Shown piece after piece: positions 1-44,622 of a DNA stretch of 44,622 nucleotides (position 1 is its first letter; every line of letters starts with the position of its first letter). The notes below the pieces were generated by a model that saw nothing but the letters and a program-made list of their open reading frames with translations, was not told where the DNA came from and did no database searches. Source of the stretch: Rhodoluna sp. GTDB taxonomy: Bacteria; Actinomycetota; Actinomycetes; Actinomycetales; Microbacteriaceae. The DNA lies in the NCBI GenBank assembly GCA_030831605.1, contig JAURKU010000004.1, positions 1 to 44,622 on the forward strand, given 5' to 3'. The position numbers and the translations under genes were made by a program.

Positions 1-1
1 G

Positions 2-217
2 CCGACTCTTCACAAAGACAAACTGGTTGGACGGATAGATCTCAAATCAGATAGACAAAACAAAACACTGTTAGTTCAATCAGCCTGGCTTGAAAAGAAC
101 CTAACCAAAGAAGAACAAACCAAATACTCCAAGGCAATAACCAAACACCTTGAAGATGTTAGAAAGTGGCAGCAGCTAGAAAAGCTGGAAAGAAAAGCTA
201 AAGGCAATATGCCTTAG
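2..217 (+). CDS. C-terminal end of a winged-helix DNA-binding / YcaQ-like protein (5' truncated by window edge)
   Basis: Open frame from base 2 to TAG at 215-217, reading PTLHKDKLVGRIDLKSDRQNKTLLVQSAWLE...KGNMP*. The 'KLVGRIDLKxDR...LxVQSAWxE' stretch resembles the C-terminus of YcaQ-type winged-helix proteins. Confidence 0.6.
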   Translation, partial: PTLHKDKLVGRIDLKSDRQNKTLLVQSAWLEKNLTKEEQTKYSKAITKHLEDVRKWQQLEKLERKAKGNMP

Positions 218-1101
218 AACTTTCCACCGATTTGGCTTAGTCGCTCGATGCGCTTATCCAGTGGTGGGTGGGTTGAGAAAAGACGCTCAGCGAGAGATGG
301 CTTTACTGGATCGCTGATATACATATGCGCCATCGATGATGATGCTTTTCTCATTGGACGACCGTAGTCTTTTAGTTTCTGTAGTGCACCGGCTAGACCT
401 TCAGGGAACCTGGTGATTTCCGCTCCCGATGCATCGGCTAGATACTCTCTTTGTCTAGAAACAGCAGCGCTAACCAAAGGTCCGATAAGTGCTGCCACTA
501 TCCAGGCAACAATGCCTAGTCCAATCAGAATTAGCGCTAGTTGGCCGCTGTCTCGGTTTCTAGAGTTACCTGAGTAAAAGGCCATTCTGAGAAAGAAATC
601 AGCCAAGATACCAACTGCGCTGACTAAACCAAAAACAATAGTTGAAACCCTGATGTCGTAGTTTTTTACGTGGCTCATCTCGTGAGCCATCACACCTTCA
701 AGTTCGTTATCATCCATGATGGCTAGTAGTCCGGTTGTTGCTGCAACTACCGCATGCTTTGGATCTCTACCTGATGCAAAGGCGTTAGGAGCCTCGTCTT
801 TGATGATGTATACCTTAGGCATAGGCATGCCCTCGGTGATGGCTAAATTTTCAACGATTCGCCAAAGCCTTGGGTTATCCGCCTTGGTGATTTCAACAGC
901 ACCTGAGGCAGCAACAGCAAATGCACCAGCTAGGTAATACTGCAACAGCGCGTAGAAGGCTACGAATCCGATAATCAAAAATGCGGAAGATCCGTAGCCG
1001 CTAGCGTAACCAAACCAGGTTGCTAAACCACCAATAAGAAGAACAAACAGAACAACAATAATTACTGTGTTTCGCTTGTTCCTAGCGATAGCCGAATACA
1101 T
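214..1101 (-). CDS. htpX: HtpX-like zinc metalloprotease
   Basis: 295 aa with HEMSH zinc-binding motif (GVMAHEMSHVKNYD), several TM segments and a C-terminal FSTHPPLDKRI motif. Confidence 0.93.
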   Translation of the reverse strand: MYSAIARNKRNTVIIVVLFVLLIGGLATWFGYASGYGSSAFLIIGFVAFYALLQYYLAGAFAVAASGAVEITKADNPRLWRIVENLAITEGMPMPKVYIIKDEAPNAFASGRDPKHAVVAATTGLLAIMDDNELEGVMAHEMSHVKNYDIRVSTIVFGLVSAVGILADFFLRMAFYSGNSRNRDSGQLALILIGLGIVAWIVAALIGPLVSAAVSRQREYLADASGAEITRFPEGLAGALQKLKDYGRPMRKASSSMAHMYISDPVKPSLAERLFSTHPPLDKRIERLSQIGGKF

Positions 1102-1108
1102 CTAGGTT

Positions 1109-1699
1109 CTAGAACTTCACTTCCGGTGCTTCTGAAATTGCAGCAAGATCTGCTACTTCAAAGAATGCACGCTCGGTAAAGCCAAGACCCTTGGCAAAGA
1201 AAGAGTTAGGCCAAACCTTGATTTTGGTGTTTAGTTCACGAACGCCACCGTTATAGAAGCGCCTGGCTGCCATGATCTTGTCTTCGGTGTCAGATAGTTC
1301 TGATTGAAGACCAAGGAAGTTCTGTGATGCCTGTAGTTGCGGATATGCTTCAGCAACAGCAAATAGTGATTTCATAGCCGACTGCAGCATGTTCTCTGCC
1401 TGGGCAGCTTCTGCCGGGTTAGCAAGTGCAGAACCAGAGATAGTTGCAGCTCTTGCCTTGGTGACATTCTCAAAAACTTTGGCCTCGTGCTTGGCATAGC
1501 CCTTAACGGTTTCGATGAGGTTAGGGATTAGGTCGGCTCTACGCTTTAGCTGAACGGTGATATCGCTCCAGGCCTCGTCGACGCGAACGTTTAGACGGAC
1601 TAGGCCGTTTCGCATGCTGACGAACCAGATACCTAGTAGCACTAGACCCACACCAGCGATGATTAGAAAAGTAGAACCGGTAAAGATAGACAGATCCAT
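1109..1699 (-). CDS. lemA: LemA family protein
   Basis: N-terminal TM plus 'RLNVRVDEAWSDITVQLKRRADLIPNLIETVKGYAKHE' LemA signature. Start set at MDLSIFTG, preceded by AAGGAG. Confidence 0.92.
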   Translation of the reverse strand: MDLSIFTGSTFLIIAGVGLVLLGIWFVSMRNGLVRLNVRVDEAWSDITVQLKRRADLIPNLIETVKGYAKHEAKVFENVTKARAATISGSALANPAEAAQAENMLQSAMKSLFAVAEAYPQLQASQNFLGLQSELSDTEDKIMAARRFYNGGVRELNTKIKVWPNSFFAKGLGFTERAFFEVADLAAISEAPEVKF

Positions 1700-1790
1700 T
1701 TCACTCCTTGAAAGTTGTTGGCTTAAGCCTAAGGTCAACTAGCCCCGAGTAGAGCAAAACTTCAGTAATCTTTCAGCGAACTTGATGCTG

Positions 1791-1864
1791 TGCCCCCAGT
1801 GGGACTTGAACCCACACTGGAACGATTTTAAGTCGTCTGCCTCTGCCGATTGGGCTATGGGGGC
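1791..1864 (-). tRNA. tRNA-Leu (anticodon UAA), short variable loop
   Basis: Cloverleaf folded by eye: acceptor GCCCCCA/TGGGGGC, T arm GTGGG-TTCAAGT-CCCAC, anticodon loop CTTAAAA (anticodon TAA), variable region only about 5 nt, A73 discriminator. Confidence 0.85.
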
Positions 1865-1870
1865 GTGCTA

Positions 1871-3190
1871 TTAAACCTTAGGTCTAGAAGCCCAGGCTTC
1901 AAAAGCCGCCCGAGGTGTCTTGGTTGCTGCAATCGAGACGATGTCTCTCTTGAGCAGTAAGTTTGCTATCCAGCCGAGCATGACCCTGATCTTGCGCTCC
2001 CAGGTAGGCATTGCCAAACCGTGGTAGCCGCGGTGCGCGCACCAGGCTAAAAAGCCTTTCAAGACAATCTTTCCAGACTGGAAGACACCGTTATATAGGC
2101 CTAGCCCTGCTACTGCGCCAAGGTTCTTGTGAATGTACTCGGCTACGCCTTCGTTGCGCAGACTGGCCACAAGGTTTTTAGCCAAAAGCTTTCCCTGTCG
2201 AACAGCGTGCTGGGCGTTAGGGACACAGAACCCACCAACACCACCACCGGTTAGATCAGGAACTGCGGCAACATCGCCTGCGGTCCATGCACCCGAGACA
2301 GCTTCGCCTTCTTTGCCAACCTGAAGTGTTGGCAGTGCCATGATGCGACCGCGCTCATCCATCGGCAGATCGGCGTTTTTGACATAGGGGGAAGCCATGA
2401 CTCCAGCAGTCCAGACAATTACATCGCTTTCGAATTTCTCACCGGTAGACAATTCGACAACACCGTCAACGGCTGAAGTCAACTGGGTGTTCAGGTGAAC
2501 TTTTGCTCCCCTGCGGTCTAGATCTTCGAGCACCCATTCGCTTGTCTTTTGCGATACCTCAGGCATGATTCTGCCCATCGCTTCAATCAGGTGGAAACGG
2601 GTGTCCTGAAAACTAATGCTCGGGTAATAACGAAGAAGGTATGAGGCAAGGTTACGCATTTCTGCAAAAACTTCGATACCCGCAAATCCACCACCGACGA
2701 CAACGAAAGTTAGTAGTCGATCGCGTTGCGCACCGCTTGGGAGGTTAGCTGCCTTATCGAAGTTCGAAAGAATTCGGTTACGAATTTCGATGGCTTCTTC
2801 AACTGTTTTTAGGCCGATGGCATTATCAGCAACACCTGGAATTGGGAAGGTTCTAGAAACCGCACCCGCTGTTACTACAACCTGGTCGTAATCAAGTGTT
2901 GTTTCACCGACACCGGCTAAGGCAATGGTTGCTTTTTTATTGGCGTGATCTATTTTGGTCATCTTGCCAATAACGATGTTGGTCTTTTTTAGATGTCTGC
3001 GATGAGAAACAACGGTGTGACGAGCTTCAATAGAACCAGCAACTACCTCAGGAAGGAATGGCTGGTAGGTCATATATGGCAGTGGATCAACTATGGTTAC
3101 CTCAGCCTCGCCTGGAGTTAGAAGTTTCTCCAGTTTGAAAGCGGTATAAAAGCCTGCGTAACCGCCACCAATGATCAAGATTTTTTGCAT
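1871..3190 (-). CDS. ndh: Type II NADH dehydrogenase (FAD-dependent NAD(P)H:quinone oxidoreductase)
   Basis: N-terminal FAD motif GGGYAGFYTA, NAD motif VVVGGGFAGIEVFAEM, and 'WTAGDVAAVPDLTGGG...PNAQHAVRQG'. Start taken at MQKILIIGGG after AGGAAA. Confidence 0.92.
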   Translation of the reverse strand: MQKILIIGGGYAGFYTAFKLEKLLTPGEAEVTIVDPLPYMTYQPFLPEVVAGSIEARHTVVSHRRHLKKTNIVIGKMTKIDHANKKATIALAGVGETTLDYDQVVVTAGAVSRTFPIPGVADNAIGLKTVEEAIEIRNRILSNFDKAANLPSGAQRDRLLTFVVVGGGFAGIEVFAEMRNLASYLLRYYPSISFQDTRFHLIEAMGRIMPEVSQKTSEWVLEDLDRRGAKVHLNTQLTSAVDGVVELSTGEKFESDVIVWTAGVMASPYVKNADLPMDERGRIMALPTLQVGKEGEAVSGAWTAGDVAAVPDLTGGGVGGFCVPNAQHAVRQGKLLAKNLVASLRNEGVAEYIHKNLGAVAGLGLYNGVFQSGKIVLKGFLAWCAHRGYHGLAMPTWERKIRVMLGWIANLLLKRDIVSIAATKTPRAAFEAWASRPKV

Positions 3191-3237
3191 GCTGAGATTT
3201 CCTAAATAATTGAACAAAAATAATGCGCGACTATGCG

Positions 3238-3744
3238 CTAACTAGATATTACCGCTTTGCAAAGGCAGGCCTTGGGGTCAAACCCTATCTCGGCAAGGGC
3301 AATATCGCCGATTGGATTTACCCCATGGCCTTTGGCTAAGGCATGAGCAGCCAGCGCATGCAGGCATTTGACCCTTGTGGGCATGCCACCGGCACTAATG
3401 CCTTCAAGTTCGACTACTGGCAGGATTTGATCCCGCTCGGCCAGATAGTCCTGGTGCGCCTTTAGATACTCAGCCTGAAGCTCTGGTTCCCCAGCTAGGC
3501 GATCTTGCAGAGTGGCCATAAAGCCCGCTCCTTCAAGAGTAGATAGCGCTGCGGTTAGGGCCGGGTGGGTTAGATAGTAAAAAGTGGGAAAGGGTTCACC
3601 CGAAGCTAATCTGGGCTTGGTCTGCACGACCAGTGGCTTGCCGCAGACACACCTGGCAGCAATAGCCAAAACATCTCGCATCGGGCGGCCCAATTGAGCC
3701 TGCATCGCTAAAAGATCGGCTTCGGTGGCTTGAGTTAGAGGCAT
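3238..3744 (-). CDS. DUF501 family protein
   Basis: Sequence pattern (LGRPMRDVLAIAARCVCGKPLVVQTKPRLASGEPFPTFYYLTHP) and position next to ftsB-like/eno match the actinobacterial DUF501 family. Confidence 0.88.
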   Translation of the reverse strand: MPLTQATEADLLAMQAQLGRPMRDVLAIAARCVCGKPLVVQTKPRLASGEPFPTFYYLTHPALTAALSTLEGAGFMATLQDRLAGEPELQAEYLKAHQDYLAERDQILPVVELEGISAGGMPTRVKCLHALAAHALAKGHGVNPIGDIALAEIGFDPKACLCKAVISS

Positions 3745-4247
3745 CTAGTTGGTGGCGCTGGCTTTATTGTTATTTACCGGTTGGTCCAGACCTGCTCTAA
3801 GCACAGACTGCAGCAGCCCCTTGGCCCAGTCTCTTTTAGTTGTGCCAATGCTTTGCGAGAAGTTGCTACTGTTTTTAGCTTTGGCCAGCATGTCCCCTAC
3901 GGTGCCACTTGTATCACTTAGGTTCAAACCATCGGCATCGAGAACAAGGTAGCTGATTTCACCTGGCATTACGTAAAACAGGCGATCTCTGGCTTGGGAG
4001 CGAATAAACACTGGGTCATCCCAGCGCTTTTTCTCATCAGCAAGATCTGCTAATTGCTCTTTGGATTTAGCAATGTTGGCATTTAGCTGAGCAATCTGGG
4101 TTTGCATAGTAATCAAATCGCTCAGTTGCGGTCCAATCACAAAAGCACCAAAGACCAAGACTCCGATGGTAACCATGCTCGATGGTGTCCAACTAAGCCC
4201 CTGTCTGGGCTCTCTAGCTGGTTTAGTTCTAAGTGTTCTTCGTTTCA

Positions 4248-4248
<1 letters not shown>
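3745..4248 (-). CDS. Septum formation initiator (FtsB/DivIC-like) protein
   Basis: Basic N-terminus, one TM, coiled coil (QLNANIAKSKEQLADLADEKKRWDDPVFIRSQARDRLFYVMPGE). Conserved position directly after eno. Confidence 0.85.
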
Positions 4249-5576
<1,328 letters not shown>

Positions 5577-6776
5577 TTAGTCAATTGACTTCAGCTCTTT
5601 GTTAGCGCCATCGGCACTAACCAGAGCAAAACGGTCAAACCCGTTAGCTTTCATGCTCTCTAACAAGAGATTCAAGCGCTTAGGTTTCAGTTCTAATCGG
5701 ACGCTTAAGCCTTGGCCAATAAGTTCTTTTTGATACTCAAGGGCGATTTTGAGCACTTGGCTTGATTCGTCTTCTAGGACTAGAACCACCCCCGAGCCGG
5801 CCTTAGTATCTTCAACTAAATCAATCACTCTTTCAAAACCAAGAGAAATACCAACAGCCGGAACATCGCTACCTAGCCACTTACCGACCATACCGTCGTA
5901 GCGTCCACCGCCACCAATCGATGAACCAGAACCTGGTAGCTCTATTTCAAAAATCACGCCGGTGTAGTAACCCATGCCGCGCACTAAAGTTGGATCAAAA
6001 CGAAGTCGGTTGCCTCCGGCAACAGCAAAAAGTCCTTGCAGAATTTCTGGCACTACCTGAACATCCAAAGTATCAAACCACTGTTTAGCCTTTGCTGAAA
6101 CCTCAGTGCCTAATTTCTCCTCAAGTTCCTGGACCACTCCAGAAACTGCAATCTTGTCCAATTTGTCAATGATAATCATGGCTTGAGTTAGTTGCTCAGC
6201 TTTTACTCCAAAACCACTTAGTAATTTGGTTAATAGTTCTCGATGATTTACTCGAATCACTGCATTTTTTAGACCAAGTGCATCAAGGGCAGCTAGCGAT
6301 GCGGTTATGAGTTCAACTTCGGCTAAAATTCCGGCGTCACCGATGATGTCAATATCGCATTGCACGAACTGACGGTATCGACCTTTCTGTGGTCGCTCTG
6401 CGCGCCAAACCGGACCTATCTGAATGGCTTTGAACACATTTGGTAATTCGGATCTGTTGGTTGCATAGAACCTTGTTAGTGGAACTGTCAGGTCAAATCG
6501 AAGTCCGAGATCGGCTAAACCATCCGGGTTTGAACCATCCGCTAGAGCCTGGTCTAATTCAGCACCGCGCTTGAGTACGCGATAGGCCAGCTTTTCGTTA
6601 TCTCCACCCTGACCACTTAACAAACGATCAAGATCTTCTAGGGCTGGCGCTTCTATCTCCTGAAAACCAAAAGACTCATAAACCCCACGAATTACAGCCA
6701 AAACACGCTCCCGCTTAGCCTTTTCAGCAGGTAGGAAATCCCGCATACCTCTAGGTGGATTGATGTCTTTAGCCAT
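5577..6776 (-). CDS. hisS: Histidyl-tRNA synthetase
   Basis: PPRGMRDFLPAEK, GLRFDLTVPLTRFYA, RPQKGRYRQFVQCDIDIIG, GGGGRYDGM motifs. Confidence 0.96.
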   Translation of the reverse strand: MAKDINPPRGMRDFLPAEKAKRERVLAVIRGVYESFGFQEIEAPALEDLDRLLSGQGGDNEKLAYRVLKRGAELDQALADGSNPDGLADLGLRFDLTVPLTRFYATNRSELPNVFKAIQIGPVWRAERPQKGRYRQFVQCDIDIIGDAGILAEVELITASLAALDALGLKNAVIRVNHRELLTKLLSGFGVKAEQLTQAMIIIDKLDKIAVSGVVQELEEKLGTEVSAKAKQWFDTLDVQVVPEILQGLFAVAGGNRLRFDPTLVRGMGYYTGVIFEIELPGSGSSIGGGGRYDGMVGKWLGSDVPAVGISLGFERVIDLVEDTKAGSGVVLVLEDESSQVLKIALEYQKELIGQGLSVRLELKPKRLNLLLESMKANGFDRFALVSADGANKELKSID

Positions 6777-6811
6777 AGGACAAGTTTGGCAGATAAAGAC
6801 CTGACAACCTG

Positions 6812-9800
6812 TTAGGGAGTAGTCACGGTTATGTTCTGGCTTACCCCACCAAAACCAACACTGTTTTTAGCGGTAACCCTAAACAGGTAACTGGTCTTGG
6901 AATTTAGACCCCGCAAAGTAGCCGATGCGCTGCTAGCGGCATTCTTAGCGACAATCAACCAAGATTCTCCCTGATCAAGTGAATACTCCACCCGATAATC
7001 AATAATCCTCGTTCCACCATTGGAAGGCGCTGTCCATGTAAGGGTTAGCGAACTAGCAGTTTGGGATTTGACTAACAGGTTTGTTGGGATTGCGGGGGCA
7101 GTAGCAAAAGTAGTGAATGATGCTGAGCTACTTACCTTGGATACTCCAACCGAATTTACGGCTTTTAGTCGGAACATGTATTTTGTAGCAGGTTTTAGGC
7201 CAGTGATGTTCAAAGCGGTATCTGTAGAGATCGGTTTGCTGACCTCTGTCCAAGATGAACCGCCACCGCTTATCTCAACTAGATAGTTAGTGATCTCAGA
7301 GCCACCACTAGTTGGAGCTAGCCAGGAAAGTTTGATTGAAGAACTGGTGATTTCGCTAGCCGTTGGTTTAGCGGAAGCTGAGGGAACTGTCGCAAGTGTA
7401 GTGATTGCTGCCTGGGTGAATGGGCTTTGCCCTTCAGCGTTTACGGCTGCAACTCTTAGCTTGTAATTTGTTCCTGGTAGGAGATTTCCAATAGACAAAG
7501 ATGTAACAGTAGAGGTTCTCTTTGGAGCAGCATTCCAGGTGTTTCCATCCCTAGATATTTCAACAATGTAATTTCTCACCTTCACCGGTGAACTCACTGC
7601 CGACCAGGTAATAGAAAAAGAAGTTGCTCTATTGTTGCTGAATGTAACACTCGCTGGTGCTGAAGGAATGCTGATTTGGGCTGTCGTTATGGATTTGGCT
7701 TCCGATGCTTCGCCTCGGCCAACAGAGTTCAGCGCATAAACCTTGAACTGATAAGTAGTACCCGCGGTTAGGCCAGTTACGTTCATACCGGTTGATGTGC
7801 TAATCGGTTTGTCGAGCATGCTCCAACTCGATCCGTTGTTGGGACTTATCTCAACTTGATAGTTGGTTATGGCTGAGCCATTTGTGTTAAGCGGGGCCTG
7901 CCAACTAAGTGTCAAAGATGACTTAGTAGCTGCGCTAAACGCAAGACTTCTAGGTGAAGATGGAACTGCGGCCAAGGTTGTTGCCGAAACAGCGGTTGAA
8001 GGTGAGCTGGTTGCGCTTGAAGTTATAGCAACTACTCGGAAGCTGTAGGTTTTGGCTGGTGCTAGCTGAGAGAGCGCAAGGAAAGTTTCTGTTGAAACGG
8101 GCTTGGTGTATTCCGCCCAAGTCACGCCAGAGTCGCCTGAGTATTCAACTAAATAGTTCGTGATTGCCTGCCCACCAGTTGAAGTAGGGGCTAACCAAGA
8201 CAGTATTAGGCTGCTGGAGCTCACCTGACTTATTTCTAAGTTTCTCGGGTTAGAAAGCGATCCTATAGTGGTACTCACCGAAAGTTCATTTGAATAAGGG
8301 CTTTGACCTAGTCCGTTTATCGCCAATACTCTAAAGCGGTAACCACTCTGCGGTTCCAGGTTTGTCACCTGTAATACCGTGCTTGAAGTCTTTGCAACAA
8401 GGTCCCAGCTTGAAACACCAGCAGCTGATTGCTCGACTTGGTATTCGGTTATCGCTGAACCGCCGTTTGATTCAGGTGCAGTCCAGGATAGCGAAATAGT
8501 GCTGGAGCTTTGTTGAGGTGAACTAAGAGATCTTGGAGCTGTTGGCGTTTTTCCTAGAACACTCTTGGCGACCTTGCCTTCGTCAAAACTGGTGAAGAGA
8601 TTCCCGTTTGAGTCGCTGGCAATTCTGACGATCGTATCCTCAAAAACTGCTAGGGTGCTTAACATTCCTGCAGCAGTAAGTTTAGATATTGTGCCGTCGG
8701 TGCTATTTGCAAAGTAGAAGTTATTTTTTGCATCAAGCACAAAATCTGTCACTGAGTCACTAAGCGAAATAAAAACACTCAGCTCACCTGTTGGGGTAAT
8801 TTTGTAAATTTTTGAACTCACAGTACTAAAGACATAAAGGTTACCGGAACTGTCCGAGACCATGCGGCTAGCTGCAATTGGTAAGGTTGTCAGCTTGGTT
8901 ATCTGGCCGGTTGGCGTAATTTTGGAAACAGTACTGTCCCTACCATTTGCGCTGTATAAGTTTCCGACGGAATCAATGACTAAAGCTGTCGGATTACTGG
9001 CTAAATCGGCAAATACTGAGACCTCACCTGATGGAGTAACCTTCGAAATCGTTCCAGAAATAGCATCAGCGCTATAAAGGTTTCCGCTTGAATCAAAAAC
9101 CAGGGAACTTGGTCGATCTCCGACTGTGGCAAAGAGCGTCGCAGTTGCTTGCGGCGAGATTTTTGTAATTGTTCCTTCATCAGAATTGGCCACATATAAA
9201 TTTCCAGCACCATCAAAAACCAGTGCAGCAGGGTTATCGCCAACTGTTGCAAAACGAGAGACAACTCCGTTTGTTGTGATCTTCGAAATAGAGTTATCCA
9301 TGGTGTTGGCAACATAAACATTGCCTGCGGCATCAAATGCCATGGCTGCAGGTGAAGAGCCGACTGTGTAAAGCGAAGTTGATTCAGCAGTTGTCACTGC
9401 TACCGCAGCCCCTGCTAGGCCCTCTCCAAAGGAGTTCACGGAACTAAGCCTGAAGAGGTAGTTTCTGCCTAAGACGAGACCTGTGACGGTGTGGGAAGTA
9501 CTAGCGCTAGCTGCTTTGCTGACAGTTACCCAGCTCTGGCCTGAATCAGAGGAGAAGCTAATCCGGTAGTCGGTTACACTTGCGCCGCCATCACAGCTCG
9601 GGGCATCCCAGCTCAGCGCAACCGAGGTACCTCGAACCAACGTTGGAACTAGGTTTGCTGGAGCGGCGGCTTCACCATTGGGAGGAGTTAGAGTGATCTG
9701 ATTTGATGCTGCCGATAAGCCACTTGAATTGATTGCATAGCTTTTTAGCTGGTAGGCCTGCTTGGAACATAGCCCTGGGAAAGTAAAACTGGTGCTTGTT

Positions 9801-10909
9801 GTTCCGACTCGATAGGTACCGACTAGGGTATTGCCATTATTAGTGGTTGCCTCAACAAGGTAATCAGTAACAGCGGACCCGCCAACAGAAAGTGGTGCCT
9901 GCCAAGATAACTCTGCTTGTGTGCTTTTAGTTGTATTGGCTTGAAGTGATCTAGGTGCAGAAGAATAATAACCGTTTGCGTCTCGAACAGTGAGAGAGCT
10001 AGAGAGATTATTGGCAATATAAAGATTTGAGTTCGTTGAATAGTGAATTGCGGTTGGACCGTCACCGGTCACTGCAAATGTTGAGACAATCCCTGAACTA
10101 GATACCTTAGTGACCGTGTTATCCAGATAGTTAGCTGTGTAGAGATTGCCGCTAGCATCTATTTCAATCGAGTTTGGCGATTTACCAACTGTTGCAAAAA
10201 CTGTGCTTGTTCCGGCTGGGGTGATCTTAGAAATTGTGTTATCTGCTGAGTTAGTGACAAATAAATTATTTGCTGAATCAATAACTAGAGAACTTGGGTA
10301 GGAACCAACGCTAGCAAAAGTAGTTACCTGACCGGTTGGACTTACCTTACTAACGAAGCCATCAAGGTAGCTTGCAGTGTATAAATTACCCAGCGAGTCC
10401 ATTGCTATATCCGACGGCCAGGTTCCAACTACGGCGAAGCGACTAACCTGCCCTTCGGGGGTAACCTTAGAAATCGAACTGTCTATGTAGTTTGCGGTGT
10501 AGAGATTTCCAGCAGCATCAAAGATCATGGCAACGGGATTTTTACCAACTGTAGCAAAAGTCGAAGTTACCCCTTCAGGGGTGATGCTAAACAGCGTCCC
10601 GGCTTTAGTTCCAACGTAGAGATTTCCGCTGGGGCTGAGAATCAAGGCTGTCGGCTTTTGTGGATTTAGATCCGCAAAAGTGCTGACCTGCCCATTAGGG
10701 CTGATTTTTGAGATAGTGCCGGAACCCAAATTGGCCGTGTATGCATTTCCTTGGCTGTCTACTGTGACGGCTGCAGGGTTTAGGCCAACTGTTATGGCCG
10801 TTTCCGCTCTAGCGGTCTGGCTAGTGAAAACCAAGCTGGCTGCCGTTAGGACAAAAATCACTAGTTTTTGAAGTATTGGCTGAAATCTCGCATATAGAGA
10901 TGAGTTCAT
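6812..10909 (-). CDS. Large secreted protein with two blocks of NHL-like beta-propeller repeats and eight fibronectin type III domains
   Basis: Signal peptide (MNSSLYARFQPILQKLVIFVLTAASLVFTSQTARA). About 40-aa repeats 'GxxPxxxxxDxxGNLYxANxxxxxISKxTPxGxVSxFAxV' in two sets of 7, plus FN3 units with the 'LSWxxPxxxGGSxITxYxVExS' pattern. Confidence 0.88.
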   Translation of the reverse strand: MNSSLYARFQPILQKLVIFVLTAASLVFTSQTARAETAITVGLNPAAVTVDSQGNAYTANLGSGTISKISPNGQVSTFADLNPQKPTALILSPSGNLYVGTKAGTLFSITPEGVTSTFATVGKNPVAMIFDAAGNLYTANYIDSSISKVTPEGQVSRFAVVGTWPSDIAMDSLGNLYTASYLDGFVSKVSPTGQVTTFASVGSYPSSLVIDSANNLFVTNSADNTISKITPAGTSTVFATVGKSPNSIEIDASGNLYTANYLDNTVTKVSSSGIVSTFAVTGDGPTAIHYSTNSNLYIANNLSSSLTVRDANGYYSSAPRSLQANTTKSTQAELSWQAPLSVGGSAVTDYLVEATTNNGNTLVGTYRVGTTSTSFTFPGLCSKQAYQLKSYAINSSGLSAASNQITLTPPNGEAAAPANLVPTLVRGTSVALSWDAPSCDGGASVTDYRISFSSDSGQSWVTVSKAASASTSHTVTGLVLGRNYLFRLSSVNSFGEGLAGAAVAVTTAESTSLYTVGSSPAAMAFDAAGNVYVANTMDNSISKITTNGVVSRFATVGDNPAALVFDGAGNLYVANSDEGTITKISPQATATLFATVGDRPSSLVFDSSGNLYSADAISGTISKVTPSGEVSVFADLASNPTALVIDSVGNLYSANGRDSTVSKITPTGQITKLTTLPIAASRMVSDSSGNLYVFSTVSSKIYKITPTGELSVFISLSDSVTDFVLDAKNNFYFANSTDGTISKLTAAGMLSTLAVFEDTIVRIASDSNGNLFTSFDEGKVAKSVLGKTPTAPRSLSSPQQSSSTISLSWTAPESNGGSAITEYQVEQSAAGVSSWDLVAKTSSTVLQVTNLEPQSGYRFRVLAINGLGQSPYSNELSVSTTIGSLSNPRNLEISQVSSSSLILSWLAPTSTGGQAITNYLVEYSGDSGVTWAEYTKPVSTETFLALSQLAPAKTYSFRVVAITSSATSSPSTAVSATTLAAVPSSPRSLAFSAATKSSLTLSWQAPLNTNGSAITNYQVEISPNNGSSWSMLDKPISTSTGMNVTGLTAGTTYQFKVYALNSVGRGEASEAKSITTAQISIPSAPASVTFSNNRATSFSITWSAVSSPVKVRNYIVEISRDGNTWNAAPKRTSTVTSLSIGNLLPGTNYKLRVAAVNAEGQSPFTQAAITTLATVPSASAKPTASEITSSSIKLSWLAPTSGGSEITNYLVEISGGGSSWTEVSKPISTDTALNITGLKPATKYMFRLKAVNSVGVSKVSSSASFTTFATAPAIPTNLLVKSQTASSLTLTWTAPSNGGTRIIDYRVEYSLDQGESWLIVAKNAASSASATLRGLNSKTSYLFRVTAKNSVGFGGVSQNITVTTP

Positions 10910-10983
10910 AATTTCCCATCCCTTCAAAGCAATTGCTTGATTAATTCAACCTTACATAAATCGGCAACTAAAAGTAATTCAGG

Positions 10984-11688
10984 TTATTCCAAGGAAGGAT
11001 CTTGGCCAATAACCCCAGCATCACTAGCTCTTAGCACCTCAGCCTTGCGGATATCGGAGGATAAATCCCCAACTGCTTGCCTTAGCGATCGCTCCGAATC
11101 TAGCCCCTGGGCTTTAGCGGCCTGGACGATGGCTAATAGAAGCGAACCCAACTGTTCCTCATTTTCTAGCTTTAACGGTGATTGGGTTTCCTGATCCAAA
11201 ATGCCAATCTTCTGAGCCTTGCCAATAACCTTATCGGCTAGCGCTAGTGCCGGGAGGGCTTTAGGGATGCCATCTAAAACTGACTCTCGTTCCGGCTTTT
11301 CCTTTTGTTTGTGGTTCTCCCAGTTGAGCATCACATCGTCTCCGGTTACGGCCTTGAATTTCTCTAACTGCTCAGCATCACCAAAAACATGAGGGTGTCT
11401 GCCCATCATTTTTTCTTTAGTGAATTTAGCCACGTCTTGAATGTCAAAGGCTGCACCTAAAGATCCAGTGCTGGCTAAATCAGAGTGAAACACCACCTGG
11501 TATAAAACATCGCCTAATTCTTCTAGAACCTCTTCCCTATTACCGGATTCGATGGCGTCGATCAGTTCATAGGTTTCCTCTAATAGGTACTGCACCAGAG
11601 ACTCGTGAGTCTGCTCTGCATCCCAAGGGCATCCGCCAGGAGCTCGCAATAGTTTGGCAGTTCTAATTAGCTCATCTAATTCAGTCAT
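10984..11688 (-). CDS. mazG: MazG nucleoside triphosphate pyrophosphohydrolase
   Basis: LRAPGGCPWDAEQTHESLVQYLLEETYELIDAIE...EELGDVLYQVVFHSDLA. Confidence 0.95.
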   Translation of the reverse strand: MTELDELIRTAKLLRAPGGCPWDAEQTHESLVQYLLEETYELIDAIESGNREEVLEELGDVLYQVVFHSDLASTGSLGAAFDIQDVAKFTKEKMMGRHPHVFGDAEQLEKFKAVTGDDVMLNWENHKQKEKPERESVLDGIPKALPALALADKVIGKAQKIGILDQETQSPLKLENEEQLGSLLLAIVQAAKAQGLDSERSLRQAVGDLSSDIRKAEVLRASDAGVIGQDPSLE

Positions 11689-11731
11689 GAGGTTAGTTTG
11701 CCAGAGAATTCAGCTGTGTTCGGATAGCTCT

Positions 11732-12094
11732 CTAGAGCGGAGCGAAACTAGATCCGGGTATGTTTCTAAGGACCGTGAAACTGATAACTAAAACCAAAAG
11801 CAAAGCTAAGTAGATGTACAGTGCCTTTTTACTCTTTTTATCCAGCGCTACCCCGATCAGCATGAATACCGGTGCCGCGATAAGCATGGCATTGTTACTT
11901 ACCGCTGCAGGAAAATCTCCGCGGATCAATGATTCGGCCGCCCTGGTGCTACCGCACCCAGGGCACCACAAACCAGTCAGAGCGTGAATGGGACAAAGTA
12001 AGCGATATTGCTTGGGCCAAAAAAGAACGTAGATGCCCGCCGCGGCGAGAACAAGGCTAGGTAAAAGTAACTTCTTAGCCTTTATAACTTTCAT
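11732..12094 (-). CDS. DUF2752 family membrane protein
   Basis: [36 protein letters not shown] signature of DUF2752. Confidence 0.88.
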
Positions 12095-12177
12095 GTTACG
12101 GCCTCCATTATTGCCCTGAAAACTTAGTTTATTTAGATATTGTCAATTGGGTACAAACCCATCGAAAGGAAAATATT

Positions 12178-12408
12178 ATGTCCGCCCCACAACCAAGCAC
12201 ACCGCAACGCGATTTCCTAACCACTGTCCTGCTCAGCTTTTTCCTCGGATCACTTGGGGTAGACCGTTTCTACCTCGGCTACACCGGACTTGGCGTTGCC
12301 AAGCTGCTTACACTTGGAGGCTGTGGAATCTGGACACTTATCGACTTCATCATGATTCTGACAGGCAACCTCAAGGATTCCCAAGGAAGAGAACTTCTAA
12401 AGAAATAA
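12178..12408 (+). CDS. TM2 domain membrane protein
   Basis: [53 protein letters not shown] upstream. Confidence 0.9.
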
Positions 12409-12743
12409 TGTCCAGTCAACCATCAGAAAAATTCTGCACGGCTTGCGGCCGGGGGCTAGTCGCAACCGCTCAGATTTGTCCTGACTGCGGGACGCCAACT
12501 AGCAGCCAAACATCCACCCAGCAAGTGGCAGCACCAGGCCAAAAAGATTGGCTAACGGCTTTACTGCTTTCAGTTTTGTTGGGTCAATTAGGTGTAGACC
12601 GTTTCTACTTAGGCCAAATTGGGCTAGGAATCCTAAAGCTGATTACTTTCGGTGGCTGTGGAATCTGGTGGATTATCGACATCGTACTGATTGCTAATAA
12701 CTCCATCAAAGACTCCAAGGGGCAATCTCTGATACGTCGCTGA
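12408..12743 (+). CDS. TM2 domain membrane protein with N-terminal zinc ribbon
   Basis: ATG at 12408 overlaps the upstream stop (TAATG). [31 protein letters not shown] (CxxC...CxxC) followed by a TM2 domain. The listed ORF start at 12147 is an out-of-frame extension through the first TM2 gene. Confidence 0.88.
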
Positions 12744-12754
12744 TAGTGCATCTA

Positions 12755-12788
12755 AAAAAACCTGGAAGCTTAGGTTTCCAGGTTTTTT
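12755..12788. terminator. Bidirectional intrinsic terminator between convergent TM2 gene and mfd
   Basis: AAAAAACCTGGAA-(loop)-TTCCAGGTTTTTT, A/T tracts on both flanks, between two converging genes; overlaps the mfd stop codon. Confidence 0.88.
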
Positions 12789-15700
12789 AGTTTAAGACCT
12801 CAGTAAAAAGCTGAACCGCCCAGTCAATAAGTTTGCGATCGGCTAGAGCTTCTCCGGATGCGGCAAGTGGTATCGGGATGGTTAGTTGTTTAGATGATTT
12901 CAGGTACCGCAAACCCAAAAAACCCTGGCTAAGCGCCACTTGTTTAGCTTCAGTTAACTCAACTGGTTGGATTTTGATTTGGCCGAGAGTGAGCGAGACA
13001 TCCCTAAGACCGTACCTATTACAAATTTGCCGAAACTCAGTCACATCCATCAAGTTGATTACCGGTTGCGGTGCTCTACCGTAGCGGTCTTCAAGTTCCT
13101 GGAATATCAGGTCTAATTGTGCTCTTGTGCCCTTCTCCCCGCTGGCTGCCGAGAGCTTGTGGTAGGCCTCGAGGCGAAGTCTTTCAGAGTCAACATATTC
13201 AAGCGGGATGTGGGCATCGATTGGTATTTCAAGTTTTAGCTCAGCAGGTGAGTCAACCTTGATGCCCTTGAATTCATCAACCGCATCGCCAATCATCCTC
13301 AGGTAGAGATCGAAACCAACACCAGCGATGTGACCCGACTGCTCACCACCGATTAGGTTTCCTGCACCTCTGATTTCAAGGTCCTTGAGGGCAACTTGCA
13401 TACCGCTACCTAACTCGTTATTGGCTGCAATTGTGCTGAGCCTATCTAGGGCAAATGGTGAGAGAGGTTTTTCAACACCGTAGAAAAAGTAGGCATAGGC
13501 TCGTTCGCTTGACCTGCCAACACGACCTCTAATCTGATGCAACTGAGCTAAGCCGAAGTTTTCTGCGCGATCAACTATCAAGGTATTGGCATTAGGTATA
13601 TCAATTCCAGCTTCAATAATTGTTGTTGAGACTAATACGTCGTAACGTCTTTCCCAGAAATCAATCACAACCTGTTCGAGCTGATGCTCATTCATCTGGC
13701 CGTGAGCAACCGCGATTCTGGCATCCGGTACCAATTCGGCTAAACGACTGGCAACAAAATCAATGCTTTCTACCCGGTTATGTACGAAAAAGACCTGCCC
13801 TTCTCGAATTAGTTCACGGTGAATGGCGGCAGCAACCTGCGGCTCGTTATAGGGGCCGACATAGGTCAAAATAGGGTGGCGTTCCTCAGGCGGGGTGGCC
13901 AGTGTCGACATCTCCCGAATTCCGGTTATCGCCATCTCTAGGGTTCTTGGAATTGGCGTTGCTGACATTGCTAAAACATCGACATTCGTTTTAAGTTCTT
14001 TTAGTTTCTCTTTGTGCTCAACTCCAAAGCGCTGTTCTTCATCGATAATTACTAAACCTAGGTCTTTGAACTTAATGGTTTTGCCAAGTAATTTATGGGT
14101 TCCAATCACCACATCAACTAGTCCGCTGGCTAAACCCTCTAAAGTTTCTTTGTTTTCCTTAGTTGACTGGAATCTTGAGAGCGCTCTGACATTTACCGGG
14201 AAACCCGCGAAACGTTCAAGGAAAGTTTCCACGTGTTGCCTGACTAATAGTGTCGTTGGCACCAGAATCGCTACCTGCTTGCCGTCTTGAACTGCCTTGA
14301 AAGCTGCTCTAACCGCAATTTCCGTTTTGCCGTAACCAACATCTCCTGCCACAAGGCGATCCATAGGCACTGGCTTTTCCATATCGCGCTTAATTTCTTC
14401 GACAGTATTTAGCTGATCTGGAGTTTCGGTGTAGGGAAAACTATCTTCCATCTCGCGTTGCCAGTCACCATCTGGTAAAAAGGCGTGGCCTTTGGCATTC
14501 ATCCGCTGCGAATAGAGCTTGACTAGATCGATAGCCACCTTACGCACCGCCTTGCGGGCATTGCCTTTAGCCCTCGCCCAATCTGTTCCGCCCATTTTGT
14601 TTAGAACCGGTGCCTCACCGCCAACATACCTGGTTAGGTAATCAAGCTGGTCGGTCGGAACATAAAGAACATCACCACTGAGGCCACGCTTAGCCGGTGC
14701 ATACTCAATAACCAGATATTCCTTGGTGTATTTACTAATTCCAACACCTAGGGTTCGCTGGGTCATCTCGACGAAGCGACCGATGCCGTGAATCTCATGC
14801 ACAACATAATCGCCTGCTTTTAGTGTCAGGGGATCTACTGCCTGGCCGCGTTTTTGGGCAACTCGAGGTTTATTCGGTTGACCAAAGGTTGCGCCGCGAC
14901 CAAAAAACTCGCTGTCGGTAATCAAAGTGATTTTTGCATCGTTGGCCACAAAGCCTTTGCGAAGTGGTGCCTGAATTACATAGGCAATTGCCTCAAATTT
15001 GTTTGGCAGACTATTAGCCAGTTTGGCTGGAATTTTTGCTTCGCTGAGAATTTCCACCATGCGCTCTGCCGTGCCGTGGCCCATGGCTGAGAGAAATACG
15101 CTCTGACCTTGACCAAGTTGATCTGCAATGTAGTCAATCGGTTCGGTTTGCAGTGTCTTGAAACTTGGCACTTCAAATAACTGCAAATTAATCTGTTTAT
15201 CATCACTTAGAAAAGAGCTGATTGAAATTAGATCTCGGCCGGCTAAACCATTCACAAAGTCATTGATTGTTTTAAATCCGCCGGCAGATAAATCAATTGG
15301 TGCTTTAGCCCCTTCGATGGCTGCATCCCAGGCTGCGTGTAAGAACTCTAGGTTTGTTTCAATCAAATTGGTCGCCCGTGCAATTGATTTTTCTGGCGAT
15401 AGTAAAACTACCTGGGCGCTTTTTGGCAAGTAGTCCGATATCTGGCCAAGCTGGTCAACTAAGACCGGGGCTAGCGACTCCATGCCATCAACCGGTATCC
15501 CCTGACCAATTTTTTCCAACATCGTGGAAAGGTTAGGAAACTCGTGTTCCATTTCGCGGGCACGCTGGGCAACATTCGGAGTAATAATGATTTCTCTTGC
15601 CGGATAAACTATCAGCTCAGTCGGCTTAGCCTCTAGCGATCTCTGGTCGGCTACCGAGAATTCCCGCATCTGCTCTAGTTCATCGCCAAAAAACTCAAGT

Positions 15701-16320
15701 CGAATTGGGTGTTTTGCCGTGGTCGGGAAGATATCGACTATTCCACCGCGAACTGCGAATTCACCTCGTCTAGTCACCATATCGACTCGGTGGTAGGCAA
15801 TCTCAATTAGCTTTAGGGCAAGTTCCGGAAGTAGGTATTCCTTGCCAACCTCAAATTGCAGAGCGGGGTATTTTTCTAGGCCGAGGATCACCGGCTGCAG
15901 GGCAGCCCGAACTGAGCATATTACAAAAAACGGCTGATTTGATTGCTTCAGTTCGGCCAGTCGATGCAATGTAGCCAAGCGCTTACCAACGGTTTCTGGA
16001 GACGGGCTAAGCCGCTCATGGGGCAAAGTCTCCCAAGAGACAAATTCCAAAACTTCGCTCTCTGGGGCAATTAGTTTCAAGAAATCAGACAGCTCTTGGG
16101 CCTCTTTGCCACTGCTAACCACCACTAGATACTGGTTACTTAGTTTTGCCAAACGGCGAAGTTCCTGCAGGGTGGCCAATACCCAACTCTGAGAGCCAGC
16201 GGGTGCGACTATCTCGAGTTTGTTTTTGGAAATATTCTTTTTAAGTTCAGCGAAGCCTTCGGATTTGCCCAATTCTGCGGCAAGGCGCGACAACCCCTCA
16301 GATCCGTCGTGCACGCTCAT
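12787..16320 (-). CDS. mfd: Transcription-repair coupling factor
   Basis: 1177 aa; GDVGYGKTEIAVRAAFKAV Walker A, VIIDEEQRFGVEHKEKLK, MSATPIPRTLEMAITGIREMSTLATPPEERHPI, GAGNLIGGEQSGHIAGVGFDLY. Confidence 0.97.
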   Translation of the reverse strand: MSVHDGSEGLSRLAAELGKSEGFAELKKNISKNKLEIVAPAGSQSWVLATLQELRRLAKLSNQYLVVVSSGKEAQELSDFLKLIAPESEVLEFVSWETLPHERLSPSPETVGKRLATLHRLAELKQSNQPFFVICSVRAALQPVILGLEKYPALQFEVGKEYLLPELALKLIEIAYHRVDMVTRRGEFAVRGGIVDIFPTTAKHPIRLEFFGDELEQMREFSVADQRSLEAKPTELIVYPAREIIITPNVAQRAREMEHEFPNLSTMLEKIGQGIPVDGMESLAPVLVDQLGQISDYLPKSAQVVLLSPEKSIARATNLIETNLEFLHAAWDAAIEGAKAPIDLSAGGFKTINDFVNGLAGRDLISISSFLSDDKQINLQLFEVPSFKTLQTEPIDYIADQLGQGQSVFLSAMGHGTAERMVEILSEAKIPAKLANSLPNKFEAIAYVIQAPLRKGFVANDAKITLITDSEFFGRGATFGQPNKPRVAQKRGQAVDPLTLKAGDYVVHEIHGIGRFVEMTQRTLGVGISKYTKEYLVIEYAPAKRGLSGDVLYVPTDQLDYLTRYVGGEAPVLNKMGGTDWARAKGNARKAVRKVAIDLVKLYSQRMNAKGHAFLPDGDWQREMEDSFPYTETPDQLNTVEEIKRDMEKPVPMDRLVAGDVGYGKTEIAVRAAFKAVQDGKQVAILVPTTLLVRQHVETFLERFAGFPVNVRALSRFQSTKENKETLEGLASGLVDVVIGTHKLLGKTIKFKDLGLVIIDEEQRFGVEHKEKLKELKTNVDVLAMSATPIPRTLEMAITGIREMSTLATPPEERHPILTYVGPYNEPQVAAAIHRELIREGQVFFVHNRVESIDFVASRLAELVPDARIAVAHGQMNEHQLEQVVIDFWERRYDVLVSTTIIEAGIDIPNANTLIVDRAENFGLAQLHQIRGRVGRSSERAYAYFFYGVEKPLSPFALDRLSTIAANNELGSGMQVALKDLEIRGAGNLIGGEQSGHIAGVGFDLYLRMIGDAVDEFKGIKVDSPAELKLEIPIDAHIPLEYVDSERLRLEAYHKLSAASGEKGTRAQLDLIFQELEDRYGRAPQPVINLMDVTEFRQICNRYGLRDVSLTLGQIKIQPVELTEAKQVALSQGFLGLRYLKSSKQLTIPIPLAASGEALADRKLIDWAVQLFTEVLN

Positions 16321-16340
16321 GCAACAAGTCTAAGCGTGAA

Positions 16341-16913
16341 CTACTTTGCGTGATAGTGGCTTTGCGCAGAAAGCAAGCCGTCGGTTGCAATTGTTTGCAC
16401 CATATCGGCCGCTAGTTCTAACAGCACTGGTAATTCAGCTCTTTCAGTTGCAGAGAAATTCTTCAAAACAAAATCTGCGGCATCTTGAGAACCCGGTGGT
16501 CTACCAATACCAAAGCGCAACCTGATGTATTCGGTGCCAATAGCACTGCTGATACTTCTAAGACCGTTGTGACCTGCGTGGCCTCCAGAGAACTTTATTT
16601 TAAGCTCAGCAAAATCAATATCCAGCTCATCGTGGATAACAATAAGCTGCTCAGGCAATAGATCATAAAATTTCATCAGCGCAGCCGTCGGCGCCCCCGA
16701 ATTGTTCATAAAGCCATTAGATTTAGCCAAAATCAATTTAGTGCCAGCTATTTTGCCCTCGGCTACCTGAGCGCCAGCTTTATGCGATTTAAACTTTGAC
16801 ACTATCCGGCTAGCCAACACGTCGAGCACCATCTGGCCAACGTTGTGCCGATTGTGAGAGTAGTCGGGCCCAGGATTACCGAGCCCGACTACTAAAAAAG
16901 TATTGCTATTCAA
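16341..16913 (-). CDS. pth: Peptidyl-tRNA hydrolase
   Basis: VVGLGNPGPDYSHNRHNVGQMVLD, IVIHDELDIDFAELKIKFSGGHAGHNGLRSI. Confidence 0.96.
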   Translation of the reverse strand: MNSNTFLVVGLGNPGPDYSHNRHNVGQMVLDVLASRIVSKFKSHKAGAQVAEGKIAGTKLILAKSNGFMNNSGAPTAALMKFYDLLPEQLIVIHDELDIDFAELKIKFSGGHAGHNGLRSISSAIGTEYIRLRFGIGRPPGSQDAADFVLKNFSATERAELPVLLELAADMVQTIATDGLLSAQSHYHAK

Positions 16914-17513
16914 TTACTCAGCTTTTGGAGCCTCAGCTGCAGCAGCTGGAGCAGCCTCAGCTTCTTCGCTAGCACCGGCACCGGTACCAACAACAGAAGC
17001 AACTAGCTCGTGAGAGTCTAGGTCAAGCTTTACGCCGGCAGGAAGCTTGATGTCCCCTGCAGTTACGTGGAAGCCTAGACCTTCTTTGTTAAAGACAACC
17101 TCAAGATACTCAGGAATTGCGGTTGCATCTGCTTCAATCTTTAGAGTCTTGTGCTCAAGATCGATTACGGTTCCAGACTGTGATTCACCAACCACGTGAA
17201 CTGGAACTTCAACGTGAACACGCTCACCCTTGACAATCTCGACTAGGTCGATGTGCTCAATAACCTGAGTCACAACATCCTTCGAAGCGGATTTGACCAG
17301 AACAGTCTCGGTCTTTCCATCGAGGGTTAATTCGATAATGGCGTTCTTGTAACGAAGCACCAAAGCGACCTCGTGAGCTGGAAGGGTGATGTGTCGTGGA
17401 GTTGATCCGTGGCCGTAGATAACAGCTGGTGTTCTACCTGCTGCACGGGCCTTGCGGGCTGCACCTTTTCCAAAGCTAGAGCGCATCTCGCCGACAAGTT
17501 TGTTTACTGACAT
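16914..17513 (-). CDS. rplY: 50S ribosomal protein L25/general stress protein Ctc
   Basis: RSSFGKGAARKARAAGRTPAVIYGHG; two-domain CTC form with Ala/Glu-rich tail; adjacent to pth. Confidence 0.94.
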   Translation of the reverse strand: MSVNKLVGEMRSSFGKGAARKARAAGRTPAVIYGHGSTPRHITLPAHEVALVLRYKNAIIELTLDGKTETVLVKSASKDVVTQVIEHIDLVEIVKGERVHVEVPVHVVGESQSGTVIDLEHKTLKIEADATAIPEYLEVVFNKEGLGFHVTAGDIKLPAGVKLDLDSHELVASVVGTGAGASEEAEAAPAAAAEAPKAE

Positions 17514-17617
17514 TTTTCTATCCTTATTTATTCGTTCAACTCAAGCTGATCGCGAGGAACTAAAACTACCCCGTCGATTACGGTTACTTAACCCTCGCCG
17601 TTGTTACTGGGGCAAGT

Positions 17618-18904
17618 CTACTCGGGCTTGAAGAGCTTCTGCAAGGTGAATCTGGCCAGTAGTGCCACAGCCAGGATGATAAGGCTTATTGGCACTGCCG
17701 GTCCCGGTACATTCAATAACAGCAATAAACAAAGCGCTAAGCCAACTACCGCGACAACTAGGTGTTGCTTACGCTCAGCTTTTGGTTGCCTGAGCACGCT
17801 CAGATGTCCAATTGCGTAGTAGAGCAGAACGCTAAAGCTAGAAAACCCGATAACCCAGGCAGTGTATTGCTTGGTTTCAATTAGCACTATCGCCCCAACT
17901 GCAATAAGTAATTCTGCTAGCCAGGGGGCTCCAAAGCGGTTGCGCTTTTCAAATACCCTAGGCAGTTCCCGATCTTCTGCCATAGTAGCGGCAGTTCTGG
18001 AAACACCAGCTAAGAGGGCAAGGATGGAACCTAAGCTAGCGGCTAGCACCACAGCGTCAATTACCCCTGAATTAAACCAAGGTGCGCTTCTAGCTAACAA
18101 AGCTTCGAAGGTGGCATCGGGCATTGCCTCATTGCCAGTTCCAATAACGCCGGAGACAACAATGGCTAGTAAGAAGTAAAGGACAATAACTATTCCGAGG
18201 GAGATGACTATTGCCCTAGGGATATTCTTTTTTGGATCTCGAACCTCATCGCCTAAAGTAGCCACCCGCGCATATCCGGCGAAGGCAAAGAAAATTATCG
18301 CTGCTGCGGCCAGAGTGCCCTGATTTGCAGTAGCACCAAGCGCTAGATCGTTTAGAGCTTGCGAGGAAAAGCCGTTACCTAAGCCAACAAAAATACAGAA
18401 AGCCAAAAAGGCTAGAGTGACGGTTGCCAATATGGCAGCTACGAGGGCTGTCCTATTTATGCCTAACAAATTGAGAGAGGTCATCAGCAAGACTGCCAGT
18501 GTGGCAACATGAATCTCATTCAGGAGATTTGGTGCAGCCGGGTTAATTAACGTACCCTGTGGAACAAGGTAAAGCTGAATGATCAGCGCTATCGCGGCGA
18601 TAGATGCGATCTTGCCAAAGACAAAGGAAAAGCCGGCGATAAAACTAATACTTTTTGGCAGATACACCCTTGAGTATGCGTAGATGCCGCCAGCTCTAGA
18701 TATTCCACCGGCCAGTTGATAAACCGAGGCTGCATTTAGCGAAGCAACTATGGCAGCAAGTAAGAGGGCAATGAAGAACCCGTTTCTAGCTGATTCGTAG
18801 GCTGCGCTCCAGACAAAGAAAACACCAGCGCCAAGCATCGAGGCTACCCCGATGGCCACTGCTCCTAGAAGGGATAACTGCTGTTTTTTAGACGTGGCCA
18901 TCAA
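17618..18904 (-). CDS. APC family amino acid permease
   Basis: About 12 TM segments; 'GAVAIGVASMLGAGVFFVW', 'FFAFAGYARVATLGDEVRDPKKNIPRAI'. Confidence 0.9.
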   Translation of the reverse strand: MMATSKKQQLSLLGAVAIGVASMLGAGVFFVWSAAYESARNGFFIALLLAAIVASLNAASVYQLAGGISRAGGIYAYSRVYLPKSISFIAGFSFVFGKIASIAAIALIIQLYLVPQGTLINPAAPNLLNEIHVATLAVLLMTSLNLLGINRTALVAAILATVTLAFLAFCIFVGLGNGFSSQALNDLALGATANQGTLAAAAIIFFAFAGYARVATLGDEVRDPKKNIPRAIVISLGIVIVLYFLLAIVVSGVIGTGNEAMPDATFEALLARSAPWFNSGVIDAVVLAASLGSILALLAGVSRTAATMAEDRELPRVFEKRNRFGAPWLAELLIAVGAIVLIETKQYTAWVIGFSSFSVLLYYAIGHLSVLRQPKAERKQHLVVAVVGLALCLLLLLNVPGPAVPISLIILAVALLARFTLQKLFKPE

Positions 18905-19862
18905 AAAGGATGGTCACGCTGTCATCGTTGAATACCGATGAAATGGCTCTAGCCACCAGCGGAGCAATCGATAGCACAGTAAGTTTCTCAAATTGCTTTT
19001 CAAGTGGTATAGGAAGCGTGTTAGTGACAATTACGTTGTCAACTTCAGGACCTGACAAACGCTCAACCGCAGGATCGCTAAAGACCGCGTGCGTAGCAGC
19101 AACAATGATTCTTCCGGCACCGTTATCGCGAAGTGCTTTGGCGGCAGCCACGATAGTTCCGGCAGTGTCAATCATGTCGTCAACTAGAACACAGACACGT
19201 CCTTCAACTTCACCGACAAGTTCATTTACCTGAACTTGGTTAGGTTTGGTCGGGTCACGACGCTTGTGAATAATTGCAAGCGGTGCACCTAAACGGTCTG
19301 CCCATATATCCGCTACCCGAACTCGACCTGAGTCTGGTGAGACTACCGTGATCTTGTCTGCGCCGAAGGTTTGCTTCACGTGATCGGCGAGAAGTGGAAG
19401 AGCCCACAGGTGATCTACCGGGCCATCAAAGAATCCCTGAATCTGCGGTGAGTGAAGATCAACAGACATCAGTCGGTCTGCGCCAGCTGCCTTATAGAGA
19501 TCGGCTACCAATCGAGCTGAAATTGGTTCACGACCTTTATGTTTCTTATCTTGTCTGGCGTAAGGGAAAAACGGAGAAACCACGGTGATTCGCTTAGCGC
19601 TAGCACGCTTGAGAGCATCGATCATGATTAGCTGTTCCATAAGTTGGTCATTGATCGGTGCCGAGTGCGACTGAATGACGAAAGCATCAACACCACGAAC
19701 CGACTCATCGAAGCGAACAAAAATTTCACCGTTAGCAAAGTTATACGAGGTGGTTGGCACAATCTCGGTGCCTAGCAGTGTCGCGATCTCTTGGGCAAGT
19801 TCTGGGTGGCCTCGGCCACTGGCTAAAACCAATCGTTTCTGTCCCGAGGTTTTTATCTGCAC
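18888..19862 (-). CDS. prs: Ribose-phosphate pyrophosphokinase
   Basis: FANGEIFVRFDESVRG, VVSPFFPYARQDKKHKGREPISARLVADLY, VCVLVDDMIDTAGTIVAAA PRPP loop. Confidence 0.97.
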   Translation of the reverse strand: MQIKTSGQKRLVLASGRGHPELAQEIATLLGTEIVPTTSYNFANGEIFVRFDESVRGVDAFVIQSHSAPINDQLMEQLIMIDALKRASAKRITVVSPFFPYARQDKKHKGREPISARLVADLYKAAGADRLMSVDLHSPQIQGFFDGPVDHLWALPLLADHVKQTFGADKITVVSPDSGRVRVADIWADRLGAPLAIIHKRRDPTKPNQVQVNELVGEVEGRVCVLVDDMIDTAGTIVAAAKALRDNGAGRIIVAATHAVFSDPAVERLSGPEVDNVIVTNTLPIPLEKQFEKLTVLSIAPLVARAISSVFNDDSVTILFDGHV

Positions 19863-19876
19863 TTACCCGATTTCCT

Positions 19877-21301
19877 TTACTCTTTGGCTTTCTTAGCGGC
19901 TTCAGCTGAACTGGTTTCGCCACGGTTAGCTAGCACCCAGTTGGCAATACTACGCTGTGGGGCAACGTTCATGGCTAAATCTCCAGCTGCAACATCTTTA
20001 CGTACCACCGTACCAGCGGCGGTATAGGCTCCATCGGCTATCTCGACAGGTGCAACAAAGACGTTATGTGAGCCGCTTCGCACATGTGAGCCGATGGTGG
20101 TGTGGTGCTTATTGACCCCGTCATAGTTGGCAAAGATAGTGCCAGCGCCGATGTTGCTTTGCTGGCCTATGGTGGCATCGCCGACATAGCTTAGGTGTGG
20201 AATCTTTGAGCCAGCGCCAATCTTGGCATTCTTAGTTTCAACAAAGGTGCCGATCTTGCCACCTTCGCCTAGGTGAGTGCCAGGTCGTATATAACTAAAT
20301 GGGCCCACTGTTGCATCTGCTTCAATCACAGCTCCGTTGACATCAGATTTTCTAATCGTGACATTTGCACCGATGACAGAATCGTGGATGCTAACTTCAG
20401 GGCCAATTACGCTGCCGCCACCAATACTGGTTATGCCTTTGAGGTAGGTTCCAGGTAACAAGGTCACATCTTCACCGAGCACTGCGGTGATGTCAATAAA
20501 TGTTGTGTCGGGATCCAAAATGGTAACTCCAGCCAACATCCAGCCTTGGCAAATTCTTGAGTTTAGTTCCCTGGCAACTTGCTGCAGCTGAACTCTGGTG
20601 TTGATACCAGCTACTAGCCAGTTATCTCTGACCGCTAGTGCTTGAACTTTACTTCCAGCCTTAGCTATTTCGGTAAGTGCATCGGTTAGGTATTTCTCAC
20701 CGGCAGCGTTTTGCGAAGCAATCTTGGTTAGTGCTTGTTTGATAAGTTCGTAATCAAAAACGTAAACACCGGCGTTTACCTCGTTGATTTCAAGTTCCTC
20801 TTCCGTGGCATCGCGATGCTCAACAATAGAACTAAATTCCCCAGCGTCGGTTCTAATCACTCGGCCGTAACCATTCGGGTCATCAAAAACCGCGGTGAGC
20901 ATTGTTGCTCCAGCTCCACTGGCTAAATGAACTTCAAGCATCGCTTCGATGGTTTGCACATCAAGCAGAGGAACATCTGCGCTGGTGACTACCACTGCGC
21001 CATTAAAACCATCTGGTAAAACACCAAGGGCACATTCCAGTGCCCGACCGGTACCTGGAATCTCATCTTGGTGAGCTATATGAACCGAAGGATAGAAGGC
21101 GTGGATGTATGGCTCAAGTTGGTCTTTTTCATGGCGAATTACAGGAATCACATACTTGGCCCCCACTGAACTGGCGGTAGCCAGAGCGTGGCCTAAAAGC
21201 GGCAATCCGGCAATCTCGTGCATAACCTTAGGAGTTGCTGAACGCATCCTGGTACCTTCGCCGGCGGCTAAAACCACTACAGCCAAGTGATCTTCGCTCA
21301 T
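19877..21301 (-). CDS. glmU: Bifunctional GlmU: N-acetylglucosamine-1-P uridyltransferase / glucosamine-1-P acetyltransferase
   Basis: VVVLAAGEGTRMRSATPKVMHEIAG; C-terminal left-handed beta-helix; GAGTIFANYDGVNKHHTTIGSHVRSGSHN. Confidence 0.97.
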   Translation of the reverse strand: MSEDHLAVVVLAAGEGTRMRSATPKVMHEIAGLPLLGHALATASSVGAKYVIPVIRHEKDQLEPYIHAFYPSVHIAHQDEIPGTGRALECALGVLPDGFNGAVVVTSADVPLLDVQTIEAMLEVHLASGAGATMLTAVFDDPNGYGRVIRTDAGEFSSIVEHRDATEEELEINEVNAGVYVFDYELIKQALTKIASQNAAGEKYLTDALTEIAKAGSKVQALAVRDNWLVAGINTRVQLQQVARELNSRICQGWMLAGVTILDPDTTFIDITAVLGEDVTLLPGTYLKGITSIGGGSVIGPEVSIHDSVIGANVTIRKSDVNGAVIEADATVGPFSYIRPGTHLGEGGKIGTFVETKNAKIGAGSKIPHLSYVGDATIGQQSNIGAGTIFANYDGVNKHHTTIGSHVRSGSHNVFVAPVEIADGAYTAAGTVVRKDVAAGDLAMNVAPQRSIANWVLANRGETSSAEAAKKAKE

Positions 21302-21327
21302 TTAACCTCCAGGTTAGTTTTATTGCG

Positions 21328-21399
21328 CTGCTCCCCCAGGATTCGAACCTGGACCGAACACCTCCAAAGGGTGCCGTGCTGCCGTTACACTAGGGAGCA
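21328..21399 (-). tRNA. tRNA-Gln (anticodon UUG)
   Basis: Acceptor TGCTCCC/GGGAGCA, T arm CCAGG-TTCGAAT-CCTGG, anticodon loop CTTTGGA. Confidence 0.92.
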
Positions 21400-21436
21400 A
21401 TTTATTACTTGCGGCAACCTAATTCTGCCAGAGTTT

Positions 21437-22345
21437 TTAGTTTTCCAGCCTTGTTCCGCGGTAACTAGGCCTAGCCAGAAGGGCAATCAGGCCCAAATCG
21501 CTCACCAAATCGGCAGCTTTTTTAGCTTGCTCCTGATCTTCAAAAAGCCCAATCACGGTCGGCCCGCTACCGGTGACCATGGCCTTTTCTGCTCCAGCCA
21601 AATCAAGCACATCAATGGTGTTTCTAATTGCCGGCAGCAAAGTAATGGCTGGGGCTTCAAGATCGTTATGCATCAACGAGGCAAGCGCTTTGATATCGGC
21701 AATTGGCTCAGTGAGATTGCTAAAGACACTGCTCTGTCCAATTTCATCAAAGCGAGAAAATACCTGCGGGGTGGATAGCCCTTCTTGGCTTATCGCAATA
21801 ACAAAAATGCAATCAAAACCAAGTGGCGGTACCTTCTGCAGTACCTCTCCGTGGTTAGTGCCGATAGCTAATCCACCAAGCAAACTAAATGGAACATCGC
21901 TACCGAATTCTTTAGCCAGTTCAGTTAGTTCGGCTTCAGTTAGTAATTCTTTACCTCGTTCTTGGTTTAGATAGTGATTACAGGCAACTAGCATCGCAGC
22001 TGCATCAGCTGATCCTCCGGCCATGCCACCGGCAACCGGAATAGTTTTATCAATCAAAATCTCAAAACCACTTAGCTTCTCACCAACAAGGCTAAACATT
22101 CGTTCAGCTACCGTATATACCAAGTTGCTCTGATCGGTTGGCACTGAATTGACATGTCGAAGGGGCAGTGTCGCTGACCTAACCGTAATGCTGATTGGTT
22201 GATTTTCGCTGGTGCCCACAAGAGATACCGAATCTCGTAAATCAAGTTCTAGGTAAAGTGAGTTAACCGGATGATAGCTATCTGGAGCTAACGGGGCAAC
22301 TTGAAATACCAGGTTGATTTTGGCCGGAGCGCTAACTGTAATCAT
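21437..22345 (-). CDS. ispE: 4-diphosphocytidyl-2-C-methyl-D-erythritol kinase
   Basis: VSAPAKINLVFQV, IPVAGGMAGGSADAAAMLVACN, MVTGSGPTVIGLF (GHMP kinase motifs). Confidence 0.96.
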   Translation of the reverse strand: MITVSAPAKINLVFQVAPLAPDSYHPVNSLYLELDLRDSVSLVGTSENQPISITVRSATLPLRHVNSVPTDQSNLVYTVAERMFSLVGEKLSGFEILIDKTIPVAGGMAGGSADAAAMLVACNHYLNQERGKELLTEAELTELAKEFGSDVPFSLLGGLAIGTNHGEVLQKVPPLGFDCIFVIAISQEGLSTPQVFSRFDEIGQSSVFSNLTEPIADIKALASLMHNDLEAPAITLLPAIRNTIDVLDLAGAEKAMVTGSGPTVIGLFEDQEQAKKAADLVSDLGLIALLARPSYRGTRLEN

Positions 22346-22989
22346 CTGCTCACCTGATCAATAATATTTTGAATCAAGTTCTGCCAATACTTTGTTGCCT
22401 CACGCCTTTTTGCAGTGTCATCGAGAAACTCGTGCTCGACCAGTAAATTACAATTTCCCGAAGCGGATTCAAAAATGAGTGTTGCTCGGGTTTGGTTGCT
22501 AAAGCCAATAATGATTTTTTCGCCCTGTACCAGTTTTAGAAAGCGGCTAAAGCCTTCGCCGTAAATAGTTGATGCAGTGAAGATGTTATAGGCAAGTGCC
22601 GATGTTGTTGGAATCACCGAGGTTATCCGAAGCAATCTCTCGTCAGCAGCTGAAGATTTAGATTGCGCTCGCCATTTTAGATACATCAGCGCAATTGAGT
22701 TTGCCCACCACTTTTGCACTCGGTAATCATCCTGCAGGAATTTGGCAATCTGAGCTTGCTTAGACTCCCGCAATTGGCTGGCAAAGATGATATCTAGCCA
22801 GATCTCTCGCTGCTTACCGGTGTTAGCCAAAAGCAGGTCTGCTGCTGGGTTATCGGTGTAGGGGCCCTCTGGAATCAGCATTGCTCGTTTACCTGATTTT
22901 CTAATTTCACGAGGTTGGGATTCAACTGATACAGGTGCTTTAGGTAAGTCTTGAAAAATGTCAGTGAGTTTCTTCTTCCGGCCAAACAT
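22342..22989 (-). CDS. Hypothetical protein; DUF4287-like segment followed by possible SRPBCC-like domain
   Basis: 'QAQIAKFLQDDYRVQKWWANSIALMYLKWRA' resembles the DUF4287 'IAxxLxxxxxVxxWWAQxVTVxYE' core. The C-terminal half (GFSNQTRATLIFES...LLVEHEFLDDTAKRREATKYWQNLIQNI) resembles the end of SRPBCC domains. Confidence 0.55.
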   Translation of the reverse strand: MFGRKKKLTDIFQDLPKAPVSVESQPREIRKSGKRAMLIPEGPYTDNPAADLLLANTGKQREIWLDIIFASQLRESKQAQIAKFLQDDYRVQKWWANSIALMYLKWRAQSKSSAADERLLRITSVIPTTSALAYNIFTASTIYGEGFSRFLKLVQGEKIIIGFSNQTRATLIFESASGNCNLLVEHEFLDDTAKRREATKYWQNLIQNIIDQVSR

Positions 22990-23843
22990 TAACTAGCCGC
23001 CTTAGCAATTTGCATAAACTCAAAGATGTTCAGTTCTTCACCGCGCTGGCTCGGGGAAACGCCGGCACTGACTAGAAGCTGCTCAGCCGCGTCGGCAGAA
23101 CCAGCAAATTTGGCTAACGCTTGGCGAAGCGTCTTGCGGCGCTGGGAAAAAGCGTGATCGATAACTTCAAAAGTCTTTAGCCTAAGTGACTCATCCCCTA
23201 GCGGCTCTCTTCTTTTTTCGAAATAGACCAAAGCGGAGTCGACATTTGGAATTGGCCAAAAAACGCTCCTTCCGACGTTCCCAGCCAAATTACTAAGTGC
23301 ATACCAGGCCAATTTCGCACTTGGCACTCCATACACCTTTGAACCAGGTGTAGCTGCCAATCGATGAGCCACTTCCGCTTGGACTAGGACTACCCCTTTT
23401 GTGATGCTCGGGAATTGTTCCAGAAAGTGAAGTAGGACTGGGACAGAGATGTTGTATGGCAGGTTAGCCACAAGTGCATTTGGAGCAAAAGGTAATTCGG
23501 TAACTTTGAGCGCATCCTGATGAATTAGTTTGAAGTTTTTGTTCGGTGCCTTCTTGGTGATTGTTTCGATGATTCCCGAAGCCATTCTGGAATCCACTTC
23601 AACTGCGACAAGATCATTTACCGCTTCTAAAAGACCAAGTGTGAGAGAACCCAAACCAGGGCCAATCTCAACAACTTTTTCTTTGCCTGAAAGCTTGGCA
23701 ACCGCGACGATTTTTCTGATGGTATTCGGATCTATAACAAAGTTCTGGCCGAGTTTCTTAGTTGGCACTACACCAAAATTTTGCGCAAGCAACCTTATTT
23801 CAGCAGCGCCTAATAATTCGTTCACCAGATATCTGCTTTCCAA
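22989..23843 (-). CDS. rsmA: 16S rRNA (adenine1518-N6/adenine1519-N6)-dimethyltransferase
   Basis: PTKKLGQNFVIDPNTIRKIV, VVEIGPGLGSLTLGLL, ALVANLPYNISVPVLLHFL, FSQRRKTLRQAL. Exact start uncertain (in-frame GTG downstream possible). Confidence 0.96.
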   Translation of the reverse strand: MESRYLVNELLGAAEIRLLAQNFGVVPTKKLGQNFVIDPNTIRKIVAVAKLSGKEKVVEIGPGLGSLTLGLLEAVNDLVAVEVDSRMASGIIETITKKAPNKNFKLIHQDALKVTELPFAPNALVANLPYNISVPVLLHFLEQFPSITKGVVLVQAEVAHRLAATPGSKVYGVPSAKLAWYALSNLAGNVGRSVFWPIPNVDSALVYFEKRREPLGDESLRLKTFEVIDHAFSQRRKTLRQALAKFAGSADAAEQLLVSAGVSPSQRGEELNIFEFMQIAKAAS

Positions 23844-24736
23844 GAGCCATAAACTGCCTCGGTGTTTTTAGTAAGCTGCTCTGCCATTTCATCTTCCGAA
23901 AGCCCTCGAACCTCGGCCATCTTTCTAACCGTGATTGGAATCAAATAGGGCGAGTTGGGGCGACCACGGTATGGCTCAGGAGTTAGAAACGGAGCATCAG
24001 TTTCAACCAGGATTAGTTCTTTCGGCAATAGAGCTAATGCATCACGAAGTGATTGATTTTTCTTGAAAGTTAGCGTTCCAGCAAATGAGGCATACCAGCG
24101 ATTTTCAAGCAGAATTCCAGCTAGCTCGCTATCGCCACTAAAACAGTGAAATACGGTTCGCTCCGGAGCTCCTACCTTCAACAGTGTGTTCACCACATCT
24201 TCATGGGCATCACGATCATGTATTTGCAGGGCAATGTTATTTTCTTTAGCGATCTGAATATGCTCTTCAAAACTATGTTGCTGTAAAAAGTTTCGCTCTT
24301 CTTCGGTGCGGAAATAATCCAGCCCAGTTTCACCAACCGCTCGGACCCTTGGTTGGCTAGCTAATTTAGCAATCTCGGCAATAGCGTCATCGAGTTCGGC
24401 AAGGCTTTGATACTCAGCTGCAACGTTCGGGTGCAGCGCGACTGCAGCAAGCAATCTTGGCTCGATAGCGGCAATCTCGGCCGACCATCTAGAAGTTTCC
24501 ACCGATCCGCCTACTTGAACACCACCTAGAATCCCGGCCTGGTTAGCAAGTTCTAGATGCTCGCGATAATCCATTGGGTTCTCACCATCAGCTATCTCTA
24601 GATGGGTGTGATTATCGTAGGTCCCTACTCTTAGTGGCTCTGGTAAATCCGGATAACTTAAATCGCGTTTAGATCCGTCTTCTGCCTTACGGTCACGAAC
24701 CCTGATGTAGTTTTCGCTTGGCAGATCTTTACTCAT
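23822..24736 (-). CDS. tatD: TatD family hydrolase (metal-dependent DNase)
   Basis: YDNHTHLEIADG, RVRAVGETGLDYFRTEEE, PERTVFHCFSGD, ILVETDAPFLTPEPYRGRPNSP. Start set at MSKDLPSE overlapping the metG stop. Confidence 0.93.
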   Translation of the reverse strand: MSKDLPSENYIRVRDRKAEDGSKRDLSYPDLPEPLRVGTYDNHTHLEIADGENPMDYREHLELANQAGILGGVQVGGSVETSRWSAEIAAIEPRLLAAVALHPNVAAEYQSLAELDDAIAEIAKLASQPRVRAVGETGLDYFRTEEERNFLQQHSFEEHIQIAKENNIALQIHDRDAHEDVVNTLLKVGAPERTVFHCFSGDSELAGILLENRWYASFAGTLTFKKNQSLRDALALLPKELILVETDAPFLTPEPYRGRPNSPYLIPITVRKMAEVRGLSEDEMAEQLTKNTEAVYGSWKADIW

Positions 24737-26315
24737 CTTTACTTTCGATGCGTGGGAATAGCGCATCTAAATCACCAACTGTTGGGTTCGCTAATTGCCC
24801 CCAACTTCCTGCCTCTGAAATATTCTGCTCGGCTAGATCTCCAAGGGTGCCAGCAGTAAGTGCCGCCCACAATTTAGCCGTAGCTTTTGGCATTACTGGA
24901 GAAAGCAAAACTGTTAAAGCTCGAAGCCCCTCGGAAGCACAATACAAAACAGTCGCTAGGCGATCTCGGTTGGACTCATCCTTGGCTAGCACCCAAGGCT
25001 CTTCTGTAGTGATGTAGTTATTCAGCTCATCGACTAATGTCCAAACGCTGATAATCGCTTCGGTTATTGCGGTTCTATCGATGGCTTCATTTGCCTTTGA
25101 ACTGGCGCTGGCAGCAACAGCGATTAGTTTTTTATCCGAAGCTGAATACTCACCAGCCGATGGTATGACTCCATCGAAATACCGCTTCACCATGGCTATT
25201 GTTCTTGAAGCCAAATTGCCAAAGCCATTGGCAAGTTCCGCCTGGTATCTAGCCGATAGGTCTTCCCAACTAAATGACCCATCTTGGCCGAAGTTCACTG
25301 CTTTCATAAAGTAGTAGCGGAATGCGTCAGAACCAAAACCATCGGTGATCTGGTTAGGGGCAATACCGGTCAATTTAGACTTTGACATTTTTTCGCCACC
25401 AACCAAGAGCCAGCCGTGACCGAAAATCTGACCCGGAAGTGGCAGACCGGCGGCCATGAGCATCGCTGGCCAAATCACCGCGTGAAAACGCAGAATGTCT
25501 TTGCCGACGACCTGAACATTAGCCGGCCAGTACTTTCTGAACTTTGCTTCGTCTTCGCCGTAGCCAATAGCCGTTACATAGTTCAATAGCGCATCGAACC
25601 AGACATAGGTGATATGTGAGTTATCCCAGGGAATATCGATTCCCCAGTCGAATTTTTCCTTTGATCTGGAAATCGATAAGTCATCTAACCCTCTAGAGAC
25701 GAAGGAAACCACTTCATTTCTTGCAGATTCTGGTGAGATAAAATCTGGATTCTGCTTGTAGTGATCTAGCAGTGGTTGCTGGAATTGACTCAGCCTAAAA
25801 AAGTAGTTGTTTTCTTCTAATTCCTCGACTGGCTTTGAATGAATGGCGCAAACCTCTTGACCCTGGTAGTCACCGGTACCCGCAACCAAATCCGACTTAT
25901 TCTTATACTCTTCGCAGCCAACGCAGTAAGCGCCTTTGAAGGCACCTTGGTAGATGAACCCGTCATCGTAAAGCTTTTGAATAAAGCGCTGAACATTGCT
26001 TTTGTGTCTGTCCTCGGTTGTTCTGATGAAATCCTGATTATCAATATCTATTGTTTCTAGAAGTGGCAGCCAGGCGTCATGAACCAATCGGTCAGTCCAT
26101 GCCTGGGCGGTTGAGTTATTAGCGGTTGCGGTGCGCAGGATTTTTTCACCATGCTCATCTGTGCCAAGCAGCAGGAAGGAATCCTCCCCTCTAGCCCGAT
26201 GCCAGCGCGCTAGGACATCGGCTGCTACTTCGGTGTAGGCGTGGCCGATGTGCGGCGCATCGTTTACGTAGAAGATGGGCGTTGTTATATAAAAGGAGTT
26301 CTTTTCCGAAGTCAT
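24729..26315 (-). CDS. metG: Methionyl-tRNA synthetase
   Basis: FYITTPIFYVNDAPHIGHAYTEVAADVLARWHR, FGHGWLLVGGEKMSKSKLTGI. Confidence 0.96.
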   Translation of the reverse strand: MTSEKNSFYITTPIFYVNDAPHIGHAYTEVAADVLARWHRARGEDSFLLLGTDEHGEKILRTATANNSTAQAWTDRLVHDAWLPLLETIDIDNQDFIRTTEDRHKSNVQRFIQKLYDDGFIYQGAFKGAYCVGCEEYKNKSDLVAGTGDYQGQEVCAIHSKPVEELEENNYFFRLSQFQQPLLDHYKQNPDFISPESARNEVVSFVSRGLDDLSISRSKEKFDWGIDIPWDNSHITYVWFDALLNYVTAIGYGEDEAKFRKYWPANVQVVGKDILRFHAVIWPAMLMAAGLPLPGQIFGHGWLLVGGEKMSKSKLTGIAPNQITDGFGSDAFRYYFMKAVNFGQDGSFSWEDLSARYQAELANGFGNLASRTIAMVKRYFDGVIPSAGEYSASDKKLIAVAASASSKANEAIDRTAITEAIISVWTLVDELNNYITTEEPWVLAKDESNRDRLATVLYCASEGLRALTVLLSPVMPKATAKLWAALTAGTLGDLAEQNISEAGSWGQLANPTVGDLDALFPRIESKDE

Positions 26316-26325
26316 CGAGTTAATC

Positions 26326-27150
26326 CTATTCGGCTCTCGAAGCTATTGTCTGATCGTAGAGTGCGCTTTTGGAAACCCCTGCTAGTTTGGCAACTACCGC
26401 AACTGCATCTTTCAGGCTCTTACCTGAGCCTCTTAGCGCTTCGACTATCTCGACCAGTTCAGTCAGATTCGCTGCTGCTTTCTCTGTTTGACCGGCAATG
26501 ACTAACACCAGTTCACCCTTCGGGGTGAGATTTGCCCATTCGGCTAATTCTTCTAGGCTGCCACGGAAGGTTTCTTCAAACTTCTTGGTAAGTTCTCTAG
26601 AAACACTGGCTGGTCGTTGTTCACCAAAAATCGCTTTCGCGGAAGTTATAGAGTCTGCCAGCCGATTTGCAGTTTCAAAAAAGACCATAGTGCGCTCTTC
26701 GTTGATGAGTTTTTTGAAAAACTCTTGGCGCTCAGATTCTTTGCGTGGAATAAATCCCTCAAAACTAAATCGGTCAGTCGGTAACCCCGCTACGGCAAGA
26801 GCCGCCAAGACCGCAGAGGGTCCTGGAATAACTGATACTTCGACACCGGCTTGAACCATCGCTCTGACTAGAACAAAGCCAGGATCCGAGATGGTTGGCA
26901 TTCCTGCATCAGAAACCAAAAGCAGGTCTTCGTTCTGCGCGATAGCAACTAACTGATCGACTTTCTCACGCTCGTTGTGATCGTTGAGACTGATCAGCCG
27001 AGCATTTAGTTCGATACCTAAGCCCTGGGCTAGCTTTTGCACCATCCGAGTGTCCTCGGCGGCTATCACCTTGGCCTCAGTTAGGGCCTGGATAAGTCTT
27101 TTTGAAGCGTCGGCTAAATTGCCTATCGGTGTTGCCGCCAAAATGAGCAT
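26326..27150 (-). CDS. rsmI: 16S rRNA (cytidine1402-2'-O)-methyltransferase
   Basis: LILAATPIGNLADAS, AAEDTRMVQKL, SDAGMPTISDPGFVLVRAM, VIPGPSAVLAALAVAGLPTDRFSFEGFIPRK. Confidence 0.96.
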   Translation of the reverse strand: MLILAATPIGNLADASKRLIQALTEAKVIAAEDTRMVQKLAQGLGIELNARLISLNDHNEREKVDQLVAIAQNEDLLLVSDAGMPTISDPGFVLVRAMVQAGVEVSVIPGPSAVLAALAVAGLPTDRFSFEGFIPRKESERQEFFKKLINEERTMVFFETANRLADSITSAKAIFGEQRPASVSRELTKKFEETFRGSLEELAEWANLTPKGELVLVIAGQTEKAAANLTELVEIVEALRGSGKSLKDAVAVVAKLAGVSKSALYDQTIASRAE

Positions 27151-27179
27151 GATTTATTCTCGCAAACTAACATTTAGTA

Positions 27180-28652
27180 GTGCTAACTCTTTTACGGAAT
27201 AAGACCCAAGTGGCTAGATTGCTACCACTAGCAATCATGGCATTGGCAGCCTTGTTCAGGCTATTTGACTTAGGGCTGCCAAATACCCTCGTCTTTGACG
27301 AAACCTACTATGTAAAAGATGCTTATTCGCTGCTACTAAACGGTGTCGAACTGGATTGGCAAAGCGATTCTGATGACCAATTCGCAAATGGAGACGCCTC
27401 GGGGCTAACTGGTGACCCGAGCTTTGTGGTGCATCCTCCCCTAGGTAAGTGGCTCATCGCAGTTGGGTTACTGGTATTCGGGCAAGGCAATTCTTTTGGT
27501 TGGCGAATTGTCGTCGCTCTATTGGGAATAGCGAGCGTCTGGCTCGGAATGAAATGTGCTGAACGAATCTTTGAGAGCAAGATTTGGGCAAATCTTGCAG
27601 GCTTGTTTTTGGCAATCGATGGTGTCGGTATCGTGCTATCCAGAACCGCACTGCTGGATCAGATTCTTGGCTTTTTTGCCCTTTTGGCTTTTTATTTCCT
27701 GCTGCGCGATCTAAATGACAATTCAAAGTATCGGCCTTGGTTGATCGCGATGGCCATCTGCCTTGGTCTTGCCACTGCAGTGAAATGGTCTGGCTTATAT
27801 TTCCTTGCGGTATTTACGCTGTATCGATTTTTGGTATCAGCCAAAAATAACTATGCCGCGCACCAAAAAATCGAAGCGGAAACCGGGAAACTTTCCAAGA
27901 AACTTTGGCTTTTTCCGACAGCTGTCGAGGGAGTTAAGACTCTTGTTTTAGTGAGCATCCCCGCTGCTATCAGCTACCTGGTTTCCTGGTGGGGTTGGTT
28001 TATCTCACCAAGTGGTTGGGATAGAAATTATGCCGAGACCAATCCGGCGACTGGGCTAGTTGGCCTTTTGCCAAAGCCGCTACAGTCACTTTGGCACTAC
28101 CACGCTGAAATTTATGGCTTTCACGCCAACCTCACCTCAAGCCACCCCTACTCGGCCAACCCGATGAGCTGGCCATTCATGCTTAGACCAACTTCCTTTT
28201 TCTGGGATGAGAGGGCATCCGGTTGTGCTTTTGATACTGAACAAACTGAATGTGTCTCAGCGATAACCTCATTGGGTAATCCATTGATTTGGTGGGGAGC
28301 GATTCTAGCCACCAGCGTATTAATCGGCAGTTGGTTTAGAACTCGCGATCGAATAACATCGCTTCTGCTGGTTGGTGTAATTGCCGGTTACGTTCCTTGG
28401 CTGCTACTGATGAATCGGACAGTTTTCGAGTTTTACGTAGTTTCATTTAGTCCCTGGATAATTCTGATCTTGGTATTTGGACTAAAAACTTGGTATGAAA
28501 ATTCTGCGAACCAGATAAGAGCTAAGTATTTAATTTCCAGTTTTGTGTTTTTGACGTTTTTGGTGTCATTGTTCTTCTATCCGCTCTGGAGTGGAATGTG
28601 GATTAGCTACGATTTCTGGCGAATACACATGTGGCTGCCTAGCTGGATATAG
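27180..28652 (+). CDS. Dolichyl-phosphate-mannose-protein mannosyltransferase (PMT family)
   Basis: FDETYYVKDAYSLLLNG, HPPLGKWLIAVG, multi-TM; divergent from rsmI as in other Actinobacteria. GTG start. Confidence 0.92.
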   Translation: MLTLLRNKTQVARLLPLAIMALAALFRLFDLGLPNTLVFDETYYVKDAYSLLLNGVELDWQSDSDDQFANGDASGLTGDPSFVVHPPLGKWLIAVGLLVFGQGNSFGWRIVVALLGIASVWLGMKCAERIFESKIWANLAGLFLAIDGVGIVLSRTALLDQILGFFALLAFYFLLRDLNDNSKYRPWLIAMAICLGLATAVKWSGLYFLAVFTLYRFLVSAKNNYAAHQKIEAETGKLSKKLWLFPTAVEGVKTLVLVSIPAAISYLVSWWGWFISPSGWDRNYAETNPATGLVGLLPKPLQSLWHYHAEIYGFHANLTSSHPYSANPMSWPFMLRPTSFFWDERASGCAFDTEQTECVSAITSLGNPLIWWGAILATSVLIGSWFRTRDRITSLLLVGVIAGYVPWLLLMNRTVFEFYVVSFSPWIILILVFGLKTWYENSANQIRAKYLISSFVFLTFLVSLFFYPLWSGMWISYDFWRIHMWLPSWI

Positions 28653-28673
28653 CCCAGCGGTAGGCTGGAACTA

Positions 28674-29849
28674 ATGCGTATCTATAAAGAACTACTGAGC
28701 CGTCCAGGCGTAAATCAAGTGCTATGGTCCCAACTTTTAGCCCGATTTGCCTTTGGCATGCAAACCATAACCATCATCATTCACCTAGAGCGCACCTTCG
28801 ATAACTACAGCGTTGCTGGCCTTGCTATTGGTGCCAGCACAGTAGGTGGGGCGGTAGCTGCACCGATACTCGGTCAGTGGATGGCCAAAATCGGGATTAG
28901 ACCGATTATTCTGGTCTGCACACTCTTAGCACCAATCTTCATGCTGCTCATCGGCTTTTTCCCGATGAATCAGAGCGTATCTATTTTTTATGCACTGCTT
29001 CTTGGATTAACCTTGCCCCCGATTCAACCAGCTGCCCGAGCTGTCTACCCGACATTGGTTGAAAATGAAACTCAGCGAAATGCGCTTTACTCAGTTGATG
29101 CCATCTTGCAGGAAATTATCTGGATTGTTGGCCCAGTGCTAGCCACCCTCATGATTGCTTTTAGCAATACCCTGGTTCCGATTATCACCATGGCGGCCAT
29201 TCAACTGGTCGGGGGGCTCTGGTTTATCTCTTTGCAACGAGTAACCGGCGCTCCGATTCCGCGATCAAGAAGAAAACTTGGTGCGGTGCTGAAATCCAAA
29301 CTGGTTATCGTCATGATTGCCATCAACCTTCTTTTTGTTGGTTCCTTCTCCGCACTAGAAATCGGCGCTGTTGCTGCAGTTGGGGCAAAGGAAGCCGGCT
29401 TTGTTATTGCCATGCTGTCCATCGGTTCGGTAGTTGGCGGTTTAGCATTTGGTCACCGAGTCAAATCATCTTCTGCGCTGACCAAGCAATTAGCCATCGT
29501 GCTAGTTGGTGATTTGCTGATTTTCTTCAATGCCAAAGACCCGCTTTGGCTAGGTATTTGCCTGTTTATCTCCGGTATCGGTGTTGCCACAGCATTTGCC
29601 ACCATCGGAGCAATTATCGGCAAGGCGGTAAAACTTGATGACACCACCGAGGTATACGGCTGGATAGGCTCTGGCCAAAACATTGGCTACGGCCTTGGTG
29701 CGGCTATTGCCGGCTTCGTGGTTGATCACTTCTCCTCAACACACAGCTTCGCGTTAGCCGCTGGGTTGGATTTCGTGGCCATGCTTGTAGCTGCTGCGGC
29801 AATTTCAATTACGCCTAATTTCATAAAAGACAAACAAGCGAAAGAATAG
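28674..29849 (+). CDS. MFS transporter
   Basis: 391 aa, about 12 TM segments, MFS-like organisation. Confidence 0.85.
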   Translation: MRIYKELLSRPGVNQVLWSQLLARFAFGMQTITIIIHLERTFDNYSVAGLAIGASTVGGAVAAPILGQWMAKIGIRPIILVCTLLAPIFMLLIGFFPMNQSVSIFYALLLGLTLPPIQPAARAVYPTLVENETQRNALYSVDAILQEIIWIVGPVLATLMIAFSNTLVPIITMAAIQLVGGLWFISLQRVTGAPIPRSRRKLGAVLKSKLVIVMIAINLLFVGSFSALEIGAVAAVGAKEAGFVIAMLSIGSVVGGLAFGHRVKSSSALTKQLAIVLVGDLLIFFNAKDPLWLGICLFISGIGVATAFATIGAIIGKAVKLDDTTEVYGWIGSGQNIGYGLGAAIAGFVVDHFSSTHSFALAAGLDFVAMLVAAAAISITPNFIKDKQAKE

Positions 29850-29853
29850 TTCC

Positions 29854-30141
29854 ATGAGCGTTTTTGTTGTCACCTATAGTTACTCAGCGGATCCAATTCA
29901 GCTAAATCAAGTCAGACCGACGCACCGCGAATGGCTGGCAGAACAGCTTGAAGCCGGCAGGCTACTAGCCAGTGGCCCGATGACAGATCGCCCGGCCGGC
30001 TTACTAATCTGGCAAGCCGAGAGCATTGAGCAACTCAATGCACTTCTTAACGAAGACCCATTTGAACTAGCTGGAATGATTGCCGAAAGATCTATCGAGC
30101 AGTGGAATCCGGTCTTTGGGCCATTTAAGGATTTAGCGTGA
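29854..30141 (+). CDS. YciI family protein
   Basis: 'TYSYSADPIQLNQVRPTHREWLAEQLEAGRLLASGPMTDRPAGLLIWQAES...DPFELAGMIAERSIEQWNPVFG' matches the YciI-like pattern. Confidence 0.87.
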   Translation: MSVFVVTYSYSADPIQLNQVRPTHREWLAEQLEAGRLLASGPMTDRPAGLLIWQAESIEQLNALLNEDPFELAGMIAERSIEQWNPVFGPFKDLA

Positions 30142-31040
30142 GAGTTCTGATCTCTGGTGCCAGTGGCCTTATCGGCACCGAATTACAAAAACAACTCCGT
30201 GATTTAGGTCACACCCCGGTGATTCTGGTGCGGCGCAATCCCAGTAAAGCGAACGAGGTTTTCTGGGACCCGGAAACTCTTAGCCTTGACGCTGAGGTGA
30301 TGGAATCAATAGATGCCGTAGTGAATCTGGCCGGTGCCACAACTGGAAAGCTTCCTTGGACTAGAGAGTATAAAAAGGAATTAATCGCCTCGAGAATAAA
30401 TTCCACTCGGACCATTGTCCAAGCCATTGCCAAATCTAAAAACCGACCTAAGGTGCTTATTAGTGGATCGGCTTCTGGAATATACGGCGACTGCGGCGAC
30501 ACTCTGCTTAGTGAGTCTTCTCCAAAGGGTGAAGGTTTTCTTGCTGATCTAGCTCATGCCTGGGAACGGGAAGCGATGAAGGCCCCCAAAGATGTTCGGG
30601 TGGTTCTGGTTCGTACCACAATGGTCTTATCAAGAAAGCTCGGCGCTCTAGGACGGTTACTGCCGATTCTTCGTTTAGGTCTTGGTGGCAAACTCGGAAG
30701 CGGAAAACAGTGGTGGGCTTGGATATCACTTCCAGATCAAGCTCGGGCAATAATTCACCTGATCAATACTGTTTCGGCCTCAGGCCCTTACAACCTAACT
30801 GCCCCAGAACCTGCTACGGCTAAAGAGCTAATTAGCGAATTAGGTAGACAACTTCATCGTCCGACGTTAATTCCGATACCTGCCTTTGCGCTGAAGCTAG
30901 CTTTCCGTGAAGGAGCCCAGGAACTACTTTTGTGCTCACAGAAAATGAGCGCTAAAAGGCTTATTGAAACCGGCTTCGAATTTCAACATCCGACACTGGA
31001 ACAAGCTTGCCGCTGGGTAGTTAAGTCCGAATCGAACTGA
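30138..31040 (+). CDS. TIGR01777-type NAD-dependent epimerase (YfcH/SulA-like)
   Basis: VLISGASGLIGTELQKQL, VVNLAGATTGKLPWTREYKKELIASRINSTRTIVQAI, ISGSASGIYGDCGD, GSGKQWWAWI. Confidence 0.92.
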   Translation: MRVLISGASGLIGTELQKQLRDLGHTPVILVRRNPSKANEVFWDPETLSLDAEVMESIDAVVNLAGATTGKLPWTREYKKELIASRINSTRTIVQAIAKSKNRPKVLISGSASGIYGDCGDTLLSESSPKGEGFLADLAHAWEREAMKAPKDVRVVLVRTTMVLSRKLGALGRLLPILRLGLGGKLGSGKQWWAWISLPDQARAIIHLINTVSASGPYNLTAPEPATAKELISELGRQLHRPTLIPIPAFALKLAFREGAQELLLCSQKMSAKRLIETGFEFQHPTLEQACRWVVKSESN

Positions 31041-32256
31041 CAAATTTGATTTGACTGGCGGCTACTACCACCGCACAGATTCCCCCGACCACCATCGGCA
31101 AAGTTATATCGATCTTGCCAATCAGTCCTCCGACTAAACCACCGACGGGCATTAGGCCCCAGACAAAAGTCCTTCGGATGCCATGGATCCTTCCAAAAAT
31201 CTCGTTTGGAATCATCAGATGGTAGGTGGACATCAGCAGGATATTCCACTGGGCGATAAAAAAACCATGAACCAAGCTGGCCAGGACAAACCAAGTCACA
31301 TTCGGTGCTAGACCTGCAATCAGCAGGGCAAATGATGAAGCGGGCAAGCTAATAGCGAGTGCTTGGCTTCGACCGAATCGATTGGAAAGTTTTGGCGAAG
31401 CAAAAGCGCCAACCAAAGCACCGACCGCTAGTGGCAGCATTACCCAACCGTAGCCAGCTTCAGGGACTTTGAGGTGGTCGAGGATGAAAAGCACCAGGGT
31501 GGCCTGGCCCATGGCGTAAAAAAGCGCTACCGCTCCGGTAACAATCACCAGCCGTAACAGCGGTTTGTGGCCAATAAGGTAATCCAAGGCCACTTTGATC
31601 TCAACGCTGAGTTTAGGCCGATCAGATTTAGCGGTGAACTTCCCCTGTAGGGCATCTCTAGCCAGGCTGAATATCAAGACTGCGGCAACCACATAGCAAA
31701 GGGCTAATCCCATAAATGGCGAAGCGGTAAATACTACGTAGAGCACTCCGCCAAGTGGGACACCGATAAAACTCTGCATCACGGTATCGGCGATCTGCAG
31801 CTTTGAGTTCCCGCGCTCAAGCTGGTTTCCCTTGAGTAGGGTTGGGATGCTCGACTGGGTGGCGGTGTCGTAAACCACTTCAGATACGCCGAAGCAAAAA
31901 GTTAAGAGCATCAGCATCCAAAGAGACAAACCGCCGGAAAGAATCAAGGCTGCAATGGTTGCCCCAATTAACACACGACTGATTTGGACCAAGAGCATAG
32001 CCAGTCGTCGATTTACACGGTCAAGAATAGCCCCCAGCGGTATCGCCAAAAACAACCAGGGTAAAAGCATCATGTTTGACTGAATAGCAATCAGAACCGG
32101 ATCTCGAGTAAGCGAAGCGGCTAAAAGAGGTATTGCTGCCCCCGCCAAACCATCAGCAAATTTAGAGAACATAGCTGCCGACCAGAGCCTGTTAAAACTT
32201 ACCCCCAAGGATCCAGCTTCTGCTTTGACGCTCACTTTGAATAGCCTATCTGGCAT
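31021..32256 (-). CDS. MFS transporter (MFS_3/enterobactin exporter-like)
   Basis: 'NRLWSAAMFSKFADGLAGAAIPLLAASLTRDPVLIA' is typical of this MFS group; about 12 TM segments. Confidence 0.86.
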   Translation of the reverse strand: MPDRLFKVSVKAEAGSLGVSFNRLWSAAMFSKFADGLAGAAIPLLAASLTRDPVLIAIQSNMMLLPWLFLAIPLGAILDRVNRRLAMLLVQISRVLIGATIAALILSGGLSLWMLMLLTFCFGVSEVVYDTATQSSIPTLLKGNQLERGNSKLQIADTVMQSFIGVPLGGVLYVVFTASPFMGLALCYVVAAVLIFSLARDALQGKFTAKSDRPKLSVEIKVALDYLIGHKPLLRLVIVTGAVALFYAMGQATLVLFILDHLKVPEAGYGWVMLPLAVGALVGAFASPKLSNRFGRSQALAISLPASSFALLIAGLAPNVTWFVLASLVHGFFIAQWNILLMSTYHLMIPNEIFGRIHGIRRTFVWGLMPVGGLVGGLIGKIDITLPMVVGGICAVVVAASQIKFVSSIRT

Positions 32257-32265
32257 AAAGAAAGA

Positions 32266-32286
32266 CCCCGGTTATAAAAACCGGGG
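32266..32286 (-). terminator. Intrinsic terminator-like hairpin downstream of the Lys/Ala-rich gene
   Basis: CCCCGGTT-ATAAA-AACCGGGG perfect 8-bp stem, T-rich run following on the minus strand (GTCTTTCTTT). Confidence 0.75.
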
Positions 32287-32305
32287 CCCAACTGCTTAAA
32301 AGAAA

Positions 32306-32956
32306 TTACTTCTTCTTAGCAACAGCCTTCTTTGCAGCTGCCTTCTTAGGTGCAGCCTTCTTTGCAACAGTCTTCTTTGCAACTGCCTTCTTAGGTGCAG
32401 CCTTCTTTGCAACTGTCTTCTTAGCAGCAGCCTTCTTAGGTGCAGCCTTCTTAGCTACAGCCTTCTTTGGTGCAGCCTTCTTAGCAGCAGCCTTCTTAGC
32501 TACAGCCTTCTTTGGTGCAGCCTTCTTAGCAACAGTCTTCTTTGCAACTGTCTTCTTGGCTACGGTCTTCTTTGCAACTGCCTTCTTAGCAGCTGGCTTC
32601 TTAGCCGCTACCTTCTTGGCAGGTGCAGCCTTCTTTGCAGCAGGCTTCTTAGCAGCAGGCTTCTTAGCCACTGCCTTCTTTGCTTTGGTTGTTGCCACTT
32701 TCGCTCCTTTGTTAATGGCCTTTTCGGCCTTAGCAGTGATCGTAGGAGTTGCTTTCGCTACTTTCACTACACCTTTGTTTATCGCCTTTACGGCTTTTGC
32801 AGTTACTACAGGTGTTGCCTTTTCAATTGCATTTGCTGTCTTAACTACAACATCTTTTGCTTTGTCTTCGACGTCATCAACGACTTCAGCGACATCTTTC
32901 TTTAGTTCTTTGGCACGACGACGTCCGCCGCGTACCAAGTCATCTAATAATCCCAT
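32306..32956 (-). CDS. Lysine/alanine-rich histone H1-like protein
   Basis: 216 aa; N-terminal '[37 protein letters not shown]' then long [14 protein letters not shown] repeats; RBS AGGAAAG. Confidence 0.82.
32313..32690. repeat. Degenerate short-unit (15/30 nt) tandem repeat region within the Lys/Ala-rich gene
   Basis: Repeated blocks 'gcagccttcttaggtgcagccttctttgcaacagtcttcttt' with 15-nt periodicity visible by eye. Confidence 0.85.
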
Positions 32957-33060
32957 TTGTCAACTTTCCTAACTGTTGGGTCTATTTAAGATTAGTGGAA
33001 CTTATAAAGCAAGTGCACGAAATTTTGGTATTGATTTTCATACATTTTTATTGCAATTTT

Positions 33061-33456
33061 TTACCCGTTTGCGCGTCTTCTTTTCAAAATTTCATCAAGA
33101 TTTTCAGAACTAATTTTTGCTTTTTCTTCACGAGCTTTATCTAAATCTTTTACCTCAGCCCAAGGAACGTTTTCGATGCTTCCAATTCGAGCTGAAAGTG
33201 GATCTGGTAGTCGATTAATTACAACTTTTTCTGCTACAGGTGCAGGCGATACCTCTGCCTGAAGCCCTTTATTTATAGGGGTTGTAGCGATTGTGGTGTA
33301 TTTCAACGGTCTAGCAGCCACAGATCCGCTCCGCTGGGTCCTAGTTGATTTGGTTTTAACACTTTTCTCGCGACGTTGGCCGGTTGGAGTCATGAAAGTT
33401 AACCAAAGTACGGCAATCACGAGTAAGAGAATGCCACCTGATCCAAAAGCTTCCAT
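33061..33456 (-). CDS. Small single-TM protein with basic juxtamembrane region; possible SepX/GlpR-like
   Basis: 'MEAFGSGGILLLVIAVLWLTFMTPTGQRREKSVKTK' N-terminal TM followed by basic stretch; encoded directly downstream of a rimJ-like GNAT. Confidence 0.6.
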   Translation of the reverse strand: MEAFGSGGILLLVIAVLWLTFMTPTGQRREKSVKTKSTRTQRSGSVAARPLKYTTIATTPINKGLQAEVSPAPVAEKVVINRLPDPLSARIGSIENVPWAEVKDLDKAREEKAKISSENLDEILKRRRANG

Positions 33457-33525
33457 GTCTCTAGGGTATTTAACAATCGGCTAAGAGAAATTACCTGTCG
33501 GCGTGTCTAAATTGACTAATTTTTG

Positions 33526-34131
33526 TCAAAAATCGTAAGAAATTTTCGGAACTTCGCCTCTGAGCCATCGATTCAAAACTCCGCCTGGGACTTCATCAGC
33601 GGTCAAAGCAAAAATCAAATGATCCCGCCAATCATTGTTGATGTGGATGAATCTTTGCTTGAGCCCTTCATGTCTTAGCCCGAGCTTCTGAACCACTCTT
33701 AGGCTCGGTTTATTCTCCGGTCGAATTGCAATTTCGACTCGATGCAAACCAACAGAGCTGAACACGTAGTCCATAGCAAGCGCAACAGCGGTTGGCGTGA
33801 TCCCCCGACCAGCTACCTCAGGAACAATCCAATAGCCGAGCACACAGGAGGAGACCGAACCGTGCAGAATATTTGCAACGTTTAGTTGCCCAACTATCTC
33901 GTTGCGATACAAAATAACAAACGGTAGCGATTCGTTTCGATCTAGTTGCCTCAGTAGCGCTCTGATCTGAACTTTAAAGTCAAAAGATGTTGGCCCGTGC
34001 GGATTGGTAGCTTCCCACGGTCTTAGCCACTCTCGATTTGATAGCACCAAACGTTCCAAGGTCTTTGCATCGCGCGGCCTAACTAATCGCAGACTCACAT
34101 CTTGGTGAGTTAGTGCAAAAAAGTTATTCAT
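33526..34131 (-). CDS. GNAT N-acetyltransferase (RimJ/RimL-like)
   Basis: 'VSLRLVRPRDAKTLERLVLSNREWLRPWEATNP...LGYWIVPEVAGRGITPTAVALAMDYVFSSVGLHRVEIAIRPENKPSLRVVQKLGLRHEG'. Start set at MNNFFALTHQDV. Confidence 0.9.
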   Translation of the reverse strand: MNNFFALTHQDVSLRLVRPRDAKTLERLVLSNREWLRPWEATNPHGPTSFDFKVQIRALLRQLDRNESLPFVILYRNEIVGQLNVANILHGSVSSCVLGYWIVPEVAGRGITPTAVALAMDYVFSSVGLHRVEIAIRPENKPSLRVVQKLGLRHEGLKQRFIHINNDWRDHLIFALTADEVPGGVLNRWLRGEVPKISYDF

Positions 34132-34149
34132 GCTGGATAGATTAGTGCC

Positions 34150-34656
34150 ATGAATGAAATCGCAGAGCAAAAAGCGCAATTACGAGAGCAAATTCTCAGC
34201 GCTAGAAAACTGCGAATTTCAAATGAGGCCGATTTATTTACTCAAAACTTGCTAAAAGTGGTCGCCGAAATCAAACCTAAGCGAGTGGCGATTTACCAGG
34301 CTTACAAAAGCGAACCGCAAACAGCAGGTTTCATCAAGGCGGTCGATTTAGCTGTTTTAGTGCCAATAACTGTAGATGCGGAAAACTTGCTTTGGCAGAA
34401 CTTTGAAACAAAGCAACCAGCCGAATTGAATGACGGGGACCTAGTTTTCATACCGGCGTTGGCAGTCGATAAATCTGGTAATCGACTGGGTAGAGGCAAG
34501 GCATATTTTGACCGAGCGCTGGGAAATAGCCCAGCAGGGGTAGTGGTCTATGCCGTGATATTTGAAGAAGAGTATTTAGACCAAATTCCCATCGAGGTCC
34601 ATGATCGCAAAGTTGCCGGTGTGGTAAGTGAAGCCGCAATTCACAAAATAAACTAG
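34150..34656 (+). CDS. 5-formyltetrahydrofolate cyclo-ligase
   Basis: 'AQLREQILSARKL', 'LVFIPALAVDKSGNRLGRGKAYFDRAL'. Confidence 0.91.
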   Translation: MNEIAEQKAQLREQILSARKLRISNEADLFTQNLLKVVAEIKPKRVAIYQAYKSEPQTAGFIKAVDLAVLVPITVDAENLLWQNFETKQPAELNDGDLVFIPALAVDKSGNRLGRGKAYFDRALGNSPAGVVVYAVIFEEEYLDQIPIEVHDRKVAGVVSEAAIHKIN

Positions 34657-34660
34657 ATAA

Positions 34661-34855
34661 ATGCCCACCTACAGTTACCGTTGCGATAGTTGTGTCGAAG
34701 AGTTTGAGGTTACTCAAGCAATCACCGACAAAGCTCTCGAGAAGTGCCCGAAGTGCTCTGGCAAGGTGGTTAAGATTTTTGGCAAGGTCGGTATCAGTTT
34801 CAAGGGAACCGGCTTTTACCGCACCGACAACACTGCTCCGCCTAAGACCGATTAG
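34661..34855 (+). CDS. FmdB family zinc-ribbon protein
   Basis: MPTYSYRCDSCVEEFEVTQAITDKALEKCPKCSGKVVKIFGKVGISFKGTGFYRTD. Confidence 0.93.
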   Translation: MPTYSYRCDSCVEEFEVTQAITDKALEKCPKCSGKVVKIFGKVGISFKGTGFYRTDNTAPPKTD

Positions 34856-37800
34856 CCCCAGTGCGGGGGTTTATCATCCCGTAGCCGCTGATCATTAGAA
34901 GATGGTGTATCTCCCCAAGCCTGATCAGTATCTTCAAAGACACGTTTGACCGGTTGGGTATTTAGCATGGTTGGCGTGATTTCAACTCCAAGGCGAATAC
35001 CAATTCGTTCGGCTACCGATTGTGGGTCGCTAAAGACCTCAAAGGAATAGACCCGCTGGTAGCTCCAGCCCAAATGGCGAAGCAGAGCAGGACGTAATCT
35101 GATTCTTTCGGTCAACGCTAAATCAGTATTTGACCAGTCTGGTTCAACAACCAGTGCCTGATTACCGTATGAGGCAACTAGTGGCAATCTCCTGCCAAAT
35201 CCTTCAACAACACGAATTCCAAATCGCTTTAACCTTCTGGATAAATCAGCCAGCATCGGATCCGAATCAAAAGTATCGGTTTCCTCAGCATCGTTATAGA
35301 TAGGTTTTAACAGCACTTCTAGATACTTACTAGCACTACCGTCCACAAGCTCCGGCAAATCATAAGCGCTGAAACAGCTAACAATTGTCATGCGATATCT
35401 AGCACTTACCAGCATGTTGGCCAGCCACCGTTTGGCATCTGCCTCGTTTAGCAAACCAAAATGAGGCAGGACCTTACCGTGACTGGTTCGACCGAAACCG
35501 ATACTGAATATAATCCGATCGGCCAACCGGTGGTTCAGATCGGAAAGGCTGGCAATCTCAAATTTCTCTCGACCGTGCTTTTGGAAAAATTCCATTAGTT
35601 CCGGCTTAGCCTCCAGAGCTAATTGCAGGCGAAGGTGCAGATTTTCGACGTGCAATTTGCTAGCGCTAACTACCAGAAGTGACTGTTCGGGATGGTTTAG
35701 CACATGCTCGGTGATCAGTTCGACTACTTTTTGAACTTCGGCATCTGGTGATTCCGTGCTGGCCGAGCGGTTGGCGTTTGGACGAGTATCGCCATCGACT
35801 ATGACTAGTTCTAAAGCGGACTTTCCATCAAATTCGTTAGCCGTCGGTTCAAGCTCAAGCCGACCCTGGTAGAACTCGCGGTTTAATAGTTGCCCGAACA
35901 GCTGGCCTTTTAGGCGGTAGGAAGTTTTGAGCACCTCTTTGTCAAAGCTCTTCGCAACAGTTTCAAAGCAACTTTCCAATTGGCTAGTGCCGTAATCAAG
36001 CTGGTCAACCCACTCCACCGTAAAGCCATCAGGCTCGGCAATCATCGGATCACCGAAGGCAATGATCTGTTTGCCCCTGATGATTCCGGCGAGGTTATCG
36101 CTTAGGGTTGTGCCCGCGGCATCCATAACAATTACCAGGTCAAAATCCGCTTCCGCAGTTAGTTCCTCGGACACCTCGTAAGGCGATGCGGCGATGTGAT
36201 TGGCTGTGCTCCCCCAAATGCCTCTAGTGGCAGCCGAAATTATCGGCAGTGAATCAACCCGCTGGCGCAGCAGAAGTTTCAGAGCGTCAGTCTGGCTCTG
36301 GTTGGCTTCGGTGGCATCAATAAAGGAAATCTTGCTTCGATAAGAAATCTCCCTACGTGCCTCCAACTGCATACGCTGATCCGCCTTGACGAAGTTAGAT
36401 TCGAGCTCGGCAAGGAATTCAGGTGAATAGCTAGCAAATGCATTGTCCCCGCTCAGAAGATACTCCAAGGCGGAAAGCCACCAGCACTGGTCAAACTCGG
36501 CAACCAGGTCCTCATTTTTGACTGCATTCGCTGCCAGCGAGCGAAGCAGGGCATCAAGGCCAGCTTCGCTGATTCTGGCGCGCAGATTGTTTTTAGCCAG
36601 CAGGTTATCAAGCGGTTTGGTCTGGGTTGCCAGGTTCTTTAGAGTTTGGCTGAGTAGCGCTATTTCTAGCTCAATCAGATTAGGTCTATCCGGATCAGGG
36701 TCGAGATGAGAATCGAGTTTTATCAAATCTGCAACAAGTGATTGGTAAATCACCTGAGCGTCATCGATACCCATCGGCACGGTCGGTCTAATTGGTTCAG
36801 TGCATAGCGTTTGCCATCTGGCTGCTTGCTCTTCAATTTGAATCAGCGAGGTGTGTAGATCTGGGACGCTAACACCAGCCCGAACATACTCTTTGACATG
36901 TTTACTCAAAGCCCTTCTGGTCTTGCCAGACATCGAGCTTTTCTCTTTACGCGGGCTAGTCGCCTGAATCAAATCAGTTAGCGGCCGATCAAATACCTCT
37001 GGTTTGAACCGATCCAAGGTGTTGCGAATGTTGATGAGTAACCGCAGATATTCCCCCCACTGCGCAACGTTGTGTGCTTTCGGGAAATGGACCTGGTCGG
37101 AAATTTCATCTAGCCTGGAACCGAAATTCGGTAGCACATCCTCGGCTAGCCGTTCGGCTAGAGCTACCGCTCTTGGCGCTTCCGCAGGGTCATCAAATTT
37201 GGCATTGAACCAGGGACTAATTTTGTTTTGCTCTTCGAACTCTCCTAGTTCGATCGCCTCCTGCAGTAGGGCTATTGCTTGGCTTCGATTTCTAGTTTCA
37301 AATAGCGCTGGCCCGATAATTCGGGCAGTCGTTTTAGGTGGTTTCGGTAATGCGCTGAGCACAGCTAGCTTCTCTAGAGCTTGACTAATGCTGATTCCTA
37401 ATACGGGATGTTCTAGATGCAAACTCTCGTAGTACTTCTCTAATTCGGCAATTGCCCGGTCACGCGCTGACCTCGCTGCAGCCATATCTGCTTGTTCTGA
37501 TTTTTCGAACCTGGAAATTGCCGAAACAAGATCCAGCCAGCAAGAGTGCGCTCTAACCAGTAATCCGTTTAATCCAAACTGTGAAAGCCGGTCAGCTAAT
37601 TCATTTAGTGTCTGCCGACGCGGGGCTAGAACCAGAGCCCTCTTCCCTTGAGAGCTAAGTGCACCGAGAATATTCGCAACTGTCTGGGTATAACCGGTAC
37701 CGGGCAGAGTCTCAACGGCAAAGTTATCGCCGTTTAGCGCTCTGCTGATAATTCTGCTCTGCTCCTGATCAGCATCGCCTGCCAACAGCGGAGCTAGCTT

Positions 37801-38490
37801 CTGCTCGTTGATGATTTCGCCGTTTATCTCAAGCAGCTTTTTTGCTAAATCATTTGGGCCACTTATTTCATTGAGCATCAAAGTCGGTGCAATAGTGGCG
37901 TTAGTAACGACCAGGGTTCGTTGTATTTCAAGTTCTGGAACAGCTTTGGTTGATTCGGAAACAAAACTCAATAGCGTAATCGGAGCTAAGTCACTCGAAT
38001 CAACATATAGCTTCAGTAGCCGGGTCACATCGAGGTTGATGTTGAACTCTCGTTTTAGAGTCAGAATCAATGCGGGGTTTACCATCGGGGATCCAGTTAG
38101 CACCAATTCAAAATCGGCACCCTTGCGAATGAGCTCGGCTTGCCACATCACTATCGGCATTCGGAGATCTAATTTCAGCGGGCTGAAATCCACTGCACCG
38201 GCAAGTAAGAAGAGGCTGTCGATTCCAAAGTTAGTGGCCAGCCGCTCACTTTTTAGCTTTATCCTTCTGGCCTCAGTAAGTGCCTTGGAATAAGCAATTG
38301 GGTCGCGGACTAGATTTACCAACAAGCCGCGGTGACTCTTAGTGAACAGGGAGAGGCCAACTGGATGGGCTCGCTCTAAATTGACTAGGCCGGAAACTTC
38401 TGTATCCAAATTGGTCAGCGGGTTAGGACCACCGATGGCTCGAACCTGTTCCAGCCAAATTTCAAAGCCCTGCTTGGATTTATCAGTCAT
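34852..38490 (-). CDS. DUF4011-type SF1 helicase-like protein, apparently with degenerate ATPase motifs
   Basis: 1212-aa intact ORF. 'VETLPGTGYTQTVANILGALSSQGKRALVLAPRRQTLNELADRL', 'FDLVIVMDAAGTTLSDNLAGIIRGKQIIAFGDPM', 'FSIGFGRTSHGKVLPHFGLLNEADAKRWLANMLVSARYRMTIVS' and C-terminal 'IRLRPALLRHLGWSYQRVYSFEVFSDP' align with that family's layout. Confidence 0.72.
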   Translation of the reverse strand: MTDKSKQGFEIWLEQVRAIGGPNPLTNLDTEVSGLVNLERAHPVGLSLFTKSHRGLLVNLVRDPIAYSKALTEARRIKLKSERLATNFGIDSLFLLAGAVDFSPLKLDLRMPIVMWQAELIRKGADFELVLTGSPMVNPALILTLKREFNINLDVTRLLKLYVDSSDLAPITLLSFVSESTKAVPELEIQRTLVVTNATIAPTLMLNEISGPNDLAKKLLEINGEIINEQKLAPLLAGDADQEQSRIISRALNGDNFAVETLPGTGYTQTVANILGALSSQGKRALVLAPRRQTLNELADRLSQFGLNGLLVRAHSCWLDLVSAISRFEKSEQADMAAARSARDRAIAELEKYYESLHLEHPVLGISISQALEKLAVLSALPKPPKTTARIIGPALFETRNRSQAIALLQEAIELGEFEEQNKISPWFNAKFDDPAEAPRAVALAERLAEDVLPNFGSRLDEISDQVHFPKAHNVAQWGEYLRLLINIRNTLDRFKPEVFDRPLTDLIQATSPRKEKSSMSGKTRRALSKHVKEYVRAGVSVPDLHTSLIQIEEQAARWQTLCTEPIRPTVPMGIDDAQVIYQSLVADLIKLDSHLDPDPDRPNLIELEIALLSQTLKNLATQTKPLDNLLAKNNLRARISEAGLDALLRSLAANAVKNEDLVAEFDQCWWLSALEYLLSGDNAFASYSPEFLAELESNFVKADQRMQLEARREISYRSKISFIDATEANQSQTDALKLLLRQRVDSLPIISAATRGIWGSTANHIAASPYEVSEELTAEADFDLVIVMDAAGTTLSDNLAGIIRGKQIIAFGDPMIAEPDGFTVEWVDQLDYGTSQLESCFETVAKSFDKEVLKTSYRLKGQLFGQLLNREFYQGRLELEPTANEFDGKSALELVIVDGDTRPNANRSASTESPDAEVQKVVELITEHVLNHPEQSLLVVSASKLHVENLHLRLQLALEAKPELMEFFQKHGREKFEIASLSDLNHRLADRIIFSIGFGRTSHGKVLPHFGLLNEADAKRWLANMLVSARYRMTIVSCFSAYDLPELVDGSASKYLEVLLKPIYNDAEETDTFDSDPMLADLSRRLKRFGIRVVEGFGRRLPLVASYGNQALVVEPDWSNTDLALTERIRLRPALLRHLGWSYQRVYSFEVFSDPQSVAERIGIRLGVEITPTMLNTQPVKRVFEDTDQAWGDTPSSNDQRLRDDKPPHWG

Positions 38491-38577
38491 TAGGCAACTA
38501 GCCTAACTTTCTCGAACCAATCGACATCGTAGGCTAGGCCTAGATTCGGGTAAGTTTGTAATTTGAAAAAGCATTTT

Positions 38578-38649
38578 GCCCTCGTAGCTCAGTGGATAGA
38601 GCAGTGGTTTCCTAAACCATGTGCGGAAGTTCGATTCTTCTCGGGGGCA
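38578..38649 (+). tRNA. tRNA-Arg (anticodon CCU)
   Basis: GCCCTCG...CGGGGGC acceptor, T arm GGAAG-TTCGATT-CTTCT, anticodon loop TTCCTAA. Confidence 0.92.
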
Positions 38650-38653
38650 CCGA

Positions 38654-39157
38654 TTAGGCAGCGTTGGATAAACGCAGATACTCATCCCATTCAGGTTCGA
38701 CGCGATCGGCTCCCCTGATCAACCAGGCTCCACCGGAAGGCATTTTTGGTGTGAAAGAGATTTGCCAGCCGAGTTCACTTAGGCTCTTATCGCCTTTGAT
38801 GTTGTTACAGCGAAGACAACATGCCACAAGGTTTTCCCAGCTGTCACTTCCACCGCGTGATTTCGGTTGCACGTGATCAACGGTATTAGCCGCTCGCTTG
38901 CAATAAGCACAGCGATAACCATCTCTGCGCAAAATTCCTCTTCGAGAAAGTGGAATGTTTCTAGAGCCTGGCACTCGAACATATCGACTTAGCAGAATCA
39001 CCGAAGGTAATTCGTATTCACCGGTTGCCGAGTGAACTTTTCTATCGGCTGAGCCTTCTAGCACAGTGGCCTTTTGATTTAGTACCAAAACGATTGCTCG
39101 CTTGAACGAGACCACAGCTAACGGCTCATAGCCGGCATTTAGAACCAAAGTACGCAA
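38654..39157 (-). CDS. HNH endonuclease family protein
   Basis: 'CAYCKRAANTVDHVQPKSRGGSDSWENLVACCLRCNNIKGDKSLSELGW' (HNH with CxxC pairs). TTG start with AAAGGAT upstream. Confidence 0.92.
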   Translation of the reverse strand: MRTLVLNAGYEPLAVVSFKRAIVLVLNQKATVLEGSADRKVHSATGEYELPSVILLSRYVRVPGSRNIPLSRRGILRRDGYRCAYCKRAANTVDHVQPKSRGGSDSWENLVACCLRCNNIKGDKSLSELGWQISFTPKMPSGGAWLIRGADRVEPEWDEYLRLSNAA

Positions 39158-39176
39158 TTGCTATCCTTTCGAAATC

Positions 39177-39195
39177 ACCTGCACGGATTGCAGGT
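39177..39195. promoter_or_regulatory. Perfect 7-bp dyad in HNH gene leader
   Basis: ACCTGCA-CGGAT-TGCAGGT just upstream of the HNH gene RBS. Confidence 0.6.
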
Positions 39196-39223
39196 TTTCG
39201 TTAAGTTAGCTATCTGCACCAAC

Positions 39224-39254
39224 AAAAAACGCGCCACCAACTAGTGGTGACGCG
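39224..39254 (-). terminator. Intrinsic terminator upstream of HNH gene; overlaps micro-ORF stop codon
   Basis: Minus strand CGCGTCACCA-CTAGT-TGGTGGCGCG-TTTTTTG: about 10-bp stem (one G-T) followed by a T run. Confidence 0.88.
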
Positions 39255-39333
39255 CAGCGGCCAGTGCCTCACAGGGACAGGTTATATGAAGGTGCCAGAA
39301 CTTGTGCTTGGCGGGCACATGTCTAACTTTCAT
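39241..39333 (-). CDS. Candidate 30-aa micro-ORF (His/Cys-rich leader-like peptide)
   Basis: ATG...TAG reading MKVRHVPAKHKFWHLHITCPCEALAAARHH*, preceded by AGGAAGAGATCA (SD-like). Not in the supplied ORF list because of its size. Confidence 0.5.
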   Translation of the reverse strand: MKVRHVPAKHKFWHLHITCPCEALAAARHH

Positions 39334-39379
39334 TGATCTCTTCCTGTTCGGGCAGATAAATAACTTGGATAAAGAGTAA

Positions 39380-39409
39380 GGCAAACACTGATTGGTACTT
39401 GGCAAACAC
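39380..39409. repeat. Direct repeat GGCAAACAC x2 at 21-bp spacing
   Basis: GGCAAACAC at 39380-39388 and 39401-39409 (GTGTTTGCC on minus strand), upstream of the micro-ORF. Confidence 0.7.
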
Positions 39410-39442
39410 ACCGAACTAGAAAGTTAACGATTAGAGACGAAT

Positions 39443-40336
39443 TTAGTCGTTGACGACTCTTGCAAAGTAGTAACGGTCGGTGAAGATAGGGGCAAGCTTC
39501 ACTCGATCGCCACGCTGCGGTGCGTGGTAGAACATTCCGTTACCGGCATAAATACCCTGGTGGCTCAAGTTCGTCATGATGACTAGATCGCCTGGTCGAG
39601 CCTGGCTTCTAGGAATTCTTCTGACTCGGGGGTCGTAGGACTGGGCCATAACCGAGTGCGGTAAAAGCACTCCAAATTCTGAGAAAACTAGGCGGGTGTA
39701 ACCTGAACAGTCAAGACCAGTCGGCAACTCTCCACCAAGAACGTAAGGAACGCCAACATACTTTTGGGCAACCTTGAGGATATCCTCAGGGGTAAGCCGA
39801 TCGTAGTTAGGTGACTGGGCGTAATCCAGCGCGGTTAACCCCTTATAGCTCAGGTAATTGTTGCGGTTGGTCATACGCAGGATGTCTTCCGCAGACATCA
39901 TTTTGTAAGAACCACGCTCGTAGTTGACCGCGGTCTCTCTAATCAGGCTCAAAGTTTGGGCATCGGCACTGGCATCGGTTAGACCTGAAACGGCAGTCAC
40001 TGCAGGAGAGAAGGCGTACGCCGGCAGAGCTACCGTAGCAATTACACCAGCATTGAATGCCATGACCAGAGAGTTCTTAACCGAACCACGCTTACGAAAT
40101 GGCAGCTTGGGTTCAGCAGCGATGAATGTTCCAACCGCTGTTATTGGGTTGCTCGGTGGATTTGCTGCAAAATACTTTTTGTCGAGTTTGGCTGCCTTTT
40201 TTTCGGCGCGACGAGCGGCGCGAGATTGCTTTTTGCGCTCGCTTTCGCGGACCGAACGGCGACTGCGCAATTCAAAAGATTCGAGAATGTTTATCTCGAC
40301 ATCAGCGCGACGTCTACCTTCAGGCTTTTTTGCCAA
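39443..40336 (-). CDS. NlpC/P60 family cell-wall hydrolase
   Basis: 'YVGVPYVLGGELPTGLDCSGYTRLVFSEFGVLLPHSVMAQS...ARPGDLVIMTNLSHQGIYAGNGMFYHAPQRGDRV'. TTG start after AAGGAGG; very basic cytosolic N-terminus then a TM. Confidence 0.93.
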   Translation of the reverse strand: MAKKPEGRRRADVEINILESFELRSRRSVRESERKKQSRAARRAEKKAAKLDKKYFAANPPSNPITAVGTFIAAEPKLPFRKRGSVKNSLVMAFNAGVIATVALPAYAFSPAVTAVSGLTDASADAQTLSLIRETAVNYERGSYKMMSAEDILRMTNRNNYLSYKGLTALDYAQSPNYDRLTPEDILKVAQKYVGVPYVLGGELPTGLDCSGYTRLVFSEFGVLLPHSVMAQSYDPRVRRIPRSQARPGDLVIMTNLSHQGIYAGNGMFYHAPQRGDRVKLAPIFTDRYYFARVVND

Positions 40337-40535
40337 ACTATCCTCCTTATCATCATCGGAATAATACTTCCGATCCTCTAGCGTTTAGTTAACACAACTC
40401 AAGGCGATGGAATTTGCTGTGTTCGCACCCGAATCTGGGTTGGCTGATTGCAGGTTCTATGATTTTACCGCGAAATGGCCTGCTGTTTCTCTTATCTAGG
40501 CCTCCGATGGCCATTTTCAGGCTATTTCCCTTTAT

Positions 40536-41216
40536 TTAGGCCACTGAAACGAAAATATGCGCCACGTCAAAAGCCGTCAAAGCAAGCTTTTGACCGGTTT
40601 CTAGCACCGTAACCTCTACCCTTGCAGCTAGCTGACTGGCGGTGACTCTCGCCCCTGGGACAATTCCTGTGGCAGCCAAATGGGCGAGGGCATCGGGGTA
40701 AACCTGAAGCGGCTCTGCAATTCGCTTGATAATCACTTCTTGATCTAAATGCTCGATTAGCGGGGCAACTTCATCATGTAGTGCGGAGGATTTGGCCCGA
40801 CCGAGCATTTCAAGCCCAGGCACAGGATTACCAAAAGGCGAGATTTCGGAATCTGGGACAAGTTCCAGGATTCTAAGTTCCACCTGCTCGCTCATCACGT
40901 GCTCCCAGCGGCAAGCTTCTTCATGAACCAGGTGCCAATCAAGCCCAATCACTCTAGCCAGCAGTAGCTCGGCTAGCCGGTGCTTTCGCATCACCTCGGT
41001 GGCTAGTTTTCGACCGGACTCAGTTAGCTCTAGGTGGCGATCATTACTAACAATGACCAGACCGTTTTTCTCCATTCGAGCGACTGTCTCTGACACGGTA
41101 GGGCCGGATTGATCCAGACGCTCGGAGATTCTAGCTCGCATCGGGATATGGCCCTCTTCTTCGAGCTCGAGAATGGTCCGTAGATACATCTCGGTGGTGT
41201 CGATTAAATCACTCAT
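40536..41216 (-). CDS. DtxR/IdeR family metal-dependent transcriptional regulator
   Basis: 'MSDLIDTTEMYLRTILELEEEGHIPMRARISERLDQSGPTVSETVARMEKNGLV...EEACRWEHVMSEQVE...SPFGNPVPG' closely matches DtxR/IdeR. Start set at MSDLIDTTEMY. Confidence 0.94.
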   Translation of the reverse strand: MSDLIDTTEMYLRTILELEEEGHIPMRARISERLDQSGPTVSETVARMEKNGLVIVSNDRHLELTESGRKLATEVMRKHRLAELLLARVIGLDWHLVHEEACRWEHVMSEQVELRILELVPDSEISPFGNPVPGLEMLGRAKSSALHDEVAPLIEHLDQEVIIKRIAEPLQVYPDALAHLAATGIVPGARVTASQLAARVEVTVLETGQKLALTAFDVAHIFVSVA

Positions 41217-41269
41217 TATTACAAGCCTAATCTTTCTCGGTATCTGCCTTGGACTAAACTTTTCTAACA

Positions 41270-42382
41270 ATGCCAGAAATCAAAATCCCCCAGGAGCTTA
41301 TCCCCCAAGACGCCCGCTTCGGCTGCGGGCCGTCCCGGATGCGCCTAGAGCAACTTCAAGCCTTCGCTACTGCCGGAGCCAAGCTCATGGGCACCTCGCA
41401 CCGTCAGGCTCCAATCAAAAACCTGGTTGCCGAGATTCAAAATGGGCTGCTGGAGCTATTCGGTAACCCGAGTGGATATGAGATCGCTCTGGGAAATGGT
41501 GGATCAACAGCTTTCTGGGATGTTGCCGCTTACAGTTTGGCCGAAGGCCCTAGCCAAGCTCTAGTGCACGGTGAATTTGGCGCTAAGTTCGCCAGCGCCT
41601 TAGCCGCACCATTTCTGGATAAACCCGAGGTTATCCAAGCTGAAGCAGGCTCCAGAAAAGACCTGATTGGAAGAGCTGGCATAAAGACATATGTCTATCC
41701 GCAGAATGAAACTTCAACCGGAGTTATCGCCCCGGTAAAGCGAGTTGCTGCCGATGCTGATGCGATCTTCTTGACCGATGCCACAAGCGCGGCTGGTGGT
41801 ATCGCTTTTGATGCTCTGGAGACAGATGTTTACTACTTTGCTCCGCAGAAAAACTTCGCCAGCGATGGCGGTTTATGGTTGGCATTACTCTCGCCACAGG
41901 CAATTGAGCGGGTTGAAAAAATCGCCAAGTCCGATCGATACATACCTGAATTTTTATCACTCAAAATTGCTCTGGATAATTCAAGGCTCAATCAGACCTT
42001 GAACACCCCGGCTCTGGCAACACTATTTTTACTGAATGAACAGGTGAAATATATAAATTCCTCCGGTGGGCTTAGCTGGGCGGACCAGCAAACCAGAAAG
42101 GCCTCCGCTTTATTAGGTGACTGGGTTAGAAAGACCAGCTATGTTGACTTTTTTGTGAAGGATGAGAGCCAGCGCTCCCAGGTTGTGGTGACCATGGATT
42201 TTGCTGAAAATATCGATGCGGCCGAAATAGTTAAGGTGCTGCGTCAAAACGGCATCGTCGATACCGACCCATACCGCAAGCTTGGTAAAAACCAGATGCG
42301 GGTGGCCACTTTTGTAAATAGCGATTTAGCTGATCTAGAAAAACTAACCAAAGCGATTGAATACGTTGTGGAGCGATTGTAG
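41270..42382 (+). CDS. serC: Phosphoserine aminotransferase
   Basis: 'RFGCGPSRMRLEQLQAFATAGAKLMGTSHRQAPIKNLV', 'TDATSAAGGIAFDALETDVYYFAPQKNFASDGGLW'. Confidence 0.95.
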   Translation: MPEIKIPQELIPQDARFGCGPSRMRLEQLQAFATAGAKLMGTSHRQAPIKNLVAEIQNGLLELFGNPSGYEIALGNGGSTAFWDVAAYSLAEGPSQALVHGEFGAKFASALAAPFLDKPEVIQAEAGSRKDLIGRAGIKTYVYPQNETSTGVIAPVKRVAADADAIFLTDATSAAGGIAFDALETDVYYFAPQKNFASDGGLWLALLSPQAIERVEKIAKSDRYIPEFLSLKIALDNSRLNQTLNTPALATLFLLNEQVKYINSSGGLSWADQQTRKASALLGDWVRKTSYVDFFVKDESQRSQVVVTMDFAENIDAAEIVKVLRQNGIVDTDPYRKLGKNQMRVATFVNSDLADLEKLTKAIEYVVERL

Positions 42383-42609
42383 TGCGCTGGATAGTTAAGG
42401 ACTCCGATCGCAAACCTGATCCAGAACCAATCAAGGGCACAGCCAAAAAAGCAGTGATAATTGGCATCATCGGATTTGCCATTGCTTTTGTAGCTGTAGT
42501 TGTTTTCTACGAGCAGATCACCAGCCCAAATAAAATTTGGTACCCGTATACCTGTTTAGTTGCTATCGTCCTTGGAATTTTCGCTCTCTTCAAAGTTAAG
42601 GACCGCTAA
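42382..42609 (+). CDS. DUF2530-like small two-TM membrane protein
   Basis: GTG start overlapping serC stop; 'WYPYTCLVAIVLGIFALF' pattern and locus next to DUF3027 resemble DUF2530. Confidence 0.7.
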   Translation: MRWIVKDSDRKPDPEPIKGTAKKAVIIGIIGFAIAFVAVVVFYEQITSPNKIWYPYTCLVAIVLGIFALFKVKDR

Positions 42610-43023
42610 ATCTTCCTGGCCCTCTTCGGAGCCTTCCTGGCTTTCTAATTCAGCCTGTTTTTCCAATTCAGCTTGAAGGGCTTGGTAATCGGCGAGCCGA
42701 TCTGCCCAAGGAATCCAATCCGGAGCGAGTATTGCATCAGGCCCTGGGAGTAAAACTACTTCGGAGAGAGTTGGCTCAGTGGCGGGATCAATTTGGTGCA
42801 CCAAAACATTCCAGCGCCAACCTTGATATCCTTTTAGATTCGCTCCCCAGATAAAAGTGGTAATGCCCTCTTCGGTGACCGAATCGACGAAGGGGCCGAG
42901 CTCGCTTCCGGCAGCACTTTTAGCTGCCACTTCGGCAAAAGCTTTTACGTCAAATTTCGGCCGAACAGTTTTGCTCGGCTTGAGTAACTTTACAAACTTA
43001 GGTGCGCGCTTTGGTTTAGCCAT
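42556..43023 (-). CDS. DUF3027 family protein
   Basis: 'GEE..TTFIWGANLKGYQGWRWNVLVHQIDPATEPTLSEVVLLPGPDAILAPDWIPWADRL' is characteristic of DUF3027. Confidence 0.88.
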   Translation of the reverse strand: MAKPKRAPKFVKLLKPSKTVRPKFDVKAFAEVAAKSAAGSELGPFVDSVTEEGITTFIWGANLKGYQGWRWNVLVHQIDPATEPTLSEVVLLPGPDAILAPDWIPWADRLADYQALQAELEKQAELESQEGSEEGQEDLAVLNFEESENSKDDSN

Positions 43024-43418
43024 TAGCTTTTCAACTGATCGGCCAAGGTGCGAAGCAATCTAGCAAGCTTGTCAGCGCTAGTACCTTCTGGCAAACGGCC
43101 GTGTTCAATTCCAGGTCGAATATTATCCAGCGCAGCAATTAGTCCCTCAACCAGAATCACCAGATCCTCGTTTTTCATGCGCGTAGCAGCCCGCTGCTTT
43201 TTCTCTAAGCTCTCCGGGACTTCCAAAACTCTAAGGGTGAGTACCTGTGCGCCTCGCTTAGAATCGACCACGCTGTATTCAATCCTCGTGCCCGGTTTGA
43301 TATCGGTCATTCCATCCGGCAGATTGCTCACGTGCAGGAAGGCTTCTGCCCCTTCATCGGATTGGACGAAGCCGAAGCCTTTGACTGAATCAAAGAACTT
43401 TACATGTCCGGTTGGCAT
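43023..43418 (-). CDS. Cold-shock domain protein with C-terminal helical extension
   Basis: 'MPTGHVKFFDSVKGFGFVQSDEGAEAFLHVSNLPDG'. Start set at this Met; the ORF-track upstream extension looks non-coding. Confidence 0.92.
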   Translation of the reverse strand: MPTGHVKFFDSVKGFGFVQSDEGAEAFLHVSNLPDGMTDIKPGTRIEYSVVDSKRGAQVLTLRVLEVPESLEKKQRAATRMKNEDLVILVEGLIAALDNIRPGIEHGRLPEGTSADKLARLLRTLADQLKS

Positions 43419-43479
43419 AGTTACCTCTTTCGTTGCCGCAACCTTCATTTTACTTGGCTGGAGCAAGTATCCTAAAAGG

Positions 43480-43716
43480 ATGACCAATAACAAACGTGAT
43501 TCCAGCCGGCTGGAGAGTATTTTGGCATTTAGCTTTATCGGCTCAGTAATAGTCAGTGTCTTGGCGGTAATGATCATCCTGCTATCGGCTTTTACCGAGT
43601 ACCAGTTCATGCCCGAGGGGCTAGGTCTGGTGCCGATGCTAGCGTTGCCTTTCGGAGTTCTCTGCCTAATCGGTGTGCTGATTCTCAGCGCCAGGCGGAA
43701 AAAGAGAAGTAATTAG
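43480..43716 (+). CDS. Small two-TM membrane protein
   Basis: MTNNKRDSSRLESILAFSFIGSVIVSVLAVMIILLSAF...FGVLCLIGVLILSARRKKRSN*; RBS-like AAAAGG; in frame with the longer ORF 43048-43716. Confidence 0.7.
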   Translation: MTNNKRDSSRLESILAFSFIGSVIVSVLAVMIILLSAFTEYQFMPEGLGLVPMLALPFGVLCLIGVLILSARRKKRSN

Positions 43717-43720
43717 GTAA

Positions 43721-44622
43721 ATGTCAGAAGTTCTGGAAATAGCCAAAGCGCTGGCCAAATCAAGTGATCTTGAACTAGAGCGAATTATTGGCATCAGGCT
43801 GATGCCATCGGCTAACTTCAAGGACTTTTTTGACTTCGCTTCAGCTCTGGTGAAACCACAGAATCTAAAAGGTGCGGTTGCTGGGCTAACCAGAAATCAA
43901 ATAATTGCTTTCAACAATCTTCTGGAAGGCAAGACTAAAACTTCCGATAAGGCGCAACTAGAGGTTCTCGCCAAGTTGTTTTTGGTGCAAGAGACCAATA
44001 AAGAATATGAAGCCTTTATCAGCGCTGCCGAAACTTTTCGGCAGTTGGTGAATAAGAAAACACTTCAGGCAATCACTAGTCAAGCAACCAACGAAACTGA
44101 ACTTAGTGAAATAGCCGCAGATTCGGTGGATCCGCTTGCTGGAATCGGTGCCTTTGAAAGTATTCAAGCTCTTACCGAACTGGTCATCGAATTGGAACAT
44201 AGATATGTTCCAGAGGTGGGCCGTGGCGAAGTAGCGGTTGCCGAATTACGCCGACTAGGTAATTTCCTCGGCAGGGAAATTGACTATGCGAAAAGGCTTT
44301 ATGCCCTTGCCCAAATTTCCGGTCTAGTGGTTTTACATCAGAAGCGTTGGCGAGTTGGCAAGGAATACACCGCTTGGCTTGAAAGTGAGCCGGCCGATCG
44401 TTGGCTGAAATTAGCCAGCAACTGGCTCACTCTGTTAGGGCCGGAATCAGCCAAAGACCTCGCGGGAGAAACTAACCTAACCGAAGCTATTTCAAAAAAC
44501 TTCCCGTTGGCCAATCAAGGTATCGCCTCACACATGGCTAATCTCGTCTCGCTTGCCGAGTTGATTGGGCTAACGGCAAACCATCAGGTGGCCAGTTGGT
44601 ATAAGCCTCTGATGCAGGGGGA
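43721..44622 (+). CDS. Helicase-associated (XPB/Ssl2 N-terminal-like) protein, truncated at window end
   Basis: ATG at 43721 open to the window end (MSEVLEIAKALAKSSDLELERIIGIRLMPSANFKDFFDFASALVKPQN...). Winged-helix-like content and position divergent from csp/DUF3027 match the actinobacterial XPB locus. Confidence 0.72.
   Translation, partial: MSEVLEIAKALAKSSDLELERIIGIRLMPSANFKDFFDFASALVKPQNLKGAVAGLTRNQIIAFNNLLEGKTKTSDKAQLEVLAKLFLVQETNKEYEAFISAAETFRQLVNKKTLQAITSQATNETELSEIAADSVDPLAGIGAFESIQALTELVIELEHRYVPEVGRGEVAVAELRRLGNFLGREIDYAKRLYALAQISGLVVLHQKRWRVGKEYTAWLESEPADRWLKLASNWLTLLGPESAKDLAGETNLTEAISKNFPLANQGIASHMANLVSLAELIGLTANHQVASWYKPLMQG

Follow-up and report, generated by a model that had tools for sequence, protein, structure and literature searches.

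The pyrBI attenuator of Escherichia coli has a leader ORF that ends at or within the terminator, and a ribosome near the stop codon hides the 5' arm of the terminator stem. In E. coli, a ribosome almost fully represses a terminator located a few nt past the stop codon, and termination is full beyond ~27–30 nt from the stop codon and is restored by uncoupling (PMC4824070). Furthermore, if a terminator lies in the first 100 bp of a coding region, it can act although the region is translated, except where the polymerase is held back by pausing (PMC4824070). Short leader ORFs are also found upstream of genes with the actinobacterial trp, cys and leu leader-peptide attenuators, which belong to the same phylum as the locus discussed here (PMC1262725). 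Such attenuators control genes of amino-acid metabolism by means of regulatory codons and antiterminators, and a nuclease gene is not mentioned among them in that study (PMC1262725).

A second group of related systems is formed by the OMEGA nucleases IscB and IsrB. The PLMP domain of IsrB contacts the terminal hairpins of the omega-RNA, one of which holds the Shine–Dalgarno sequence of its own gene, and regulation of expression has been suggested for this contact (PMC9581776). The PLMP domain has also been reported as similar to the N-domain of IF3 (PMC9581776). For IscB, the contacts between the PLMP domain and the hairpins are mainly sequence-independent (PMC9640706). IshB-like PLMP-HNH proteins have been named as possible donors of the HNH domain of IscB (PMC12477157). 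In the literature searched, no report was found of an RNA associated with IshB-like proteins or of an HNH leader or attenuator.

The locus described here belongs to Rhodoluna, which are freshwater bacteria, and was found in a window of 44,622 nt, i.e. the whole stretch of DNA that was analysed. As read in the sequence, it is a minus-strand leader that follows an NlpC/P60 gene and precedes the gene of an HNH nuclease. The leader would work like pyrBI attenuation and like the contact of IsrB with its Shine–Dalgarno hairpin, yet it belongs to neither. Starting from the established anatomy and conservation of the leader, the coding selection, the covariation, the PLMP fold and the uniqueness of one hairpin, we favour, at a probability of roughly 0.55, a reading in which two controls act on one PLMP-HNH transcript, namely attenuation and the binding of a protein to hairpins.

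Stop codon and terminator

The leader contains a micro-ORF of 30 codons plus a TAG stop codon (39241–39333, minus strand, as are all features below; translation MKVRHVPAKHKFWHLHITCPCEALAAARHH), the ATG of which at 39333 is preceded by an SD-like AGGAAGAG. The Shine–Dalgarno region was read as AGGAAGAGATCA (39334–39345), with AAGGAG at the equal place in congeners. The 3' end of the micro-ORF overlaps an intrinsic terminator (39224–39255), with the hairpin CGCGTCACCA(ctagt)TGGTGGCGCG followed by a U-tract and with the TAG (39241–39243) situated in the loop. This hairpin of 11 pairs ranked first in the terminator scan and was also recovered by folding and by RNAalifold, and folding of the leader strand gave a z of -4.9 against shuffles. 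A preliminary description of the window had reported the SD-like motif, the 30-codon frame, the stop codon in the loop and the U-tract, and both coordinates and sequence were confirmed.

The position of the stop codon was counted in 94 distinct Microbacteriaceae leaders in which an SD-led ORF is accompanied by a terminator. It lies 2–9 nt ahead of the stem core in 61 leaders and inside the terminator loop in 17, and the overlap with the terminator that the preliminary description had pointed out thus extends, as a stop codon at or in the terminator, to 78 of the 94 leaders. The frame runs beyond the terminator in 15 leaders, which count against the attenuator model, whereas an earlier stop codon occurs in a single leader and a stop codon within an arm in none. 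The lack of stop codons in the arms is partly trivial, as GC-rich arms hold few of them, but the lack of early stop codons is not. In Agromyces leaders (L111, L121, L126, L134) and in those of Aquiluna and relatives (L088–L095), the micro-ORF crosses the terminator and hairpin 2 (see below) and, in a frame other than that of HNH, approaches or overlaps the HNH start codon, an arrangement that suggests translational coupling instead of attenuation in these leaders. In other families of the order (L182–L196), a His-rich frame (e.g. HHHVHHHH) continues in phase and without a stop codon into the HNH gene, and a GC-rich hairpin is found 20–30 nt upstream of the HNH start; this frame either extends the N-terminus of the protein or is a leader that has become fused to it.

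The TTG start codon of the HNH gene (39157) is located 72 nt past the terminator stem. In roughly a dozen other leaders (L050, L070, L073, L078–L083, L085, L109, L140 and L157), no more than 18–24 nt separate the end of the stem from the HNH start, which leaves no space for a second promoter and implies that the HNH gene is transcribed through the terminator. In the window, a -10-like TAACTT is present between the terminator and hairpin 2, but it is not conserved among congeners, and no conserved -10 was found in this interval in the congener comparison.

Taken together, the conserved stop codon at the terminator, the selection on the peptide (see below) and the lack of space for a promoter make an attenuator of the pyrBI type very probable. 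A ribosome that has reached the stop codon while the polymerase is at the U-tract would cover the 5' arm, and transcription would then enter the nuclease gene; if the micro-ORF were not translated in time, the terminator would fold. Judged by the position of the stop codon, read-through of the terminator upon translation of the micro-ORF is likely. The conserved layout, the selected peptide and the missing promoter space thus support the pyrBI-type reading in the preliminary description, which is probably of the right kind. It was incomplete, however, as it did not include hairpins 1 and 2, the conservation across the class or the PLMP domain that the nuclease carries. Unlike pyrBI, the leader has no U-runs for pyrimidine-sensitive pausing (the longest T run in the micro-ORF of the window is 2), the controlled gene encodes a nuclease, the peptide is under selection and additional protein-type hairpins are present. 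The short micro-ORF without a U-run is the main caveat for an attenuator: with a length of 16–40 codons across leaders, and with early terminators being able to work despite translation, read-through needs a pause of the polymerase.

Hairpins at the two translation starts

RNAalifold on 16 leaders found hairpin 1, the terminator and hairpin 2 as the only hairpins. Hairpin 1 (39303–39319, TGTGC-ccgccaa-GCACA) is located within the micro-ORF and has a 7-nt loop of the form NNNCCRN. In the leader survey it was present in 77 of the 94 leaders with SD-led ORFs, compared to 6% of shuffled leaders, with varying stems and with loops that include CTGCCAA. Hairpin 2 (39170–39200, CGAAAACCTGC-aatccgt-GCAGGTgaTTTCG) abuts the Shine–Dalgarno sequence of the HNH gene, read as GAAAGGA (39164–39170). 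In an alignment of 33 sequences, 90.6% of the cells of hairpin 2 are paired and 10 of its 11 pairs show double-sided changes, which was matched by none of 500 shuffles. Its 7-nt loop AAKCCRU is nearly fixed in this alignment, position 3 being G or U only, followed by CC and a purine, and the CCR loop is thus common to both hairpins. The covariance model of hairpin 2 has a single match in its own genome, at the HNH gene, and among 100 genomes of the family the best 30 matches are all located directly upstream of HNH. In an order-wide search, the matches outside the family that were inspected (L229 and L236, E 2e-4 to 4e-3) were weak and were rejected, as they sit at other places, within coding sequence or next to a gene for tRNA-Ser (L234 has nearly the same sequence as L229). 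A pseudoknot between the CC of the hairpin 2 loop and the GG of the Shine–Dalgarno sequence was likewise discarded, as no matching covariation was visible by eye. Hairpins 1 and 2 are absent together in clades with short leaders, which amounts to just 2–4 independent loss events. In the window, both loops (39177–39195 and 39303–39319) resemble the anticodon loop of tRNA-Gly, with GCC or UCC followed by a purine.

The gene behind hairpin 2 (38654–39157) encodes a protein of 167 aa, for which HNH is the sole Pfam domain. Its N-terminal domain was modelled by AlphaFold2 as a beta-beta-alpha-beta-beta fold. A comparison of sequences alone by hhalign of the N-terminus with IscB gave a similarity too weak to rely on, and the folds were compared instead. 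In a Foldseek search of the N-terminal domain against the PDB, the best nine matches were all IscB or IsrB (TMq values of 0.53–0.62), followed by IF3 N-domains, with probabilities of 0.82–1.00 and E-values of 0.08–0.8 that are weak due to the small size of the domain. By this modelled fold, the N-terminal domain is predicted to be a PLMP domain. The nuclease fits IshB, which we take to be a protein of about 170–180 aa that consists of PLMP and HNH without RuvC, and it is thus like the IshB-like PLMP-HNH proteins in domain content and size. With the OMEGA nucleases it shares the PLMP fold and a hairpin right at the Shine–Dalgarno sequence, and with IscB also the HNH domain. Unlike these nucleases, it lacks RuvC and the bridge helix, and there is no guide or omega-RNA of 200–400 nt, as the leader forms three small hairpins in less than 250 nt. 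The window also contains, further downstream than the HNH gene, a gene for a 1212-aa protein (34852–38490, minus strand) with a weak match to the helicase domain AAA_11 (E 2.4e-5, below the cut-off).

Hairpins with a CCR loop thus stand at both translation starts, with hairpin 1 at that of the micro-ORF, just within the frame, and hairpin 2 at the HNH Shine–Dalgarno sequence, and the PLMP domain of the nuclease would be their most likely binder. The nuclease bound to hairpin 2 would block its own translation, while on hairpin 1 it would slow translation of the micro-ORF and thereby favour termination. As the PLMP domain of IsrB contacts a hairpin at its own Shine–Dalgarno sequence, such autoregulation is the model that we favour for the second control, although by analogy and tentatively. 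The strong covariation of hairpin 2, its link to this one gene, and the CCR loop and joint losses that it has in common with hairpin 1 also speak for binding. Against binding by the nuclease count the conservation of the loop, which differs from the mainly sequence-independent contacts of IscB, the weak similarity to PLMP by sequence, and the leaders that lack the hairpins but retain the same nuclease.

A simpler reading holds that the leader is an attenuator only. In it, the micro-ORF would sense the general speed of translation or how well the cell is supplied with amino acids such as His, Gln or Cys; hairpin 1 would make the polymerase pause, while an unrelated role in stability or initiation would fall to hairpin 2. 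The stop-terminator geometry, which is like that of pyrBI, is in agreement with this, and a pause hairpin close to the start would suit leaders of the trp type. In Rhodoluna, His and Gln make up 9.4% and 14.3% of the residues in frame, compared to 1–5% in the other frames. However, this enrichment is not frame-specific outside the genus, and that of Cys is not frame-specific even in Rhodoluna. Sensing of the His supply, as put forward in the preliminary description, thus has the enrichment within the genus in its favour, while sensing of the Cys supply was rejected. Moreover, RNAalifold detected no competing antiterminator among the 16 leaders, which argues against classical amino-acid attenuation and sets the leader apart from the trp, cys and leu systems. 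Finally, the loops of hairpins 1 and 2 are conserved besides their stems, for which a pause hairpin has no need. Overall, an attenuator without a second control appears rather unlikely.

Alternatively, hairpins 1 and 2 could be read by another factor, for instance a tRNA-recognising protein or an RNase. The 7-nt loops do have the appearance of a tRNA-Gly anticodon loop (xxGCCAA and xxUCCAA), both in hairpin 2, with G or U at position 3 before CC and a purine, and in hairpin 1, with loops such as CTGCCAA. Yet hairpin 2 has no U33 and is tied to a single gene, which is better suited to self-regulation than to a housekeeping factor, and such a reader is considered quite improbable compared to the PLMP domain of the nuclease itself.

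Selection on the micro-ORF peptide

For the comparison of the peptide, regions preceding the HNH gene were gathered in Rhodoluna and in named Microbacteriaceae, and other families were sampled as well. The peptide is seen throughout Rhodoluna, in congeners always immediately upstream of the same HNH gene, and the congeners share its frame, its start codon and its core residues (VPAKHxxQxxH..CPCQ). In the closest clade, which provided 15 distinct sequences, codons 2–24 have a pN/pS of 0.40 and codons 11–24, which hairpin 1 does not cover, one of 0.31. A pN/pS as low as that of the micro-ORF frame was reached in none of 1000 column shuffles, and both other frames of the region gave values of ~1. 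These substitution patterns indicate that the peptide is under purifying selection; the recurrence of frame and Shine–Dalgarno sequence together with a synonymous bias bears out the translated frame of the preliminary description. Between clades the peptide diverges fast, and it is only 16–19 aa long where hairpin 1 is absent. Matches to the peptide in other families of the order (L012–L024) were rejected as chance matches in unrelated frames. The terminal His-His, to which the preliminary description had drawn attention, does not belong to the conserved part: in the nearest relative (L026/L055, HNH 98% identical) the frame ends after 25 codons, upstream of the stem, and the EALAAARHH with its terminal HH is therefore a lineage-specific extension in the window that only translates the 5' arm, and no conserved metal motif.

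The purifying selection and the His- and Cys-rich composition would also be expected of a working microprotein that binds metal or acts as a partner of the nuclease. In this reading, the microprotein gene would have a terminator of its own and the HNH gene would be transcribed separately. However, the fast-changing peptide, so short in places, is always linked to the HNH gene and to the terminator, and separate transcription is contradicted by the clades that have no room for a second promoter and by the missing conserved -10 before hairpin 2. The metal-binding microprotein of the preliminary description is further weakened by its composition, with a Cys enrichment that is not specific to the frame and a His/Gln enrichment that is so in Rhodoluna only, and a role of this kind is judged improbable. 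That the frame is a chance ORF and that the terminator simply ends the transcript of the NlpC/P60 gene, as the preliminary description had allowed and as the end of this same-strand gene ~110 nt upstream might suggest, is refuted by the pN/pS test, the conservation of frame, Shine–Dalgarno sequence, start and stop position, and the terminators that adjoin the HNH start in several clades. The two-control reading, which we prefer, leaves the selection on the peptide sequence itself unaccounted for.

A hairpin on PLMP-HNH genes across the class

Almost every Actinomycetes genome that was sampled has the PLMP-HNH gene, mostly as a single copy and not in a transposon-like manner. The region upstream of the gene was surveyed in 60 genomes from orders other than Actinomycetales, comprising 22 families. 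A hairpin with covarying stems was found upstream of the Shine–Dalgarno sequence at 19 loci in 7 of the 22 families, compared to a rate of 0.0016 per locus in shuffled sequence. Its loop is GAGCCAC or GTGCCAT (general 7-nt consensus RAKCCRY), and its carriers include Streptomyces-like genomes of 7–9 Mb as well as acI-like genomes of 1.2–2.2 Mb. In an alignment of 24 sequences, 97.9% of the cells are paired and the covariation score was reached by no shuffle. The class model of 28 positions gives E-values of just 0.02–0.4, but of the 18 genomes with a match, 17 have their best one at this gene, the exception being G381 with its best match elsewhere. Neither the leader nor the class-wide hairpins matched Rfam at gathering or relaxed thresholds. 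This class-wide cis-RNA hairpin on PLMP-HNH nuclease genes is the larger finding, beyond the leader in Microbacteriaceae.

On an evolutionary scale, a PLMP-HNH (IshB-like) protein and its own leader hairpin might form a ribonucleoprotein that is a minimal living counterpart of the terminal hairpin of omega-RNA, from which the guide RNAs of IscB and Cas9 could have arisen, with the hairpin having been duplicated into a translated attenuator in Microbacteriaceae; as a whole, this scenario is speculative and doubtful. The conserved cis-RNA at the Shine–Dalgarno sequence is nevertheless a first concrete handle on a small nuclease of nearly all sampled Actinomycetes. With it, one can test directly if hairpins of this kind are bound by PLMP domains beyond transposon systems, a question that bears on the origin of RNA binding in the IscB–Cas9 lineage. 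The leader in Microbacteriaceae, in turn, would be a family-wide translation-coupled attenuator of a nuclease instead of a biosynthetic gene.

Two further observations were made in the surveyed sequences. Full-length IscB genes in class-level genomes (L237–L243) have a hairpin directly upstream of the Shine–Dalgarno sequence, with different loops. In addition, one locus that bears the HNH gene also carries a c-di-AMP riboswitch (L180:212–382, Rfam RF00379).
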